Of a stretch of DNA of 64,000 nt, positions 1 to 64,000 are shown piece after piece. A model generated the notes under the pieces. The model searched no databases and was not told the DNA's origin. It saw nothing but the letters and a program-made list of their open reading frames with translations. A program made the translations under genes and the position numbers. The DNA comes from Permianibacter fluminis (GTDB taxonomy: Bacteria > Pseudomonadota > Gammaproteobacteria > Enterobacterales > Permianibacteraceae): NCBI RefSeq assembly GCF_013179735.1, contig NZ_JABMEG010000003.1:124001-188000 (forward strand), given 5' to 3'. How positions within the stretch are numbered: position 1 is the stretch's first letter; every line of letters starts with the position of its first letter.

Positions 1-2
1 TG

Positions 3-350
3 CAACCAGACGTTGAGGCCGCGCTGAAAGCGGTCAGCGACTGGGCTGCCGCCTGGTCGCGCAACGATGTCGAAGCCTATCTGGCCGCCTATGCACCGGA
101 TTTCCAGCCAGCAGACGGTTCCAGCCGTGAGCAATGGGCCGAGCAGCGCAGTCAGCGCATCGCCAAGCCACGCCGAATCGCGGTGTCGGTGCTGCAACCG
201 AGTGTCCGGCCGCTCGACGACGGCCGCATGCAAGTGAGCTTCCGGCAGCAATATCGCTCCGGCAAGCTGGAAGAAGTGGGCAACAAGACCCTGATACTGG
301 TAAAAAGCGCAGACCGTTGGCTGATACAACAAGAACGAACAGGTAACTGA
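3..350 (+). CDS. C-terminal part of a Cds6/NTF2-like domain protein (5' end outside window)
   Basis: An open frame enters at the left edge and stops at TGA 348-350, giving about 115 residues. The visible part has the pattern DWAAAWSRNDVEAYLAAY, then an FRQQYRSG segment and a final WLIQQER. This is the layout of the SnoaL/NTF2-like domain (Cds6 type) found at the C-terminus of many L,D-transpeptidases. The same domain ends the next gene (VEDWRADWQSRDIDRYL...), so the two genes carry related tails. The stop overlaps the next start as TGATG, implying translational coupling. The function of the missing N-terminal part cannot be told; a TPR-containing envelope protein is a common partner in this position. 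Confidence 0.7.
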   Translation, partial: QPDVEAALKAVSDWAAAWSRNDVEAYLAAYAPDFQPADGSSREQWAEQRSQRIAKPRRIAVSVLQPSVRPLDDGRMQVSFRQQYRSGKLEEVGNKTLILVKSADRWLIQQERTGN

Positions 351-1561
351 TGCGTTGTAAATCTGGTTCTGGGCTACCCGTGCTGCTAGCCGGCGTGCTG
401 CTGTCTGCGCCGTTTTTCCCGTCGTTGACGCAAGCGCTCGAGCGTATTGATCAACCCACCCCGCCAACCCCGTCGGTTGAGACCCTGTTGCTGGAGCCGC
501 TGCGCAAATTGCAGGCTGGTGGCGATCTCAGCACGGCCATTGCCGATGTTGATCGGGTCATTGCCCGCTACCCCAATTTCCGTCTGGCACATCTCATCAA
601 GGGCGATTTGTTGCTGGCACATCGGCAGCCGCTGGATGCCATCGGTAGCGGCGCCCCAGCTGCGGCGCCGCTGCAGGATCTGCGTGAAGAGGCCATGGCC
701 CGGCTGATTCGGCAAGCCACCGAGCGGCCGCAGGATCAGGTGCCGAAATATCTGCTGCAACTGACACCGGAACAGCGTCACGCGCTGGTTATCGATATCG
801 ATCACGCCACTCTGTATGTGTTTGAAAATCGCGACGGCGTGCCGGTGTATGTCAATGACTACTATGTCAGTCACGGCAAGAACGGTGCTGACAAAGTGAA
901 GGAAGGTGACAAGCGTACGCCGCTTGGCGTCTATCAAATCACCCGGGAATTATCGAAACAAAAATTGCCGGATTTTTACGGCGCCGGCGCGTTTCCGCTG
1001 AGTTATCCCAACGAATGGGACAAGCGGGAAAAACGCCAGGGGCACGGCATCTGGCTGCATGGCACGCCGAGCAATACCTACAGCCGGCCGCCGCGCGCCA
1101 GTGATGGCTGCGTGGTGCTGGCCAATCCGGATTTCGAGGCGCTGGCAAAATATGTCGATATCGGCAGCACGCCGGTCATCATTGCCCCGCATATCGAATG
1201 GACCGACAGCACCGGCCGCGAGCAACTGCGCAGCGAATTGCTGAGTAGCGTCGAAGACTGGCGCGCTGACTGGCAGAGCCGCGATATCGATCGCTACCTG
1301 AGTCATTACGGCAGCGAGTTCTCTGACGGCAAGCAAAACCTGGCCAACTGGGCCGGGCGCAAACGTCAGGTCAACGACAGCAAGACCTGGGTCGAGGTGG
1401 GTTTGCGCGATGTCAGCGTCTTTCTGCAGCCGGGTCGGGACGATTTGGCCGTGGTCAATTTCGAGCAGGATTACCGCAGCAACAATCTCAGCAACACGAT
1501 GCGCAAACAGCAGTACTGGCAGCGCGAGAACGGTGCCTGGCGGATCGTGTTCGAGGGCTGA
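350..1561 (+). CDS. L,D-transpeptidase (YkuD domain) with C-terminal Cds6-like domain
   Basis: Predicted periplasmic enzyme of 403 residues that would cross-link or modify peptidoglycan through a catalytic cysteine. A signal peptide covers about residues 1-30 (LPVLLAGVLLSAP). The YkuD catalytic core lies around residues 140-280, with SHGKNG, then IWLHGTP and SDGCVVL, which hold the family's histidine and nucleophilic cysteine. An NTF2/Cds6-like domain follows from about residue 300. The start is an ATG overlapping the upstream stop by one base, preceded by AGGTAA. Downstream is a strong hairpin at 1601-1632, so this is the last gene of its operon. The exact substrate (3-3 cross-links or lipoprotein attachment) cannot be told from sequence. 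Confidence 0.9.
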   Translation: MRCKSGSGLPVLLAGVLLSAPFFPSLTQALERIDQPTPPTPSVETLLLEPLRKLQAGGDLSTAIADVDRVIARYPNFRLAHLIKGDLLLAHRQPLDAIGSGAPAAAPLQDLREEAMARLIRQATERPQDQVPKYLLQLTPEQRHALVIDIDHATLYVFENRDGVPVYVNDYYVSHGKNGADKVKEGDKRTPLGVYQITRELSKQKLPDFYGAGAFPLSYPNEWDKREKRQGHGIWLHGTPSNTYSRPPRASDGCVVLANPDFEALAKYVDIGSTPVIIAPHIEWTDSTGREQLRSELLSSVEDWRADWQSRDIDRYLSHYGSEFSDGKQNLANWAGRKRQVNDSKTWVEVGLRDVSVFLQPGRDDLAVVNFEQDYRSNNLSNTMRKQQYWQRENGAWRIVFEG

Positions 1562-1600
1562 TGCCCGGCCGCGCTCAAGCCCGGGGCGATATCGGCAGCA

Positions 1601-1632
1601 AAACAAACGGCGCCCGCAGGCGCCGTTTGTTT
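1601..1632. terminator. Bidirectional intrinsic terminator between the transpeptidase and the HU gene
   Basis: A perfect 14-bp stem (1601-1614 with 1619-1632) with a CGCA loop. The stem ends in AAACAAA/TTTGTTT, so it can end transcription from the left and from the convergent HU-like gene on the right. Confidence 0.85.
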
Positions 1633-1649
1633 CAGGAACGGGTTGCCGA

Positions 1650-2075
1650 TTAGGCGACCATTTCCTTCATCTTCTTCAACGGACGAATTTTCAGCACGGT
1701 CTTGGCCGGCTTGGCCTTGAACATGACTTCTTCGCCGGTGAACGGGTTGATGCCTTTGCGGGCCTTGGTGGCCGGCTTTTGCACGCAGGTGACTTTGAAC
1801 AGGCCCGGCATGACGAACTCGCCAGCGCCTTTCTTGTCGATGTGGCGGTCGATCAGGTCAGCCAGGCCGTCCAGCACGGCGCTGACTTGCTTGCGGTTCA
1901 GCTCGGTCGACTCGGCCAGCGAGGTGACGATCTGACTCTTGCCGTACTTGTCGGCGATAGGGCCTTTGCTGGCCAGAGCCGGCTTGGCAGCGGCTTTCTT
2001 GGCGGGGGCTTTCTTGGGGGCGGCCTTCTTGGCCGGGGACTTCTTCACTGCTTTGGTAGCTTTCTTGGCAGCCAT
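1650..2075 (-). CDS. HU-family DNA-binding protein with lysine/alanine-rich N-terminal tail
   Basis: Nucleoid-associated protein of 141 residues. The first 40 or so residues are a histone H1-like tail of PAKKA-type repeats (AAKKATKAVKKSPAKKA). An HU/IHF fold follows: SQIVTSLAEST, then GEFVMPGLFKV, then RKGINPFTGEEV, which corresponds to the RNPxTGE-type DNA-binding arm. The HU part alone is about 100 residues, slightly longer than classical HU. The chosen ATG at 2075 has GAGG eight bases upstream; a longer frame exists but begins in the promoter area. Convergent with the transpeptidase operon. Tailed HU proteins are known in proteobacteria; the tail probably adds sequence-independent DNA compaction (inference). 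Confidence 0.9.
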   Translation of the reverse strand: MAAKKATKAVKKSPAKKAAPKKAPAKKAAAKPALASKGPIADKYGKSQIVTSLAESTELNRKQVSAVLDGLADLIDRHIDKKGAGEFVMPGLFKVTCVQKPATKARKGINPFTGEEVMFKAKPAKTVLKIRPLKKMKEMVA

Positions 2076-2195
2076 GGGTAAGCCTCGTTTGTTATGTCCT
2101 GACAGCACCAATTGCGGTTTTTCCCGGGATTTTCCGGTGATCACGCAATCTTGAACGCCGTTGTAGCGAAAAAAACGCGGCAAATAAAGGCTTTT

Positions 2196-2252
2196 TTGCT
2201 TTTTAACACGAAAAAAGTCCGATAATTCCGTACCTTGGCTACCGGGTAGCCA
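2196..2252 (+). promoter_or_regulatory. Possible promoter and leader hairpin for rplM-rpsI
   Basis: A GATAAT hexamer at 2221-2226 with a weak TTGCTT at 2196 (19-base spacing) could be the -10/-35 pair. Just after it, at 2236-2252, is a 7-bp hairpin (TGGCTAC/GTAGCCA). A leader of about 120-140 bases before rplM would fit L13 autoregulation known in E. coli, but I cannot show that this hairpin is the target. Confidence 0.3.
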
Positions 2253-2369
2253 GGAAAAGCACCGCCGCCCTTGATCTTGGCTTCGGCAGCCGCGTAGAAT
2301 GCGCGCCCCTGTTTTATCGATTCAGCTTGTTACGTCAACAAGCCCAAGCAGCCCTTGTGGAGCCTGTAA

Positions 2370-2798
2370 ATGAAGACCGTTAGTGCCAAGCCGGAAACCG
2401 TCAAGCGCGACTGGTACGTCGTAGACGCCAGCGGCAAGACGCTGGGCCGTCTGGCCACCGAGCTTGCACGCCGTCTGCGTGGCAAGCACAAGGCCGAGTA
2501 CACCCCGCACGTCGATACCGGCGATTACATCGTCGTCATCAATGCCGAGAAAGTGGCCGTCACTGGTCGCAAGTGGACCGACAAGAAATACTATGACCAC
2601 TCGGAATACCCGGGCGGCATGCGCGAAACCGCGTATAAAGACATGGTGGTTCGCCACCCGGAAGAGATCATCGAGCGCGCCGTCAAAGGCATGCTGCCGA
2701 AGAATCCGCTGGGTCGCGCCATGTACCGTAAACTGAAAGTCTATGCCGGTGCTGCCCACAAGCACGAGGCACAACAGCCGAAAGTGCTGGATATCTGA
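2370..2798 (+). CDS. rplM: 50S ribosomal protein L13
   Basis: Large-subunit ribosomal protein of 142 residues, the usual length. It carries the family signatures [32 protein letters not shown] and [21 protein letters not shown]. First gene of the conserved rplM-rpsI pair, with a 28-base gap to rpsI. The initiator AUG follows a moderately purine-rich GTGGAG. Nothing unusual. Confidence 0.98.
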
Positions 2799-2826
2799 GC
2801 CCGGATTACAGAGTTAGGAACCGACC

Positions 2827-3219
2827 ATGGCACTGCAACAAAACTATGGCACTGGCCGCCGCAAGAGCGCAGCCGCACGTGTCTTCCTGCGTCCGGGCAA
2901 AGGCAACATCACGGTCAATGACCGTAGCCTCGACGTTTTCTTCGGCCGCGAAACCTCGCGGATGATCGTGCGCCAACCGCTGGTGCTGACTGACATGCTC
3001 GAAAAGTTCGACGTGCTGGTCAATGTCGAAGGCGGTGGTGGTACCGGCCAGGCCGGTGCCATTCGTCTGGGCATCACCCGTGCCCTGATGGAATACGATC
3101 CGACCCTGCGTCCGGCGCTGCGCGCTGCCGGTTACGTGACTCGCGATGCCCGCGAAGTCGAGCGTAAGAAAGTCGGTCTGCGTAAAGCCCGTAAGCGTCC
3201 GCAGTACTCCAAGCGTTAA
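2827..3219 (+). CDS. rpsI: 30S ribosomal protein S9
   Basis: Small-subunit ribosomal protein of 130 residues. The N-terminal [18 protein letters not shown] and the C-terminal basic tail ending RKRPQYSKR, which reaches towards the P-site tRNA, are diagnostic. GAGTTAGGAACC precedes the ATG. A terminator at 3251 ends the transcription unit. Confidence 0.98.
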
Positions 3220-3250
3220 TTCTTGCCGTCCCGTACGGCAGGTTCGCTAC

Positions 3251-3280
3251 AAAAAGCCCGGCTCGCCGGGCTTTTTGCTT
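3251..3280 (+). terminator. Intrinsic terminator of rplM-rpsI
   Basis: Perfect 12-bp stem (3251-3262 with 3265-3276) with a TC loop and a CTTTTTGCTTTTT tail. Confidence 0.9.
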
Positions 3281-3583
3281 TTTCCAGTCCGTGCCCCGCG
3301 AGTCTGGCCACGGACTGCCGCCGAGCAATGCGAAAGCTTCGCAAGCAGCTGTTTTTCCGAGAACTTCTGGCCCCGTATTCCTTGTCGCTGACGGGGCCTT
3401 TCCTCTATCATTGCGCATCTTTTTGCAGGGCTCACCCGTGCGCCTCTGCCAAGCCTCGGTTAGCGCCCAAAATCGCGCCAGGTGATTTTTTCGGCCTCTT
3501 GCTCCGGCATTTCCGCGCTCGCGGGATTTGTTGGCGAAACCGGCCATACTTGCTTTCGTTTTCGATTGGGGAGACCAGCTGCA
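3281..3583 (+). other. Intergenic region upstream of petABC
   Basis: About 300 bases without a convincing gene. It holds an 8-bp inverted repeat GGCCCCGT...ACGGGGCC at 3369-3398 with a 14-base loop, followed by TTTCCT. The petABC promoter must be in here, but I cannot point to clear -35/-10 boxes. An in-frame upstream extension of petA to 3482 lacks the features of a Rieske N-terminus and is not accepted. Confidence 0.4.
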
Positions 3584-4177
3584 ATGGCTGACCACAAAGA
3601 CGGTGTTGATCTGGGCCGTCGCCGGGTACTGACCTGGGCCGCTGCCGCCGTTGGCGCAGTCGGTGCCGGGTTTGTCGCGGTGCCGTTTATCAAGTCCTGG
3701 ATGCCGAGCGCCAAAGCGCAAGCGGCCGGTGCGCCGGTTGAAGTGCCGAACATCAGCAAGCTGCAGGAAGGCGAAGGCATGATCGTCGTCTGGCGCGGCA
3801 AGCCGGTGATGATTGTGCGCCGTTCGCAAGCGGCAATTGACGCACTCGCCGGTCTCGCGACCGAACTGCGGGATCCGGATTCGAAAGAAATCGAGCAGCA
3901 GCCGTCGTATGCCCAGAACGGCACTCGCTCGATCAAACCGGAATACCTGGTAGTGGTGAATATCTGCACCCACCTCGGTTGCTCGCCGACGTTCAAACCG
4001 CAAGTGGAAGCCGACTGGGCTGGCGGTTTCTACTGCCCTTGCCACGGTTCCAAATTCGATATGGCTGGCCGCGTCTTCCAAGGCGTTCCGGCCCCGCTGA
4101 ATCTGGTGATTCCGCCGCACATGTATACCGGCGAAAGCTCGCTGATCATCGGCGTTGATGAGCAAGGAGCCGCATGA
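3584..4177 (+). CDS. petA: Ubiquinol-cytochrome c reductase, Rieske iron-sulfur subunit
   Basis: The 2Fe-2S subunit of the cytochrome bc1 complex (complex III), 197 residues. It begins with a twin-arginine-like stretch ([19 protein letters not shown]) that also forms the membrane anchor. The cluster ligands are in CTHLGCS and CPCHGSKFD, with the downstream APLNLVIPP loop. The ATG at 3584 is preceded by GGGGAG and gives the normal family length. It overlaps petB by four bases (ATGA). Confidence 0.97.
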
Positions 4178-5415
4178 TGGCTGTCGAACAGAAACCCGAA
4201 AAAAATCTGCAGGACTGGGTCGATAACCGGTTCCCGCTGACCGAAACGGTCGAGTACCACGCGACCAAGTACTACGCCCCGAAGAATTTCAACTTCTGGT
4301 ACTTCTTTGGCGCGCTGGCCATGCTGGTGTTGGTCAACCAAATCCTGACCGGTATCTGGCTGACCATGTTCTACAACAACTCGGCAGAAGGCGCCTTTGC
4401 CTCGGTCGAGTACATCATGCGTGACATCGAGTGGGGCTGGCTGATTCGCTACATGCACTCGACCGGCGCGTCATTCTTCTTCATCGTCGTCTATCTGCAC
4501 ATGTTCCGCGGCCTGCTGTACGGTTCGTTCAAGAAACCGCGCGAGCTGCTGTGGCTCATCGGCATGGTGATCTTCCTGCTGTTGATGGCCGAAGCGTTCA
4601 TGGGCTATCTGCTGCCGTGGGGCCAGATGTCGTACTGGGGCGCACAGGTCATCATCAACCTGTTCGGCGCCATTCCGTTCGGTATCGGTGACGCGCTCAC
4701 GCTGTGGATCCGCGGCGACTACGTTGTTTCCGGCGCCACCTTGAACCGTTTCTTTGCGCTGCACGTGATTGCACTGCCGCTGGCGCTGGTTGGTCTGGTG
4801 TTCATGCACCTGGTCGCGCTGCACCATGTCGGTTCGAACAATCCGGATGGCATCGAAATCAAGGCCAAGAAGGGTCCGAACGGCATTCCGCTCGACGGCA
4901 TTGCCTTCCATCCGTACTACACCGTGAAAGATCTGTGGGGTGCTGGCGGATTCTTGATCGTGTTCTGCACCATCATTTTCTTCTTCCCGGAAGGTGGTGG
5001 TTACTTCCTCGAAGCGCCTAACTTCATTCCGGCCGATCCGTCCAAGACGCCGCCGCATATCGCGCCGGTCTGGTACTTCACGCCGTTCTACGCGATTTTG
5101 CGCGCGGTGCCGAACAAGCTGGCGGGTGTCGCTGCGATGGGCGGCGCCATTGCGGTGCTGTTCGCGCTGCCGTGGCTGGACCGCAATCCGGTCAAATCGA
5201 TTCGCTATCGTGGCTGGCCGTACAAACTGGCGCTGGCGCTGTTTGTTGTGTCGTTCGTGATTCTGGGCGTGCTCGGTGCGGCTCAGCCGACCGATGCCAA
5301 AACCATTCTGGCGCGAGTCTGCACAGCGGTTTACTTCCTGTTCTTCTTGCTGATGCCGTTCTACACAACGTGGGAACAGCGCTATAACAAACCGGTGCCG
5401 GAACGGGTGAGCTGA
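4174..5415 (+). CDS. petB: Ubiquinol-cytochrome c reductase, cytochrome b subunit
   Basis: Integral membrane diheme cytochrome b of complex III, 413 residues. It has the conserved [16 protein letters not shown] segment, the helix with [15 protein letters not shown], and [19 protein letters not shown], which carry heme-ligand histidines, plus a PEW-type position read here as [14 protein letters not shown]. The N-terminus is a short soluble segment as in proteobacterial homologues. Two in-frame ATGs (4174 and 4177) are possible; the first overlaps the petA stop. Two bases separate it from petC. Confidence 0.97.
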
Positions 5416-5416
5416 G

Positions 5417-6145
5417 ATGAAAAAAATCACTAGCCTTTTTGTTTCGTTGGTGGCGAGTGCGGGCTTGCTGGCCGGCGCGGCGTTTGCGTCGGGTGGCGAA
5501 GAGCATCTGGAACACGCCAATATCCAGCCGGACAACCTGAAGTCGCTGCAAAACGGTGCCGCGCTGTACGTTAACTACTGCCTCGGCTGTCACTCGCTCG
5601 AACACCAGCGTTATCAGCGGATGGCGACCGATCTGCATTTCGACACCGATGTCGTGATCCAGAATCTGATGTTCACCGGTGACAAGATCGGCGAGCAAAT
5701 GAAGATCGCGATGCGCAAGGACGATGCCGCCAAATGGTTTGGCACGCCGCCGCCGGATTTGACCCTGGTGGCGCGTTCGCGTGGTGCCGACTGGATTTAC
5801 ACGTACCTGAAAGGCTTCTACAAGGACGACAAGCGTCCGTACGGCGTCAACAACACGGTGTTCCCGAACGTTGGCATGCCGCACGTGCTGCAAAGCCTGC
5901 AAGGTCTGCAGACCCGGACCGATGAAGGTCATCTGGAGCTGGCGACCCCGGGCAAGTTGAACGCAGAAGAGTACGACAACACCGTACGCGATCTGGTCAA
6001 CTTCCTGAACTATGTTGGCGAACCGATCAAGGCCGAGCGCCGTTTTGTCGGCGTGTTTGTCGTGCTGTTCCTGTTGTTCTTCTTTGGTGTGGCGTACTTG
6101 CTGAAGAAAGAATACTGGAAAGATGTGCACGGTGACGACCACTAA
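5417..6145 (+). CDS. petC: Ubiquinol-cytochrome c reductase, cytochrome c1 subunit
   Basis: Periplasmic cytochrome c1 of complex III, 242 residues, anchored by a C-terminal helix (FVGVFVVLFLLFFFGVAYLL). An N-terminal signal peptide ends near GAAFASG. The single heme site is CLGCH, at about residue 56, in a YVNYCLGCHSLEHQRY context. The petABC order is standard, and a terminator at 6174 separates it from sspB. Confidence 0.97.
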   Translation: MKKITSLFVSLVASAGLLAGAAFASGGEEHLEHANIQPDNLKSLQNGAALYVNYCLGCHSLEHQRYQRMATDLHFDTDVVIQNLMFTGDKIGEQMKIAMRKDDAAKWFGTPPPDLTLVARSRGADWIYTYLKGFYKDDKRPYGVNNTVFPNVGMPHVLQSLQGLQTRTDEGHLELATPGKLNAEEYDNTVRDLVNFLNYVGEPIKAERRFVGVFVVLFLLFFFGVAYLLKKEYWKDVHGDDH

Positions 6146-6173
6146 GCCGGGTCGTTATCGCTACCGATAAGGC

Positions 6174-6206
6174 AAATGGCGACCCTCGGTCGCCATTTGT
6201 TTTTTG
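6174..6206 (+). terminator. Intrinsic terminator after petABC
   Basis: Perfect 11-bp stem (6174-6184 with 6188-6198) with a CTC loop, followed by GTTTTTTG. Confidence 0.88.
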
Positions 6207-6265
6207 TGCATTCGCCGCAGCGATCGTGTGATCGGTTGCGGCGCGATGATCAGGATGGAGGCCGC

Positions 6266-6754
6266 ATGGCCGATTTCAAAATGAGCTCCAACCGGCCCTA
6301 CCTGCTGCGTGCCGTGTACGAGTGGATTCTCGATAACCAGTGCACGCCGCATTTGCTGGTCGATGCCCGTGACGAGCGGGTCAAAGTGCCGCGTGAACAC
6401 GTGCGCGACGGCCAGATTGTGCTGAACATCAATCCATCAGCGGTGGGTCAATTTCACTGGGACAATGAGCATCTGGAATTTTCCGCCCGGTTTGGCGGCG
6501 TTGCCCGCAGCATGTGGATTCCGTTGACGGCCATTCTGGCAATTTACGCTCGGGAAAATGGTGAAGGCATGGCCTTCACGTCGGAAACCGAAGACGCCGA
6601 AGCGGAGCCGACACTTGCGGCAGATGAAGCGACTGACAATGTTGCGCGGTTGAAGCCGGAGCGGACGCCGTCTGCCGAGTCCGAACCGCCGGAACCGCCA
6701 ACGCCACCGAAGCCGGCCGGTGGTAACCGCAGCCATTTGAAGGTCATCAAGTAG
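6266..6754 (+). CDS. sspB: ClpXP protease specificity-enhancing factor SspB
   Basis: Adaptor that binds ssrA-tagged proteins and delivers them to ClpXP, 162 residues. The substrate-binding domain opens with RPYLLRAVYEWILDN and contains the FSARFGGV segment. A long flexible acidic/proline linker follows. The protein ends in RSHLKVIK, matching the short basic-hydrophobic tail that docks on ClpX. The ATG at 6266 has GGAGG upstream; an upstream in-frame extension is rejected because it runs through the petC terminator. The usual partner gene sspA is absent between petC and sspB. Confidence 0.93.
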   Translation: MADFKMSSNRPYLLRAVYEWILDNQCTPHLLVDARDERVKVPREHVRDGQIVLNINPSAVGQFHWDNEHLEFSARFGGVARSMWIPLTAILAIYARENGEGMAFTSETEDAEAEPTLAADEATDNVARLKPERTPSAESEPPEPPTPPKPAGGNRSHLKVIK

Positions 6755-6860
6755 CGGCTATTGTGTCGGCTGTTCGCGCTGGCGAGTGCAATCACGGTAA
6801 CGGACATACAAGCAACAGACACACCCGCAACCGCTGTGTCGCAGTCGTTCAATCGCAAAA

Positions 6861-6890
6861 CAAAAAACGGCGCCTCGGCGCCGTTTTTTG
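6861..6890. terminator. Bidirectional terminator between sspB and dolP
   Basis: Perfect 14-bp stem (6861-6874 with 6877-6890) with a TC loop. A-run on the left and T-run on the right serve both converging genes. Confidence 0.9.
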
Positions 6891-6908
6891 TGTATTACCC
6901 ATTGCGAC

Positions 6909-7505
6909 TCAATCACCATACTCAAATAGCTGAACCACTTTCTGGACGCCGCCGGTGCCGCGGGCGATATCGGTGGCGCGCACTGCTTGCTCGCGACTGA
7001 CCAGACCCATCAGGAACACTTCGCCATTTTCGGTGACAACCTTGATTTTGCCGGACGGAAAATCCGACTCGGTCAGCAGTGATGTCTTGATTTTGGTGGT
7101 GATGGTGGAGTCTGACATGGCGGTCAGTGCCGAGCGCGGACCGGCCACCTGCATCTCGTTGTAGACCTTGCGGACATTCGGGACGTTGGCGACCAGCTCG
7201 GCCAGGGTCTGCTTGTAGCTGACCGTGGGGGTTTGGCCGACCAGCAATACGATGCGGTTGTAACTGACCACTTCAACGTGGCTTTGATCGGCGATGTCAG
7301 TGCGCTCGCGGATGGCATTGATCGCGCGATTCTCAATCGCCTCGTCATCGAGCTGGGTACCAAACGAGCGTGAATCCTTGGCCGACATTGTGCCAGCGCC
7401 GGCGCCGGCCACAACGGCGCCAAAGCAGCCGGCCAGCAGCGTCAGCAACGCGCCGGCAAGGCTGGCGCGCAGCAGTGTGGACTTTGCAATGGACTTCATT
7501 TTCAT
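6909..7505 (-). CDS. dolP: Outer-membrane lipoprotein with two BON domains (DolP/YraP)
   Basis: 198 residues. A lipoprotein signal (LLTLLAGCFG) gives a lipidated cysteine near residue 27. Two BON domains follow: about residues 55-125 (ENRAINAIRERTDI...VRKVYNEMQV) and 130-198 (ITTKIKTSLLTE...VQKVVQLFEY). DolP supports outer-membrane integrity in Enterobacteria. It is the last gene of the lpoA-yraN-diaA-dolP unit, as in E. coli, 45 bases after diaA. A second ATG two codons in is an alternative start. Confidence 0.92.
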   Translation of the reverse strand: MKMKSIAKSTLLRASLAGALLTLLAGCFGAVVAGAGAGTMSAKDSRSFGTQLDDEAIENRAINAIRERTDIADQSHVEVVSYNRIVLLVGQTPTVSYKQTLAELVANVPNVRKVYNEMQVAGPRSALTAMSDSTITTKIKTSLLTESDFPSGKIKVVTENGEVFLMGLVSREQAVRATDIARGTGGVQKVVQLFEYGD

Positions 7506-7550
7506 GCCGATTTCTCTGGGTCGGAAAACAGGGTTGGGCGTCAGCTGGGC

Positions 7551-8150
<600 letters not shown>

Positions 8151-8201
8151 TTACTCCTCAGGCAGAATTCTGGGTGAGCGCGCAATCAGGGGATTGCGCG
8201 C

Positions 8202-8567
8202 TCAGGTGCTGAAGGCATTCTTCAGCCATTGCAATTCATTGCCGCTGATGCTGACCACATCGAACCGGCAGGCGCGGCGCTGATGTTCCGGATGCTGTTG
8301 CAAATACAATTGCGCGGCCAGCACCAGTCGCTGCTGTTTGCGCCAGGTGACCGACTCCGCACCGCTGCCGTAGCGGCTGTTGTTGCGGACCCGGACTTCG
8401 ACAAACACCAGCGACTGCTGTTCCTGCATCACCAGATCCAGCTCGCCGCCGCGAAAGCGGACATTGCGCGCCAGCAAGGTGAGGCCGGCCTGCTGCAGAT
8501 GCGCCGCAGCACGGTCTTCGCCCTCACGGCCACGCAGCAACCGCTGTAGCGCGTCGGTCAGGCCCAT
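8202..8567 (-). CDS. yraN: UPF0102 family protein YraN (nuclease-like fold)
   Basis: 121-residue protein of the YraN family, which has a restriction-endonuclease-like fold. Family motifs seen: GREGEDRAAAHLQQAG, then GGELDLVM and LVFVEVRVRNNSRYG, corresponding to the E/D-EVK-type core. Function is not established in the family. The ATG at 8567 overlaps the lpoA stop by one base (TGATG), so the two are coupled; a TTG one codon earlier is less likely. Confidence 0.88.
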   Translation of the reverse strand: MGLTDALQRLLRGREGEDRAAAHLQQAGLTLLARNVRFRGGELDLVMQEQQSLVFVEVRVRNNSRYGSGAESVTWRKQQRLVLAAQLYLQQHPEHQRRACRFDVVSISGNELQWLKNAFST

Positions 8568-10426
8568 CAATCGGCGCTCGGTGGCACCGGCAGCGGTTCG
8601 GTGGCGGCTTGGGTTGCCACCGGTCGGCCATCGCGGAACCGGGCCCAGGGCAGCGCCCGGTGGACCCGGCCAAACTCGTCGATGCGCAGCAAGCCGGACA
8701 GGCCGGAAACCCGGTAATCCGGGAACGCCGACAGCCGGGTCAATTCGGGCAGCAGCCGCCAGGCATCATAACCGAGCGCGAACAGCCGACCTTGGCTGCC
8801 GGTCGCCGCTGGCCACAGCCCGGCGATGCGTTGACGTTCCGCCGTGGTCGCGTCGCCACTGTCGAGCAGCCAGGGCACATCGCAAAATTCGATACCGTTC
8901 AGCTCCTCGTCGAGCTGCGGTTGCGGCTGGCCGCCAAACAGTTGCGACGTGGCCAGAATCGGGATGTCCTCGCCACGGTACAAATTCAAAAATGGTTTCA
9001 GCTGGCGAGCGCTGGTCGGTTTGACCGTCAGCAGGATCACCTCGATGTCCTGTCGCCGGCGCACCTGAAAGCCCAGTTCCTTGCCCAGGGTCTGCTGCAG
9101 CGCTTTCATGCGCTGACGCGAGCTGTCGACGCCCAGCATGGCGGCTACGCTGGCCTCGATTTCCTTGTCATTGCCAAGCTTGATATTGGCCAGCACGGTG
9201 CCGCCGCCGGCCTCGAAGGCCTGCTGCATCGTCTGCGCCGCGCGGTCGCCAACGGCATCCTGATTGCTGACAATCATCGCTTGTCGGAAGCTGGTCAGCG
9301 CGCGAGTGGCCACTTGCTCCGCTTCGTCTTCCACCGGCAGCCCGAACTGGAACAATAGGTCGGCGCGCTGGTTCGGATCGTCGGTCATGTTCATGGCCAA
9401 TGTCGGCACCGGCAAGGCGCCGAGCGCGCTCAGCTGCAGCAGCTGTTCCTTGACCAGCGGGCCGATGACCGCGCCGGCGCCATCGGCCACGGCTTGCCGA
9501 TACAGCGTGACAAAATCGCCGCCTGCACTGTCATAGACGCGGATTCGCAGCGACGGGTCGGCATCGCCGCCGCCGTAGTAACCCGCCAGAAAACCATCGC
9601 GGACTATCCGGCCGGTGGCTGCCAGCCGGCCGCTCAGCGGCAGCAGCAGAGCCACCTGGCCAACTTCGATGCGATTGGCCTGGGCGGCCCGGCTCAGTTC
9701 TTCCGGCAGGTTGCTGGCGGCAGGGTGGGTCGGGTAACGCGCCTGCCATTGCGACAGCGCTTGCGGCAGGCCGTCCGGGGTGCGGCTGTAGCGCTGATAA
9801 AGCAGCGCCAGATCCAGCCAGCCAGCCAGCAGCCCACTCTGGATCTGCGAGCGATACTGGAACAGGGTGTCGTAGTTCAGCGGTTTCAGCAGCTGCCAGA
9901 TGGCCTGTTCATTGGCCGGCCGCTCACTGCGGTCAAGCTGGTTGCCCAGCACCAGCCGGGTTGCCGCGGCCTCGACCGGGCGGCGGTCGCCAACCAGCGC
10001 GTCGACTTTCAATTGCAGGAAATGCCGGTAATCGTCGCGATCCATCCGATCTGGCCGCGGTACCAGCTCCAGCGCGGCGACCGCCTCGCTGAACCGGCCG
10101 ACATTCAGCAAGGCCTGACCCCGGGCCCGATGCAGCCGTTGCCGGTCGTCCTCGCTGAGCGGCTGATCTTTCAGGCTTTCCAGCACCTCGACCGCCTGAT
10201 CATTGCGCTGCTCGTTCAGCAGCAGTTCGCCCGCCGACAGCCGCATCAACGCGGCCCGGGTACCGGTCGCCGATTTGGCGGCCTGCAGGAAGTAATCGGC
10301 ATTGCGCAGCGGCGGGTGGTCGTCCGGACTTTGCACCCGCAGGTCATCGACACAGCCGGTCAATGGCATCGCCACGAGGCTGACAAGCAGCAACCAGCGG
10401 CAGATTTGGCGGGGATAAGGCATCAT
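8567..10426 (-). CDS. lpoA: Penicillin-binding protein activator LpoA
   Basis: Outer-membrane lipoprotein, 619 residues, that in E. coli activates PBP1A. The signal peptide ends with the lipobox LTGC (cysteine near residue 25). The N-terminal half is TPR-like helices (RNDQAVEVLESL, VGRFSEAVAALELV). The C-terminal half from about residue 250 is a periplasmic-binding-like domain starting VALLLPLSGRLAATGR, with VIGPLVKEQLLQL and LFALGYDAWRL. The ATG at 10426 with GAAGAG upstream is preferred over a GTG at 10444. Divergent from rsmI across 36 bases, matching the E. coli arrangement. Confidence 0.93.
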   Translation of the reverse strand: MMPYPRQICRWLLLVSLVAMPLTGCVDDLRVQSPDDHPPLRNADYFLQAAKSATGTRAALMRLSAGELLLNEQRNDQAVEVLESLKDQPLSEDDRQRLHRARGQALLNVGRFSEAVAALELVPRPDRMDRDDYRHFLQLKVDALVGDRRPVEAAATRLVLGNQLDRSERPANEQAIWQLLKPLNYDTLFQYRSQIQSGLLAGWLDLALLYQRYSRTPDGLPQALSQWQARYPTHPAASNLPEELSRAAQANRIEVGQVALLLPLSGRLAATGRIVRDGFLAGYYGGGDADPSLRIRVYDSAGGDFVTLYRQAVADGAGAVIGPLVKEQLLQLSALGALPVPTLAMNMTDDPNQRADLLFQFGLPVEDEAEQVATRALTSFRQAMIVSNQDAVGDRAAQTMQQAFEAGGGTVLANIKLGNDKEIEASVAAMLGVDSSRQRMKALQQTLGKELGFQVRRRQDIEVILLTVKPTSARQLKPFLNLYRGEDIPILATSQLFGGQPQPQLDEELNGIEFCDVPWLLDSGDATTAERQRIAGLWPAATGSQGRLFALGYDAWRLLPELTRLSAFPDYRVSGLSGLLRIDEFGRVHRALPWARFRDGRPVATQAATEPLPVPPSAD

Positions 10427-10462
10427 GCGCACTCTTCGGACCACAGCAATCGGGCCGCTATT

Positions 10463-11320
10463 ATGCCGTCAGGGGCAGGAGTTTTGTACGTCGTTGCGAC
10501 ACCCATCGGCAATCTTGCCGACTGGTCGGCACGTGCTGTCAGCGTGCTGCGCGCCGCGCACACCGTTTATGCCGAAGACACCCGGCACAGTCAGACGCTG
10601 CTGAACCATCACGACATCCGGACGCCGCTGCGTTCCCTGCATGAACACAACGAACAGCAGCGTGTGAGCGAATTGGTCGAGCTGTTGCAACAAGGCCACG
10701 ATCTGGCGCTGATCTCCGATGCCGGTACGCCGCTGATCAGCGATCCCGGTTTCAAGCTGGTGCGGGCATTGCGGGCACAGGGCTGCCGAGTGTCGCCGTT
10801 GCCGGGCCCCTGCGCATTGATCGCCGCACTAAGCTGCGCCGGCTTGCCGACGGATCGCTTCAGCTTTGAAGGTTTCCTGCCGGCAAAAGCCGGGGCGCGG
10901 CGCGAGCGCTTGCAAGCGCTGGTCGCGGATCCGCGCACCTTGGTGTTTTACGAAGCGCCGCACCGCATTTTGGAAACACTGCAAGATTGTGCCGACATCC
11001 TTGGCGCCGAGCGCGATGCCGTGCTGGCCCGCGAACTGACCAAAACCTTCGAAACGTTTCTGGATGGCACGCTGACTGAACTGGCCGCGCGTGTTGCAGC
11101 GGATGACAACCAGCAACGCGGCGAAATTGTCTTGATGATCAGCGGTGCAACAGTCAGCGACGAATCGGCGGATGCCGGTGAAGCGGAGCGGGTACTGCAA
11201 CTATTGTTGCCGGAATTGGCATTGTCGCGCGCGGTGGCCATTGCCGAACAATTGACCGGCCTGCCGCACAAACTGCTGTACAAAAAAGCGCTGGCCATGA
11301 AGAACGCGTTGCCCGATTGA
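10463..11320 (+). CDS. rsmI: 16S rRNA (cytidine1402-2'-O)-methyltransferase RsmI
   Basis: 285-residue SAM-dependent tetrapyrrole-methylase-fold enzyme that 2'-O-methylates C1402 of 16S rRNA near the P site. Motifs: LYVVATPIGNLADWS at the start, AEDTRHSQTLL, LISDAGTPLISDPG and PLPGPCALIAALS. The start at ATG 10463 gives the standard length; the long upstream in-frame extension is antisense to lpoA. The short gap to lpoA means the two divergent promoters must overlap the coding ends. Confidence 0.95.
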   Translation: MPSGAGVLYVVATPIGNLADWSARAVSVLRAAHTVYAEDTRHSQTLLNHHDIRTPLRSLHEHNEQQRVSELVELLQQGHDLALISDAGTPLISDPGFKLVRALRAQGCRVSPLPGPCALIAALSCAGLPTDRFSFEGFLPAKAGARRERLQALVADPRTLVFYEAPHRILETLQDCADILGAERDAVLARELTKTFETFLDGTLTELAARVAADDNQQRGEIVLMISGATVSDESADAGEAERVLQLLLPELALSRAVAIAEQLTGLPHKLLYKKALAMKNALPD

Positions 11321-11330
11321 CAAGCAACGC

Positions 11331-11681
11331 TCAGTCAACTTTCACCACTTGCATGCTGGTTTCGGCGCCGTTCGTGGAGTAATGCAGCGGTACGGTTTCT
11401 GTGGGCAGATGCCGATTGCACTCTTTGCAGGTATACAGTGACACCAATGCCAGCGGTGCCAGCAACGCCATTTTCGGTTTCGGATTTGCCCGCACGACGC
11501 CGGCCGGCAGCAGTTGGCGAGCAGGAATGCGCTGATACTGCTGCCCCGCAGCGGCGTAGCGCTCATAGTGATAATCATAAAGCGGGACTGCTGTTTCCTC
11601 GGCGCGACCCATTGAGCTGAATGTCAGGCTCATCATACTGAAGCCGGCCAACAGAAAACGAACGGTTGGTCGAGTGATCAT
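11331..11681 (-). CDS. Small secreted protein of unknown function
   Basis: 116 residues from the ATG at 11681, which has AAGGA eight bases upstream. The N-terminus is a signal peptide (RFLLAGFSMMSLTFSS, cleavage likely after GRA). The mature part is short and contains one CKEC pair (LYTCKECNRH) that could bind metal or form a disulfide. A hydrophobic stretch MALLAPLALVSLY precedes it and may be a membrane segment. I do not recognise the family. It ends ten bases from the convergent rsmI stop with no clear hairpin between. Confidence 0.6.
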   Translation of the reverse strand: MITRPTVRFLLAGFSMMSLTFSSMGRAEETAVPLYDYHYERYAAAGQQYQRIPARQLLPAGVVRANPKPKMALLAPLALVSLYTCKECNRHLPTETVPLHYSTNGAETSMQVVKVD

Positions 11682-11810
11682 GGCGTCATCCTTGCTCTGG
11701 GGTGGGCAGACAGTCTGGGCGGAGTTTGCTGAATGTCGGCTTAATCCGGATGTTGCGACCATCCGCTTGAAGCAAAAAGCGCAGCGTGTTTTCGGCTTTC
11801 ATTGCGCAAG

Positions 11811-11837
11811 AAAAAAGGCCGCATTGGCGGCCTTTTT
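11811..11837 (-). terminator. Intrinsic terminator of the TetR-family gene
   Basis: 11-bp stem (11812-11822 with 11827-11837) with a 4-base loop. A run of six A on the left gives the U-tract for minus-strand transcripts. Confidence 0.82.
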
Positions 11838-11850
11838 CTACGTGACAAAC

Positions 11851-12522
11851 TCAGCTTCTCAGCAAACCGTTCAGCAACCGCCGCAAGCTGCGTTCGGCCA
11901 GCTGCCAGTTTTCCTTGCTGTCGCCATTGAGCAGCAGATGAAACTCCCAGTGCGCCATCGAACCCAGCACCAGATGCGCATCTGCCACCGCATCGGCTGA
12001 GCCGAGCGCCTGGAAAAACCGCTCCAGCGTGTTCAGGTGGGCGCGGTCCGGGACCTGCACATCGGACGCCAGCTTGTCGTTGCGCAGCGCTTCCTGCCGG
12101 AAGGCCTGTTCGACTTGGCGGCCATCGCGGTCGGCGAGCTGGCTGCGCAGGAAGTGCATGACGAAATCCGTTAACGAGTGCGCCATTTTCTCCCGGCCTT
12201 GCGGCGTCGACAGCGCACTCTTGCTGCTGTCGAGGGCAGCGAAGGTATCCTTTTCCAAGGTCCGGGCACCGGCCAGCGTGCGCTCGGCAAACAGGGTAAA
12301 GGCATCGCTGATCAGCTCGTTCAGATCGCGGAAGTAATAGGTCGTGGCGGCCAGTGGCACTTGCGCTTCCTGCGCGACGGCACGGTGGCGAACGGCGCGC
12401 AGGCCGTCACGGACGATGATGCGGAGGGCGGCTTCCAGAATGGCCTGACGACGGGCGTGACCGTCAGCGCGTCGGGTCTTCCGGCCACGGTACTCCATGG
12501 TGGCAGGTACAGCGTCAGACAT
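11851..12522 (-). CDS. TetR-family transcriptional regulator
   Basis: 223 residues from ATG 12522. The N-terminal helix-turn-helix domain spans about residues 15-65: ARRQAILEAALRIIVRDG, then AVRHRAVAQEAQVPLAATTYYF, the typical TetR recognition helix and following tyrosines. The C-terminal ligand domain is not assignable. A start 13 codons upstream is possible. It diverges from the ilv operon across about 200 bases, but TetR proteins also commonly act elsewhere, so a link to ilv regulation is not implied. It ends at its own terminator. Confidence 0.88.
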   Translation of the reverse strand: MSDAVPATMEYRGRKTRRADGHARRQAILEAALRIIVRDGLRAVRHRAVAQEAQVPLAATTYYFRDLNELISDAFTLFAERTLAGARTLEKDTFAALDSSKSALSTPQGREKMAHSLTDFVMHFLRSQLADRDGRQVEQAFRQEALRNDKLASDVQVPDRAHLNTLERFFQALGSADAVADAHLVLGSMAHWEFHLLLNGDSKENWQLAERSLRRLLNGLLRS

Positions 12523-12726
12523 GGGATTCCATCCATTGTGCTCGGGAATTTCACGAAGCATAGTTCGCGCGGCGCGAGCGTCCAGCGAGCGGGACCCGCG
12601 TGTCAGAATTTAGCGGTCAAACAGCTGTTCTCATAACCAAACGTTATCAAATCCCGCCTTGCTGGTTCCCGGAACACCATGTTAGTTTCGCTGCAACCCC
12701 AGATTTCGGGCCTTGTGGAAATTCCG

Positions 12727-12822
12727 ATGTCCTTGCGCAGCAGCAGCATTCTCGTACTCGTACTTATTACTGTAATCCTCGGATTACGGTGCGGGACGGT
12801 ATGCGCGCGAGGTAAGCAGTAA
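12727..12822 (+). CDS. ilvL: ilv operon leader peptide
   Basis: A 31-codon reading frame: ATG 12727 to TAA 12820-12822. Residues 8-20 are ILVLVLITVILGL, coded by ATT CTC GTA CTC GTA CTT ATT ACT GTA ATC CTC GGA TTA, so 11 of these 13 codons are Ile, Leu or Val. The peptide ends CGTVCARGKQ, close to the CGAALGRGKA end of E. coli IlvL. It lies before a terminator-type hairpin and the ilvC gene. Its role is regulatory: ribosome stalling on scarce branched-chain aminoacyl-tRNA. The Shine-Dalgarno (GTGGAA) is weak. Confidence 0.9.
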   Translation: MSLRSSSILVLVLITVILGLRCGTVCARGKQ

Positions 12823-12880
12823 GCAGTAAAAAAACCTCCAGATGACAAACCCCCCGCACCGAAAGGTCCGGGGGGTTTGT
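12788..12880 (+). promoter_or_regulatory. Transcription attenuator of the ilv operon (antiterminator and terminator)
   Basis: The terminator is 12845-12880: ACAAACCCCCCG pairs with CGGGGGGTTTGT, extended across one mismatch by ACC/GGT, with a GAAA tetraloop and a T-rich tail (TGTCGTTTCT). The antiterminator partner is GGTGCGGG at 12788-12795, inside the leader peptide just after the Ile/Leu/Val codons. It is a perfect 8-base complement of CCCGCACC at 12853-12860 in the terminator's left arm. A further pairing, CCTTGCGC (12731-12738) with GCGCGAGG (12805-12812), could act as the protector hairpin. This fits the classical attenuation model. Confidence 0.85.
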
Positions 12881-12975
12881 CGTTTCTGGGGCTTGTAAAA
12901 ACCGATTCCGGCAATGCATTGGCAGTTTGAACACGACGACACGACCTAAACGACAAACTCAAGGAGCTAAGCAAA

Positions 12976-14067
12976 ATGACCAAGATGTACTTCGAAGACG
13001 ACGCCCATCCGGCGGCATTGCAAGGCAAGCGCATCACCATCATCGGCTATGGCAGCCAAGGCAAGGCGCAAGCCCAGAACCTGCGGGATTCGGGCTTCGA
13101 AGTCACCATTGGTCTGCGCCCGCAGGGCAAGACCTGGATCGCCGCCCAGGCCGACGGTTTCAAGACCAAGCCATTCGCCGAGGCGACCAAAGATGCCGAC
13201 GTGGTCATGATCCTGACCCCGGATCTGGTTCAGAAAGCGATCTGGGAGCAGGACATTGCGCCGAACATCAAAGCGGGCGCGATGCTGATGTTCAGCCACG
13301 GCTTCAACATCCACTACAACCTGATCAAGCCGCCGACCAACATCGACGTCACCATGGTTGCGCCGAAAAGCCCGGGTCGGCTGGTTCGCACCGAATACCA
13401 GAAAGGCGCCGGTGTGCCCGGTCTGGTCGCGATTCATCAGGACGCCAGCGGTACCGCCTTTGATCGCGCGCTGGCCTACGCCCATGGCATCGGTTGCACC
13501 CGTGCCGGCGTGCTGCAAACCACGTTTGCTGAAGAAACCGAAACCGATTTGTTCGGCGAACAAGCCGTGCTGTGTGGTGGCGCCACCGAACTGGTCGCGG
13601 CCGGCTTCGATACACTGGTCAAGGCGGGCTATCAGCCGGAAGTCGCCTACTACGAATGCCTGCACGAGCTGAAGCTGATCGTCGATCTGCTGTACGAAGG
13701 TGGCTTCGCCCGCATGCACGATTTCGTTTCCGATACCGCCAAATACGGCGACCTGAGCCGTGGCCCGCGCATCGTTGATGCCGGCACCCGCGAGCGCATG
13801 GCGAAAATTCTCGACGAGATCCGCACTGGCGAATTCGCCCGCGAGTGGATTGCCGAGCACGAGTCGGGCGGCAAGCGCTACCGCGCGCTGATGGAAGCCG
13901 ATTTGGCGCATCCGATTGAAAAAGTTGGTGCGGAATTGCGCGCCCACATGCGCTGGTTGCCGGGCAATCAGAACGCGGAGTCAGCGGCCAACGGTGCCTT
14001 TGCAACAACCGGTGGTGGCGCGCTGAATCCGAAAGCGGTCGCCTTTCGCGAAACCGAAAAATACTAA
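12976..14067 (+). CDS. ilvC: Ketol-acid reductoisomerase (class I, short form)
   Basis: Second step of valine and isoleucine synthesis: isomerises and reduces acetolactate or acetohydroxybutyrate with NADPH and Mg2+. 363 residues. N-terminal Rossmann fold with [21 protein letters not shown] and ILTPDLVQ. The knotted C-terminal domain has [17 protein letters not shown] and [14 protein letters not shown], with the metal-binding acidic residues. About 25 extra residues ([17 protein letters not shown]) follow the normal class I end. AAGGAG precedes the ATG. First structural gene after the attenuator. Confidence 0.96.
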
Positions 14068-14098
14068 CCGTCGGCTAACGCGAACAGGAAACCATAAC

Positions 14099-15757
14099 GT
14101 GAACGGCGCGCAAGCATTGTGCAAAGCCCTGGAAGCCGAAGGTGTCGAGATCATCTTCGGCTACCCGGGTGGCGCCATCATGCCGGTGTACGACGCGCTG
14201 CTGGACAGCACGTTGCAGCACATTTTGTGTCGGCACGAGCAAGGCGCGGCGCTGGCGGCTGACGGTTATGCCCGGGCCAGTGGTCGTCTGGGTGTGTGTA
14301 TGGCGACCAGTGGCCCGGGCGCCACCAATCTGATCACCGGCATCGCCAATGCCTACATGGATTCGGTGCCGATGCTGGCCATCACCGGGCAAGTGGCGAA
14401 TCCCTTGATCGGCACCGATGCCTTTCAGGAAGTCGATGTGTTCGGCATGACGCTGCCGATCGTCAAGCATTCGTTTCTGGTGCGTGATGTCAACGATCTG
14501 CCGCGCATCGTTCACGAAGCCTGCCAGATCGCGATGAGCGGTCGGCCGGGCCCGGTGCTGATCGACATTCCGAAAGACGTCCAGAACGCGATCTGCAGCG
14601 CCGAGCTTGCCATGCCGAAAGCAGAAAAAGCGGCCGAACTGGATCGGGCCGGCATTCATCAGGCACGTGCCCTGATCTCATCAGCGCAGCGGCCTTTGCT
14701 GTATGTCGGTGGCGGTGTCGTGCTCGGCAATGCCAGCCAAGCCTTGCGCGATTTTGTCGAAACCACACAGATCCCGCTGGTCAGCACCTTGAAGGGTTTG
14801 GGGGCCGTGTCATTCGAGCATCCGCTCAATTTGGGCATGCTGGGCATGCACGGAACCAAGGCGGCCAATTTTGCCGTGCAGCGCTGTGACTTGCTGATTG
14901 TTGTCGGCGCCCGCTTTGATGATCGTGCTACCGGCAAACTGGCGGCCTTCGCACCAAATGCGCGGGTGATTCATCTGGATATCGACGATGCCGAGTTCGA
15001 CAAGCTGCGCCACGCTCAGATCAGCCTGCGCGGTGACCTGAAATGCTTGCTGCCTGCGCTCGCTGTGCCGGCCCATTGCGACAACTGGCGCGAACAATGT
15101 CTGGCGGATCGCCAAGCGTTTGCGTTTCGCTATGACGCGCCGGGCACCGGCATCTACGCGCCCGGTTTGCTGGCCGCGTTGTCACAGCAAGCCGATGACA
15201 ATACCTATGTCAGCTGTGATGTTGGTCAACACCAGATGTGGGTGGCCCAGCACTACGGTTTCCGGGCGCCGCGCCAGCATCTGTCGAGCGGCGGTCTGGG
15301 TACGATGGGTTATGGCTTGCCGGCGGCAATTGGTGCGCAACTGGCTTGCCCGGAAGCGCGGGTGATCTGCGTCAGTGGCGATGGCTCGTTCCAGATGAAT
15401 CTGCAGGAACTGGCGACCATCAACCGTTACAAGCTGCCGGTCAAAATCGTGCTGCTGGACAATCAGGCGCTAGGCATGGTGCGGCAGTGGCAGCAGCTGT
15501 TTTTCGCCGGCCGCTACAGCGAAATCGATCTGTCGGACAACCCGGACTTTGTTGCGCTGGCGAAAGCCTTCGGCATTCCGGCCGTGCGCATCGACAGCCG
15601 CTCGCAGCAGGATGAGGCGATTCGCCTGCTGCTGGAAACCGAAGGGCCGCTGCTGCTGCACGTGGCGATCAATCCGCAAGAAAACGTCTGGCCGCTGGTA
15701 GCGCCAGGCAAAGCCAACGATGACATGATGGAAGGAGAAGGCGCATGGACAACGTGA
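14099..15757 (+). CDS. ilvG: Acetolactate synthase II, large (catalytic) subunit
   Basis: ThDP-dependent enzyme of 552 residues. It condenses two pyruvates to acetolactate, or pyruvate with 2-oxobutyrate. Start is GTG 14099 with AGGAA eight bases upstream. The N-terminus [16 protein letters not shown] and [16 protein letters not shown] resemble IlvG rather than IlvB/IlvI. The cofactor region has [17 protein letters not shown] (catalytic Glu), the middle domain [15 protein letters not shown], and the ThDP motif [15 protein letters not shown]. It overlaps ilvM by 13 bases. Confidence 0.94.
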
Positions 15758-16002
15758 TGTTTCTGACCGTCCGCAACAGTGAAGGCGCGCTGGAGCGTTT
15801 GTTGCGGGTCACCCGCCATCGCGGTTTTGCCGTGGACTCGCTGCTGGTGCAGAACGGTCGTGATCCGTCGCTGTACGAAGTCACGCTGCGGCTGTCGGGT
15901 GAGCGCGAAAGTGACAATCTGCAGAAGCAGTTGGCCAAACTGGTCGATGTGGTTGCGGTGCAATCCATGGCAGCGCAGCCGATGTTGCGGAACGCGGTGT
16001 AA
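15745..16002 (+). CDS. ilvM: Acetolactate synthase II, small regulatory subunit (ACT domain)
   Basis: 85-residue single ACT-domain protein, the size of E. coli IlvM. Typical opening [32 protein letters not shown], and [21 protein letters not shown]. It pairs with IlvG; isozyme II in Enterobacteria is valine-insensitive, and that is expected but unproven here. GAAGGAGAAGGCGC precedes the ATG inside the end of ilvG. Confidence 0.92.
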
Positions 16003-16012
16003 GTAGACTGAG

Positions 16013-17704
16013 ATGAAGCCTGCGGTCCTGCTCTATGACACCACGCTACGCGATGGCGCCCAGCGTCAGGGCATCAGCTTTTCGCTGAACGACAAGCTGC
16101 GCATCAGCCAATTGCTGGCCGATTTCGGCATCGATGTCATCGAAGGCGGCTGGCCGGGTTCAAATCCGAAGGATGCCGAGTACTTCCGGCAGGTGCGCGA
16201 GTTGAGTTTGCCACATACCCGCGTTGCCGCCTTCGGTAGCACCCGGCGCGTGGATCGGGCAGCAAGTACCGATCCGCAGCTGTTGGCCTTGCTGGACGCG
16301 CAAACGCCGGTGGTGACACTGGTCGGCAAAAGTTCGCCGCTGCATGTCGAGTACATTTTGCGGACCACACGCGAGGACAATCTCAAAGTCATTAACGACA
16401 GCGTCAAGCTGATGAAAGACGAAGGCCGGGAAGTGGTGCTCGATGCCGAGCACTTCTTCGACGGCTTCGTGGAAGACAGTGACTATGCGCTGGCCTGTTT
16501 GCAGGCGGCGAGCGAAGCCGGCGCCGATTGGCTGGTGCTGTGCGACACCAATGGCGGCAGCCTGCCGGCGCAGATTGGCGCGGTGGTGACGGCGGTGCGG
16601 GCAAAACTGACCACGCCGATTGGCGTGCACTGCCACAACGACAGCGAGCTGGCGGTCGCCAATTCGCTGGCCGCCGTGCAGGCTGGTGCGCGGCAAGTGC
16701 AGGGAACGATTAACGGCATTGGCGAGCGCTGCGGCAATGCCAATCTGGTATCGATTCTGGCCAATCTGGCCTTGAAGACGGATTACCGCTGTCAGGCCGC
16801 CAGTCAGCTCGCAAAGCTGACCGGGCTGTCGCGCGCGGTTGCCGACATCGCCAATCTGGCGCCGGATGCGTTTGCGCCGTTTGTTGGTGTCAACGCCTTT
16901 GCCCACAAAGGCGGGTTGCATGTCGCCGCCATTGAAAAATTGCAGGCGAGTTACGAGCACATTGACCCGCTGCTGGTCGGCAATGGCCGGCAAGTGATCG
17001 TGTCGGAGCTGGCGGGGCGCGGCAATGTCCGGCTGCGTGCGCGCGAACTCGGCCTTGATGTTCAAGGCGAAGAGCTGGGCATTGCCGAACAGATCAAACT
17101 GGCGGAAGCGCGCGGCCTGCAACTGGAAACCGCCGATGGCAGTTTCGAACTGATTGTCCGCCGTCATCAGGCCGGCTATCAGCCGCCGTTTGCGGTGCGT
17201 GATCTGCATGTGCACACCGCGCAGCGTGAGGGCATCAGTGAACCGAGTCTGGCCACGGCCAAAGTCGCGGTGGCAGCCAAAGAGGAACTCACCGCCGCCG
17301 AAGCGACCGGCCCGGTTGCGGCCATCGATGCTGCGCTCAGAAAAGCGCTGAAACCGTTCTATCCTGAACTGGAAGGCGTGCGCCTGACCGATTACAAGGT
17401 GCGCATTCTGGACCCGGAAGCCGCGACCGGCGCGACGACACGGGTCTGGATCGAGGCCGCTTATGGCGAGCAGCGCTGGTGTACCGTCGGCTGTTCCGAC
17501 AACATCATTGCTGCCAGCGCCGAAGCGCTGTGTGACAGCCTGGAATTATTTGTGCTGCGGCTACAAAGCCCGTGCTTTGCAGCGCAGCCATTGACTGATA
17601 TACCTACTGATATTGCTACTGAAACCGCTACTGAAACCGACTACGACGTAAACAAAGGAAACCACCATGGCCGCTCTGAACGCACCTGCGAAAATCTGGC
17701 ATAA
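16013..17704 (+). CDS. cimA: (R)-citramalate synthase
   Basis: 563-residue member of the isopropylmalate/citramalate/homocitrate synthase family. The TIM-barrel start DTTLRDGAQRQGISFSLNDKL, the metal-site motif VHCHNDSELAVANS and GIGERCGNANL are intact. The regulatory LeuA dimer domain occupies about residues 395-520. The long-form CimA sequence FVGVNAFAHKGGLHV supports citramalate rather than isopropylmalate synthase. It makes 2-oxobutyrate from pyruvate for isoleucine, bypassing threonine deaminase, and no ilvA is present here. The last ~35 residues (DIATETATETD) are low complexity, and the gene overlaps ilvE by 38 bases. Confidence 0.9.
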   Translation: MKPAVLLYDTTLRDGAQRQGISFSLNDKLRISQLLADFGIDVIEGGWPGSNPKDAEYFRQVRELSLPHTRVAAFGSTRRVDRAASTDPQLLALLDAQTPVVTLVGKSSPLHVEYILRTTREDNLKVINDSVKLMKDEGREVVLDAEHFFDGFVEDSDYALACLQAASEAGADWLVLCDTNGGSLPAQIGAVVTAVRAKLTTPIGVHCHNDSELAVANSLAAVQAGARQVQGTINGIGERCGNANLVSILANLALKTDYRCQAASQLAKLTGLSRAVADIANLAPDAFAPFVGVNAFAHKGGLHVAAIEKLQASYEHIDPLLVGNGRQVIVSELAGRGNVRLRARELGLDVQGEELGIAEQIKLAEARGLQLETADGSFELIVRRHQAGYQPPFAVRDLHVHTAQREGISEPSLATAKVAVAAKEELTAAEATGPVAAIDAALRKALKPFYPELEGVRLTDYKVRILDPEAATGATTRVWIEAAYGEQRWCTVGCSDNIIAASAEALCDSLELFVLRLQSPCFAAQPLTDIPTDIATETATETDYDVNKGNHHGRSERTCENLA

Positions 17705-18632
17705 CGGCCAGATCAAACCCTGGGCTGATGCCTCCGTGCATGTAATGACCCATGCGCTGCACTACGGTTCGTCGGTGTTCGAAGGCATTCGCGCCTATGA
17801 CACACCGTCGGGCACCGCCATTTTCCGGCTTGGCGATCACATTCAGCGCTTGTATGACTCAGCCAAGATTTACCGCATGGACATTCCTTACACCCGGCAT
17901 GAAGTGGAAACGGCCTGCAAGGAAATCGTTCGCACGAATGGTCTGAAGTTGGCGTATCTGCGACCGCTGGCCTATGTCGGCTATGGCGGCATCGGCATTG
18001 TCCCGGATGCGGAGACGCCAATTGATTTGGTCGTTGCCGCGTTCGAGTGGGGCGCCTACCTCGGTGCCGGCACGCAGGAAACCGGTGTCGATGTCGGCGT
18101 GTCGAGCTGGCATCGGTTGGCGCCGAACACCATGCCGACCGGCGCCAAGGCCGGCGGTAATTATCTATCCGGCGCGCTGATTGCTCGTGAAGCTCGTCGC
18201 CACGGTTATCACGAAGGCTTGGCGCTGGATCACAACAACATGGTCTCGGAAGGGGCCGGTCAGAACGTGTTTCTGGTCAAGAACAAAACCATTTACACGC
18301 CGCCACTGACCGCGTCGATTTTGCCGGGCATCACCCGCGATACCGTGATGGTGCTGGCGAAGGAGTTGGGTTACACGGTCAAGGAAGAAAACATCGCCCG
18401 CGAATCGCTCTATGTCGCCGATGAGATTTTCCTGTGCGGCACCGCGTCGGAAATTGTGCCGGTGCGGGCGGTCGATGGCCTGAAAGTTGGTGCGGGCAAA
18501 CGCGGTCCGGTGACTGAAGCGATCCAGAAGAAATTCTTCGGTCTGTTCAATGGCCAGACGCCGGATATCTGGGGCTGGCTGGATCCGGTCGAGAACCCGG
18601 CCTCGGCGTTTGTCCACGCGGCTTACGCCTGA
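17667..18632 (+). CDS. ilvE: Branched-chain amino acid aminotransferase
   Basis: PLP fold-type IV transaminase of 321 residues for the last step of valine, isoleucine and leucine synthesis. Motifs: HALHYGSSVFEGIRAY, RPLAYVGYGGIGI, the PLP-lysine context GAKAGGNYLSGALIAREA, and MVSEGAGQNVFLV. Start at ATG 17667 with AAAGGAAA upstream, inside the tail of cimA, so translation is coupled. Followed by a REP-type palindrome before ilvD. Confidence 0.96.
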   Translation: MAALNAPAKIWHNGQIKPWADASVHVMTHALHYGSSVFEGIRAYDTPSGTAIFRLGDHIQRLYDSAKIYRMDIPYTRHEVETACKEIVRTNGLKLAYLRPLAYVGYGGIGIVPDAETPIDLVVAAFEWGAYLGAGTQETGVDVGVSSWHRLAPNTMPTGAKAGGNYLSGALIAREARRHGYHEGLALDHNNMVSEGAGQNVFLVKNKTIYTPPLTASILPGITRDTVMVLAKELGYTVKEENIARESLYVADEIFLCGTASEIVPVRAVDGLKVGAGKRGPVTEAIQKKFFGLFNGQTPDIWGWLDPVENPASAFVHAAYA

Positions 18633-18639
18633 TTTTCTG

Positions 18640-18704
18640 GTAGGAGCGAGCTTGCTCGCGATGCCTTTGCTGGCTGAATGAATCGCGAGCAAGCTCGCTC
18701 CTAC
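18640..18704. repeat. REP-type inverted repeat pair
   Basis: GTAGGAGCGAGCTTGCTCGC at 18640 is repeated as its exact reverse complement ending at 18704 (23-base arms, 19-base loop). Each arm itself contains the palindrome GCGAGCTTGCTCGC. The sequence is the same type as REP doublets (REPINs) described in Pseudomonas. It sits between ilvE and ilvD and could fold in the mRNA, lowering or protecting downstream message. Confidence 0.85.
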
Positions 18705-18732
18705 ACCATTCTTCTTTTGAAAAGATCTGTCC

Positions 18733-20589
18733 ATGCCGACCTATCGCTCCAAAACCACCTTCACTGGCCGCAACATGGCGGGCGCCCGCGCGCTCTGGCG
18801 CGCTACCGGCCTCGGTGACAACGATTTTCACAAACCGCTGATCGCGGTGGTCAACTCGTATTCGCAGTTTGTGCCGGGCCATGTCCATCTGAAACAGATA
18901 GGCGAGCTGGTGTCGGAAGCCGTGCGTGGTGCCGGCGGCGTGCCGCGCGAATTCAACACCATTGCTATCGATGACGGCATTGCCATGGGTCACGGCGGCA
19001 TGCTGTACAGCTTGCCGTCGCGCGAATTGATCGCTGATTCGGTCGAGTATGTCGCCAACGGTCATTGCGTCGACGCGATGATCTGCATTTCCAACTGCGA
19101 CAAGATCACGCCCGGCATGTTGCTGGCGGCGCTGCGGCTGAACATTCCGGCGTTGTTTGTTTCCGGCGGTCCGATGGAAGCCGGCAAGGTCGTCCGTGGC
19201 GGCGAAACCATCAAGCTGGATCTGGTCGATGCCATGGTGATGGCCGCTGATCCAAACGTTTCCGATGAGCAAGTGGCCGAGACCGAGCATAACGCCTGCC
19301 CAACCTGCGGCAGTTGTTCCGGCATGTTCACCGCCAACTCGATGAACTGCCTGCTGGAAGTGCTGGGCTTGGCGCTGCCAGGTAACGGCACGATGCTGGC
19401 CAGTCACACTGACCGGCGTGAATTGTTTGTCCAGGCCGGCAAGACCATCGTCGAGATCACCAAACGCTATTACGACGGCAATGAAGCGCAGTTGTTGCCG
19501 CGCGCCATTGCCAATTTCGCCGCCTTTGAAAACGCCATGACGCTGGACATCGCGATGGGTGGCTCGACCAATACCGTGTTGCATTTGCTCGCGGCTGCGC
19601 ATGAAGCCGGTGTGCCGTTCACCATGACGGATATTGATCGGCTATCAAAGAAAGTGCCGCATCTGTGCAAGGTCGCGCCGTCGACGCAGAAATACCATAT
19701 CGAAGATGTCCATCGCGCCGGCGGGGTCTACGGCATTCTGGCCGAACTGAGTCGCGCCGGTTTGTTGCATACCGAAACCGCGACCGTGCACAGCGCGACG
19801 CTCGGCGCTGCCATCGCCCAGCACGACATCACCCAGAACGTGACCGAGGCAACGCGGCAATTTTATCGCGCCGCACCGGGCGGCTTGCGCAGCAGTCAGG
19901 CGTTCAGCCAAAGCGCGCGCTGGCCAACATTGGACACCGATCGCCACGACGGCTGCATTCGGGATCGCGCCCATGCGTTTTCCCAAGACGGTGGTTTGGC
20001 GGTGCTGTCCGGCAATCTTGCGGTCGACGGCTGCATTGTCAAAACGGCCGGCGTCGATGCCAGTTGCCTGACCTTTACCGGTCGCGCGCGCGTGTTCGAA
20101 TCGCAAGACGATGCGGTGCAAGCCATTCTGGCTGATCAGATTGTTGCCGGTGACATCGTGGTCATCCGTTACGAAGGTCCGCGCGGCGGCCCCGGCATGC
20201 AGGAAATGCTGTACCCGACCAGCTATCTGAAAGCAAAAGGACTCGGCAAAGCTTGCGCGCTGATCACCGATGGCCGCTTTTCCGGTGGCACTTCCGGTTT
20301 GTCCATTGGCCATGTTTCGCCGGAGGCGGCCAGTGGTGGCGTGATTGCATTGGTGCAGGAAGGCGATCGGATCGACATCGATATTCCGCAACGCCGGCTG
20401 GAGCTGGTTGTGCCGGCGGCCGAAATTGCCCGACGCGAGGTGGCTGAGCGTGCCCGCGGCAACGCGGCGTGGTCGCCACGGCAACGCGTGCGAGAGGTGT
20501 CGCAGGCGCTGCGCGCCTATGCGCTGTTTGCCAGCAGTGCGGACAGAGGTGCAGTCCGGCTGCTACCCGGTGAACCCGTTTCCCGGTGA
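18733..20589 (+). CDS. ilvD: Dihydroxy-acid dehydratase
   Basis: Fe-S/Mg2+-dependent dehydratase of 618 residues that makes the 2-oxo acids for valine and isoleucine. Cluster cysteines: [10 protein letters not shown] and [17 protein letters not shown]. Other signatures: VGSTNTVLH-type [13 protein letters not shown] and [20 protein letters not shown]. Length matches E. coli IlvD. The last codons run into a 16-base tandem repeat, so the final LLPGEPVSR residues are repeat-encoded. Confidence 0.96.
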
Positions 20590-20660
20590 GCCTGTCACCC
20601 GGCGAACCTGTTATTCGGTAAGCCAGTTTCCTACTGAATCTGTGATTCGGTGAATCCGGC
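20565..20660. repeat. Six imperfect 16-base tandem repeats at the end of ilvD
   Basis: Units start at 20565, 20581, 20597, 20613, 20629 and 20645, with a consensus close to ACCCGGTGAACCTGTT. The ilvD stop (20587-20589) lies inside the second unit. The decay from left to right suggests old slippage expansion. Confidence 0.75.
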
Positions 20661-20745
20661 GCCCGTCAATCTGACTGTGGCGTAATCGCCGATTCGGGCG
20701 GCAACGCACAGATGTGCTGCCCGGGTCGGCGACTCCTGCGTTATC

Positions 20746-21345
20746 ATGCCAGCCTCACAGCAAATCCGGGCCGCCGCTGGCGCGCCCGCGTGGTGGATGA
20801 TGCGCAAACTTCCGCAAAACAAACTGTATCCAATCATCTTCGCGCTGGAGCGGGTGCCGTCCTTTGTGCCGGACAACGCCTTGTGCGATACCTTCGCGCC
20901 CGGCCTGACGATCGTCTTTGCTGTCGAAGATGAGCTGAGCCGGGTTTTCATTACCGAAGACAATTTGCCCGCGCTGGGTTTGCAGCGTTTTGAGTTGTTG
21001 CTGACTGCGCTCAACAATTTGCGTGAGCGGCTGTCGAAAGTCGAACGCATGGGCCGTGGTCCAACGTATCTGTTGAAAGCCAATGGCCGCGACGAAGCTT
21101 GTTTGCTGCTGCTCGATCATTTCTGGGATGGCATGGCCAAGGACGTGGAAGGCGAGCTGTTGGTGGCGGTACCGGCCCAGGCCTGTCTGGTGTTCACCGG
21201 CTCTCGCGCCAAAGCCGGACTGACCTTGCTGAAAGCGGCAATCAAGGCGCTGGCCGGCAGTGGTGATGCCCGGCTCAGCGATCGGATTTATGTTCGTCGC
21301 AACGGCGGCTGGGAAGAATACGGCACCGAAACTTTGGTGCTTTAG
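20746..21345 (+). CDS. Hypothetical cytosolic protein
   Basis: 199 residues from ATG 20746; starts at 20797/20800 (MMRKLPQNKLYP) are equally plausible because no site has a clear Shine-Dalgarno. The protein has no signal peptide or membrane helix. Visible features are LYPIIFALERVPSFVPDNAL, a helical region LLTALNNLRERLSKVERMG, and LSDRIYVRRNGGWEEYG at the end. It may be a nucleic-acid or stress protein, but I do not recognise the family. A strong terminator follows at 21361. Confidence 0.65.
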   Translation: MPASQQIRAAAGAPAWWMMRKLPQNKLYPIIFALERVPSFVPDNALCDTFAPGLTIVFAVEDELSRVFITEDNLPALGLQRFELLLTALNNLRERLSKVERMGRGPTYLLKANGRDEACLLLLDHFWDGMAKDVEGELLVAVPAQACLVFTGSRAKAGLTLLKAAIKALAGSGDARLSDRIYVRRNGGWEEYGTETLVL

Positions 21346-21360
21346 CTTGCTGTGAGCGCA

Positions 21361-21388
21361 AAAAAAGCCGGCTATTGCCGGCTTTTTT
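21361..21388. terminator. Bidirectional intrinsic terminator
   Basis: Perfect 12-bp stem AAAAAAGCCGGC/GCCGGCTTTTTT (21361-21372 and 21377-21388) with a TATT loop, between two convergent genes. Confidence 0.92.
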
Positions 21389-21406
21389 ATTGCTGGAAAA
21401 TCCTGC

Positions 21407-22471
21407 TCAAGGCGAACCGGTCATTGGTGCGGATTCGTTTTCCGGCAGTCGGCTGAACGGATTGTCCTTCGCCACCTTCCATTCGATTTTGCTTTGCGGT
21501 CTGGCGAGCACGGTCACCACATCAGTCATCACGTTGGACAGCTCAGTCAGGTTGTCCAGATCGATCAGGTCAATCTGATCATTGAGCGCGTGATAATGCT
21601 CCTGACCGCGCCAGACCGACAGCGAATGGGCCGGAATGCCGAGCCAGTGTGGCGCCTGTTCGCTGCCGATATTTTTCACCGACGCAAAGGCGGCATTGTC
21701 CGAGCGCAGGAACAGATGCCAGTCCGGATACGGATCGGCTTCCAGCGACCAACCTTTTTGCGCCAGCAGCGGTTTCAGCGTGTCGAACAATTCTGAATGT
21801 TGCCAGCCGGTCATCCACAGGTTGCGTTGGTGTTTGCCTTCGGTGACGCCGACCATTTCAAAATTCAGATTGGTCACGATGCGCGCCAGCGGTAGCAACG
21901 GCTGCTGGACAAAATGCGCCGAGCCCTTCAAACCAAACTCTTCGCCATCCCAGGCCGCGAACACGATGCTGCGCGTTGGTCTGGCGCCGCCGCGTGCCAG
22001 CTGCTGCTGCAATTGCCGGGCAATGCCGAGCATGGTGGTGACGCCGGAGGCGTTGTCATCGGCACCGTTGAAAACGTGATCGTCACCGACGGCTTTGCTA
22101 TCGGTACCAATATGGTCGTAATGCGCGGACAGCAAAATGTACTCGGCGCTAGCCGCCGGCTGGGTGCCCGGCAACACCGCCAACACGTTGCGACCGGCGA
22201 ACGTGCTGCCATCCTTGCCGGTAATGGTGAACGGCTGGAAATAGCTGCCATTGGCGGCCAGTGGTTTCAGGCCAAGCGCGCGAAACTCCTCCGCCAACCA
22301 ATCGCCGATGCGCTGCTGCTCGGGGCTGCCGGTACGCCGACCGGCCGCGGCATCGGCGGCCAGGGTGCTGAGCCAGCGCTGGCTGGCCGCCAAATCGGAG
22401 GCCGGTGCTTGCGCGCGCACTGCGGTGGTACTGGCAGCGAACAGCGCCAGTGTGATCAAAAATCGCTTCAT
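21407..22471 (-). CDS. Secreted M28-family zinc metallopeptidase
   Basis: 354 residues from ATG 22471. The signal peptide is MKRFLITLALFAAS...VRAQA. The M28 core carries metal ligands in SAHYDHIG (His/Asp), FNGADDNASG (bridging Asp), and AWDGEEFGLKGS (catalytic Glu and metal Glu), with a later WRGQEHYHALNDQID region holding the last histidine. Such enzymes are aminopeptidases or glutaminyl cyclases in the periplasm; the general M28 pattern here favours an aminopeptidase. Convergent with the hypothetical gene on its left and divergent from the TPR-GGDEF gene. Confidence 0.9.
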   Translation of the reverse strand: MKRFLITLALFAASTTAVRAQAPASDLAASQRWLSTLAADAAAGRRTGSPEQQRIGDWLAEEFRALGLKPLAANGSYFQPFTITGKDGSTFAGRNVLAVLPGTQPAASAEYILLSAHYDHIGTDSKAVGDDHVFNGADDNASGVTTMLGIARQLQQQLARGGARPTRSIVFAAWDGEEFGLKGSAHFVQQPLLPLARIVTNLNFEMVGVTEGKHQRNLWMTGWQHSELFDTLKPLLAQKGWSLEADPYPDWHLFLRSDNAAFASVKNIGSEQAPHWLGIPAHSLSVWRGQEHYHALNDQIDLIDLDNLTELSNVMTDVVTVLARPQSKIEWKVAKDNPFSRLPENESAPMTGSP

Positions 22472-22640
22472 GCCGGATAGGCCTCTTTTTGTCTGCGGGA
22501 TGGCGTCACCGCTTTGGCGGGACATCAAGGCAAATCGCTGCTCGCGTCATACGCCAGTTCTCTCGGCCAGACAGCGACCGCCGGACCCGCCGGCGCCTGC
22601 TATGCTTGCAGCAACCCTCATCGCGGATTGTATCGCGCTC

Positions 22641-24698
22641 ATGCCCTTGCGTCGGCTTCTGGTCGCTCTTTGCTTGTTACTGAATGCATCCGTGCCGTCA
22701 TGGGCGGCTGCCGAGCAGGATGAGTCCCGATGGCTGGCGGAAATCGCCAGCATCCGCGCGCTGACCGATGAGGCCGCTACCCAGCAAGCCGTGGCTGCAC
22801 TGGCCAAGCAGATTCCCGCCGAACGAACGCCCGAACTTGAGTACCAGTGGTTGTCTTTGCAACTGGCCATGGCCTATTTGCGTGAGGACAGTGCGCAGGC
22901 GCAGCAGCTAACCGACGCACTGGCTGCGCTGGCGCAGCGCAGCGGTCTGGTGGCTCCACGCATCGAGAGCATGGTGGCGCAGGCGCAGAACCTGAAGGAT
23001 GCCGGCAAACCGGCCGAAGGTCTGGCGCTGATGCGGGAAGCGTTGGCGCTGCTGCAAAAAGTCAGCGATTTGCGGCTGCGCTATCTCGTGCACAACCGCG
23101 CCGGCATTCTGTATTCCGATGTCAGCGATTTTGAAAATGCCCTGGCTGAACATTTGCAGGCGCTGCCGCTGGCGGAACAGTCGGGTCCGCAGCGGGCACC
23201 GCGCGAACTGCAAACCTTGAATAATCTCGGCGCGCTCTACCTCAATTTGCGGCAACCGGACCAGGCGCTGAGTTATCTGCAACGCGCGCTGCCGCTGGCC
23301 GAGGCCGGTGGCAACAAGCGCATGCTGGCCACGCTCAATCTCAATCTGGGTTATGCGCTGTCATCGTTGGGCCGGCATGACGAATCCAAAACGGCATCAC
23401 TGAAAGCTCTGCAACTGGCGCGCGAAATCGGTGAACGCAGCAGCGAAACCACGGCGTTGACCAACCTTTCAGACGATGCCCTGCAGCGCAAGGATTTTGA
23501 CGAGGCCATCAATTACGCCCAGCAGTCGCTGGTGCTGGCGCAGCAAATCAAAGCGGTCAGCACCGAGGCGATCGCCCGCGCCAATATTGGCATTGCGCTG
23601 GTCGGCAAAGGTTTGCATCGACAAGGCTTGCAGGAGCTGCGCTTATCTCGGCAAACGTTTCAATCGATAGGCGATTTGGCTACCGAAGATCTGGTGCTGA
23701 CCGAGTTGGGCACGGCGGCCGAGACTGCCGGTGAACAGGCCGAAGCCATCGCCAGCCTGCGTCGGCAGATCAGCGTTCGCGAGCAACTGTTTTCGGCCTC
23801 GCGGCAACGCGCGGTGACGGAGTTGCAGGAACGCTTTGATGCCACTGCCCGGCAAAAACAAATCGAATTGCTGGAGCGCGAGAATCAGCTGCAGTCCGCC
23901 GAAATCGACAACCGACGGTTGTTTCAATGGGTGGTTGGTCTGGTCGCGCTGACCGTTGTTTTAGCTGGCGCGGTGGTCACGTTGTCATATTGGCGGGTGC
24001 GCGATGCCAATCGCCGCTTGCAGGCGGCCAACGCCCAGCTGGCCGATCAATCGATTCGCGATCCACTTACCGGCCTGTTCAATCGGCGCTCCTTTCAACT
24101 GGCAATGGATCGGCGCTGGAACGAACAGGAACGACGCACTGACAGCGATACCACGGTCGATGCCTTTGTCCTGCTCGATATCGATCACTTCAAGCGCATC
24201 AACGACAGTTTTGGTCACGCCGCCGGTGACGCCGTGTTGATTGAAGTGGCGAAGCGACTGAGTTCAGGCATGCGCGATCGCGACATGGTGTTGCGTTGGG
24301 GCGGTGAGGAATTTCTGTTGTATATCCGCGGCACCACCAGCGAGGCGCTGCAGGATGTGGTGGCGCGGGTTCTGGCACGGCTCGGCACCACGCCGGTTGA
24401 GCACGATGGCAAAGCGATTGCGGTGACCGCATCGGCCGGTTTTGTGCCGTTGCCGTTTGGTGATTTGCCGGAAGCGGAGTTTGGTTGGGAGCGCGCGGTA
24501 CTGCTGGCCGATCTGGCGCTGTATCTCGGCAAAGGCCGTGGCCGCAATCGCGCCTACGGCGTGCTGAAGGTCAACGGCAACTATCAGGAAATCGCTCCGG
24601 CGCTGGAACAGAATCTGGCGCACGCGATTCGCCATCATTTGGTCACGGCAGTGGAGGTGCTCGGCCCAGGTGCCGCACCAGCGGAAGAGGATGATTGA
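22641..24698 (+). CDS. Membrane diguanylate cyclase with periplasmic TPR sensor
   Basis: 685 residues. A signal peptide (RRLLVALCLLLNASVPSW) leads into periplasmic tetratricopeptide repeats over about residues 60-390, for example LQTLNNLGALYLNLRQPDQA. A short coiled coil (RQKQIELLEREN) follows. One membrane helix near 430-452 (VVGLVALTVVLAGAVV) precedes the cytoplasmic GGDEF domain. The active site is GGEEF, and RDRD five residues upstream is an RxxD inhibitory site, so product feedback is expected. The start codon is chosen for the signal peptide; there is no strong Shine-Dalgarno. It would synthesise c-di-GMP in response to a periplasmic partner. Confidence 0.88.
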   Translation: MPLRRLLVALCLLLNASVPSWAAAEQDESRWLAEIASIRALTDEAATQQAVAALAKQIPAERTPELEYQWLSLQLAMAYLREDSAQAQQLTDALAALAQRSGLVAPRIESMVAQAQNLKDAGKPAEGLALMREALALLQKVSDLRLRYLVHNRAGILYSDVSDFENALAEHLQALPLAEQSGPQRAPRELQTLNNLGALYLNLRQPDQALSYLQRALPLAEAGGNKRMLATLNLNLGYALSSLGRHDESKTASLKALQLAREIGERSSETTALTNLSDDALQRKDFDEAINYAQQSLVLAQQIKAVSTEAIARANIGIALVGKGLHRQGLQELRLSRQTFQSIGDLATEDLVLTELGTAAETAGEQAEAIASLRRQISVREQLFSASRQRAVTELQERFDATARQKQIELLERENQLQSAEIDNRRLFQWVVGLVALTVVLAGAVVTLSYWRVRDANRRLQAANAQLADQSIRDPLTGLFNRRSFQLAMDRRWNEQERRTDSDTTVDAFVLLDIDHFKRINDSFGHAAGDAVLIEVAKRLSSGMRDRDMVLRWGGEEFLLYIRGTTSEALQDVVARVLARLGTTPVEHDGKAIAVTASAGFVPLPFGDLPEAEFGWERAVLLADLALYLGKGRGRNRAYGVLKVNGNYQEIAPALEQNLAHAIRHHLVTAVEVLGPGAAPAEEDD

Positions 24699-24716
24699 TT
24701 CAGGCCGTTAGCGGCG

Positions 24717-25163
24717 TCATTTTTTTGCGATGACGCTGAAGCTTTCGCTGCGTGGCAGTTGTTGCAGGGCGCTGGCGAGTCCGGCTGGCGGCACGGTCAA
24801 TTTGCGCGCGGTCAGATCCAGCCAGGCACCGGTTGAAATCACCCGCGCGGCCAATTCGCCGCTGTCCTTGAAAAATTCATTGCGCAGCTTGAACCGGCTG
24901 CCGTCGTCGCTGAGTGCTTCCAGTTGCAGGGTCACCGTGATCGGCTCCAGCAAGCGAAACTCCCGGTAGTAATCCACCTCGTCGCGAAACACCACCGGAC
25001 CAATCTGCAACCTTGTGAACTCGCTGGCCGGAAAACCGCAGTCTTGAAAAAAGGTGAAGCGCAGATCGGCGGCAAAATTGAAATAGGCGGTGTTGGCCAT
25101 GTGGCCGTTGAAATCCATATCGGCCCAGCGGGCGATGAACTGGCGGGAAAATGCCGCAGTCAT
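24717..25163 (-). CDS. Acyl-CoA thioesterase, hotdog 4HBT type
   Basis: 148-residue hotdog-fold protein. WADMDFNGHMANTAYFNFA is the 4-hydroxybenzoyl-CoA thioesterase active-site loop with its catalytic aspartate, in the YbgC-like subgroup. It is followed by the usual DYYREFRLLEPITVTLQLE strand region. AAGGAG precedes the ATG by ten bases. It lies 24 bases after the GGDEF gene on the same strand, probably co-transcribed. The natural acyl-CoA is unknown. Confidence 0.85.
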   Translation of the reverse strand: MTAAFSRQFIARWADMDFNGHMANTAYFNFAADLRFTFFQDCGFPASEFTRLQIGPVVFRDEVDYYREFRLLEPITVTLQLEALSDDGSRFKLRNEFFKDSGELAARVISTGAWLDLTARKLTVPPAGLASALQQLPRSESFSVIAKK

Positions 25164-25187
25164 GATCGGGATGCTCCTTGCCAGCGT

Positions 25188-27011
25188 TCAGGTATTGCTG
25201 GTCGCCGCATTCATGGTCGGCGGACTCATGGTCGGGGCTGCGCCAGCCGCATTGCTTTCGTCACGGCGCGACTGGCAGTCGCGGAAACTCACGCAGCAAT
25301 TGCGGCCCTGCTCCTTGGCGGTGTAGAGCGCGAAGTCGGTTGCCTCGAATAATTTGTCGGCGCTTTTCTCCTCGCAGTCTTCGAGACTGCCGACGCCAAT
25401 ACTGATGGTAATCGGGTAGCCATCGGCGCCATCACCTTGCACCGTGCTGCGCAGCCGCTCCGCCAGCACCCGGGCATCGTCATGGCTGGCGCCCGGTAGA
25501 ATCACGGCAAATTCCTCGCCGCCGTAACGGCAGGCCAGATAGGGCTTGCGCACGTGCTTGCGCAGGGCATGGGCCACCCGCTTGATGGCTTCATCGCCTT
25601 GGGCGTGACCATGGCGATCATTGAACTGCTTGAAATGATCGATATCGAGTACCAGCAGCGCCAACGGTTTGCGCTGCTGTATCGCCACGGCGGTGGCGGC
25701 CGGCAATTTGTCATCGAACAAGCGGCGATTGCCGAGCTGGGTCAGGGCATCGGTGCGGCTTTGGTGTTGCAGCTCGTTCATCCGGCTGCTCAGGGTCAGT
25801 GACAGCAAAATCATTTCCAGCAGCGAGCCGATCTGCCAGCTGTTCTGGGTCATGAAGGTGTGCGGCAGTACGCCGAATATTTTCCACAGATAGATGATCG
25901 AGCCAGCCAGAAATGCGCCCCAGGCGAGCAGGAAATAGCGCGCCGGAATCGACCCGGCCATGGCACTGACACAGCCCATGATCAGCATGAACACCACCGA
26001 CAGCAAAATCAGCAGCGTCACCGGCACGATCAAGGTGGCATACGGCAGAATCGGCGCCGCCAGTAGCGCCAGCAAGGCGACGCCCTGCAGCGCTTTGGCC
26101 AGTTTGTCCAATCGCGGCGCGTAGTCACGGGCATGCAAAATCATTCGGGCGAACTGCAGCGCTGACAATAGCGACGCGCACAGCAACACAATCAATCCGG
26201 TGTTACCCCAGGTCGGGCTGTTCGGCCAGAGAAACTGGAAGGCGAGGCCGTTGTGCGTGGCCATGTACAAACCAAAGCAGGCAACGTAGGCGAAGTAAGC
26301 CAGGAACGCTTTGTCACGCACCGCGACAAAAACCAGCATGCTCCAGACCAGCAGCATGATCACGGCGCCATAATAAATTCCGTAGGCCAGTTGCTCGCGA
26401 CTGATCCCGGCCACCAGCTTGGCCGGACTGGTCAGCGACAGGCTGATGTCGATGGGCCCTTGCGATTGATAGCGCAGGTAATAGGTCCGGTCCTGCCCGG
26501 CCGGCACCGCCAGCGGAAAAATGAAATCGCGATGGGCGATGTCACGCTCGGCAAATTTGCGTCGGTCACCGGTGCTGTGCCGTTGCCAGTTGCCGTCCTC
26601 GGCGCGCTCATACAGATCGACGTAATCAATCAGCGGATAGGTTTGTCGCAGCATTGCCACCAGCCGCTGGTCGCTGGCGTTGCGCAGTGTCAGTCGCGCC
26701 CACCAGACCGACGGCGTAAAACCGATATTGGTGCTCTTCAGACTGGCCAGCTGAAACGCGGCACTTGGCACGGCGACGTCGGCGATGTCGAGCTGGCCGG
26801 TTTTGTCTTCCAGCAGTTCGAGATGGCCGATCAGTTGTTCCTGAGCCATGGTCTCGCTCAGTGCAAATGCCGCTGCCTGATCGGCTGCCGCGCGCGGCGC
26901 CAGCAGTATCGCGCTGCCGGTTGCCAGTATCGACAAGCTGAAGGCGAGTGGCGCCAGCCGGCGCAGCGGGGCGGAAAGGCGGGCGAGAAACGTGACGGCG
27001 CGCGACAACAT
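25188..27011 (-). CDS. 7TMR-DISM diguanylate cyclase
   Basis: 607 residues from ATG 27011, preceded by AGGAAG. After a signal peptide, a periplasmic 7TMR-DISM extracellular domain occupies about residues 45-185 (VWWARLTLRNASDQRLVAML, YPLIDYVDLYE). Seven membrane helices follow over about 195-390. The cytoplasmic GGDEF domain has RTDALTQLGNRRLFDDKL, LLVLDIDHFKQFNDRHGH and GGEEF. The residues upstream of GGEEF (RKPYLACRY) do not form an RxxD site, so this cyclase probably lacks product inhibition. DISM domains are thought to sense carbohydrates or other small ligands. Confidence 0.92.
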   Translation of the reverse strand: MLSRAVTFLARLSAPLRRLAPLAFSLSILATGSAILLAPRAAADQAAAFALSETMAQEQLIGHLELLEDKTGQLDIADVAVPSAAFQLASLKSTNIGFTPSVWWARLTLRNASDQRLVAMLRQTYPLIDYVDLYERAEDGNWQRHSTGDRRKFAERDIAHRDFIFPLAVPAGQDRTYYLRYQSQGPIDISLSLTSPAKLVAGISREQLAYGIYYGAVIMLLVWSMLVFVAVRDKAFLAYFAYVACFGLYMATHNGLAFQFLWPNSPTWGNTGLIVLLCASLLSALQFARMILHARDYAPRLDKLAKALQGVALLALLAAPILPYATLIVPVTLLILLSVVFMLIMGCVSAMAGSIPARYFLLAWGAFLAGSIIYLWKIFGVLPHTFMTQNSWQIGSLLEMILLSLTLSSRMNELQHQSRTDALTQLGNRRLFDDKLPAATAVAIQQRKPLALLVLDIDHFKQFNDRHGHAQGDEAIKRVAHALRKHVRKPYLACRYGGEEFAVILPGASHDDARVLAERLRSTVQGDGADGYPITISIGVGSLEDCEEKSADKLFEATDFALYTAKEQGRNCCVSFRDCQSRRDESNAAGAAPTMSPPTMNAATSNT

Positions 27012-27239
27012 AAGTCTGATCTTCCTGCGTTGTTTTTCTTGTGCAAGGGGTGGGGTGCACGGCAAAGCCGGTTCATCGCAAATCGGGTGATCGGCACCCC
27101 CGACCACTTGGAACAGCCGTGACAAATAGCTGACCGGGCGCTAGTGTGCGCGCAGAGCGCGAGTGCTGCAATCGCAGCGCTGCCGCACCGCCGGGCGGTC
27201 CGCGCCACGATAACGAAAAACAATTCAAGGAGCACGGCT

Positions 27240-29564
27240 ATGGTGGGGAAAATTGTGAAGTGGCTCGGTCGCCGCTGGCAGGGCCTGATGGCACTGTCGC
27301 TGGGGCGCGTGCTGAAATGGCTGCTGGCGGTCGTTGCTGCGCTGGTGCTGCTGGGGGCTGCCGGCTTTGCGTGGTTTGTGCTGTGGCCGGTACACAATAT
27401 TCCGGCGCTGGAACCTGTCGATGAATACGTCTACCTCGATCAGAACTGGGGTGAGGGTCAGCAAGCGGCCGGCCGCGAGCGTTATTACTACACCGGCCAG
27501 GGCGCGTCGATGCCGCAGGGGGCTTCGCTTGGCGCGGTCCGTTATGACTGGTTCGTCAAACTGGAGCTGCCGTTTTCCGAGCAACGCTTTGCCGACCCGG
27601 AACATCTGCGCAAATACCGCTTCATTGTCGATCCGCAGCCGACACCGGCCAACCCAGATCACTTGCCGGTTGGTTTCAGCAAGCATTTTGATCCCGGTGT
27701 TGGCGAATACGTGCTCGACATCAGCTGTGCGGCCTGCCATACCGGTGAAATTCATCAGCAAAAGGCCGGCAAGCGTTACGCCATTCGCATTGACGGTGGC
27801 CAGGCCATGCATGCGTTCACCGACATGTCGCGCGGCAGTTTTGCCCCGGTGCTGCTGGCCTCGCTGATCGACACCGTAATCAAGCCGTGGAAATTTGATC
27901 GCTTTGCCAAAAATGTTTTGGCCGAAGGCTATCCGACCGGCAAGCCGCAACTGAAAGCCGCGCTGTGGGCTTCGATCAAGGCGATGTTGGCCAGTGGTCA
28001 GAACAATCCATTGCGTAATCTGTATCCGGTGCACGAAGGTTTTGGCCGCACCGATGCGCTAGGCCGGATCGGCAATACCGCGTTTGGTGATCATCTGGTG
28101 CCGGCCAATTATCAGCAAGGCGATGCGCCAGTCAGCTATCCGTATCTGTGGAATATCTGGAAGTTCGACTGGGTTCAGTACAACGGCTCGGTGGCGCAGC
28201 CGCTGGCGCGCAATATCGGTGAAGCGCTCGGCGTCGGCGCCATCAATCCGCTGCGTAGCGACATGAACGAACCGCTGCCGGCTGCCGAACGCTTCCGTAG
28301 CAGCGTCGATATCGCGGCGCTGCAACGCATCGAACACAACCTGCAAAAGCTGACGCCACCGCGCTGGCCGGAAGCGCTGTTGGGCGCGATCGATCCGGTC
28401 AAGGCCGCGCAGGGTGAGATGCTGTTCAAGCAGCATTGTCAGGGTTGCCATGGCCCGCATCCGGCCGATGCCGCCCGCCAGCAGGCGAGCGCGCCGCTGA
28501 AGCCGTCGCCGGATCTGGAATGGCGCATTGAAGTGATTCCGCTGGAACATATCGGCACTGACCCGACCGCCGCAAAAGGTTTTATTGAACGCCATTACGA
28601 TCTGAGTGCCACCGGCCTCAGCAATGCCGACCTCAGTGCCGCACTGCGGCCGCTGTTCCAGCGTCAGCTGGCGCGCGATATTCGGTTCCGGCTGCGTGAG
28701 GTGATTGATCTGCGAACGCAGCAGCAGCGACCGCTCGGTGACTTGCCGACGCTGCTGGCAAACTACCCGGACCCCGATGCCAATGCCGTGTTGCAACTGC
28801 CGGTTGACGCGTTCCGGCAAATCGATGGCGCGCTGTCGGCCTTGCTACCGGCACCGGTGACTCTGACAGACGCACCGGCCGATCCGCTGAACTGCGATCT
28901 GGATTGCCACACCGCCAACCTGTTATGGAATGTCCGGCAAGCTGCGGCCGCCATCGAGCAGCGACTGGCCGCACTGGATGTCAAACATATCGATGAAGGC
29001 TTGGCGCTCAACATCACTGGCATTCTGATCAAGAACCGGTTCTATGCCGATTACGGCATCGATTACCCGACCCAGCAATGTCTGGAAGGTTTTGGCGCCC
29101 TCGATTTGCCGCAGGTGATCGCCGGTTACAAACCCAGGCCGCTGGAAGGCGTGTGGGCGACGCCACCGTTCCTGCATAACGGCTCGGTACCGACGCTGTA
29201 TCAAATGCTGCTGCCACCAGAACAGCGGGAGAAAAAATTCTTTGTCGGCCGCCGTGATTACGATCCGGTTCATGTCGGTTACCTGACCACGCCAGATGAA
29301 GACGGCGACGCCGACGGTTTCTGGCTTGATACCAGCATTCCCGGCAATCACAACAGCGGTCACGCATTTGCTGCCGATGCCACGCTCTGGCAACAGCATC
29401 TGCAGGATCCACAAGCCCATCCGTTGCCATCCGGAGTGATCGGGCCGGAGTTCAGTGACGAACAGCGCTACGCCATCATCGAATACCTGAAAGTGCACCG
29501 CGACCCGCCAACGCCCGCCGGCTATGAGCCGCCACAATGTCAGCTGTGGGGGCAATCACTGTGA
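27240..29564 (+). CDS. Membrane-anchored di-heme cytochrome c (peroxidase/RoxA-like family)
   Basis: 774 residues from ATG 27240, preceded by AAGGAG. One N-terminal helix (WLLAVVAALVLLGAAGFAWFV) anchors the protein in the inner membrane. Two heme c sites are present: CAACH at about residue 168 and CQGCH at about residue 401. The length, two widely spaced CxxCH motifs and LEGVWATPPFLHNGSVPTLY near the end match the large di-heme cytochrome c peroxidase-like family that includes rubber oxygenase RoxA. The reaction cannot be told: peroxidase or dioxygenase are both possible. It overlaps the patatin gene by 28 bases, so they form one operon. Confidence 0.82.
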   Translation: MVGKIVKWLGRRWQGLMALSLGRVLKWLLAVVAALVLLGAAGFAWFVLWPVHNIPALEPVDEYVYLDQNWGEGQQAAGRERYYYTGQGASMPQGASLGAVRYDWFVKLELPFSEQRFADPEHLRKYRFIVDPQPTPANPDHLPVGFSKHFDPGVGEYVLDISCAACHTGEIHQQKAGKRYAIRIDGGQAMHAFTDMSRGSFAPVLLASLIDTVIKPWKFDRFAKNVLAEGYPTGKPQLKAALWASIKAMLASGQNNPLRNLYPVHEGFGRTDALGRIGNTAFGDHLVPANYQQGDAPVSYPYLWNIWKFDWVQYNGSVAQPLARNIGEALGVGAINPLRSDMNEPLPAAERFRSSVDIAALQRIEHNLQKLTPPRWPEALLGAIDPVKAAQGEMLFKQHCQGCHGPHPADAARQQASAPLKPSPDLEWRIEVIPLEHIGTDPTAAKGFIERHYDLSATGLSNADLSAALRPLFQRQLARDIRFRLREVIDLRTQQQRPLGDLPTLLANYPDPDANAVLQLPVDAFRQIDGALSALLPAPVTLTDAPADPLNCDLDCHTANLLWNVRQAAAAIEQRLAALDVKHIDEGLALNITGILIKNRFYADYGIDYPTQQCLEGFGALDLPQVIAGYKPRPLEGVWATPPFLHNGSVPTLYQMLLPPEQREKKFFVGRRDYDPVHVGYLTTPDEDGDADGFWLDTSIPGNHNSGHAFAADATLWQQHLQDPQAHPLPSGVIGPEFSDEQRYAIIEYLKVHRDPPTPAGYEPPQCQLWGQSL

Positions 29565-31681
29565 TTCGCGCAACTGAAAACCAGAGCAACACGCCGATTG
29601 GCACATCGGTCAACACACCAATCGACGCACCTTCGTACAGCGCCGATTTTGCTGCGGTTGCCAGCGCCGAGCAGCAATGGTTGCAACAGCGCCGCGCGGC
29701 TGCCGGCGGTATTGCTGCCGAAGCGCCAACGGTCGGGCTGGCCTTGTCCGGCGGCGGTATCCGTTCGGCTTCATTCAATCTCGGCGTTTTGCAGGCGCTG
29801 CAGCGCAAAGGATTGCTGAGCCGCATCGATTATCTGTCGTCGGTGTCTGGCGGCGGTTATGTCGCGTCCTGTCTGAGTTGGCTGCGCAGCCAGTTTCCGT
29901 TTTCTGCCCGGCAGGAAATCGGCTCTTTGCCGCTCGCCAGTGGTCATGGCTCGGTGCTCGACTGGTTGCGCGCGCACGGCAGTTATCTGATTAGCGGTCG
30001 CGGCTTTTCCGGCTGGGCGCTGGCTGGCAGCATTTTGGCGGGCACTCTGCTGAATCTCATCGTGTTGCTGCCGCTGTTCTTGCTGCTTATCGGTGGCGCG
30101 AGCCGCGACTGGATTGCCTTGTCGTGGCCAGCCTCGCTTCATTTGCCCGGCGCTCATGCCCTGACCGGACACGACGGCTTCATGCTGCTGGTGCTGGCGG
30201 GAGTCGCAGCCTGGTTGTTGTATCTGCTGGCCATGCTGGTCTTTGCGCTCAGCACCGTATTGCCACCGTTGCGCCGGCTGACGGCCGATTTTTTCTTTCG
30301 CCGGTTGTTCGGCCGCTTGCTGGCCATCGGCGTGATTGGGCTTGCGGCCGGATTGCTGCCGGTGTTCACCGGCATTGAAGAAACCGTCATGCGCTATGTG
30401 CGGGTGGATGGTGCCGGTGAAATCGCTCGCCATCTGTCTTATTTGCTGCCGATGCTCGGTGGTGCCACCGCCATGTGGCGAGCCAACAAAAGTGGCGCCG
30501 GCACGGTCGCTGTGATCGGTCTTGGCTTGTTGCTGTACAGTTTTTTCACTCTGCTGTATCACCTCGCCAATCATACCGAGCTGATGTCGTCGTCGTTGTT
30601 CGTCGGCTGGTGCGCGCTGTCGCTGGTGCTGGCAATGGTGGTGGATATCAACGGCATTTCCATGCACAGCTATTATCGCGGCCGGTTGGCAGAAGCGTAT
30701 CTGCCGGTGGTGAAAACGGCCGATGCGGACACCAGCACGCGCTTGCCATTGCAGTTCCGCTTGGCGGAGCTAAGCCCGCAGTCCGGCTCGCCGCTGCATT
30801 TGATCAACACCACCCTGAACACCACCAGTTCCAATCAAGAAAAACTGCGCAGCCGCAACGGCGAGAACATGGTGCTGTCAGCGCTGTACTGCGGTTCGAC
30901 CAGCACCGGTTTTCGCCGCACGCAGGATTACCTGAACGGTGGCCTGACCCTGTCGACAGCGTTTTCGGTTTCCGGCGCCGCGGTTGATCCGGACATGTAT
31001 GCCACCAAGGCGCGGCCGATCAGTTTCCTGATGTCCCTGCTGAACATCCGGCTCGGCATCTGGACGCTGAACCCACGGACGCCGCCGCGCAAGCTGCGGT
31101 TGCCGGCCTGGTACCAATTGATTTTGCGCGAGATGCTGGGCGTGGGATTGGCCGAAACCCAAAAGCACATTCATCTGGCTGATGGCGGCCATTTCGAGAA
31201 TCTCGGCGTTTACGAATTACTGCGGCGGAATTGCCGTTACATCATCGTCAGCGATGCCGGCGCCGATCCGGATTGCACGCTGGCTGATCTCGGCAAGGCG
31301 GTGCAGCGGGCGCGGGCCGATTTCAACGTCGAAGTGGATATCGACGCCGATCGGTTCTACCGCGAACGTGGCGAGGCGCTGCGGCAACAGGTGCATGTGC
31401 TGGGCAACATCCGCTATGCCGATGGCAGCACCGGCCGCTTGCTGTATCTGAAGGCGATGCTGTCGGACAAACTGAGCGCCGATATCTACGGCTATTGGCG
31501 CAGCAATCCGGCGTTTCCGAATCAATCCACGGCCGATCAGTTCTATGACGAGCAGCAGTTCGATGCCTATCGTGAGCTGGGTCTGCAGCTGATGTGGGAG
31601 ATACTCGGCACGGCGGACAAGCCAACGATTGAAGCGCTGTTTGACCGAGCCAGTGAATTGAACGCGATGAACGCCGCATAG
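29537..31681 (+). CDS. Membrane patatin-like phospholipase
   Basis: 714 residues. The oxyanion-hole motif LALSGGGIRSASFNLGVLQAL is at about residues 74-94, and the nucleophile serine is in SSVSGGGYVAS. The partner aspartate is in LADGGHFENLGVYELLRR, near residue 547. Between them are several membrane helices, about residues 155-365. Patatins are serine lipid acyl hydrolases. The start overlaps the cytochrome gene by 28 bases without an obvious Shine-Dalgarno, so translation is probably coupled. The pairing of a di-heme cytochrome with a membrane patatin suggests joint action on a lipid-like substrate (inference). Confidence 0.88.
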   Translation: MSAVGAITVIRATENQSNTPIGTSVNTPIDAPSYSADFAAVASAEQQWLQQRRAAAGGIAAEAPTVGLALSGGGIRSASFNLGVLQALQRKGLLSRIDYLSSVSGGGYVASCLSWLRSQFPFSARQEIGSLPLASGHGSVLDWLRAHGSYLISGRGFSGWALAGSILAGTLLNLIVLLPLFLLLIGGASRDWIALSWPASLHLPGAHALTGHDGFMLLVLAGVAAWLLYLLAMLVFALSTVLPPLRRLTADFFFRRLFGRLLAIGVIGLAAGLLPVFTGIEETVMRYVRVDGAGEIARHLSYLLPMLGGATAMWRANKSGAGTVAVIGLGLLLYSFFTLLYHLANHTELMSSSLFVGWCALSLVLAMVVDINGISMHSYYRGRLAEAYLPVVKTADADTSTRLPLQFRLAELSPQSGSPLHLINTTLNTTSSNQEKLRSRNGENMVLSALYCGSTSTGFRRTQDYLNGGLTLSTAFSVSGAAVDPDMYATKARPISFLMSLLNIRLGIWTLNPRTPPRKLRLPAWYQLILREMLGVGLAETQKHIHLADGGHFENLGVYELLRRNCRYIIVSDAGADPDCTLADLGKAVQRARADFNVEVDIDADRFYRERGEALRQQVHVLGNIRYADGSTGRLLYLKAMLSDKLSADIYGYWRSNPAFPNQSTADQFYDEQQFDAYRELGLQLMWEILGTADKPTIEALFDRASELNAMNAA

Positions 31682-31718
31682 TTCGCGTAAGTGTTGGCGT
31701 AAAGCGTGTTGTTACCGG

Positions 31719-31748
31719 AAAAAATGGGAGCGGCGTTCGCCGCTCCCA
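31719..31748 (-). terminator. Intrinsic terminator after kmo
   Basis: 10-bp stem GGGAGCGGCG/CGCCGCTCCC (31726-31735 with 31738-31747), TT loop, with an A-run at its left that gives the U-tract for minus-strand transcripts. Confidence 0.8.
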
Positions 31749-31770
31749 ACTGTGTTGTTGTTCTTGGTGA

Positions 31771-33117
31771 TTAGCCCAGCTTTTGCCGAATCAGTTGTTC
31801 GGCCAAGATGTAGTCCACTTGCTCCGCTTGCTCGATCGGGTCGCAGAGCGCGGCCAGAATATCGTCATTGATCCGGCCGCGGCGCAGCGCTTCGGCATAC
31901 GGAATATGCTGGAACATCACCATCGAATAGCGCGGGCTGAATAGCTGCGGCCAGCGTTTCTCCAATTCGAAGCCAACGGTTTTCTTCAATTGGAATTTCG
32001 GATCGCGTACCGTCGCCCGCATCTCGACATAGTTTTCCTGGGCCATCAGGGCAATCGCTTCGCCATTGGGTTTGCGTGCCGCCGCGTAAGCGGCGAAAAC
32101 CGGCTGCCAGTTGTCGTGGTGCTCGTCGAGCAGACGGTTCAGATCAAAACAGTCTTCAAAACCACAATTCATGCCCTGACCGTGGAACGGAACAATGGCG
32201 TGCGCGGCATCGCCGATCAATAGCGCCTTGTTCTGCACATACCAGTTCGGGCAATGCACGGTGCCGAGGAAGCCGGTCGGGTTACGGAAGTAAGTCTCGG
32301 CCGCATCCGGCATCAGTTTCAGTGCGTCGGCAAAATTCTGTTCGAAGAAGCGGGTGAAGCTGGCGTGGTCATGGAGCGCGGCAAAACTGACCGCACCCTG
32401 ATCCGGGGCAAACAGCGTCATCGTGAAGCTGCCATCGTTGTTTGGCAGGCCGATCATCATGAAATCGCCTCGCGGCCAGATGTGCAGCGCTTCCTTTTCG
32501 ATGCGGAAGCTGCCGTTGGCGCCGGCAGCAATATTTAGCTCTTTATAAGAGTGGAACAGCTTCTCTTCGATGCTGGCCTTGCCGTGCAGCGCATCGATGG
32601 CCTTTCGCACCACCGAGCCGCCGCCATCGGCACCGATCAGCAGCTCGAAGTGATGCGGCTGCTGGGCGCCGGTTTGTTCGTGCTTGAGCAGAATGCGTTG
32701 CTGGTTGAAGTCAATCTGCTCGATGCCAGTCTCGAACACAATTTTGACTTTGCCGGTTGCTTCCGCGGCCGTCATCAGCAGCTTGTTCAGCTCGCCGCGG
32801 GAGACCGAGTAGATCACTTCGTGCGGCTGCTGGCCGTATGGAACCAACTGGGTCTGGCCCTGTTCGTCGTGCAGCATCCGGCCTTTCATCGGAATGATGA
32901 TGTCGCGAACCTGCTGCATCAGCCCGAGCTCTTCCAGCGGCCGAATGCCCCGGTTGGCCAGCGCCAGATTGATCGAGCGGCCGGCGCTGATGGCCGCGGT
33001 GCGCATGTCGGGACGCTTTTCGATTATCGTCACGTCGTAGCCGCGACGGGCCAGATAAACCGCCAGCAGCGAGCCGACCAGACCGGCGCCGATCAGAGTG
33101 ATGTGTTGTGGTTTCAT
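31771..33117 (-). CDS. kmo: Kynurenine 3-monooxygenase
   Basis: FAD-dependent aromatic hydroxylase of 448 residues converting L-kynurenine to 3-hydroxykynurenine with NADPH and O2. The FAD-binding GAGLVGSLLAVYLARRGYDV, the GADGGGSVVRKAI motif and LLIGDAAHAIVPFHGQGMNCGFED are intact. The length and FHGQGMNCGFEDC context match Kmo. It is the last gene of the kynurenine operon and ends at the hairpin at 31719. GGAGAG lies upstream of the ATG. Separated from kynU by 205 bases that contain an inverted-repeat element. Confidence 0.95.
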   Translation of the reverse strand: MKPQHITLIGAGLVGSLLAVYLARRGYDVTIIEKRPDMRTAAISAGRSINLALANRGIRPLEELGLMQQVRDIIIPMKGRMLHDEQGQTQLVPYGQQPHEVIYSVSRGELNKLLMTAAEATGKVKIVFETGIEQIDFNQQRILLKHEQTGAQQPHHFELLIGADGGGSVVRKAIDALHGKASIEEKLFHSYKELNIAAGANGSFRIEKEALHIWPRGDFMMIGLPNNDGSFTMTLFAPDQGAVSFAALHDHASFTRFFEQNFADALKLMPDAAETYFRNPTGFLGTVHCPNWYVQNKALLIGDAAHAIVPFHGQGMNCGFEDCFDLNRLLDEHHDNWQPVFAAYAAARKPNGEAIALMAQENYVEMRATVRDPKFQLKKTVGFELEKRWPQLFSPRYSMVMFQHIPYAEALRRGRINDDILAALCDPIEQAEQVDYILAEQLIRQKLG

Positions 33118-33185
33118 TCCATTTCTCTCCGCGTTTATGCGGTCAGCAAAAAAATTTTGATGATCGGCTGGCGGCTTCGGTCACC

Positions 33186-33276
33186 AACCACCCCCATCCC
33201 CTCCTTGACAAGGAGGGGAGCAAGACACGCCAGCCAATCCAATCCCCCTCCTTTTCAAGGAGGGGTTAGGGGTGGT
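33186..33276. repeat. Inverted-repeat element between kynU and kmo
   Basis: Left arm 33186-33218 and right arm 33244-33276 are near-identical inverted copies. Each holds the palindrome CCCCTCCTTG.CAAGGAGGGG and ends outward in AACCACCCC. The same arm sequence bounds the element at 44868-45064, so it is a dispersed family rather than a local terminator. No coding capacity; a non-autonomous (MITE/REPIN-like) element is the best description. Confidence 0.8.
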
Positions 33277-33322
33277 TGAGCGCCATCGATGCGGTAGTGG
33301 CAAAACGCGCCAGCGCTATCAT

Positions 33323-34594
33323 TCAACCCTGCGCCGTCTTCTTCAGGATCTGTACAAAGCGCCAGACATCTTCAAAGCTGTTGTACAGCGGCGCCGGTGC
33401 TGCGCGCATCACGTTGGGTTCGCGAAAATCGCAGGTGACGCCCTGATCTTCCAGCTTTTGTTGCACCTGCTTGGCGCTCTGGCCGTGCAGCTTCACCGTC
33501 AGCGACAATTGGGCTCCGTGCCGACGCGGTTCATACGGCGTCAGCACATGAATGGCGTCACCGAGTTCCTGCTCCAACAGCCAGCGCAGGTAGCCGGTCA
33601 GCTCCAGTGACTTTTTCCGCAGCGGATGCATGCCGCCCGCCGCCATGAAGGTGTCGAGCGAGGCACGCACGGCCGCCAGCGACAGAATGGGTGGATTCGA
33701 TAACTGCCAGGCTTCCGCAGTTGGAATCGGATCGAATTCCGGACCCATCTGGAAGCGAATCGATTTGTTCTGGCCCCACCAGCCGTGGAAGCGCGGCAGC
33801 GTCTGGCCAAGATGTTTTTCGTGAACAAAAGCGCCAGCCACCGAGCCGGGACCGCTGTTCAAATACTTGTACGAACACCAGGCGGCAAAGTCGACATTCC
33901 AGTCGTGCAGGTTGAGCACGATATTGCCGACCGCATGCGCCAAATCAAAGCCGACGGTGGCACCGACGGCGTGACCGGCTTCGCTGATCGCGGCCATGTC
34001 GAGCACTTCACCGGTGTAGTACTGCACACCCGGCAGCAGCACCAGTGCCAGCTGTTTACCTTCGCGTTTGATGAGCTCAACCAGATCTTCCTGACGCAGG
34101 CAGTCTTCGCCGGCGCGCGGCTTGGCCAGCACCAGTGCTTCTTTGGGATCAAGACCATGGAAGCGCAGCTGCGATTCGACCGCATAGTGATCCGACGGGA
34201 AAGCGTGGTCCTCAATCAGGATCTTGTATCGCTCTTTGCTCGGCCGGTAAAAGCTGACCATCAGCAAGTGCAGATTGACGGTAAGCGAGTTCATGCAAAT
34301 CACTTCCTGCGGCAAGGCGCCGACCAGCTGGGCCGAAGCCTCGGTCAGGAATTCGTGATAGGGCAGCCAGGAATGTTTGGCCGCGAAATGGCCTTTGACG
34401 CCCATTTGCTGCCAGTCTTTCAGCAATTCATCGACATAGTCAGCGGTGCGCTTCGGTTGCAGACCGAGCGAGTTGCCGCACAGATAGATTTCATCGTGGC
34501 CTTGATGGCGCGGAATGTGAAACTGGTTGCGCATCCCATGCAGCGGGTCGGCACCGTCGAGTTTCTGGGCAAAAGCGAGATTGTTCTCAAGCAT
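33323..34594 (-). CDS. kynU: Kynureninase
   Basis: PLP enzyme of 423 residues cleaving 3-hydroxykynurenine to 3-hydroxyanthranilate and alanine (or kynurenine to anthranilate). Motifs: YLCGNSLGLQPKRTADYV, FDLAHAVGNIVLNLHDWNVDFA and WCSYKYLNSGPGSVAGAFVHE, which includes the PLP lysine. Length matches the family. GGAGAA precedes the ATG. The cyclase gene is 89 bases upstream. Confidence 0.96.
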   Translation of the reverse strand: MLENNLAFAQKLDGADPLHGMRNQFHIPRHQGHDEIYLCGNSLGLQPKRTADYVDELLKDWQQMGVKGHFAAKHSWLPYHEFLTEASAQLVGALPQEVICMNSLTVNLHLLMVSFYRPSKERYKILIEDHAFPSDHYAVESQLRFHGLDPKEALVLAKPRAGEDCLRQEDLVELIKREGKQLALVLLPGVQYYTGEVLDMAAISEAGHAVGATVGFDLAHAVGNIVLNLHDWNVDFAAWCSYKYLNSGPGSVAGAFVHEKHLGQTLPRFHGWWGQNKSIRFQMGPEFDPIPTAEAWQLSNPPILSLAAVRASLDTFMAAGGMHPLRKKSLELTGYLRWLLEQELGDAIHVLTPYEPRRHGAQLSLTVKLHGQSAKQVQQKLEDQGVTCDFREPNVMRAAPAPLYNSFEDVWRFVQILKKTAQG

Positions 34595-34683
34595 GGCAGT
34601 TCTCCATCGACAGCGATCGGTGTGGTGAGTCGGAGCAATACAGATTCAAGGCAAACGCCGCTGGCGCTTGCGTGCAGACAGGT

Positions 34684-35511
34684 TCAGGCATGGTCTGGCT
34701 CCAGTGGCAGCAGAAAAGGCCTGCTCGGTGCCGCATCCAGCTCGAATGCCGGCAATTGCAAATTGAGCAGATAAAGACCGTCGCGCAGGCTGTCCGGGAC
34801 AAACACCATTTCGGTGACGGTGCGCTGTAGCGCCGCTGTGGGTGCCGGACCATGACTGTCTTCGGCAACCTCCCAGAACAGGTGATGCGCGGTCAGATGA
34901 CCGTTGTCGTGCATTTTGTCCAGCGACGGAAAATCGACCAGCAAATGCTGAACACCGCGCAGGCGCAAGTACTGCATTGCTTCGCGGGTGAAAAATGGCG
35001 GTTGATGGCTGTCGCCGTAGCGCGCCGTCTGTTTGTCGCGACCGTTTGGCAAGGTGCGCACGACCAGTGCCGCCAGCCAGTCATTGCCGATGCCATCCAG
35101 CGCCCGCTGCAGCGTCACCTGCGTGATGACCTGATCAGCCGGCGCCAGCACCGGCGTGTAGTGATCGCTGCACTGATTGGCGGCGACCGGGTTGACCGAA
35201 ATCAGAGTTGCCGGCACCAGCAAATCGCGGGCGCTGCGATTGATCGAATGCAGCTCATTGACGATGTGGCTGACCGATTCGGTATGGGTGCCGTTGCAAT
35301 GCGGATTCAAGCTCAGCTCCGGCACATTGCAGCTGCCGCCACGCCGGGTATCGCCGACCCAATCACCGGCCTGCATCGGTTTGGCCTGGGCGGTCGCCGC
35401 GCCAAAATGGTTTGGCTGCGGGCCGTTGAAGTGCAAGGGAATGGCCAGCGATACCGCTTCACTCAAGCGGACGGCAAACCGTTGCCCTGCCAACTGCATC
35501 GTGAGTTTCAT
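34684..35511 (-). CDS. Cyclase-family hydrolase, putative N-formylkynurenine formamidase
   Basis: 275-residue cyclase-fold protein, the KynB structural family. The metal-site region reads NPHCNGTHTESVSHIVNE, which keeps the GTH core and histidines of HxGTHxDxPxH but has E for D and S for P. By position among kynurenine genes it probably releases formate from N-formylkynurenine (inference). At 275 residues it is longer than classical KynB (about 210), with insertions in the middle. It could instead hydrolyse another pathway amide. Confidence 0.75.
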   Translation of the reverse strand: MKLTMQLAGQRFAVRLSEAVSLAIPLHFNGPQPNHFGAATAQAKPMQAGDWVGDTRRGGSCNVPELSLNPHCNGTHTESVSHIVNELHSINRSARDLLVPATLISVNPVAANQCSDHYTPVLAPADQVITQVTLQRALDGIGNDWLAALVVRTLPNGRDKQTARYGDSHQPPFFTREAMQYLRLRGVQHLLVDFPSLDKMHDNGHLTAHHLFWEVAEDSHGPAPTAALQRTVTEMVFVPDSLRDGLYLLNLQLPAFELDAAPSRPFLLPLEPDHA

Positions 35512-35554
35512 GTGCTCGTTCTTTCCTAAAAGTCAGCCGGTCTTTCCCAAATCA

Positions 35555-36583
35555 TCAGCCGAGGAAATGGCCTTTCGGCAAGTTCAGCCATTCCAGCGCC
35601 GTGCCGTGCAACAAGCGGGCGCGAATGGCGTCGTCATCGAAGGTTTCACGGATCAGTTTGCCCGGCAGCAATTCACCGAGCGGGAACGGGTAATCGGTGC
35701 CGAGCGCGAGGCGATCGGCGCCGAGCAGATCGACGACATATTTCAACGCCAGCGGATCGTGCACCAGCGTATCGAGGTAAATGCGCTTCAGGTAATCACG
35801 CGGGTTGACGTTGTTGTCAACGGCGCACAGATCCGGCCGCGCTTCGAAACCATGGCTGATGCGACCAATGGTGTGCGGGAAACTGCCGCCACCATGGGCA
35901 AATGCAACTCGCAGCCGCGGCAGCTTTTCCAGCACGCCGCCGAACATCATCGAGGTGATTGCCAGACAGGTTTCAGCCGGCATGCCGACCAGCCATTGCG
36001 CCCAGTACTGACCCAGTCGATTTACGCCATTGCTGTTCTGGCTGAACATGTCCCAGGGATGGACAAACACACAGGCGTTCAGATCTTGTGCTGCAGCAAA
36101 AATATCGAACAGCGCCGGATCGTTGAGGTTCATGCCATTGACGTTGGAACCGATCTGGATGCCGGGAAACTTCAGCTCCCTGACGCAGCGCTCCAGCTCT
36201 TGAATGGCGAGCTTGCTGTCCTGCATCGGCACGGTACCGAGCCCGACAAAGCGGCGCGGGTGATCAGCGACAACGCAGGCAATGTGATCATTCAGCAGCC
36301 GTGACAAATCAAGCGCGTGCTCCGGCTTGGCCCAGTAGCTGAACATGACCGGCACGGTCGACAGCACCTGGATGTGCACGCCGTGTTGATCGCACTCCTG
36401 CAGGCGCACCGGACCGTCCCAGCAGTTGCTGTCGATTTTGCGGAAGAACTTGCCATCCTGAACCATGTTGGCGCAGCCGGGGCCGCAATGCTCCAGCTGG
36501 ATGAAGCCGCCATAGCCGTAACGCTCTTTCAGGTTCGGCCAATCGCGCGGCAGGATATGGGTGTGGATGTCGATAGTTAGCAT
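35555..36583 (-). CDS. 2-amino-3-carboxymuconate-6-semialdehyde decarboxylase
   Basis: Amidohydrolase-family zinc decarboxylase of 342 residues (ACMSD). The HxH site is DIHTHILP at the N-terminus, HPWDMF lies near residue 170, and FAHGGGSFP and [11 protein letters not shown] carry later metal ligands. It converts the dioxygenase product to 2-aminomuconate semialdehyde, steering carbon to catabolism and away from spontaneous quinolinate formation. Lies 43 bases upstream of the cyclase gene and 12 bases after the unknown secreted protein gene. Confidence 0.93.
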
Positions 36584-36595
36584 TTTGGTTTTGCT

Positions 36596-37141
36596 CTACT
36601 TGGAGACATCAACAAGAAATGAGTAGTCAATGAACTCTTGGCTTGGCCAGACTGCTGTTACCACAAGCAAATACTGTCCTTCATCCAAATCCAAATTAAT
36701 TGTTGGTGATTCTTTCTTGGAAATTTCCTGCTGCAACCAATGACGAGTCGGTGAAATCTGCCATCGAGACTGATTGCGGACAGTCGATGGTAGTTTGGTG
36801 GCAGCCGCGAGACCCCAAACTCTGTAGTGAAGCCGTTCTGGAAGTGTTTTATGAAAAAAAGAAAGCGTTAGTGGCTGACCTGGTTTCAATTTCATCGCAT
36901 TTTCAGGGCTTGGCCATCCTCTACCATCCACTGTGCCTTTGTGCCGACCCCAGCAAAAGTTGAGCGGCAATCCGGCCTGCGATACTTCCGCAACAGAAAG
37001 TTTCGCACTGGGTGGTTCAATATTGTCTGTCTTTGCGGGAATGGTGCATTGATTAGATGGCGTCAGCTCAACGCACGCACTTGAACCACCTGCAGATAGA
37101 GCGGCGATCAGCAGTACGTATGCTGCTCGAGGCGACAGCAT
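36596..37141 (-). CDS. Unknown secreted protein inside the kynurenine operon
   Basis: 181 residues from ATG 37141. This start overlaps the stop of the dioxygenase gene by one base (TGATG) with GGTGAAG upstream, so translation is coupled. The N-terminus is a signal peptide (YVLLIAALSAGGSSAC); the cysteine could be lipidated but the lipobox is poor. Mature part has Cys-rich N-terminus (CVELTPSNQC) and a predicted beta-rich C-terminus (INLDLDEGQYLLVVTAVW). Base use is AT-richer than its neighbours: one 60-base stretch (36661-36720) counts 22 G/C. I do not recognise the family. Probably an inserted gene. Confidence 0.65.
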   Translation of the reverse strand: MLSPRAAYVLLIAALSAGGSSACVELTPSNQCTIPAKTDNIEPPSAKLSVAEVSQAGLPLNFCWGRHKGTVDGRGWPSPENAMKLKPGQPLTLSFFHKTLPERLHYRVWGLAAATKLPSTVRNQSRWQISPTRHWLQQEISKKESPTINLDLDEGQYLLVVTAVWPSQEFIDYSFLVDVSK

Positions 37142-37671
37142 CACTTCACCGCCAACTTGTTCACCGCCGGCGCCACCGTGCCGCATTTTTTGCAGGTGCG
37201 TTTTTCTTCGCTGGCGAGGTAACGCTCGAACACCGGCAGAAAATCTTTCTCGACACTGTGCAAGGTGAAAAACTCTTCATACAGCTTGGCGTCGCAGTGA
37301 TCGCAGAACCACATCAGGCCATCTTTCTCCTGCGGCAGACGCTTGCGCTCGACTACCAGACCAATGGAGTTGGCGTAGCGCACCGGTGAGTGCGGCACCT
37401 TGGCCGGCAACAGAAAAATCTCGCCGGCCTTGATCGGGTAATTGACCCGTTTGCCGTCCTGCATGGTCATCAGCAGCATTTCGCCTTCGAGCTGGTAAAA
37501 AAACTCCGGGCCTTCGTCGTAGTGGTAATCCTTGCGACCATTCGGGCCGCCGACCACCATAACGATGAACTCGTCATTTTCGAACACCTGTTTGTTACAA
37601 ACTGGAGGTTGCAGCAAATGCCGGTGTTCGGCGATCCATTGCTGGAAATTGAACGGTGGAATGATGGTCAT
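37141..37671 (-). CDS. 3-hydroxyanthranilate 3,4-dioxygenase
   Basis: 176-residue cupin non-heme Fe(II) ring-cleaving dioxygenase (HAAO/NbaC). Iron-site motif YHYDEGPEFFYQLEGEM contains the His/Glu pair, and LLPAKVPHSPVR supplies the third ligand. The bacterial-type C-terminal rubredoxin-like metal site is present as WFCDHCDAKLYEE and CKKCGT. ATG 37671 with GGAGAA upstream gives the normal length. It ends by overlapping the unknown secreted gene. Confidence 0.95.
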   Translation of the reverse strand: MTIIPPFNFQQWIAEHRHLLQPPVCNKQVFENDEFIVMVVGGPNGRKDYHYDEGPEFFYQLEGEMLLMTMQDGKRVNYPIKAGEIFLLPAKVPHSPVRYANSIGLVVERKRLPQEKDGLMWFCDHCDAKLYEEFFTLHSVEKDFLPVFERYLASEEKRTCKKCGTVAPAVNKLAVK

Positions 37672-37693
37672 CGGTGTTCTCCGGGGCCGCGTG

Positions 37694-38113
37694 TCAATCA
37701 ATGGTGGCGATGCACTTCAGCTCGATGGCAATCGGCGTCGGCAAACTCAGAATCTCGACCGTGGTCCGGCAGGGCGGGTTGGTGTGGAAATACTCGGCCC
37801 AGAGTTTGTTGTAGATCGCGAAGTCGCGCTTCATGTGAGTCAGGTACACGGTGACATCGACCAGATTTTCCCAGCGCGAGCCGGACGCTTCGAGCACGGT
37901 GCGGACGTTGTCGAACACCGAGCGGCACTGCGCCTCGATATCGGCACTGACAATCTTGCCGTCGGCATCCAGCGTGACGCCGGGAATCACTTTCGTGCCT
38001 TTCTGGCGTGGACCAATGCCGGACAAAAACAGCAGATTGCCGACCCGGCGCGCGTGCGGGTAGGCGCCAACCGGCTCAGGCGCCTTGTCGGAATGGATGG
38101 CGGTATGGCTCAT
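37694..38113 (-). CDS. RidA-family 2-aminomuconate deaminase
   Basis: 139-residue RidA/YjgF-family protein. GAYPHARRVGNLLFLSGIGPRQ and the conserved arginine region PCRTTVEIL are seen. In this operon the likely role is deamination of 2-aminomuconate (AmnD/NbaF type) to 4-oxalocrotonate. General RidA imine deaminase activity is the alternative. ATG 38113 follows GAGG; a TTG one codon earlier is less likely. First gene of the downstream kynurenine block. Confidence 0.85.
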   Translation of the reverse strand: MSHTAIHSDKAPEPVGAYPHARRVGNLLFLSGIGPRQKGTKVIPGVTLDADGKIVSADIEAQCRSVFDNVRTVLEASGSRWENLVDVTVYLTHMKRDFAIYNKLWAEYFHTNPPCRTTVEILSLPTPIAIELKCIATID

Positions 38114-38562
38114 CAATGAACCTCGTTATGGGTCAGCACCGGTCTTGAGCCGGTAGTGGTGGAACGGGACGCGAAATTGGCCGGGGCCGTGACATCACAA
38201 AAGCGAAAGCAGAGATACAGCATAGCGCCGGATCCGGCGCCGGGAGGTCAGGCAGGAAAGCACTTGCAGCCGGAACGGCTGGCGAAGATGGCGCCGGAAG
38301 ACTTGGCGTGGTGGGCGTAAGGGCTCATGGCACTGACGTCTGCGGTTGGAGCCTGCGTTATACCGGCCCGGCTGCGGCCGGGTCAAGTCGTGTGCCGCCG
38401 GCTCGGGTCATCGACGCGGCAGTCACGGTGGTCGCCAGTACCGACAACGCCCGGCATAATGCCGGGCCGTTTCCGCGCAACTGAAACACTGGTCAGTTGC
38501 GGTGGTCATGCGCCCGGTTTTGTCAGAAATCCACACCCGCAAAGGATTGTTTGAGGTCAGCC
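38114..38562. other. Intergenic region between the kynurenine block and the M48 gene
   Basis: About 450 bases with divergent genes at both ends, so promoters for both must lie here. It contains the only short ORFs in the antisense direction, rich in arginine and unlike real proteins. I see no clear operator palindrome. A small GCCGGAT/CGGCGCCGG palindromic stretch at 38224-38243 is noted but not assigned. Confidence 0.35.
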
Positions 38563-40440
38563 ATGTTGTCGTCCGCAGAAATCGCCGCCCGTCGTCACCG
38601 TCATGCCCGCTGGAGTGAACAGGCCCAGCAATTGTTCGAACAGAATCCTGCCCGGTACTGGACCGGATTGGCGCTGCTCATCGCAGCCGGTTATCTGCTG
38701 CTGACCTTGACTGTCATGACGCCATTGTTGGTGCTGGTCGCGGTGGTTGCGGCGCTGATATTCAAACCGATCCTGTTTCTGCTTTTGAAGAAAGCGATCA
38801 TTTTTCTGTTTGCCCTGATCTATTGGCTGTTCAAGTCGCTGTGGGTCAAAGCAGAAATCCCGCAGGGCTATCTGCTGAACGAGCAGCAATGCCCGGCGCT
38901 CTTTGCCGAACTGCAGGCATTGCGCAAGAGTTTGCGCGTGCCGACCATTCATCAGGTCTTGCTCGATGGTTCGTACAACGCTGGCGTGATTCAGACGCCC
39001 CGGCTGGGCCTGCTGGGTTGGTATCACAACACGCTGGTGTTGGGGTTGCCGTTGTTACTGACCGTGGATACCGCGCAGGCCCGCGCCGTGCTGGCCCATG
39101 AGCTCGGGCATTTGTCGCGCAATCACGGCGCGTTCGGCAATTGGGTGTATCGGCTGCGGCTGCGCTGGTGGCGCGTGCTGATGGTTCTCGACAATGCTTC
39201 CGAAAGCGGTGCTCGCGGCCTGGCCCAGACCATCGAGCGGTTCGTGTCCTATTTCAGTGCCTATACCCTGGTCTATGCGCGGCGCTGCGAATTCGAAGCC
39301 GACGCGGTTGCGGCCGAGCTGACCTCGAAACCGGTCGCGGCATCCGCGCTGGTCGCGACGCATGTCAGTGCCAGCTGGTTGGACGATGCCTTTTGGCAAC
39401 CCACCTATCGCCGCGCCGATCATGAAGCAGAGCCGGTCGCTGATATCTATCAGCAACTGCGCGCATTCACTCAGCAGCAGTCGGTACCAGCGGCTGATGT
39501 CGAACGCTATCTGGCGGCATTGCAACGCCGACAAGTCGAAGCGTTTGACAGCCATCCGCCGACTCGCGAGCGGGTCGCTGCGCTGGAGCAGATACCGCAA
39601 TGGCAGCCACCGACACAGCAAGCTGCAGAGCGCTGGCTGGGCCCGGCGCTTGACACCGTGCTGAACGATTTCAGTCGGCAATGGCGCCAGTACCACGCGG
39701 AAGGCTGGCAAAGCCATCACCAAAGCCTGCAGGCAGATCGTGAGCGTTATCAGGCCATCCGCACCATGGACGACCATGCGCTGAGCAAGGACGAGCAGTG
39801 GGATCTGGCGCGACTGACCGAGCGTTTTCAGCCGGACGCTGATGCGCTGGTGCTGTATCAGCGCTTTCATGACCAGTATCCCGATGATCTGACTGGCCAG
39901 TTTGTGCTGGGCCAGCGTTTGTTGGCGAAAAACGATGGTCGCGGCGTCGAGTACCTGACCAAGGCCTACGAAGAATTTGCCTTGCGCGAAGCGGTCTGCG
40001 CCTGTTTGGTTGATTATTTCATTGGCCAGGCCGACAGCGAGCAAACTGAACGCTGGGAGCGTCGCGCTCGCGAGCATCACGATGCCTTGCGAAGTGCTCA
40101 GGCCGAACGCGCCACACTGCTGAAAACCGACAGTTTTGAGTCAGCCAATCTGGACGCGGAAGCGTTGCAGCAGTTGCACTACAGCCTGCTGCAGACTGCC
40201 GCTATCAAACGGGCCTGGGTTGCCCGCAAGATCGTCCGCCATCCGGGGCCACCGGTTCATGTGATTGCCATCGAAGTCGGCGGATTTTTTACCAGCAATG
40301 GCAAAGTCCAGGCTGCCATGCAGGCGGCTGCGCATGGCATGCGTAACAGCATGCCGGTGCTGGTGGTGGCAACACAGGGCGGCACGGCGGAACTGGGGCG
40401 CAAAATCAAACTGGTGGGGCAGGCGATCTATCCGGCGTGA
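38563..40440 (+). CDS. Membrane M48-family zinc metalloprotease
   Basis: 625 residues from ATG 38563 (GAGGT upstream). Two hydrophobic segments near residues 33-90 (TGLALLIAAGYLLLTL and PILFLLLKKAIIFLFALIYW) place the catalytic domain at the membrane. The zinc site is VLAHELGHLSRNHGAF, with the third ligand in CEFEADAVAAEL. The C-terminal ~230 residues are a helical extension with TPR-like segments (FVLGQRLLAKNDGRGVEYLTKAYEE) not typical of HtpX. Role probably in membrane protein quality control. Divergent from the kynurenine operon. Confidence 0.88.
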   Translation: MLSSAEIAARRHRHARWSEQAQQLFEQNPARYWTGLALLIAAGYLLLTLTVMTPLLVLVAVVAALIFKPILFLLLKKAIIFLFALIYWLFKSLWVKAEIPQGYLLNEQQCPALFAELQALRKSLRVPTIHQVLLDGSYNAGVIQTPRLGLLGWYHNTLVLGLPLLLTVDTAQARAVLAHELGHLSRNHGAFGNWVYRLRLRWWRVLMVLDNASESGARGLAQTIERFVSYFSAYTLVYARRCEFEADAVAAELTSKPVAASALVATHVSASWLDDAFWQPTYRRADHEAEPVADIYQQLRAFTQQQSVPAADVERYLAALQRRQVEAFDSHPPTRERVAALEQIPQWQPPTQQAAERWLGPALDTVLNDFSRQWRQYHAEGWQSHHQSLQADRERYQAIRTMDDHALSKDEQWDLARLTERFQPDADALVLYQRFHDQYPDDLTGQFVLGQRLLAKNDGRGVEYLTKAYEEFALREAVCACLVDYFIGQADSEQTERWERRAREHHDALRSAQAERATLLKTDSFESANLDAEALQQLHYSLLQTAAIKRAWVARKIVRHPGPPVHVIAIEVGGFFTSNGKVQAAMQAAAHGMRNSMPVLVVATQGGTAELGRKIKLVGQAIYPA

Positions 40441-40479
40441 GAGGGTTGTCGCGCGCGGGCGCTGTTAGTCGTCAGAAAA

Positions 40480-40517
40480 AAACAGGGCGCATCGAGCGCC
40501 CTGTTTCGTTTTTTTGC
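40480..40517. terminator. Intrinsic terminator between the M48 and M20 genes
   Basis: 11-bp stem AAACAGGGCGC/GCGCCCTGTTT (40480-40490 with 40496-40506), followed by CGTTTTTTTG. A-rich on the left as well, so it can serve both convergent genes. Confidence 0.9.
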
Positions 40518-40529
40518 AAATTCCTCCGA

Positions 40530-41951
40530 TCAGGGAATCGCACTGGTCGTGTTGGCTAGAGTTTTGACCAGCTCATGCAGGAAGTCCCGGCCGTCATACA
40601 GCGATTGCACCCGGATGCGCTCGTTCAAGCCGTGGATGCCGCCGAGATCCGGGTCAATAAAGTACGCGCCAACGCCGTAGGTCGGAATGCCGGCGGCGCC
40701 GGTGAACTGCCCATCAGTGGCGCCACTCTGGAAAATCGGTAGCAGCGGCACGCCGGGATAAATTTTGCTGGCGATTTTTTCCACCGGCTGGGTGATGGCT
40801 TTGGTCAGCGGTGGCGCCTTGGTCGCCGGGCCGCGGATTTCCTTGGTGGTGACTTTGATTTCCGGATCGGCGACCAGATCTTCCAGCGTTTTTCTGACGC
40901 CTTCGATCGACTCTTCCGGGTGGATGCGGCAATTGACGTTGGCCGTCGCGCGCTGTGGCAGTGCGTTGGTCGCGTGCCCGGCTGACACCATGGTCGCGAC
41001 GCAGGTTGTGCGAATCATGGCGTTCCAGAGCGGATCGTCGGTGATGAGGTTGCTGGCCGTCGCCGGCGCTTTCACCAACTCCCGCATCGCCTCACCAATG
41101 GCGCCGCTCTTGATGTCGGCCATCCTGCTGAAGTACTCGCGGGTGGCATCGTTCAAATGAATCGGAAACGCGTAGGCGCCGACTCGGCTGAGCCCGGCAG
41201 CGAGATGGTAGATCGCGTTGTTCTTGACCGGCTTCGAGCTGTGGCCGCCGATATTGGTGACTTCGAGCTGGTAGTTCTGCGAGGTCTTTTCACCGGCCTG
41301 CAGGCTGACCATCAGCCGTTTGCCCTGTTCATCCAGTTGCGCCATGGCGCCTTCGTTCAAGGCAAAGCCGGCGTCGATCAGCTCGCGCTTTTCGCTCGAC
41401 AAATATTGGGCGCCGTTGAATGCGCCGCTGGTTTCCTCGCCGCAGGTCAGCGCCATTTTGATGGTGCGCTTCGGTTTGAATCCGTCCTGCAGAAAGCGCA
41501 CCAGCGAATCGACCCAGACCGAGGCCATCGCTTTGTCATCGAAAGTGCCGCGGGCGTAGAAATAGCCGTCCTCTTCAATCAGCGTGAACGGATCGCGGGT
41601 CCAGTCCTCGCGCTTGGCTTCCACCACATCAATGTGGGCCAGCAACAGCATTGGTTTCAGTTTCGGATTGCTGCCCTGCAACACGGCGACCAGATTGCCT
41701 TCACGCGGATGCTCCGGCACGGTGATCAGGTGAATGCCCGACTCCGGCATGCCGGCCTTGCGCAGGCGCGCCGCCATTTTTTCGGCGGCCTCGGTGCAGC
41801 TGCCGGACGACAGGGTGGTGTTGGTTTCGACCAGTTCTTTGTACAGCTCGCGGTAGGCGGCTTGATCCGGTCGTAGCGTGTCGGTGGCGTTGGCGGTTTG
41901 CGTCAGGGTAAGCAGCAGGGCTGCGCTGAGGCAGGTGATGAACTTGTTCAT
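40530..41951 (-). CDS. Secreted M20-family metallopeptidase
   Basis: 473 residues with a signal peptide (FITCLSAALLLTLTQTANA). M20 core: LLLAHIDVVEAKREDW (metal His and Asp), YARGTFDDKAMASVW (bridging Asp), CGEETSGAFNG (catalytic Glu and metal Glu), and GIHGLNERIRV with the last histidine. A dimerisation domain lies in the middle. Members act as carboxypeptidases or dipeptidases, here periplasmic. Start ATG 41951 chosen for the signal peptide although the Shine-Dalgarno is weak. Separates the two kynurenine blocks. Confidence 0.92.
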   Translation of the reverse strand: MNKFITCLSAALLLTLTQTANATDTLRPDQAAYRELYKELVETNTTLSSGSCTEAAEKMAARLRKAGMPESGIHLITVPEHPREGNLVAVLQGSNPKLKPMLLLAHIDVVEAKREDWTRDPFTLIEEDGYFYARGTFDDKAMASVWVDSLVRFLQDGFKPKRTIKMALTCGEETSGAFNGAQYLSSEKRELIDAGFALNEGAMAQLDEQGKRLMVSLQAGEKTSQNYQLEVTNIGGHSSKPVKNNAIYHLAAGLSRVGAYAFPIHLNDATREYFSRMADIKSGAIGEAMRELVKAPATASNLITDDPLWNAMIRTTCVATMVSAGHATNALPQRATANVNCRIHPEESIEGVRKTLEDLVADPEIKVTTKEIRGPATKAPPLTKAITQPVEKIASKIYPGVPLLPIFQSGATDGQFTGAAGIPTYGVGAYFIDPDLGGIHGLNERIRVQSLYDGRDFLHELVKTLANTTSAIP

Positions 41952-42057
41952 GTGAGGCCATGGCTCGGTGTGGGCGAGGTGGTTGGCATCGTATAGCAAT
42001 TGGCCTGAGTGATGTTGCGCTCAGTAAACGTACTTGCTGCTAGTCGAATGCTTAGTG

Positions 42058-42093
42058 CCCCCTCCCCTGCGAGGGGGAGGGCTGGGGTGGGGG
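42058..42093. repeat. Single copy of the CCCTCCCC...GGGGAGGGCTGGGGTG repeat
   Basis: A short palindrome (CCCCCTCCCCTGCGAGGGGG) followed by AGGGCTGGGGTGGGGG. The same unit occurs as an inverted pair at 52056-52173. Known type of intergenic repeat in gammaproteobacteria. Confidence 0.7.
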
Positions 42094-42163
42094 CTGAATT
42101 ACGAGATGCTATTCGAAAACCGTCTCGTATTTTGAGAGTGCCGGCTCTCGCGCCGGCGGGCGA

Positions 42164-42197
42164 GATACTTTCTCTTGCTCGTGCAAGAGAAAGTATC
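42164..42197. repeat. Perfect 15-bp hairpin
   Basis: GATACTTTCTCTTGC at 42164-42178 pairs with GCAAGAGAAAGTATC at 42183-42197, loop TCGT. Not next to a gene end, so an ordinary terminator role is unlikely. Confidence 0.75.
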
Positions 42198-42426
42198 CAA
42201 AGAGAACACGCCCCACGCGCCAGAATCGGTTTGGTTGCTTCGGCCGACTCCGCCCGTCGCTTCGGCGTTAGCGGCTTCGGGCACGTGCTGATGCGGCGTC
42301 CTGCCTTATCAGCACTGCGCAAGCCATCCGGGCTTGCGCACCCGGCCGCTAACGCCGAATCGCCGGCTGGCGCGAATGGGGGCCCCGTTTTCTAGCTGAG
42401 CCGGATGCTTCGGCAATACCACCCAG

Positions 42427-42510
42427 CCTGTCATTTCGGCGAAAGCCGGAATCCATTGTCTTCTCTACATCAAAATCAAATTGGATTCCGGCCTTCGCCG
42501 GAATGACAGG
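42427..42510. repeat. Inverted pair of the ATTCCGGC repeat
   Basis: Left copy 42427-42456 (CCTGTCATTTCGGCGAAAGC...ATCCAT) and right copy 42482-42510 (TGGATTCCGGCCTTCGCCGG...GACAGG) are inverted. Same family as 55347-55426, but no gene is associated here. Confidence 0.8.
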
Positions 42511-42741
42511 CGTGATTTGCTTTTTTTGGCGCGCAGCGTGCTTTTGACTTCCCCGCCCGTTCGACGAGCCGAGCAGCGGAATGGAGTCTGGGTTAACAGC
42601 CCGCAGCGTAGCGAAGGGGCGAGGCAGGACGCCGAAGCCTTTTGTGACTGCACAAGGATGTGCTGTCACAAAAGCCCCAGACGGAATGAGCAGCACAGGG
42701 AACCGTGCGAAGCACGGCTCGGAGCCTGGCAATGTTCTTTG

Positions 42742-42768
42742 GTGACTTTCTTGCGCCAAGAAAGTCAC
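42742..42768. repeat. Perfect 12-bp hairpin
   Basis: GTGACTTTCTTG (42742-42753) pairs with CAAGAAAGTCAC (42757-42768), loop CGC. A motif of this kind recurs in repetitive intergenic DNA of related genomes (from memory). Confidence 0.7.
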
Positions 42769-42868
42769 TCGGCCGCCGGGCCGAGACCCGGCAGCGGCCT
42801 TCAATTACGAGATGGCTTTTGGAGGGAAGTGAAAAATGTATCCGATTGAATCTGAAAATCGAATGCGT

Positions 42869-43366
42869 CTAAATTACTTTAGGCGCTTCAATTCCACCTC
42901 TATAGCAAAACTTGCCACTCGAATTTGACGATTCTGCGGGAGTGTATGGAGGGGTGAATAGCCATGGAGAGGAAATCAAAGATGATTCTGAACATTGCGC
43001 TTCATTCAATAATGCAAAGTCGACAATCTCATATTCCGCGCCAATAAGGGCTGCATCCTCTTGCGAAAGCTTTTCGACGCTTATGAGCCAGGGATTCACT
43101 GAGTCACCAAATTTCGGGCTATGGCTAAGCATCGTCGTGGTGAGCAGCGCTGGGGGGCTATTTTTCGACAGTGCTTGGAAAGTGTAAAGATAGTATCCCC
43201 CAAAGCGAAGGCAGATGGTGCATTCTGTCTCCTTGCAGTCTGAGGCTGGCTCATAGTTGGAGATCGACCCGTTAACGTAGCGGCCAATAAATACAGTCGT
43301 ATTTTCAGCATGAGCAGTGAAAGCGGTAAGTGATAGCCAGAGTGAGGCGATGATTGGCGCATTCAT
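42869..43366 (-). CDS. Unknown secreted protein coupled to the aldehyde dehydrogenase
   Basis: 165 residues. ATG 43366 overlaps the dehydrogenase stop as ATGA, so it is translated by coupling. A signal peptide (ASLWLSLTAFTAHAEN) is followed by a mature domain with six cysteines (DCKETECTIC, QCSES, KFCYRG), probably disulfide-bonded in the periplasm. AT-richer than its neighbours: 42961-43020 counts 23 G/C of 60. No recognised family, and no clear similarity to the other orphan at 36596, although both share the setting: short, secreted, AT-rich and coupled to a kynurenine gene. Confidence 0.65.
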   Translation of the reverse strand: MNAPIIASLWLSLTAFTAHAENTTVFIGRYVNGSISNYEPASDCKETECTICLRFGGYYLYTFQALSKNSPPALLTTTMLSHSPKFGDSVNPWLISVEKLSQEDAALIGAEYEIVDFALLNEAQCSESSLISSPWLFTPPYTPAESSNSSGKFCYRGGIEAPKVI

Positions 43367-44805
43367 AATTTAATACACACATTCTTCGCCTCAGTAAAAA
43401 ACCTCAGCGCCTCCACTCCACCTTCCCGGCCAACTCCCGACTGCTTGACCCCACCAAACGGCGTCCGCAAATCCCTGAGCAACCAGCAATTCACCCAGAC
43501 AATCCCGGACTCCAAAGCAGCCGCCACCCGATGCGCTCGTTTCAAATCGGTGGTCCAGACACTGGCCGCCAAGCCATAGGCCGTGCCATTGGCGTATCCC
43601 ACAACCTCGTCTTCCGAATCAAACGGCGTAATTGTCGCGACCGGGCCGAAAATCTCTTCCTGATTGGTGCGGCAATCCGGCGCCAGATTTTCGAACAGGG
43701 TGGGCGCGATAAACCAGCCGTTCTGACAACGGCCTTCCGGTTTGACGGTGTGGCCGCCGGTCAGCAGCCTGCCGCCTTCCTGTTTCGCCAGTTCGATATA
43801 GGACAGCACTTTGTCAAAATGGAGTTTGGAGACGATGGCGCCTTGTTGATTGCCGGCATCCATCGGGTCGCCGACTTTCAGGGCTTTGACTTTGGCGGTC
43901 AGGGCATCGCGGAATTTGTCGTAGATACTGCGTTCGACATAAATGCGTGAGCCGCACAGACAGATCTGGCCTTGATTGCTGAATGCCGTACGCATCACTT
44001 CATTGACGGTCTGGTCGAGATCGCAGTCGGCGAACACCACGGTCGGGTTTTTGCCGCCGAGTTCCAGCGACAATTTTTTGAATACCGGTGCGGCGATGCG
44101 GGCGATATGTTCGCCGGTCTTGGTGCCGCCGGTGAACGAAATGGCTTTGATCTGCGGGTGACTGACGATGGCATTACCGCACTTGCTGCCAAGACCGTGG
44201 ACGATATTCAGTACGCCCGCTGGCAGGCCGACTTCGCGGCAGATGTTGGCGAGCAGGAACGCGGTCATCGGCGTGACTTCGCTCGGTTTGGCGACGACAC
44301 AGTTGCCGGCGGCCAGTGCCGGGGCGATTTTCCAGCTGAACAGGTACAGCGGCAGATTCCACGGGCTGATGCAGCCGACTACGCCGATCGGATCGCGCAG
44401 CGTGTAATTGATAGCCACGTCCGGCATGGCGTGGCTCTCGCTCGGCCACTGGGTAATGGCGTGAGCGAAGAAACGAAAATTGTGCGCGGCACGCGGAATG
44501 TCGACCGTGCGGGCGAGCCAGACCGGTTTGCCGTTGTCCATGCTCTCGGCTTCGGCCAGCGCTTCGTTCCAGTGCTCGAGCTTGTCGGCAATGGCACTGA
44601 GCAGGCGTGCCCGCTCATCGACGCTGGTGCGCTTCCAGGCCGGGAAGGCGGCGCGTGCAGCCTGCACGGCCAGTTCCACATCGGCAGCATCGGAGTCGGC
44701 GATGCGCGAATAGACTTCACCGGTCGCTGGTTCGTAATTGTCGAGCCAGTCATTGCTTTGCGCGGGCAACAATTCGCCGTTGATGTAATTCAGGATATCG
44801 GTCAT
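43363..44805 (-). CDS. 2-aminomuconic semialdehyde dehydrogenase (ALDH family)
   Basis: NAD+-dependent aldehyde dehydrogenase of 480 residues. GCISPWNLPLYLFSWKIAPALAAGN, the catalytic Glu in SLELGGKNPTVVF, and the catalytic Cys in FSNQGQICLCGSRIYV are intact. The QGQICLCGSR context matches the 2-aminomuconate/2-hydroxymuconate semialdehyde dehydrogenase group. It oxidises the decarboxylase product to 2-aminomuconate, completing the steps coded at 31.8-38.1 kb. GAGAA precedes the ATG. A repeat element fills the gap to the SDR gene upstream. Confidence 0.92.
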   Translation of the reverse strand: MTDILNYINGELLPAQSNDWLDNYEPATGEVYSRIADSDAADVELAVQAARAAFPAWKRTSVDERARLLSAIADKLEHWNEALAEAESMDNGKPVWLARTVDIPRAAHNFRFFAHAITQWPSESHAMPDVAINYTLRDPIGVVGCISPWNLPLYLFSWKIAPALAAGNCVVAKPSEVTPMTAFLLANICREVGLPAGVLNIVHGLGSKCGNAIVSHPQIKAISFTGGTKTGEHIARIAAPVFKKLSLELGGKNPTVVFADCDLDQTVNEVMRTAFSNQGQICLCGSRIYVERSIYDKFRDALTAKVKALKVGDPMDAGNQQGAIVSKLHFDKVLSYIELAKQEGGRLLTGGHTVKPEGRCQNGWFIAPTLFENLAPDCRTNQEEIFGPVATITPFDSEDEVVGYANGTAYGLAASVWTTDLKRAHRVAAALESGIVWVNCWLLRDLRTPFGGVKQSGVGREGGVEALRFFTEAKNVCIKL

Positions 44806-44867
44806 GTCAGTTCTCGTGTCGCCTTTCAGTGGGCGCGAAAATCGTTGCTGCAGGTTGCGCTGAGCTT

Positions 44868-45064
44868 AACCACCCCCAGCCCCGCCCAGCCAAGCCCTGA
44901 GGGCTTGGCGCTTCGTGGGCACACAGTGCATTGGCACTGTGCTTTTCCCCCTCCGCCCTTGCCAAGGAGGGGAAAAAAGTTGGGTCACGCTGTGACAGCA
45001 CATCGACCAATTGAACCGGTGTCAATCGATCCCCCTCCTTGTCAAGGAGGGGTTAGGGGTGGTT
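44868..45064. repeat. 197-base inverted-repeat element between the SDR and aldehyde dehydrogenase genes
   Basis: The outer ends are inverted AACCACCCC (44868) and GGGGTGGTT (45064), the same termini as at 33186-33276. The right end carries the palindromic unit CCCCCTCCTTGTCAAGGAGG. Inside are two perfect hairpins: GCCAAGCCC/GGGCTTGGC (44889-44909) and CACAGTGC/GCACTGTG (44922-44941). No gene. Either a larger family member or a nested insertion of other repeats. Confidence 0.78.
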
Positions 45065-45131
45065 GAACTCCGTTCTTGCACTCGTCAGCTACGACGGCAA
45101 AAATCCGTACAAATCCGCACAACTTATCCGC

Positions 45132-45959
45132 CTACAAACACAGCGTGCGGCCGCCGTCTACCGGTACATTGATGCCCGAGACATAACTGGCCGCGGGCGA
45201 CGCCAGAAAGGCAATCACGTTGGCGAGCTCTTCCGGTTCGGCAAAGCGGCGCAGCGGGATGCCGAGCTTTTCTTCTTCTTCGATGGCCTGCACGGACAGT
45301 CCACTTTTTTGTGCCTTGTTGGCGAAGATGGCTTCGAGGCGCGTGGTTTTGGTGGCACCCGGCAAGACATTGTTGACGGTGATGCCAAACGGGCCGAGTT
45401 CGCCGGCCAGGGTCTTGGACCAGTTGGCTACAGCGCCGCGGATGGTGTTGCTGACGCCGAGATTCGGGATCGGTTGTTTCACCGACGTGGAGATCACGTT
45501 GATGACGCGGCCATAGCCGGCGGCTTTCATGCCGGGCAGCAAGGCCTGCAGCAAAATCTGATTACAGATCAGATGCTGGTTGAACGCGGCAAGAAATTGT
45601 TCGGCGGTGGCGGCATGGGCCGGACCGGGCGCCGGGCCACCGGTGTTGTTGATCAGAATCTGGCAGCTGTCGCCGCGTGCCAAATAATCAGAAATAGCGT
45701 GGCTGACGGCGGCAGGATCGGAAAAGTCGGCCGATACTTGTTGGTGCCGCTGGCCACTGCCGGTCGGCAAGCTGGCCAGTGCAGTCGCCAGCTTGGCCGG
45801 GTCGCGCGCCAGCAGCGTCACTGACGCGCCCTGCGCTGCCAGACATTGTGCGGTGGCAAGGCCAATGCCTTGGCTGCTGCCGCAGACAAGCGCGCGGCGG
45901 CCATCGAGACGGACGTTCAGGGACAGGTTTTGTGGCGAAGCGCCGGGCGTGTTGGACAT
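45132..45959 (-). CDS. Atypical short-chain dehydrogenase/reductase family protein
   Basis: 275 residues with an SDR Rossmann fold: RRALVCGSSQGIGLATAQCLA (TGxxxGxG-like with C in place of T), LINNTGGPAPG (NNAG-like), and GITVNNVLPGATKT. The catalytic YxxxK is replaced: the aligned segment reads SNTIR (Ser for Tyr, Arg for Lys). Members with this LSN..R pattern are known, and such a protein may have a changed or no oxidoreductase activity. It heads the upstream kynurenine block, so a role in late aminomuconate breakdown is plausible (inference). AGAGGT precedes the ATG. Confidence 0.85.
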   Translation of the reverse strand: MSNTPGASPQNLSLNVRLDGRRALVCGSSQGIGLATAQCLAAQGASVTLLARDPAKLATALASLPTGSGQRHQQVSADFSDPAAVSHAISDYLARGDSCQILINNTGGPAPGPAHAATAEQFLAAFNQHLICNQILLQALLPGMKAAGYGRVINVISTSVKQPIPNLGVSNTIRGAVANWSKTLAGELGPFGITVNNVLPGATKTTRLEAIFANKAQKSGLSVQAIEEEEKLGIPLRRFAEPEELANVIAFLASPAASYVSGINVPVDGGRTLCL

Positions 45960-46095
45960 GTTCTGGTACCTCTGTGGGATGTGGATATTTAACCACAGGG
46001 CATTCGTGTGCGGCTAAATGCCGTGAATTAGTCGCCTGCAGCGCAGTCGGGTGCTGCGGTATAGTACGCGCCCTTTGGGGCCTGAGTCGGAGCCG

Positions 46096-47370
46096 ATGAG
46101 TACGCATCACGAACTTTTCAAGAAGCGGATTGCTGTCACTGCCTTGAAACCTGGCATGTTCGTCTGCGAGCTGGATCGGCCGTGGTCGCAAACTCCCTTT
46201 CTGTTTCAAGGTTTTCCGCTGCTGTCAGCCGACGATGTGCTGGCGGTGCAACTGCATTGCGAATTTGTCTTCATTGATGAATCGCGCGCTATTGATATCG
46301 GGACGCCAGCACGGCGTCTGATGCTGGTGCCGCTGGCCGGTGAAGCCGACGCCGAAGCCGGTCATACGCCGGAGGTGACGCTGGCCGAAGAGGCCGAGCA
46401 TGCCGGCTTTGTCCACGCCCACGGCAAAGCGGTGGTCGAAAAGGTCTTCAGCGATGTGTTGGCCGGTCACGCCATCCGGGTGCAGGATTGCCGGATGCTG
46501 GTGCGGCAATGTGTCAGCAGCCTGGTCCGCAATGAAAACGCCTTGATCTGGTTCTCGCGGCTGAAATCGCGCGATGAATACACCGCGCTGCATTGCCTGA
46601 GCGTATCGGTGCTGGCGGCCGGTTTTGCCCGCTTTCTTGGCCACAGCCAAACCGAGATGGAAGAGATCGCGCTGGCCGGCCTGCTGCACGATGTCGGCAA
46701 AATCCAGCTCGACCAAGCCATTCTGAACAAGCCGGAAAAACTGACTCCGGAAGAATACGAGCACGTCAAACAGCATTCGGAATTCGGCTATCAGTTGCTG
46801 ACCGAACAAAGTGCTGGCGACTGGCCGTTGATCGCGGCGCGCAGCCATCATGAAAGGCTCGATGGTCGCGGCTATCCGCAGGGCTTGAAAGCCGAAGAGA
46901 TTCCCTATGTCGCCCGCCTGATCGCGGTGGTCGATTGTTACGACGCCATCACTTCACACCGGGTCTATGATGCCGCGCGGTCGACCAGCAAGGCCTTCCG
47001 AGTGCTGATGGAAGAGAAAGGCCGGCACTTTGATGAAATGCTGGTGGAAAAATTCATCGAGTGGATTGGCGTTTATCCGGTCGGCGGCATTGTCGAATTG
47101 CAGACGGGGGAAATCGGCATTGTGGTCGCGGTCAATCCGCACCACCGGCTGAAGCCGGCGCTGGTCGTTGTGCGCGACGAGCTGCAGTTTGTCTGTCAGC
47201 CGCGCTATCTCGATTTGGCCACCGGCGAATTAGACCGCAACGGTCAGCCGTATCGCATCCGCGAAAGCCACCCGAACTACGCGTTCGGCATCGATATTCA
47301 ACAGTACGAACGTCAGGGCCTGTTCACCGCGAAATACCTGACCGCGTCACCATTGGCCGCCAACGGCTGA
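46096..47370 (+). CDS. HD-GYP c-di-GMP phosphodiesterase
   Basis: 424 residues from ATG 46096 (GGAG upstream). An N-terminal DUF3391-type segment (ALKPGMFVCELDRPW) occupies about residues 1-110. The HD-GYP domain spans about 150-330: LAGLLHDVGKIQLDQ (HD pair), ARSHHERLDGRGYPQGL (GYP motif) and VDCYDAITS. Metal and GYP residues are intact, so hydrolysis of c-di-GMP to GMP is predicted. Adjacent and convergent with the GGDEF-EAL gene, forming a local c-di-GMP group. Confidence 0.93.
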   Translation: MSTHHELFKKRIAVTALKPGMFVCELDRPWSQTPFLFQGFPLLSADDVLAVQLHCEFVFIDESRAIDIGTPARRLMLVPLAGEADAEAGHTPEVTLAEEAEHAGFVHAHGKAVVEKVFSDVLAGHAIRVQDCRMLVRQCVSSLVRNENALIWFSRLKSRDEYTALHCLSVSVLAAGFARFLGHSQTEMEEIALAGLLHDVGKIQLDQAILNKPEKLTPEEYEHVKQHSEFGYQLLTEQSAGDWPLIAARSHHERLDGRGYPQGLKAEEIPYVARLIAVVDCYDAITSHRVYDAARSTSKAFRVLMEEKGRHFDEMLVEKFIEWIGVYPVGGIVELQTGEIGIVVAVNPHHRLKPALVVVRDELQFVCQPRYLDLATGELDRNGQPYRIRESHPNYAFGIDIQQYERQGLFTAKYLTASPLAANG

Positions 47371-47444
47371 GTCTTGTTGTTCACGCCTGATCATCCGCGT
47401 TTTGTCGTCCGAACATCACTGCTTGCTCGTCATGCTCAACATGC

Positions 47445-49682
47445 TCAAGGCGTCGTGGCCGGTTTGACCGTTTGCTGCAGCAGTCGGTTGAAATCCGGAA
47501 TGGCCATCGGCCGATAGAAGTAATAACCCTGCACTTCATCAATGCCTTCGGCCTGGACCAGATCGAGCTGCGCTTCAGTCTCCACGCCCTCGGCGGTGAT
47601 CTCCAGCTGCAGGGCCCGGCACAGTGTCACGATCGATGACAGCAAGGCCCGGCCGCGCGGTGACATGTCCAGATCGGAAATGAAGCTGCGATCAATCTTG
47701 ACCCGGTCGAGTGGCAGTTCTTTCAGATAGCTGAGTGACGAATAGCCGGTACCGAAATCATCGAGCGCGATGCTGAAGCCGGTGTCGCGCAGCCGCTGCA
47801 GACGATCGCGGGCGAAGGTGATGTCTTCCAGCAAAATCGATTCGGTGACTTCCAGCTCCAGCATCTTGACCGGCGCATCGGACAGCCGGATAGCTTCGTT
47901 CAGCACCGCAAACAGCAGTTCGTCGCGCAGCTGCCGGCCGGACAGGTTGATCGCCAGATTGATCGCTTGTGAATTGCGTTGCCACTGCGCCAGCAGCCCG
48001 GCTGCTTCGCGGATTAACCAGTGGCCGATCGGCACAATCAAACCGAGTTCTTCCGCCAAGGGAATGAAGGTAGCCGGCGGCACCCGACCGAGTTCTTCCG
48101 GTTCCCAGCGCAGCAGCGCTTCGGCGCCGGTGATGCTGCGCGTGGCCAGTCGCACTTTCGGTTGGAGGGCCAGGGTAAATTCGCCGTTGTCGACGGCCCG
48201 CCGCAACAGATTGCTGAGCTTGACCCGGTGCAGCAGGTTCTCGTTCATTTCCGGTCGGTACAAGGCAAACCGGTTGCGGCCTTCGCGCTTTGCTGCGTAC
48301 ATGGCGGCATCGGCTTGCCGCAGCAACTGGCTGGCATCGGTGCCATGCACCGGCGCGACGGTAATGCCGATGCTGGTGGTGACGGTAATGTCCTGACCAG
48401 CAAGCTGGAACGGATCATTCATCGCGTTGACGATTTTCTCGGCGACCAGCAGATACTCGTTCTTTTCCGACTCGATCAGAATCGCGAATTCATCGCCGCC
48501 CCAGCGTGCCACCAAGTCGCGTTTGCGCAGCGTCTGCTGCAAGCGTTCGGCTACCTGCAGCAACAGTGCGTCGCCGGCGTGATGACCCAGGGCATCGTTG
48601 ATTTCCTTGAACCCGTCCAGATCGAGGAACAGCACCGAGATTTGCTCACTGTCGCGCAGCGTGGGCAGCTGATGATGCAGACGCTCCTGAAACTGCTGGC
48701 GATTGGGCAGTTGGGTGACGGCATCGTAACGGGTCAGCCGTTCGACACTTTCGGCGGCGCGCCGCCGCTCGCTTATGTCGTGCAGGGACAGCACAATCTG
48801 GGTCAACTCGCCAGCGCTGTCGCGGACCTGGCTGCTGGCAACCTCGACTGGCGTGCGATTGCCCTTGCGGTGCAGACAGCTCAATTCGCCGTGCCAACTC
48901 TTTTGACTTTGCCAGATGGTCCAGGGGAACTGGCCGTCGCTATCGAGCAGCAATTGATCCAGCTTGGTGCCCGACAACTGATGCATGTCGATGCCGAACA
49001 AATCCGCGCAGGCCTGGTTGGCCTGCAACACCCGGTGGTCCGGCGCCAGCACCACAATGGCATCGCGGGTGTTGGCAAACGCTGCCGCCAGCAGGCGCAA
49101 ATTGTCTTCCGATTCGCGCTGTCCGGTGATGTCTTTGCGGGTGCCGCTGATGCGCAGCGCCATGCCGTTGCGATCGCGTTCGGTGGCGCGACCGCGCACC
49201 CGCACCCAGCGCCAACCCTCCGGTGCTTTCGCCCGGTATTCGGCCGCATAGTGTTCGGCATGACCAAACAGATGGGCATTCCAGGACAGCATCGCCGACG
49301 GGAAATCATCGGGATGGATGCGCGCCGTCAGCTCCAGCCAATTGACGGTTTCCAGCGTTTCCTGACCATCCGGATCATTGAAGTAATGCAGTTGCATCGA
49401 GTCGGTGCCGGCATCCCACTCCCAGATCATTTCGCCGCTGCCCCACAGCGCCAGACGCAAGCGGTGCTGTGCGTCCGACATGCTGGCCAGTGCGCGCTGC
49501 AAGGTCTCATTGCTCTGATACAGCTCGCGCGATTTTTCCGACAGCAATTGCTCGGCACTTTTGCGCGCTTCGCGTTCGCGCTCCAACCGGCGCAGCAGCA
49601 GCGCCGGATCGCTGGCGTCGGGCAGGGCGCTGGTGCTGGGCTGCGCGCTGCTGTTGGTTAGGGAGTCGTGTTCGTGGCTCAT
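47445..49682 (-). CDS. PAS-GGDEF-EAL bifunctional c-di-GMP protein
   Basis: 745 residues, no signal peptide. An N-terminal coiled coil (residues 25-70) is followed by two PAS domains (about 75-195 and 200-320). The GGDEF domain (about 325-490) has an intact RWGGDEF. The EAL domain (about 500-740) has GAEALLRW, ELEVTES, ALDDFGTGYSSL, KIDRSFI and EGVET, all matching active phosphodiesterases. Both activities are possible. Start ATG overlaps the H-NOX stop by four bases (ATGA), so the heme sensor probably controls this enzyme directly. Confidence 0.95.
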   Translation of the reverse strand: MSHEHDSLTNSSAQPSTSALPDASDPALLLRRLEREREARKSAEQLLSEKSRELYQSNETLQRALASMSDAQHRLRLALWGSGEMIWEWDAGTDSMQLHYFNDPDGQETLETVNWLELTARIHPDDFPSAMLSWNAHLFGHAEHYAAEYRAKAPEGWRWVRVRGRATERDRNGMALRISGTRKDITGQRESEDNLRLLAAAFANTRDAIVVLAPDHRVLQANQACADLFGIDMHQLSGTKLDQLLLDSDGQFPWTIWQSQKSWHGELSCLHRKGNRTPVEVASSQVRDSAGELTQIVLSLHDISERRRAAESVERLTRYDAVTQLPNRQQFQERLHHQLPTLRDSEQISVLFLDLDGFKEINDALGHHAGDALLLQVAERLQQTLRKRDLVARWGGDEFAILIESEKNEYLLVAEKIVNAMNDPFQLAGQDITVTTSIGITVAPVHGTDASQLLRQADAAMYAAKREGRNRFALYRPEMNENLLHRVKLSNLLRRAVDNGEFTLALQPKVRLATRSITGAEALLRWEPEELGRVPPATFIPLAEELGLIVPIGHWLIREAAGLLAQWQRNSQAINLAINLSGRQLRDELLFAVLNEAIRLSDAPVKMLELEVTESILLEDITFARDRLQRLRDTGFSIALDDFGTGYSSLSYLKELPLDRVKIDRSFISDLDMSPRGRALLSSIVTLCRALQLEITAEGVETEAQLDLVQAEGIDEVQGYYFYRPMAIPDFNRLLQQTVKPATTP

Positions 49683-50224
49683 TGGCGAATCAACTCAAAA
49701 CGGGCGCCGGCCTGACCATCCTGGCTGGGCAAGTTCTCGCGCAGCAGTTGCAGCGGTTCCGCGTAATGGCGGATGCAGCCGCGAATGAGGCCCTCGGCCA
49801 GATCGGCCATGTCGCGTGCCGAGCGATACAGCAGCACTAGCCGGTCCGGTTCGTGACGTTCAACGGTGAAGCTGGGCAACTCGGCATGGCGATAGAGCTT
49901 GTGCACTTCGCGGTGGATGTGGGCATCGACACTGGCCAGCAGGCTGAAGCAGTCCGGCTGGTCGGCAAACATGGCGGGATAGAGCGTCAGGAAGCGGCTG
50001 AACAGGTGTTCACCAAAAGCCTGCACCAGCAGTGGCACCGGCTGCTGCGTTTGCCGCGCCAGCGCGTCGACCAGTGCCAGCATTTCCTGATGCGGATAGT
50101 TGCCGACGGCGGTGTAACTGCCGCCGCTGGCAGGCTGCACGGCGGTCAGTAGTTGGTCGGCCAGGGCCGGCGACCAGCGCTGTTCGACCATTTCCAGAAA
50201 TTCGGTAAAGACCATGCCGAGCAC
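49679..50224 (-). CDS. H-NOX heme nitric oxide/oxygen-binding sensor
   Basis: About 181 residues. Starts are ambiguous: GTG 50224 (reading VLGMVFTEFLEMVEQ, with GGAG upstream), ATG 50215, or an upstream TTG. The proximal heme histidine is His104 (counting from the GTG) in AHIHREVHKLYRHAELP, and the YxSxR heme-propionate motif is present as LYRSAR. H-NOX proteins bind NO (and in some clades O2) and regulate partner kinases or cyclases. The coupled GGDEF-EAL gene downstream is the expected partner, as reported for Legionella and Shewanella H-NOX systems. Confidence 0.92.
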   Translation of the reverse strand: MLGMVFTEFLEMVEQRWSPALADQLLTAVQPASGGSYTAVGNYPHQEMLALVDALARQTQQPVPLLVQAFGEHLFSRFLTLYPAMFADQPDCFSLLASVDAHIHREVHKLYRHAELPSFTVERHEPDRLVLLYRSARDMADLAEGLIRGCIRHYAEPLQLLRENLPSQDGQAGARFELIRQ

Positions 50225-50597
50225 TGTCGGACGCTCCGTGCCGGCAATCACCGACAAAGGGAAAACACATCTGGAAAGTTATAGCTGGCGGGCGGTCAGT
50301 CAGCCAGTAAGGCCCGGTTTACCGGCCCGACTCGGTCAAACACCGAGGTAGCGCTTTGGCTCTGTTGCGCCGCAACGTGCACCAAGGTGCGAGATGTTCT
50401 ACGCTGGACCGAGGTCACATGAGTGGAGACTCATGCTGGCCGCGACCGTCGTGCTTTGGCCGGGTGCATCCCGTCACCTGTCTCTGCTGAAGCTGATCGC
50501 CTCTGGGGTCGTTCCGACCCTGGCAAACCCGAGTACCGGTACTGACGCAGCCGTTTGTGCGCGGCCCGGTTTTTTCGTTTGGGCGAGGAGGCCAGTC
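50225..50597 (+). other. Structured leader region upstream of the hydrolase gene
   Basis: About 370 bases without a gene. It holds several perfect hairpins: CATGAGT/ACTCATG (50418-50435), GGGTCG/CGACCC (50506-50520) and AGTA/TACT around CCGG (about 50530-50545). CCGGGT at about 50460 can pair with GCCCGG just before a TTTTTT run at about 50567. GGCAAACC (about 50522) followed by a hairpin and GACGCA loosely recalls the c-di-GMP-I riboswitch (GEMM) core, but key parts are missing. Also contains the divergent H-NOX promoter. Confidence 0.35.
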
Positions 50598-52040
50598 ATG
50601 AAATCCATCAGCAAGCATGCTGCATCAGGGCGCCGGAGGGGCGCATTGATGTCGGCGCTAGTACCGTATTTCTTGTCGTTTGTTGTGTCTTGCTTTGCCG
50701 CGCTGCCGGCGGCGGCCGAGCAGGGCGATTACAGTGCCTGGCAGACCTTTCTGAATTTGTTTTCGGCGCCGAAAGCCGACAACAAAGTCACCGCCGATCA
50801 GCGCACCGGGCCGTATCCGCTATTGGCCAATCCGGCCGGCTTCAGCAGTTTTGCCCCAACCAATTACTACGCCTGGCAAACAGTCAAACTGGCGCCGGAA
50901 ACGGGAGCGGTTTGCGGCAACGGCTCGACCTACAAGTTCTTCGTCAACCGGGTGCCGAATACCAGCAACACGATCATCTATCTCGAAGGCGGTGGCGCCT
51001 GTTGGGATTACGCCTCCTGCACCGGCGCCAGCGGTATCCGCGGTGCGCGCAATCCGAATGGCATTCCCGATGATTACATGAGCCTGATGAATCCGGGTGC
51101 CAGTCTGGTGTCGCCGTTCGTGTTCCGCTTGCATCCGTGGACCGCGACCAAGAGCCAGAATTGGAACATGATCTATGTGCCGTATTGCACCGGTGATATC
51201 TATTCCGGTGACCGGGTCGCGTTGTACACCGATCCGGCTGGCCAGAACTCACCGCTGGTTTGGCATCACAACGGCCTGCGCAACATGCGCGCGGTGCTCA
51301 GCTGGCTGAAAGACAATCTGCAACGGCCGGCACAACTGCTGACCACCGGCTGCAGCGCCGGTGGTGCCGGCTCGCTGACCAACTATGCCCATATCCGCCG
51401 CGACATGGCGCCGAGCAAAGGCTTTTTGATCGATGATTCCGGTCCGGTGTACAGCGCGCCGGCAGGTGGCGATCCGGCTCAGTATCCGAGCATTCCGCTG
51501 CAGACCCATATTCGCAATGTCTGGGGTTTGAACAGCGGTCCGTTGCCCTACATGCAAAGCGAGCTCGGCAGTTACGGCTTGAACCTGAATGATCTCGGTA
51601 CGGTTTATCCGGCGCTGTCAGCACGCTGGAGTGGCGACCGGATGGGCCAGACCCATTTCTGGCAGGATCTGAATTATTCCTCGTACTCGTATGAGCGTTG
51701 GTACGAAGACATCTACAACGATCCGGATCAGGCCAGTCGCGAAGCCAAAATTCATGCGCGCTGGGGCATCGATACCAATCGGCTGAAAACCAAACTCGAA
51801 GGCTTGAGCAATTTCGGCGGCTATTTCCCGCAATACCGGGCGGTCAACGAAAGCCATTGCACCTCGATCATCGAGTTTGCCAACAGCGACATTCAGGAAC
51901 GCAATCTGCAGCTGGATGATTTCGTCAACAACATCCTGAATGGCAGCGGCGCGGTGCTGGATGCGTCGGAGTCAACTCCGGCCGCCGACTATGCCAAACC
52001 ATTCAATCTGTTGTACTGGACGCTGGATCAGCTGCTGTAA
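50598..52040 (+). CDS. Secreted serine hydrolase of the pectin acetylesterase/Notum type
   Basis: 480 residues from ATG 50598, preceded by GAGGAGG. Signal peptide over about residues 1-40 (FLSFVVSCFAALPAAAEQ). The family core is recognised by IIYLEGGGACWDYASC, the nucleophile elbow TTGCSAGGAGSLTNY and the later NESHCTSI with the histidine. Several cysteines suggest disulfides in the periplasm or outside. Pectin acetylesterases remove acetyl groups from polysaccharides; bacterial members have varied esters as substrates. An upstream in-frame extension to 50394 is non-coding in character. Confidence 0.85.
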   Translation: MKSISKHAASGRRRGALMSALVPYFLSFVVSCFAALPAAAEQGDYSAWQTFLNLFSAPKADNKVTADQRTGPYPLLANPAGFSSFAPTNYYAWQTVKLAPETGAVCGNGSTYKFFVNRVPNTSNTIIYLEGGGACWDYASCTGASGIRGARNPNGIPDDYMSLMNPGASLVSPFVFRLHPWTATKSQNWNMIYVPYCTGDIYSGDRVALYTDPAGQNSPLVWHHNGLRNMRAVLSWLKDNLQRPAQLLTTGCSAGGAGSLTNYAHIRRDMAPSKGFLIDDSGPVYSAPAGGDPAQYPSIPLQTHIRNVWGLNSGPLPYMQSELGSYGLNLNDLGTVYPALSARWSGDRMGQTHFWQDLNYSSYSYERWYEDIYNDPDQASREAKIHARWGIDTNRLKTKLEGLSNFGGYFPQYRAVNESHCTSIIEFANSDIQERNLQLDDFVNNILNGSGAVLDASESTPAADYAKPFNLLYWTLDQLL

Positions 52041-52055
52041 GCAGTGAACTTTACT

Positions 52056-52173
52056 CCCTCTCCCTGGATGGGAGAGGGCTGGGGTGAGGGTGATCTCGCC
52101 GCGTGAATGAAGACCATCCTACGCTGCCGAATAGTTCACCCTCATCCAAACCTTCTCCCGTCAAGGGAGAAGG
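52056..52173. repeat. Inverted pair of the CCCTCTCCC repeat
   Basis: Left unit 52056-52092 (CCCTCTCCCTGGATGGGAGA then GGGCTGGGGTGAGGGTG) and right unit 52137-52173 are inverted copies of the same sequence, separated by 44 bases. It sits after the hydrolase gene and before the convergent unknown gene, where it may also act as a terminator. Confidence 0.8.
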
Positions 52174-52186
52174 CTTATTCGCGCAA

Positions 52187-52819
52187 TCAAGGACCTGTGG
52201 CGCCCGCGCCCATCGTGGCAATGCGCGCCTGCTCCAAGCGTTGGCGCAGATATTCGTCACGCGACAGGCCATCGGGAATGACCGTCATCGCCAGAACTTC
52301 ATTGACGATGTCGTTCTCCTGCCGTTTGTAATCGATGAATTTCGGATCCGGATTAGCCAACCAGGCTTGTTCCCGCGCATCCGAAATGGCTTTGTACTGA
52401 TCGATCAGTGTTTTGGCTTTGGTTTTGTAATCGTCATCGCCGCTGCTGGAGTAACGCAGCATCGCCAGCTTCAGCACTAGCGCTTCCATCGGCACCAGCT
52501 TGCCTTCCTGCTCGTACTTGTTGGTGCCATCCATCAACTGACGCAGCTGGGCCTGCTTTTCCTGCTCGCTCAGTTGATCGGCGTGATCAAAAAAACCACG
52601 ACTGTGCTGCTGGAAATCCGTATAGGCCTCATAGGCGCGAACCAGTGGGTGCTCGCGCAACGACCCAGGTCCAGGCTCGCTTCCAGCGTTGCGGCTCTCT
52701 GTAACCGTCGCAACGGTGGCTGCTGGCGGGACCGATGCGGACTCCCGCGCCAGCCAGACCGTCGCCAGCCCGATCAAACCAGCAGCCGCCAACGTGATGA
52801 TGACCAGACGCTTGTTCAT
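52187..52819 (-). CDS. Membrane-anchored periplasmic protein, possibly lipase-chaperone-like
   Basis: 210 residues from ATG 52819 (GGAG upstream). One N-terminal helix (RLVIITLAAAGLIGLATVWLA) anchors it. The rest is highly helical and charged (DHADQLSEQEKQAQLRQLMD, YLRQRLEQARIATMG), ending AGATGP. The helical layout is reminiscent of lipase-specific foldases (LifO), which could serve the nearby secreted hydrolase, but the LifO signature motifs are not clear, so this is a weak guess. No other family recognised. Confidence 0.6.
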   Translation of the reverse strand: MNKRLVIITLAAAGLIGLATVWLARESASVPPAATVATVTESRNAGSEPGPGSLREHPLVRAYEAYTDFQQHSRGFFDHADQLSEQEKQAQLRQLMDGTNKYEQEGKLVPMEALVLKLAMLRYSSSGDDDYKTKAKTLIDQYKAISDAREQAWLANPDPKFIDYKRQENDIVNEVLAMTVIPDGLSRDEYLRQRLEQARIATMGAGATGP

Positions 52820-52961
52820 ATCAGCTCCGGATTTTTTGATACTAACGTCCACATTCCACTGCATCTGACGTCAGACTGCAATGCCCACCGCTGCGATGAG
52901 CCAGCAGGGCACGCAGTGTCGGTTTTTCTTACAAACAGTGGGCGCTGGTTGGCGCAAGTTG

Positions 52962-52988
52962 GTTCTAAATGATTAATTCCATTAGAAC
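52962..52988. promoter_or_regulatory. Possible operator upstream of the surface-protein gene
   Basis: GTTCTAA (52962-52968) is repeated inverted as TTAGAAC (52982-52988) around an AT-rich 13-base centre. Located about 100 bases before the start codon at 53092. Could be a regulator site; no regulator is known. Confidence 0.3.
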
Positions 52989-53091
52989 TTTCCTCTCGTA
53001 GCTGACCAAGGTTCAGATCTTGCTTTGTCCCGCAGACGCCCAGAGCGGGATAACCATTCGCCATCAATCGGATGGCACCAAGGAGAACAAT

Positions 53092-53925
53092 GTGAAGCAG
53101 TTTGGTGGACTGGCGCTGATCGCCACGCTATTTGCCGGTTCGGCGTCAGCCGACTTGGTCGATCTTGAATTCACGCCATATGGCGCGCTCATTAATCAGC
53201 ACTACGACGGCAGCAATTTCACTTCGACCGTGGTTGCAAGTGTTGATGGTGCCCAACAAACGCAGCTGTCCATTCCAACTGGCGCATTGACGACGCAGTA
53301 TCTGGGCAGTTACCACGATGACTGGAATCAGGCCACCATTACTGATGGCTATAGCTCGTTTGAGAGCTACGCGCTGGACCCGGTAGCGCAGCCGTTCATC
53401 GAGTTGCTGAGCGGCTATTTGCCGGCCAGCTTCAACAATCCGCAAGGCTATTCGGTGCTAAGCGCCGGTAACTGGTTTTGGGATTACGATGTCGAAGCCG
53501 AACTCAGCGGTTCAGTCGATTACGGCAGCAACTATGTTGCGTTCCAGTTTCAGCGTTTTGAAACCATCGACAGCAGCACGGACGAGCTCGGTACGTCGAC
53601 CACGAGTATCTATCGGCAATTCAATTTTATGATTTCACTGGCCGATCTGCCGACTTCAGGTGCCGATGTCGTATCGCGCAGTGCTGACGATGTTCGTGCC
53701 TTGTTTAACGGACTCAACGGTGAAAGCGGCTATTTCTATACCTCGGTTGGCGTACAGCACGACCGTTGCGAGCAAAACAGCTGCTGGCAAAGCAGTTTCG
53801 ACAGCTGGCAGATTGCCGGCCGAGTCAGTGCGCATGGCGAGCGGACCATTGATGTGCCGGTACCTGCCACGGTGCTGCTGTTGGCGCTGGGCCTGCCATT
53901 GCTGCGGCGCAATCGTCGCGGTTAA
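53092..53925 (+). CDS. Secreted protein with VPxPA/PEP-CTERM-like sorting tail
   Basis: 277 residues starting at GTG 53092 with AAGGAG seven bases upstream. The signal peptide is GGLALIATLFAGSASA. The middle has few lysines and many Asp, Ser and Tyr, typical of exported surface proteins. The C-terminus has the tripartite sorting signal: VPVPA, then a hydrophobic helix TVLLLALGLPLL, then a basic RRNRRG. Such tails are processed by exosortase in PEP-CTERM systems. No exosortase gene lies in this window. Function of the mature domain unknown. Confidence 0.82.
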   Translation: MKQFGGLALIATLFAGSASADLVDLEFTPYGALINQHYDGSNFTSTVVASVDGAQQTQLSIPTGALTTQYLGSYHDDWNQATITDGYSSFESYALDPVAQPFIELLSGYLPASFNNPQGYSVLSAGNWFWDYDVEAELSGSVDYGSNYVAFQFQRFETIDSSTDELGTSTTSIYRQFNFMISLADLPTSGADVVSRSADDVRALFNGLNGESGYFYTSVGVQHDRCEQNSCWQSSFDSWQIAGRVSAHGERTIDVPVPATVLLLALGLPLLRRNRRG

Positions 53926-53942
53926 TGCGTGATTCGCTGAAA

Positions 53943-53973
53943 CAAAAAGCCCCGGCATTGCCGGGGCTTTTTG
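53943..53973. terminator. Bidirectional intrinsic terminator before hemL
   Basis: Perfect 14-bp stem (53943-53956 with 53960-53973) with an ATT loop, CAAAAAG on one side and CTTTTTG on the other; ends the surface-protein gene and convergent hemL. Confidence 0.9.
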
Positions 53974-53997
53974 TTTGCGGGTCAGAGGAACCCGATA

Positions 53998-55281
53998 TTA
54001 ATGCTTGAGCGCCTTGAAGCAACGTTCGGCCGCATCGACTGTCGCCGCGATATCGGCGTCGCTGTGTGCGGACGAAACAAAGCCGGCTTCAAATGCTGAT
54101 GGCGCCAGATAAATGCCTTCATTGAGCATCAAGTGGAAGAAACGCTTGAACGCCGGAATGTCGCAGGCAGTCGCTTCGCTGTAGCGCCAGACGGTTTTGT
54201 CGGTGAAGAAGAAACCGAACATGCCGCCGACACTGCGGGTGGTCAGCGCGATTCCAGCGGCATCGGCCGCTTGCTGAAAACCGGCCATCAGCTTTTCCGT
54301 GTTGGCCGTGAGTTTGTCATGAAAGCCCGGTTTGGCGACGTGTTCCAATGTGACTAAACCCGCGGCCATTGCCACCGGGTTGCCGGACAGCGTGCCAGCC
54401 TGATAAACCGGGCCAAGCGGCGACAGTTTTTCCATGATTGCGCGTTTGCCGCCAAACGCCCCGACCGGCATGCCGCCGCCGATCACTTTGCCGAGTGTGG
54501 TCAAATCCGGCGTGATGCCGTACTTGGCCTGCACGCCACCGAGCGCGACCCGGAAGCCGGTCATCACTTCATCAAAAATCAGCACGCTGCCGTAGTCGTC
54601 GCAGAGCTTGCGCAGGCCTTCGAGAAACCCCGGCACCGGTGGCAACAGGTTCATGTTGCCGGCCACCGGCTCGACGATCACGCAGGCGAGATCGCTGCCA
54701 TGTTCTTTGAACAGTGCTTCGACATTGGCCAGATTATTGAATTCGCCGACCAGCGTGTGCTTGGTGAAATCGGCCGGCACGCCGGGCGACGACGGCTCAC
54801 CAAAGGTCAGCAAACCGGATCCGGCCTTTACCAACAGCGAATCGGAGTGACCGTGGTAACAGCCTTCGAATTTCAGCAGTTTGTTGCGACCGGTATAACC
54901 GCGAGCCAAGCGAATGGCACTCATCGTCGCTTCGGTGCCGGAGCTGACCATGCGGACCAGTTCGATGCTCGGCATCAGTGCCTTTACGCGTTCAGCCAGA
55001 ATGATCTCGGCTTCGGTCGGCGCACCGAACGACAAACCGTTTTGGGCGACTTCGCACACGGCCTTAATCACGTCCGGATGGGCATGACCCAAAATCGCCG
55101 GACCCCAGGAACCGACGTAATCGATATAACGCTTGCCGTCTTCATCCCACAAATAAGCGCCGGCGCCTTTCTTGAAAAAGACCGGCGTGCCGCCGACTTG
55201 GCGGAAGGCCCGCACCGGCGAGTTAACGCCGCCGGGGATGGATGCTTGCGCGCGAGTGAAGAGTTGTTCGGAGCGGGACAT
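53998..55281 (-). CDS. hemL: Glutamate-1-semialdehyde 2,1-aminomutase
   Basis: PLP aminotransferase-fold enzyme of 427 residues in the C5 pathway from glutamate to 5-aminolevulinate for heme. [52 protein letters not shown] and the PLP-lysine motif [17 protein letters not shown] are intact. GAGG precedes the ATG. Downstream, on the other side, is a terminator shared with the surface protein. Confidence 0.97.
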
Positions 55282-55346
55282 GATGAGCCTCGTTGGGGTA
55301 ACAATTGACAGGGGATCTTCCCGGTCTGCAAATCAAATAAAAAAAA

Positions 55347-55426
55347 ATGGATTCCGGCCTGCGCCGGAATGACAGGAGTTGCAGCGACAACCACTGTCTG
55401 TCATTCCGGCGCAGGCCGGAATCCAT
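55347..55426. repeat. Perfect inverted ATTCCGGC repeat pair next to the GIY-YIG gene
   Basis: Left arm 55347-55375 begins ATGGATTCCGGCCTGCGCCG; the right arm 55398-55426 is its exact reverse complement (29 bases, 22-base loop). Same family as 42427-42510 and 55759-55787. It stands 15 bases beyond the GIY-YIG stop codon. Confidence 0.9.
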
Positions 55427-55441
55427 GTTGATGTTCTACTG

Positions 55442-55732
55442 TCAGGTCTTGCCAACCAGAGAATCATAAAGATCCCGCCAGTCGGGGTTGTTGGCTTCGA
55501 TCAATTTCAGCTTCCATGCCCGGTGCCAGCCTTTGATTTGCTTTTCCCGTGCAATCGCGGCGGTGATGTCCTGCGACTCTTCAAAATGCACCAGTTGCTT
55601 GATCTGGTAACGCCGGGTGAAGCCATCCGCTTCTCCCTGCTTGTGCTGCCATACGCGCTTAATCAATTCACTGGTTACGCCAACATAAAGCGTTCCACGC
55701 GGGTTGCTGGCCATGATGTAAACCCAGTACAT
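55442..55732 (-). CDS. Small GIY-YIG nuclease domain protein
   Basis: 96 residues, essentially one GIY-YIG domain: the motif appears as WVYIM...GTLYVGVTS, followed by the conserved arginine and the helix LIKRVWQHKQGEADGFTRRY and the glutamate-containing IAREKQIKGWHRAWKLKLIE. Single-domain proteins of this type occur widely with unknown roles (UPF0213-like). The gene has palindromic repeats at both ends (55347-55426 and 55759-55787), suggesting the nuclease and the repeats belong together. Confidence 0.9.
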   Translation of the reverse strand: MYWVYIMASNPRGTLYVGVTSELIKRVWQHKQGEADGFTRRYQIKQLVHFEESQDITAAIAREKQIKGWHRAWKLKLIEANNPDWRDLYDSLVGKT

Positions 55733-55758
55733 CGGCCTTCCTCATCCATGAGATAAAA

Positions 55759-55787
55759 ATGGATTCCGGCCTTCGCTGGAGTGAAAG
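55759..55787. repeat. Degenerate ATTCCGGC repeat copy upstream of the GIY-YIG gene
   Basis: ATGGATTCCGGCCTTCGCTG at 55759 continues as GAGTGAAAG, matching the left arm at 55347 with several changes, so it no longer forms a perfect palindrome. Lies 26 bases before the GIY-YIG start. Confidence 0.8.
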
Positions 55788-55834
55788 GCTGGAATCGCGC
55801 CGACAACTTGGAACTCGCTCTCCAGATGTTCTGT

Positions 55835-56848
55835 TCAACCCTTGCGCACATTCTTCCAACTGATCGGCCGAGCGTAACGGTCCACTTCCTTGCCGACGCC
55901 AAGGATGCTGGCGAAAATCGCCATCCGCACCAGTACGCCGTTGTCGGTTTGCCGGAAGATGGCGAGGTTTGGGTTGTCGTTCAGATCGTTGTCGAGCTCG
56001 TTGGCGTCGGCACGCGAGTCGCGTGGCAACGGATGCATGATCACGGTGCTGGGTTGGCAGAATTGTGAATAGGCATATTGGTTGATGCGAAAGCGCCCGC
56101 GGTATTGGTTGGCTTCTTCCTTGCTCGCGAAGCGCTCTTCCTGAATCCGGGTCTGGTAAATGATGTCGACGTTGGCGATACCAACGGCGAGGTCCTCAGT
56201 CTCGACCACGGTGTGGCCGGCGGCCATCAATCGGTCGACGATCTCTTCTGGCATCGCCAGCGCTTTGGGCGAGACAAAAACAAAACTGATGTTGCGATAC
56301 AGGCACAGCAACTGCGACAGCGAATGCACGGTGCGGCCGTGTTTCAGATCACCGACCATGGCAATGCGCAAGTTGTCGATGCCACGGCTTTTTCCGGCCA
56401 TTTCCTGTTGCATGGTGAACAGATCGAGCAGTGCCTGCGACGGGTGTTCGTTGGCGCCATCACCGCCATTGACTACTGGGACTCGCGAGGCGCTGGCAAA
56501 TTCGGCGACCGAACCCGGCTGCGGGTGGCGCATGACAATCAGATCGGAATAGCCGGACAGCACCCGGGCGGTGTCGTACAGCGATTCGCCTTTGGTCAGT
56601 GACGAGCTTTCGATGCCAACGGTCTCGCGCACTTCACCACCAAGCAGGTTGAACGCGCAGCCAAACGATACCCGGGTGCGGGTCGACGGTTCGAAGAACA
56701 GCGAGCCGAGAATGGCGCCTTGCAGCACCGTGGTCATTTTTTCCCGACGGGCGTAGGGCCGCATCGTGTCGGCGACTTGGAACAGTGATTCGATATTGGC
56801 GCGGTCGAATTGTTGGACCGAGAGAATGTGACTACCAAGAATATTCAT
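55835..56848 (-). CDS. pyrB: Aspartate carbamoyltransferase catalytic subunit
   Basis: Commits carbamoyl phosphate to pyrimidine synthesis. 337 residues from ATG 56848. Carbamoyl-phosphate loop LFFEPSTRTRVSFGCAF, then ESSSLTKGESLYDTARVLSG (active-site SxxK loop), GGDGANEHPSQALLDLFTM and MHPLPRDSRADANELD. No adjacent pyrI, and the length is about 25 residues above E. coli PyrB, with tail RPISWKNVRKG. This fits ATCases of the class that work without a PyrI-type regulatory chain. The upstream 50-codon extension is non-coding. Confidence 0.94.
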   Translation of the reverse strand: MNILGSHILSVQQFDRANIESLFQVADTMRPYARREKMTTVLQGAILGSLFFEPSTRTRVSFGCAFNLLGGEVRETVGIESSSLTKGESLYDTARVLSGYSDLIVMRHPQPGSVAEFASASRVPVVNGGDGANEHPSQALLDLFTMQQEMAGKSRGIDNLRIAMVGDLKHGRTVHSLSQLLCLYRNISFVFVSPKALAMPEEIVDRLMAAGHTVVETEDLAVGIANVDIIYQTRIQEERFASKEEANQYRGRFRINQYAYSQFCQPSTVIMHPLPRDSRADANELDNDLNDNPNLAIFRQTDNGVLVRMAIFASILGVGKEVDRYARPISWKNVRKG

Positions 56849-57015
56849 GTCTGGTTTCCGCGTTTTGGGTTCCGAATTACGACGTGACGGGCACGGCGGA
56901 AAATCTGTTGTCAATTCAGTGCGAACGATGGGCAAGTCGGCTGGCAATTGATCGGAGCCGAGCGAGCGTTGAGGTCGCGTTCGCGGCGCTGGCACCGTGC
57001 GAGCAGAACGCTTTC

Positions 57016-57058
57016 GTTCGCTGCGCGAACCCGGATTACGCCGCTGCGCGGCTAATCC
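57016..57058. repeat. Short palindromic repeat between pyrB and thiE
   Basis: Two small hairpins: GTTCG/CGAAC (57016-57030) and GGATTA...TAATCC (57033-57058) with an inner GCCGC/GCGGC stem. The second follows the pattern GGATTACGCC...GGCTAATCC, a dispersed intergenic type in gammaproteobacteria. No gene in the 250 bases around it. Confidence 0.55.
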
Positions 57059-57098
57059 AGGCTACGCGATAACACCTGTCGTTTGCGCCCGACCTCGG

Positions 57099-57722
57099 CT
57101 ACTCGAACAACGCCGCGTAGCGCCGCGCAGCGGCCTCGATATCGTCGGCGCCGAACACGCCGTGAATCGCGGCGAGCAAGTCAGCACCGGCCTTGCGCAA
57201 TTGGCCGCCATTGTCCGGGGTCACGCCGCCAATCGCAAGCAAGGGCAGGGCAAAGCGGTGGCGGGCTGCGGTCAATGTGGCGACGTCGCAGGGCGGTGCC
57301 GACGGCTTGGTTTGCGAGGGAAAAAAACGACCGAAGGCCAGGTAATCGGCGCCGGCCGCCGCCGCCGCCGCGGCCAGTTCCAGCGAGCTGTGGCAGGTGA
57401 CGCCGAGCAGCTTGCCGGGCAGCGCAGCCCGGGCAGCGGCCAGCTGGCCGTCGCTCTGGCCGAGGTGGACGCCGTCGGCATCGACCGCCAGAGCCAGGGC
57501 GACATCGTCATTGATCAGCAATTTGCCGCCGTGGCGGTGGCAGCAGGCTCGCAGCGCCAGCGCCCGCTCGCGCTGCTCGGCCGGGCTGGCGGCTTTGTCG
57601 CGGTACTGAATCACGCGGGCGCCGCCGCGCAAGGCGGCCTCGACTCCGGCCAGCAGCCGGTCGCCGTGCAACAGGTTCGGGTCGGTGATGGCGTACAGGC
57701 CGGACAACGGGGCGGGTGCCAT
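57099..57722 (-). CDS. thiE: Thiamine-phosphate synthase
   Basis: 207-residue TIM-barrel enzyme joining HMP-PP and thiazole phosphate to thiamine phosphate. LSGLYAITDPNLL, GGARVIQYRDKAASPAEQRE, LINDDVALALAVDADGVHLGQ and LLAIGGVTPDN are family signatures. ATG 57722 gives standard length; Shine-Dalgarno is poor. Alanine-rich segment LELAAAAAAAGADYLAFG is normal for the family. Functions with ThiD at 60676, although a subtilase gene lies between them. Confidence 0.94.
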   Translation of the reverse strand: MAPAPLSGLYAITDPNLLHGDRLLAGVEAALRGGARVIQYRDKAASPAEQRERALALRACCHRHGGKLLINDDVALALAVDADGVHLGQSDGQLAAARAALPGKLLGVTCHSSLELAAAAAAAGADYLAFGRFFPSQTKPSAPPCDVATLTAARHRFALPLLAIGGVTPDNGGQLRKAGADLLAAIHGVFGADDIEAAARRYAALFE

Positions 57723-57896
57723 GGCAGGGTTTCGTGTGTGAACGCAGGCCGGCATTGTCGGCGAGCTGGGGCGGCGGCGCAAAGTGTAGGGATTTGTCAG
57801 GAAGCGTTGACCGGTCTCGCCAGCTGGCTGACAGTGGCGGCGCCGAGGCCGACACGGCCCCGGCGTGGCCAATTGCCCCGCAGCGCAGGAGTGGAC

Positions 57897-58157
57897 ATGC
57901 CTTTCGGTTTCAGCGCCTACCCGGTCGGGCTCAACCCGGCTGCCGTCCGTTACCAGAACAGCCTTAACGACGACGGTCAGCCGCGACCAATCGCCGAACT
58001 GGTCGACCAAGCCAGCCTCGATCCCGGTGAGCGCCGGCTGCCGATTTCGCGTTTTCCGCACCCCGGCATTCTGTTGTTCAGCCTGCTGTTTTACCTGCTG
58101 CCGCTGCTGATCCTGACCGGCTTTATTGGCTGGTCGTTGTTGACCCCGACGGCGTGA
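57897..58157 (+). CDS. Small single-helix membrane protein of unknown function
   Basis: 86 residues from ATG 57897 with AGGAG six bases upstream. The N-terminal ~60 residues are soluble; the C-terminus is one membrane helix (ILLFSLLFYLLPLLILTGFIGW). No recognised family. Divergent from thiE and convergent with the subtilase gene. Confidence 0.65.
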   Translation: MPFGFSAYPVGLNPAAVRYQNSLNDDGQPRPIAELVDQASLDPGERRLPISRFPHPGILLFSLLFYLLPLLILTGFIGWSLLTPTA

Positions 58158-58191
58158 GCGGAATGCCGCGATGGCGGTTGCGCGCAAAAAA

Positions 58192-58215
58192 AACGGGCCT
58201 GCAAGCAGGCCCGTT
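58192..58215. terminator. Terminator between the small membrane gene and the subtilase gene
   Basis: 11-bp stem AACGGGCCTGC/GCAGGCCCGTT (58192-58202 with 58205-58215), AA loop. A run of seven A at its left gives a good U-tract for the minus-strand subtilase transcript. Confidence 0.8.
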
Positions 58216-58270
58216 GTCATTTCATCAGCCGCAAACGCGGTGATGGAGTTGACCACTCAGGGGTACGACG

Positions 58271-60175
58271 TTACGGCAGGGTGATCTTCCAGCTGTTGAT
58301 GTAGCCGGTGTCCGCGGCGGCCGCATCTTTCACCCGCAGGTTCCAGGTGCCGGCACGCGGTTTGGCGCCAACCGCGACCGAATAGGTCTGGTTGATGTTG
58401 TCGGCGCTGCCGCCCGAGCGGTTGTGCAGGTTGTAGACCGTGCCATCCGGATGGATCAGATCGACGATCAAATCCCCCTTGTAGGTGTGCACGATATTGA
58501 CCGCAACCGACACCGTGCCGGCATTGCCGGTACCGGTGACCGTGATCGGGCTGCTGACGCCGGTCGTGTTGTTGTCCGGGATGTTGTAGTCAGTGGTGTT
58601 TTCAAAGCTGGTGCCACCACCGCTGACACTGTAATCACCGACCAGCGACACGCCAGAGAAGGTCGAATACGCGCGCAGCATCACGTAGTAGGTGCCGACC
58701 TGCGGTGTGGCAAACGAGCAGGTTTCGGCGTTGCCATTCAGGTACGGCCGGCAGTCGTAGCTGCTGGTCGTCGGAGCGCTACCGAACTTCACATACATGT
58801 CGGCGTCACCGGTGCCACCGCTGGTGACAAAGCTCAGCGCCGTGGCGCCAGTCGGGACCGCCATGGTCCAGGTCTTGGTGGCGCCGGTGGCGAGGCCGAT
58901 GCCGGTGACCGGCACGCCATCGCTCAGCGTGTCACCGCCCGGCGGCGGCGGAGGCGGCGGCGGCGGCGGAGGTGGTGTCCCGCCATTCAGGAACACGGTG
59001 CTCAGCAACTTGTTCGGGCCAGACGGAATGCCAGAGATTTTATTGCTGCTGGCATTGTTGACCAGTGCGCTGGTCACCTGCGCCGGCGTCGCACTCGGGT
59101 TGGCGTACAGATACAGCGCGGCAGCACCGGCGACATGCGGCGATGCCATCGAGGTACCGGACAGCACGGCGCTGGCGGTATCGCTGCTGATGCCAACCGA
59201 GGTGATGCTGGAACCCGGCGCGAAAATATCCACGCAGGAACCGTAGTTCGAGAAGCTCGACATGCCGTCGCTGCTGGTGGTCGAGCCGACGGTGATCGCG
59301 CTGGTGGCACGTGCCGGCGAATAGTTGCAGGCGTTTGCGCTGTCGTTACCGGCGGCGACCACGGTGGTCACGCCAGAATTGGTCAGGTTGGCAACGGCGT
59401 TATCCACCGCGGTGGAGGCGCCACCGCCCAGACTCATGTTGGCGACTGCCGGGTTGCTGTGATTCGCCGCGACCCAATCCATACCGGCGATGACGCCGGA
59501 ATTGGTGCCGCTGCCATCGCAGCCGAGCACCCGCACCGGGTGCAGCGTTACCGCTTTGGTCACGCCCCAGGTGGTGCCGCCGATGGTGCCGGCGACGTGC
59601 GAGCCGTGGCCTTGGCAATCGTTGGTGCCGTTGCCGTCGCCGACCGCGTCATAACCGTTGCCGACCCGGCCGGTGAACTGGCTGTGGGTCGCGCGAATGC
59701 CGGTGTCGATGATGTAGGCGTGCACGCCGGCGCTTTCCGGATAGACGTAGGTCTGGTTCAGCGGCAGATCGGTTTGATCGATACGGTCGATGCCCCAGGT
59801 GGCATTGCTTTGGGTGCCGATGGCGCGCACCACGGCGTCGGCCTCGACAAACGCCACCGCCGGATCATCGGCCAGTCGCTGTGCGCTGCCGTGATCCATG
59901 ACCACGACGGCACCTTTCAGCACCCGTTCAAACGAGCGCTCAACCGACGCGCCATAGCGCCGGTTCATGTCCATCGCGACGGACATTGCGGTGCGGGTTT
60001 GAATGCCCTGCGCCGACATGGTGGCGTTTTCCTTGAACACGACGATGTAGCGGTTCGGGATCACGGATGGCGCATTGAGCCCGCGGATTTCGCCGGCCTG
60101 GACGGCGCAGGCAAACATCACGGCGCCGGCGACCAGTGTGGGCTGGAGCACGGATTTTATGGTGTGGTTTTTCAT
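58271..60175 (-). CDS. Secreted subtilisin-family (S8) serine protease with PPC and P domains
   Basis: 634 residues from ATG 60175, preceded by AGGAGAAAA. Signal peptide, then an I9 inhibitor propeptide ([14 protein letters not shown]...[11 protein letters not shown]). Catalytic triad of the S8 domain: Asp in [16 protein letters not shown], His in [12 protein letters not shown] and Ser in [17 protein letters not shown] 12-proline linker, coded by a GGC-rich stretch near 58935-58975, leads to a bacterial pre-peptidase C-terminal (PPC) domain and a proprotein-convertase P domain. Exported endoprotease, self-activating after removal of the propeptide. Confidence 0.95.
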
Positions 60176-60675
60176 GTACAGATTTTCTCCTGGCGTTGCG
60201 ATAGTTCCGTGCGCGCGAGGCGCACGTTCCCTGTCTTCGGCTCTTGGACGACTGGCCGAATGCTTCAATTCGAATAGGAGTAGGCGGGGGCGCGAAAACG
60301 CGCTAACGCGTGCGCACGCGATCGATAATCGCGGCCGCGATGGTGTGATGAGCTTTGACGAAATGAACCTGATCTACGACAGCCGACAGCATAAGGCCCC
60401 TCCGACCTTGGCGACGACCATACGTACCCACGCGAGGCGTGGTAAGACACGATGGGTGTGGTGATTCTGCTTGTTTTTTTGTTGCGACAGCGCGGCTAAA
60501 ACTAGACCTGACGTGAACGGAAAGCAACCTGCAGGCGGCGCCTTTTTTGTAGTTTTTTGTAGCGCGGGGGTGAGGCGGTAATGGCGGTGTGGGCCCGTGC
60601 TTGTGAAGGTGATGCAGAGCTGTAAATGAAGCTGACAGTGCGGACCGTGGCAAGCGGTCCGCACCGGTGAGGCGC
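60176..60675. other. Intergenic region between the subtilase and thiD
   Basis: About 500 bases, both flanking genes on the minus strand. It contains the subtilase promoter region and low-information ORFs rich in Arg/Ser/His, without ribosome sites. No tRNA-like or strong hairpin structure seen. AT-rich runs at 60535-60560 (TTTTTTGTAGTTTTTTGTAG) could be promoter-related. Confidence 0.4.
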
Positions 60676-61512
60676 TTACTTCTCTTCTTCTTCGGCGTTT
60701 TCGGTTTCGCCTTCGGCTTCTTTGCTTTGCGCCCAGAACAGGCGATTGGGCATCAGCTGGCCGGCGCCGAGCGCATGGCCTTCCTTCAAGGCATTGAAGG
60801 TGTATTCCTGCGCTTCATTGATGGCATCAAACAAATTCAAACCTTGCGCCATCAACCCGGCACAGGCCGCGGCCAGGGTGCAACCGGAACCGTGATACAT
60901 CGCCGGCAGCCGTTCCCAATGAAAGGTTTCGGTTTCAAACTCGGCGCTGTACAGCGTGTTATGCACGACAACGGTCGGTTCATCGGCGCCGGTGATCAGC
61001 ACGTTCTCGCAACCGAGATCGAGCAGCTCTTCGGCGCATTGCTCCAGCGAGTCGGCATCCGGAAACAATTGCCGCGCTTCGCGCGCGTTCGGCGTTGCCA
61101 GCGTCGCCAGCGGCAGCAATTCCCGCTTCAGGGTTTTGATGAAAATCTCATCGGCAGTAACCGTGCCGCCACCGGCCGCAAGAATCGGATCCAGCACCAC
61201 CGGAATGTTCGGGTAGTTCTTGATGATCTCGGCAATGGTGCTGACCACCGCCGGGTTCGCCAGTAAACCAATTTTGATCACGGCGACGTTCAAATCGCGC
61301 AGCACGGCCAGCGCCTGGCCTTTGATCAGATCCGGCTCAACCGGTTCAAACTCATGAATGTTGCTGCTGTCCTGCACGGTCAGCACGGTAATGACGGGGG
61401 CGCAATGGCAGCCGAGGCTGACCAGGGTTTCGATATCGGCCGAAATGCCTGCGCCACCGGACGGGTCGTTACCGGAAAAGCAAAGAACGACAGGAGGTAG
61501 GGGGCCGGGCAT
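60676..61512 (-). CDS. thiD: Hydroxymethylpyrimidine/phosphomethylpyrimidine kinase
   Basis: 278-residue ribokinase-fold enzyme making HMP-PP for thiamine. VLCFSGNDPSGGAGISADIETL at the N-terminus and MYHGSGCTLAAACAGLMAQG near the anion hole are diagnostic. The tail is unusually acidic (EAEGETENAEEEEK). Separated from rubredoxin, divergent, by about 190 bases. Confidence 0.94.
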   Translation of the reverse strand: MPGPLPPVVLCFSGNDPSGGAGISADIETLVSLGCHCAPVITVLTVQDSSNIHEFEPVEPDLIKGQALAVLRDLNVAVIKIGLLANPAVVSTIAEIIKNYPNIPVVLDPILAAGGGTVTADEIFIKTLKRELLPLATLATPNAREARQLFPDADSLEQCAEELLDLGCENVLITGADEPTVVVHNTLYSAEFETETFHWERLPAMYHGSGCTLAAACAGLMAQGLNLFDAINEAQEYTFNALKEGHALGAGQLMPNRLFWAQSKEAEGETENAEEEEK

Positions 61513-61707
61513 GACTAGGTTCCAGAAACGAAAGGACGATGATGATACCAGAGCCCGGCGCCCGGATTAGTGCCGCCGACGCCGTTCCATCGCCGGTCGG
61601 CCGGTCGCTGTCCCGCTCACTGTCCCGCTCACCACAAAGCCCGCGCAGTCCGGCCGGCGGGCCACTACAATGCCGACCAAACCGTTGATCCCATGGGAGT
61701 CTCTGCT

Positions 61708-61881
61708 GTGCCCTATCGCAAGTTCATGTGCCTGGTCTGTGGCTGGATGTACGAAGAAGAAAAAGGCTGGCCGGATGACGGCATAGCCCCCGGGACACGT
61801 TGGGACGACATCCCGATGAACTGGGTCTGCCCGGACTGTGGCGCCCGCAAGGAAGACTTTGAAATGGTGGAAGTCGAGTGA
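61708..61881 (+). CDS. Rubredoxin
   Basis: 57 residues from GTG 61708, which has GGGAG eight bases upstream; an ATG at 61693 (five residues longer) lacks a ribosome site. The Fe(SCys)4 site is [12 protein letters not shown] and [14 protein letters not shown], with the usual [17 protein letters not shown] middle. Small cytosolic electron carrier. The stop overlaps the GTG start of the histidine kinase as GTGA, so the two are translated together. Confidence 0.93.
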
Positions 61882-63020
61882 CAGTGACCGGCCCGGCCCT
61901 CACCGTTGGTCAACCGCCGTGGACGGCCTGGCCGCGGAACCTGTGGCGGGCGCTGCTGATTCTGTGGCTGCTGTTCTGGCTGCTGATGATTTTTGTCGCC
62001 GTGCAGGACAACTGGGATGACGACAGCATTCTCTGGTGGCAACCGCTGCTCTGGGAAGGTTCGTCTGCGGTGGTCGGCACCGCGATGACGGCGCTGATGC
62101 TGCGTTATGGCAGCCGACTGCAGCATCTGCTGGCGACGCCCTGGCACTGGTTCTGGCAGCATCTGAAATGGCTGCCGCTGGCTTCGCTGGTGTTCATCGT
62201 CTGCGCGTTTGGTCTGCGTCATGCCGTGTATGCGGCGGCTGGTTTGAGCTATCACCACCCGCCGTGGCCAACCGTCTATGTCTACGAAACCCTGAAGCTG
62301 GCGCTGTTTCTCGGGCTCTGGTTGGGCGTGGTGTTCGGCGTCCATTCTTTTCTCGCCTGGCGCGAGCAGCAGACCCGCTTGCACGCCATGCAGCAAGCCC
62401 TGACCGAAGCCAAATTGCAGCAACTGAAAGCCCAGCTGCAGCCGCATTTTCTGTTCAACACGCTGAACACCATTTCCTCGTTCATGCACAGCGATGTCGA
62501 GCGTGCCGACCGCCTGCTCATTCGCCTTGCCGATCTGCTGCGCGCCAGCTTGACCCTCGGTGAACAGAACACCATCCTGCTGCGCGACGAGCTGCAACTC
62601 GCCAAGCTATACGCCGAGATCATGACCGAGCGTTTTGGTCCGCGGGTCGCGCTGGAGTGGGATATCAGCGATGACTGCCTCGCGCTGTCGGTACCGGCCC
62701 TGTTGTTGCAACCGCTGCTGGAAAACGCCTTCAAGCACGCCGTCGAGCAAAGCCGCGAGCCGATTGCGCTTCACGTCAGCGCCAATCGCGACGGCGAGAT
62801 GCTGCAACTGCAGGTCAGCAATTCGCTGCCGTCCACGCAGGGTGGCTCCAGCGGTCAAAGCCATAACCAACACCATCACCAAAACAAGAACGGCACCGGC
62901 ATCGGCCTGCGCAATTGTCGCGAACGTCTGCAAGCGCTGTATGGCGAGCGCGCCAGCTTGCAGATTGAGCACACCGCAAACGCCCACCGCGTGCACATCC
63001 GCTTGCCGGTGTCGCCATGA
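61878..63020 (+). CDS. LytS/YehU-type sensor histidine kinase
   Basis: 380 residues, start GTG overlapping the rubredoxin stop. Four or so membrane helices in the first 160 residues ([49 protein letters not shown]). The His_kinase domain has the phospho-accepting histidine in [17 protein letters not shown], and the HATPase has [16 protein letters not shown] and [14 protein letters not shown] His/Gln/Asn-rich insert ([15 protein letters not shown]) precedes the last motif. Pairs with the downstream regulator by ATGA overlap. Confidence 0.92.
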
Positions 63021-63814
63021 TCCGCGTACTGATTGTCGACGACGAAGCGCCGGCCCGCGCCAAACTGCAACGCTGGCTCGCCGAGCAAAACGCCTTCACC
63101 GTCATTGGCGAAGCCGACAACGGTCTCAGCGCCGCTGAAGCCATCGTCAAGCAGCACCCGGATCTGGTGCTGCTCGATATCCAGATGCCCGGCTTGAGCG
63201 GCCTCGAAGTCGCCGCGCAAATCGATGTCACGCCCGCACCGCTCATCGTCTTCGTCACCGCGTTCGATGATCACGCCATCAAAGCCTTCGAGCTCAACGC
63301 CGTCGACTACCTGCTCAAACCCTACGACAAAGACCGCCTGCTGCGCACGCTGAGCCGGGTGCAACAGCGCCTGCAAACGCGCCGCATGCCGGCAACTGCC
63401 GATACCGCCGATGCGACCGACACCGCGAATGCCGCTGACAGCGCCCGCCACACCGCCCGCGCCCTGCAACAGCAACAAGGCCCACTGAATCGCCTGCTGG
63501 TGCCGGTCGGTGAAGGCCTGCAACTGCTCGACGTCGACCGCATCCACTGGTGCCAAGCCGATGACAACTACCTGCACCTGCACACCGAGAACACCCGCTA
63601 CACCCTGCGCCGCACGCTGCAAGATCTGCTCAGCCAACTCGACCCACGCCAATTCGTCCGCGTGCACAAATCCGCCGCCGTCAACCTGCGCGAAATCCTC
63701 CGGCTGGAACCGCTGTTCAAAGGGGATTACGAGATCGTGCTGCGCAGCGGCATGACGGTCCGGATGAGTCGACGATATAACGAGGAGCTGCTGCGGTTGC
63801 TGGGGAGTCGCTGA
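63017..63814 (+). CDS. LytTR-family response regulator
   Basis: 265 residues. Receiver domain about 1-120: LIVDDEAPARAKLQ, phospho-Asp in LVLLDIQMPGLSGLE, and VTAFDDHAIKAFELNAVDYLLKPY. A low-complexity Ala/Thr/Asp linker (ADTADATDTANAAD) follows. The LytTR DNA-binding domain is about 165-262: IHWCQADDNYLHLHTENTRY, QFVRVHKSAAVNL and MSRRYNEELLRLL. Partner of the kinase at 61878; similar to AlgR-type regulators. Target genes unknown. Confidence 0.94.
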   Translation: MIRVLIVDDEAPARAKLQRWLAEQNAFTVIGEADNGLSAAEAIVKQHPDLVLLDIQMPGLSGLEVAAQIDVTPAPLIVFVTAFDDHAIKAFELNAVDYLLKPYDKDRLLRTLSRVQQRLQTRRMPATADTADATDTANAADSARHTARALQQQQGPLNRLLVPVGEGLQLLDVDRIHWCQADDNYLHLHTENTRYTLRRTLQDLLSQLDPRQFVRVHKSAAVNLREILRLEPLFKGDYEIVLRSGMTVRMSRRYNEELLRLLGSR

Positions 63815-64000
63815 ATACGGCGTTCTGCGTAGGTCGAGGTTGGGACATTCTTGGTGGAAAAGAAGTCTCAAGTGAGGCGAAAATGCTACTGCCTCACTTC
63901 AAGTGACGGTAAGCCTCAGCCAGGAGGCGGTGAATTGGCATAGATCGCAGCGGTAGCCTCGCCGCGGTCAAATGCCAAAATCCATCGAGTTACATTCTCG
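63815..64000. other. Non-coding right edge
   Basis: The last 186 bases hold no convincing start of a gene. GTGAGGC...GCCTCAC at 63873-63896 is a 7-bp inverted repeat with a short spacer that may be a weak terminator after the response regulator. Confidence 0.35.

Follow-up and report, generated by a model that had tools for sequence, protein, structure and literature searches.

The nuclease gene and its flanking repeats

In the window, which is the whole 64,000-nucleotide stretch of Permianibacter fluminis DNA that was analysed, a gene for a 96-residue single-domain GIY-YIG nuclease lies between hemL and pyrB among palindromic repeats. The initial annotation had described such a gene together with an inverted pair, a degraded copy and a gene-less dimer, and all of these are present (Table 1). 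It had also placed the gene between the pair 55347-55426 and the degraded copy. Repeats do flank the gene, but its direct neighbours are the units 55400-55425 and 55760-55785, whose GTC tags point outward and whose CCA tails point towards the gene, while 55348-55373 is an extra unit outside.

Table 1. Positions of the nuclease gene, the repeats and related features in the window.
Feature	Position	Strand	Remarks
Single-domain GIY-YIG nuclease gene, 96 aa	55442..55732	-	Putatively Ssn-type; G68 and H70 at the positions tied to stem base 6
CGTC-1 type REP, 3' side of the nuclease gene, tail towards the gene	55400..55425	+	GTC tag, 8-nt stem ATTCCGGC, 4-nt loop, CCA tail
Degraded REP, 5' side of the nuclease gene, tail towards the gene	55760..55785	-	3 mismatches
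Extra REP outside; inverted pair with 55400-55425, tags facing	55348..55373	-	Near-perfect pair
hemL-pyrB intergenic site holding the unit	55282..55834	.	Two confamilial genomes have neither nuclease nor tagged hairpin there
Left REP of the gene-less tail-to-tail dimer	42430..42455	+	
Right REP of the gene-less tail-to-tail dimer	42482..42507	-	
Query stretch, part of the larger interspersed repeat family carrying the gene-less dimer	42300..42800	+	68 blastn matches in the genome (501-base query), many of them short REP-only matches

The sole Pfam match of the protein is GIY-YIG (PF01541, 2.4e-14), which covers the whole domain (residues 1-75) at 53.8 bits against a gathering score of 22.6, and the protein is thus a member of the GIY-YIG superfamily. 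The catalytic set of these enzymes consists of two Tyr, an Arg, a Glu and an Asn. All of these positions are found in the nuclease: Y16, R26, E63 and N82 are invariant in 24 of 24 alignment rows, and the first Tyr is Y5 in the window protein, a position missing from the rows that were trimmed at an internal start. The AF2 model has a mean pLDDT of 95, its fold comparison gives Slx1, At-HIGLE, UPF0213, I-TevI and UvrC N-terminal domains at Z 5.2-7.2, which is a middling range, and its top Foldseek match is UPF0213 BH0048 (1zg2). Searches with the protein gave no match in NCBIfam, PADLOC (at E 0.1, anti-phage defence models), PHROGs or PDB sequences, and one weak match in a phage collection. When we compared six pairs of nuclease genes, dN was well below dS in four (0.009/0.25, 0.04/0.58, 0.14/1.0 and 0.11/2.0); the remaining two were a Sphingobium pair (0.022/0.048) and a pair without a dS estimate.

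The intact unit consists of GTC, ATTCCGGC, a 4-nt loop, GCCGGAAT and CCA. In the sections of PMC3733652 on CGTC-1 REPs, these are described with a CGTC, TGTC or CCTC tag, an 8-bp stem nearly always starting with AT, a 4-nt loop and a tail that is mostly CCA. The stretch 55399-55425, which reads TGTC-ATTCCGGC-GCAG-GCCGGAAT-CCA, has every one of these features, and what the window adds to that description is a nuclease gene tied to the REPs. The arms of the inverted pair (55344-55375 and 55398-55429) are 32 nt long, 97% complementary and 22 nt apart. When folded as single-stranded DNA and compared with shuffles, the 80-nt stretch 55347-55426 gave -41 kcal/mol (z -11.8) and the single unit 55400-55425 gave -8.9 kcal/mol (z -4.2), while the degraded unit 55760-55785 folded no better than shuffles (z 0.04). 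Two Rfam microRNA models, mir-643 and mir-5728, also align to the hairpin pair at 55344-55429 with low E-values; as both remain below their gathering scores, we took these matches as chance.

Other repeats of the window were noted alongside. An inverted pair at 18640-18704 (GTAGGAGCGAGCTTGCTCGC) resembles GTAG-type REPs, and the ribH-ribBA gap of the window genome contains a sequence like it. Another repeat (CCCCTCCTT..AAGGAGGGGTTAGGGGTGGTTG) forms an inverted pair at 33185-33278 and has a distant copy at 45029-45071.

Association of the nuclease with tagged hairpins

The initial annotation had proposed counting repeats and nucleases genome-wide, and the counts bear out an association. The window genome (4.36 Mb, 5 contigs) holds 21 repeat copies at no more than one mismatch and none of the reversed pattern, so the copies are not due to chance; the protein search yielded a single nuclease of this kind. 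A second small GIY-YIG gene examined in this genome (L048) has no tagged hairpin of the CGTC type within 300 bp. We then surveyed 197 genomes of the order, taking matches of at least 64 bits as strong and those of about 34 bits or less as weak and YhbQ-like. There were 31 strong matches in 26 genomes, 43 weak matches and one at 52 bits in between. The pattern GTCATTCCNGCNNNNGCNGGAATC, which covers a part of the stem types, was present in 14 of the 26 nuclease genomes and in 10 of the 171 others (Fisher p 1e-8, uncorrected for kinship), and its reversed form was absent from all genomes listed. Within Kangiella, eight nuclease genomes carry 17, 16, 6, 10, 0, 12, 13 and 6 copies, against 1, 0, 2 and 3 in four genomes without the nuclease (one-sided p 0.02).

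The association also holds for named relatives of many phyla, of which we used the best 80 of at least 569. By a strict rule, a tagged hairpin lay within 300 bp of the gene in 66 of these 80 relatives, on both sides in 46, and in 18 of 816 equally sized control windows from the same loci, 0.9 to 2.7 kb away. By a wider rule, which accepts variant tags and was devised after viewing the misses of the strict one, the counts were 74 of 80, both sides in 52, and 25 of 816. In 32 of the 52 two-sided loci, the nearest units were oriented like those of the window, with the tags outward and the tails facing the gene; the other 20 were divided among further arrangements (7, 9 and 4). Among 20 YhbQ-like genes drawn from the weak matches, none had a tagged hairpin within 300 bp; because only two of those 20 genomes contain the nuclease, this is a weak control and the distant windows are preferable.

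Both kinds of exception that the initial annotation had named as evidence against its reading occur to some extent. Six of the 80 closest named relatives (best 80, wider rule) and 29 of the 113 hold-out genes described below have no detectable hairpin, and the nuclease-less genomes of the order that carry repeats have 1-8 copies each.

Here, we need to consider that the repeats might be ordinary transcription terminators or genome-wide repeats with the gene adjacent by chance. They are intergenic at this locus, and on the strand of the nuclease gene a T run follows the outer unit. Chance neighbourhood is contradicted by the excess over the 816 windows and by the residue-base code that held in new loci, so that it was rejected, and we give this explanation next to no credence.

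Three further arrangements were observed in the course of the survey. On Planktothrix agardhii plasmid p1, a homologue (L166, 18847-19131) has a type IIL restriction-modification gene on one side and the DISARM gene drmA on the other, and the repeats around it escaped the hairpin rules. A YhbQ-like GIY-YIG frame (L076, G112:C65:225-470) runs into an SPVRGEPVEP repeat tail that looks like a translated, different palindromic repeat, and is perhaps another pair of GIY-YIG gene and repeat. At G105:C1:3034549-3037227 there is an array of GTCATTCCTGC-type palindromes with spacings of mostly about 165 or 330 bases.

Covariation of repeat and protein and a two-residue code

We compared repeat distances with protein distances for 96 loci, which remained from 121 genes (102 of them with a repeat) after a 90% identity cut. 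The Mantel rho was 0.39, and none of 2000 permutations was as high. When only pairs between classes were considered (86 loci, 2926 pairs, with classes assigned by hand from record titles and 10 loci of unknown class dropped), rho was again 0.39 and was reached by one of 2000 within-class permutations. In two Kangiella genomes, nuclease paralogues that are 52 and 55% identical have unlike repeats, while their cross-species counterparts (75 and 76% identical) have common repeats, which separates the fit of repeat and protein from host kinship, although these pairs were picked by eye after the repeats had been tabulated.

Each protein column was screened for association with the stem positions and with loop length, and stem base 6 stood out. 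The pair of residue 68 and base 6 had a z of 18.7 and that of residue 70 and base 6 a z of 12.1, followed by 8.4 for the next pair. In the discovery set, K68 occurred with C at base 6 in 46 of 49 loci, the other three having K70 and T, and N, E or D at 68 occurred with G in 23 of 24. A Nevskia MAG gives an example in which the stem follows these residues and not overall similarity: the stem of its locus L106 is that of L130 and L144 (60% identical proteins), not that of L117 from the same MAG (62%), and L106 and L130 carry E68 while L117 carries K68. The window repeat has G at this position (ATTCC[G]GC) and its protein G68/H70, whereas the C-type repeats on both sides of the same-genus orthologue (59% identity, at another genomic site) have C, with K68/R70; the G-type stem is ATTCCGGC and the contrast stem ATTCCCGC. 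G68 is too rare for the rule to predict the window repeat, since it occurs in two of the 96 discovery proteins, once with G and once with C.

The prediction rule was fixed before new loci were fetched and was kept unchanged for two hold-outs. The first was collected from viral contigs and by searching individual classes and phyla; its 92 loci held 91 genes, 74 after the identity cut, of which 56 had a hairpin and 45 received a prediction, 42 of them correct. The second came from 40 hand-chosen places on the same lists; it had 39 genes after the identity cut, 28 hairpins and 24 predictions, of which 18 were correct and 6 wrong. Together, base 6 was predicted correctly in 60 of 69 new loci, with 9 errors and with 15 of 84 loci left without a prediction. 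This compares with a mean of 26.6 and a maximum of 41 in 5000 shuffles, and with 33 of 69 when the base was guessed from the most similar protein. Other residue-base pairs, such as I60 and base 5, come from the screen alone, the hold-outs having covered residues 68/70 and base 6. In addition, a homologue with E68 from a Neisseria sp. MAG (L094) lies among GTCATGCCGAC repeats with G at base 6, and not among the dRS3-type repeats with C.

In the model, the invariant E63 is part of helix 56-68, and residues 69-70 connect this helix to helix 71-81. We propose that residues 68 and 70, at the turn that follows the helix with the conserved Glu, determine which base is recognised at stem position 6. 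Plain phylogeny is an unlikely cause of the match between repeat and protein, given the within-class permutation and the better performance of the rule over similarity. Based on the flank test, the covariation and the two-residue code with its hold-outs, we suggest that the nuclease very probably recognises the repeats that flank its own gene, and this part of the initial annotation has gained strong support from sequence comparison.

Possible mobility of the REP-gene-REP unit

The initial annotation had also proposed a comparison with genomes lacking the insertion, and such genomes exist. In one other genome of the genus and one confamilial genome, hemL and pyrB are adjacent and the gap contains neither nuclease nor tagged hairpin. 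The same-genus orthologue lies between ribH and ribBA, and the other two genomes have neither at that place.

Sphingobium plasmids offer a further comparison. The gene is found in seven records, all of which align along the fnrL / response-regulator region. In the four that were read, a REP-gene-REP unit lies between fnrL and the response regulator, one of the genes having lost a base. Among four gene-less records that were read, two hold other DNA at the spot of the unit and two hold one double-tagged palindrome, which is exact in TYG64 and differs at two bases in TYG74. The TYG64 palindrome can be composed from the two units, its left part being the tag and arm of the left one and the rest the loop, arm and tag of the right one, and a single palindrome of this kind could arise by deletion between the 8-bp arms. 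Double-tagged palindromes were seen in four loci of the set collected at that time (L084, L187, L190 and L236, at no more than one mismatch). In a tree of the Sphingobium flanks, one split parts the four gene-bearing from the four gene-less strains, and rooting on the long TYG65 branch makes the gene-less strains basal. With this longest-branch rooting, the tree suggests a gain of the unit.

Since the gene-less palindrome stands where other plasmids carry the unit and the gene-less strains are basal under that rooting, the gene might also be a free-standing, homing-endonuclease-like gene. Its product would then cut an empty palindrome, repair would copy the gene into the break, and the spread of gene-less repeats would be independent of it. 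Homing normally destroys the target site on insertion, yet a palindrome stands on each side of the nuclease gene. Moreover, at the sites of the window unit and the same-genus orthologue, the relatives compared have no palindrome. We consider homing of this kind quite improbable.

In two other genomes, units with 30-nt-loop REPs were found at several places. Between the two genomes, L405 and L408 have unlike flanks and are homologous over 514 bp at 87%, and this homology extends 3 nt beyond the CGTC tag at either end. That of L406 and L408 likewise ends 3 nt outside the CGTC tags; since L405 and L406 have common flanks, the two were counted as a single insertion. The right REP of L404 is broken, and the pattern search did not detect the tags in L409 (75-76%). 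At the Kangiella site, the homology ends near the ends of the neighbouring genes and the ends of the unit are therefore not defined there, and five gene-less Kangiella stretches (L241-L245) contain no tagged hairpin. Genome G231 has three copies of 344-378 bp (L401, L402 and L403) that are 99.1-99.5% identical, have unlike flanks and carry a 5'-truncated nuclease gene between REPs. The ends of these copies (TAGGGCG...) are outside the REPs, so their movement may be due to another element.

Recognition could also be without movement, the nuclease trimming or regulating incoming or replicating single-stranded DNA, as Ssn with the NTS repeat reportedly does in Neisseria, while repeats and gene spread jointly through transformation and through homologous recombination from one repeat to another. 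A homologue from N. gonorrhoeae with 51% identity is located among dRS3-type repeats (GTCATTCCCGC), and repeats at many sites would supply homology for exchange. Repeats can furthermore exist without a matching enzyme, since the window genome has about ten C-type REP copies and its single nuclease is not of the K68 kind, and in the order at large 10 of the 171 genomes that lack such a nuclease carry repeats. Nevertheless, units at unrelated loci that end just outside the tags, and sites in relatives that lack any REP, fit insertion better than exchange between existing repeats. We therefore regard spread by exchange alone as rather unlikely, and the REP-gene-REP units look mobile when their sequences are compared.

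Gene-less copies and a larger repeat family

Although the gene-bearing unit looks mobile, the gene-less dimer at 42427-42510 does not support the further claim that it is a non-autonomous derivative mobilised by the nuclease. Of the gene-less tail-to-tail dimers of the window genome, all seven with no more than one mismatch in either unit occupy one and the same place inside a larger repeat family, so the number of dimers need not reflect the nuclease, and we rejected the dimer as proof of mobilisation. This interspersed family (42300-42800; L175-L204) is about 0.5 kb or more in length and has many copies in the window genome. The slot inside it is filled by G-type REP dimers, by C-type REPs or, as in L187 and L190, by double-tagged solo palindromes, and no clean empty member was seen among the members that were read.

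Five places of the window genome have one G-type unit. These cannot all be called single REPs, as the unit in L039 is accompanied by an inverted partner that has diverged, and those in L040 and L044 seemingly by degraded partners. The sequence CCATTTTTATC is common to L040, L044 and the 5' unit of the nuclease gene itself, a weak hint of common descent.

Relation to known systems and proposed mechanism

Ssn nucleases consist of a single GIY-YIG domain of about 95 residues. They are reportedly site-specific single-stranded DNA nucleases, as is reported for SsnA of Neisseria meningitidis with its NTS repeat (Chenal et al. 2025), and the N. gonorrhoeae homologue in its dRS3-type cluster is presumably the ssn gene. 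The window locus resembles Ssn in having the gene among palindromic repeats, with a cognate palindromic repeat beside it, and the Neisseria homologue lies among dRS3/CGTC-1 repeats. It differs in the base at stem position 6, and a specificity of the window nuclease for single-stranded DNA would follow from the family. By homology and repeats, the protein is a putative Ssn-type nuclease.

dRS3 of Neisseria belongs to CGTC-1 (Di Nocera et al. 2013, PMC3733652). According to the passages of that paper on CGTC-tagged REPs, these occur in five phyla, often as dimers, and apparently have no dedicated transposase. In outline, the RAYT/REPtron/REPIN system is similar to the window locus, with a REP-flanked gene, an enzyme presumably acting on the REP hairpin and gene-less dimers elsewhere. 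However, REPtrons as described there have an HUH tyrosine transposase and a GTAG tag, in contrast to GIY-YIG and GTC, and membership of the window unit was rejected on these grounds. UPF0213/YhbQ proteins are set apart from the nuclease by the weak similarity of the 43 matches in the order and by the lack of tagged hairpins in the 20 that were tested.

Our literature searches found no paper joining GIY-YIG with dRS3 or with 'repetitive extragenic palindromic', the Ssn work lying beyond their reach; searches on GIY-YIG with RAYT/REP and on Ssn gave nothing relevant, judged by the titles listed. Part of the link between nuclease and repeat may already be in print through the Ssn work. A nuclease with a cognate repeat is a known kind, and its generality, the residue code and the evidence for a mobile unit come from the present analysis.

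The explanation that we favour, and hold to be likely as a whole, is a REP-nuclease-REP module in which residues 68/70 read base 6, the unit is mobile and its movement is driven by cutting. An Ssn-type single-domain nuclease would recognise the CGTC-1 palindrome beside its own gene and cut it, the palindrome most likely being a single-stranded hairpin when it is recognised; both the cutting and the strandedness are borrowed from the family. The REP-gene-REP unit would be a small mobile element bounded by tagged REPs, able to occupy the spot at which relatives have a double-tagged palindrome. The cut in the palindrome most likely sets off copying or repair by which the unit is moved or duplicated, a step that we infer. 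Counted against this module is the degraded, poorly folding 5' REP of the window. Mobilisation of the repeats by the nuclease, which the initial annotation had suggested by analogy with RAYT/REPIN, is plausible, the mobility being visible in the gene-bearing unit and the nuclease's own role in it being presumed.

A wider reading, which we offer tentatively and which may well prove wrong, is that CGTC REPs are the ends of widespread minimal REP-GIY-YIG-REP mobile elements forming a second, RAYT-independent system for the spread of REPs with a 68/70 code for stem base 6, in which a palindrome serves for both entry and exit and double-tagged solo palindromes are left behind.

CGTC REPs were left without an enzyme in the 2013 account, as far as its passages on these repeats go (PMC3733652), and the link to a 96-residue nuclease is a lead on both their recognition and their movement. 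Since the residue-to-base code is checkable with a few oligonucleotides, the origin and spread of CGTC REPs become directly testable. The family could also provide small single-domain nucleases of selectable specificity.
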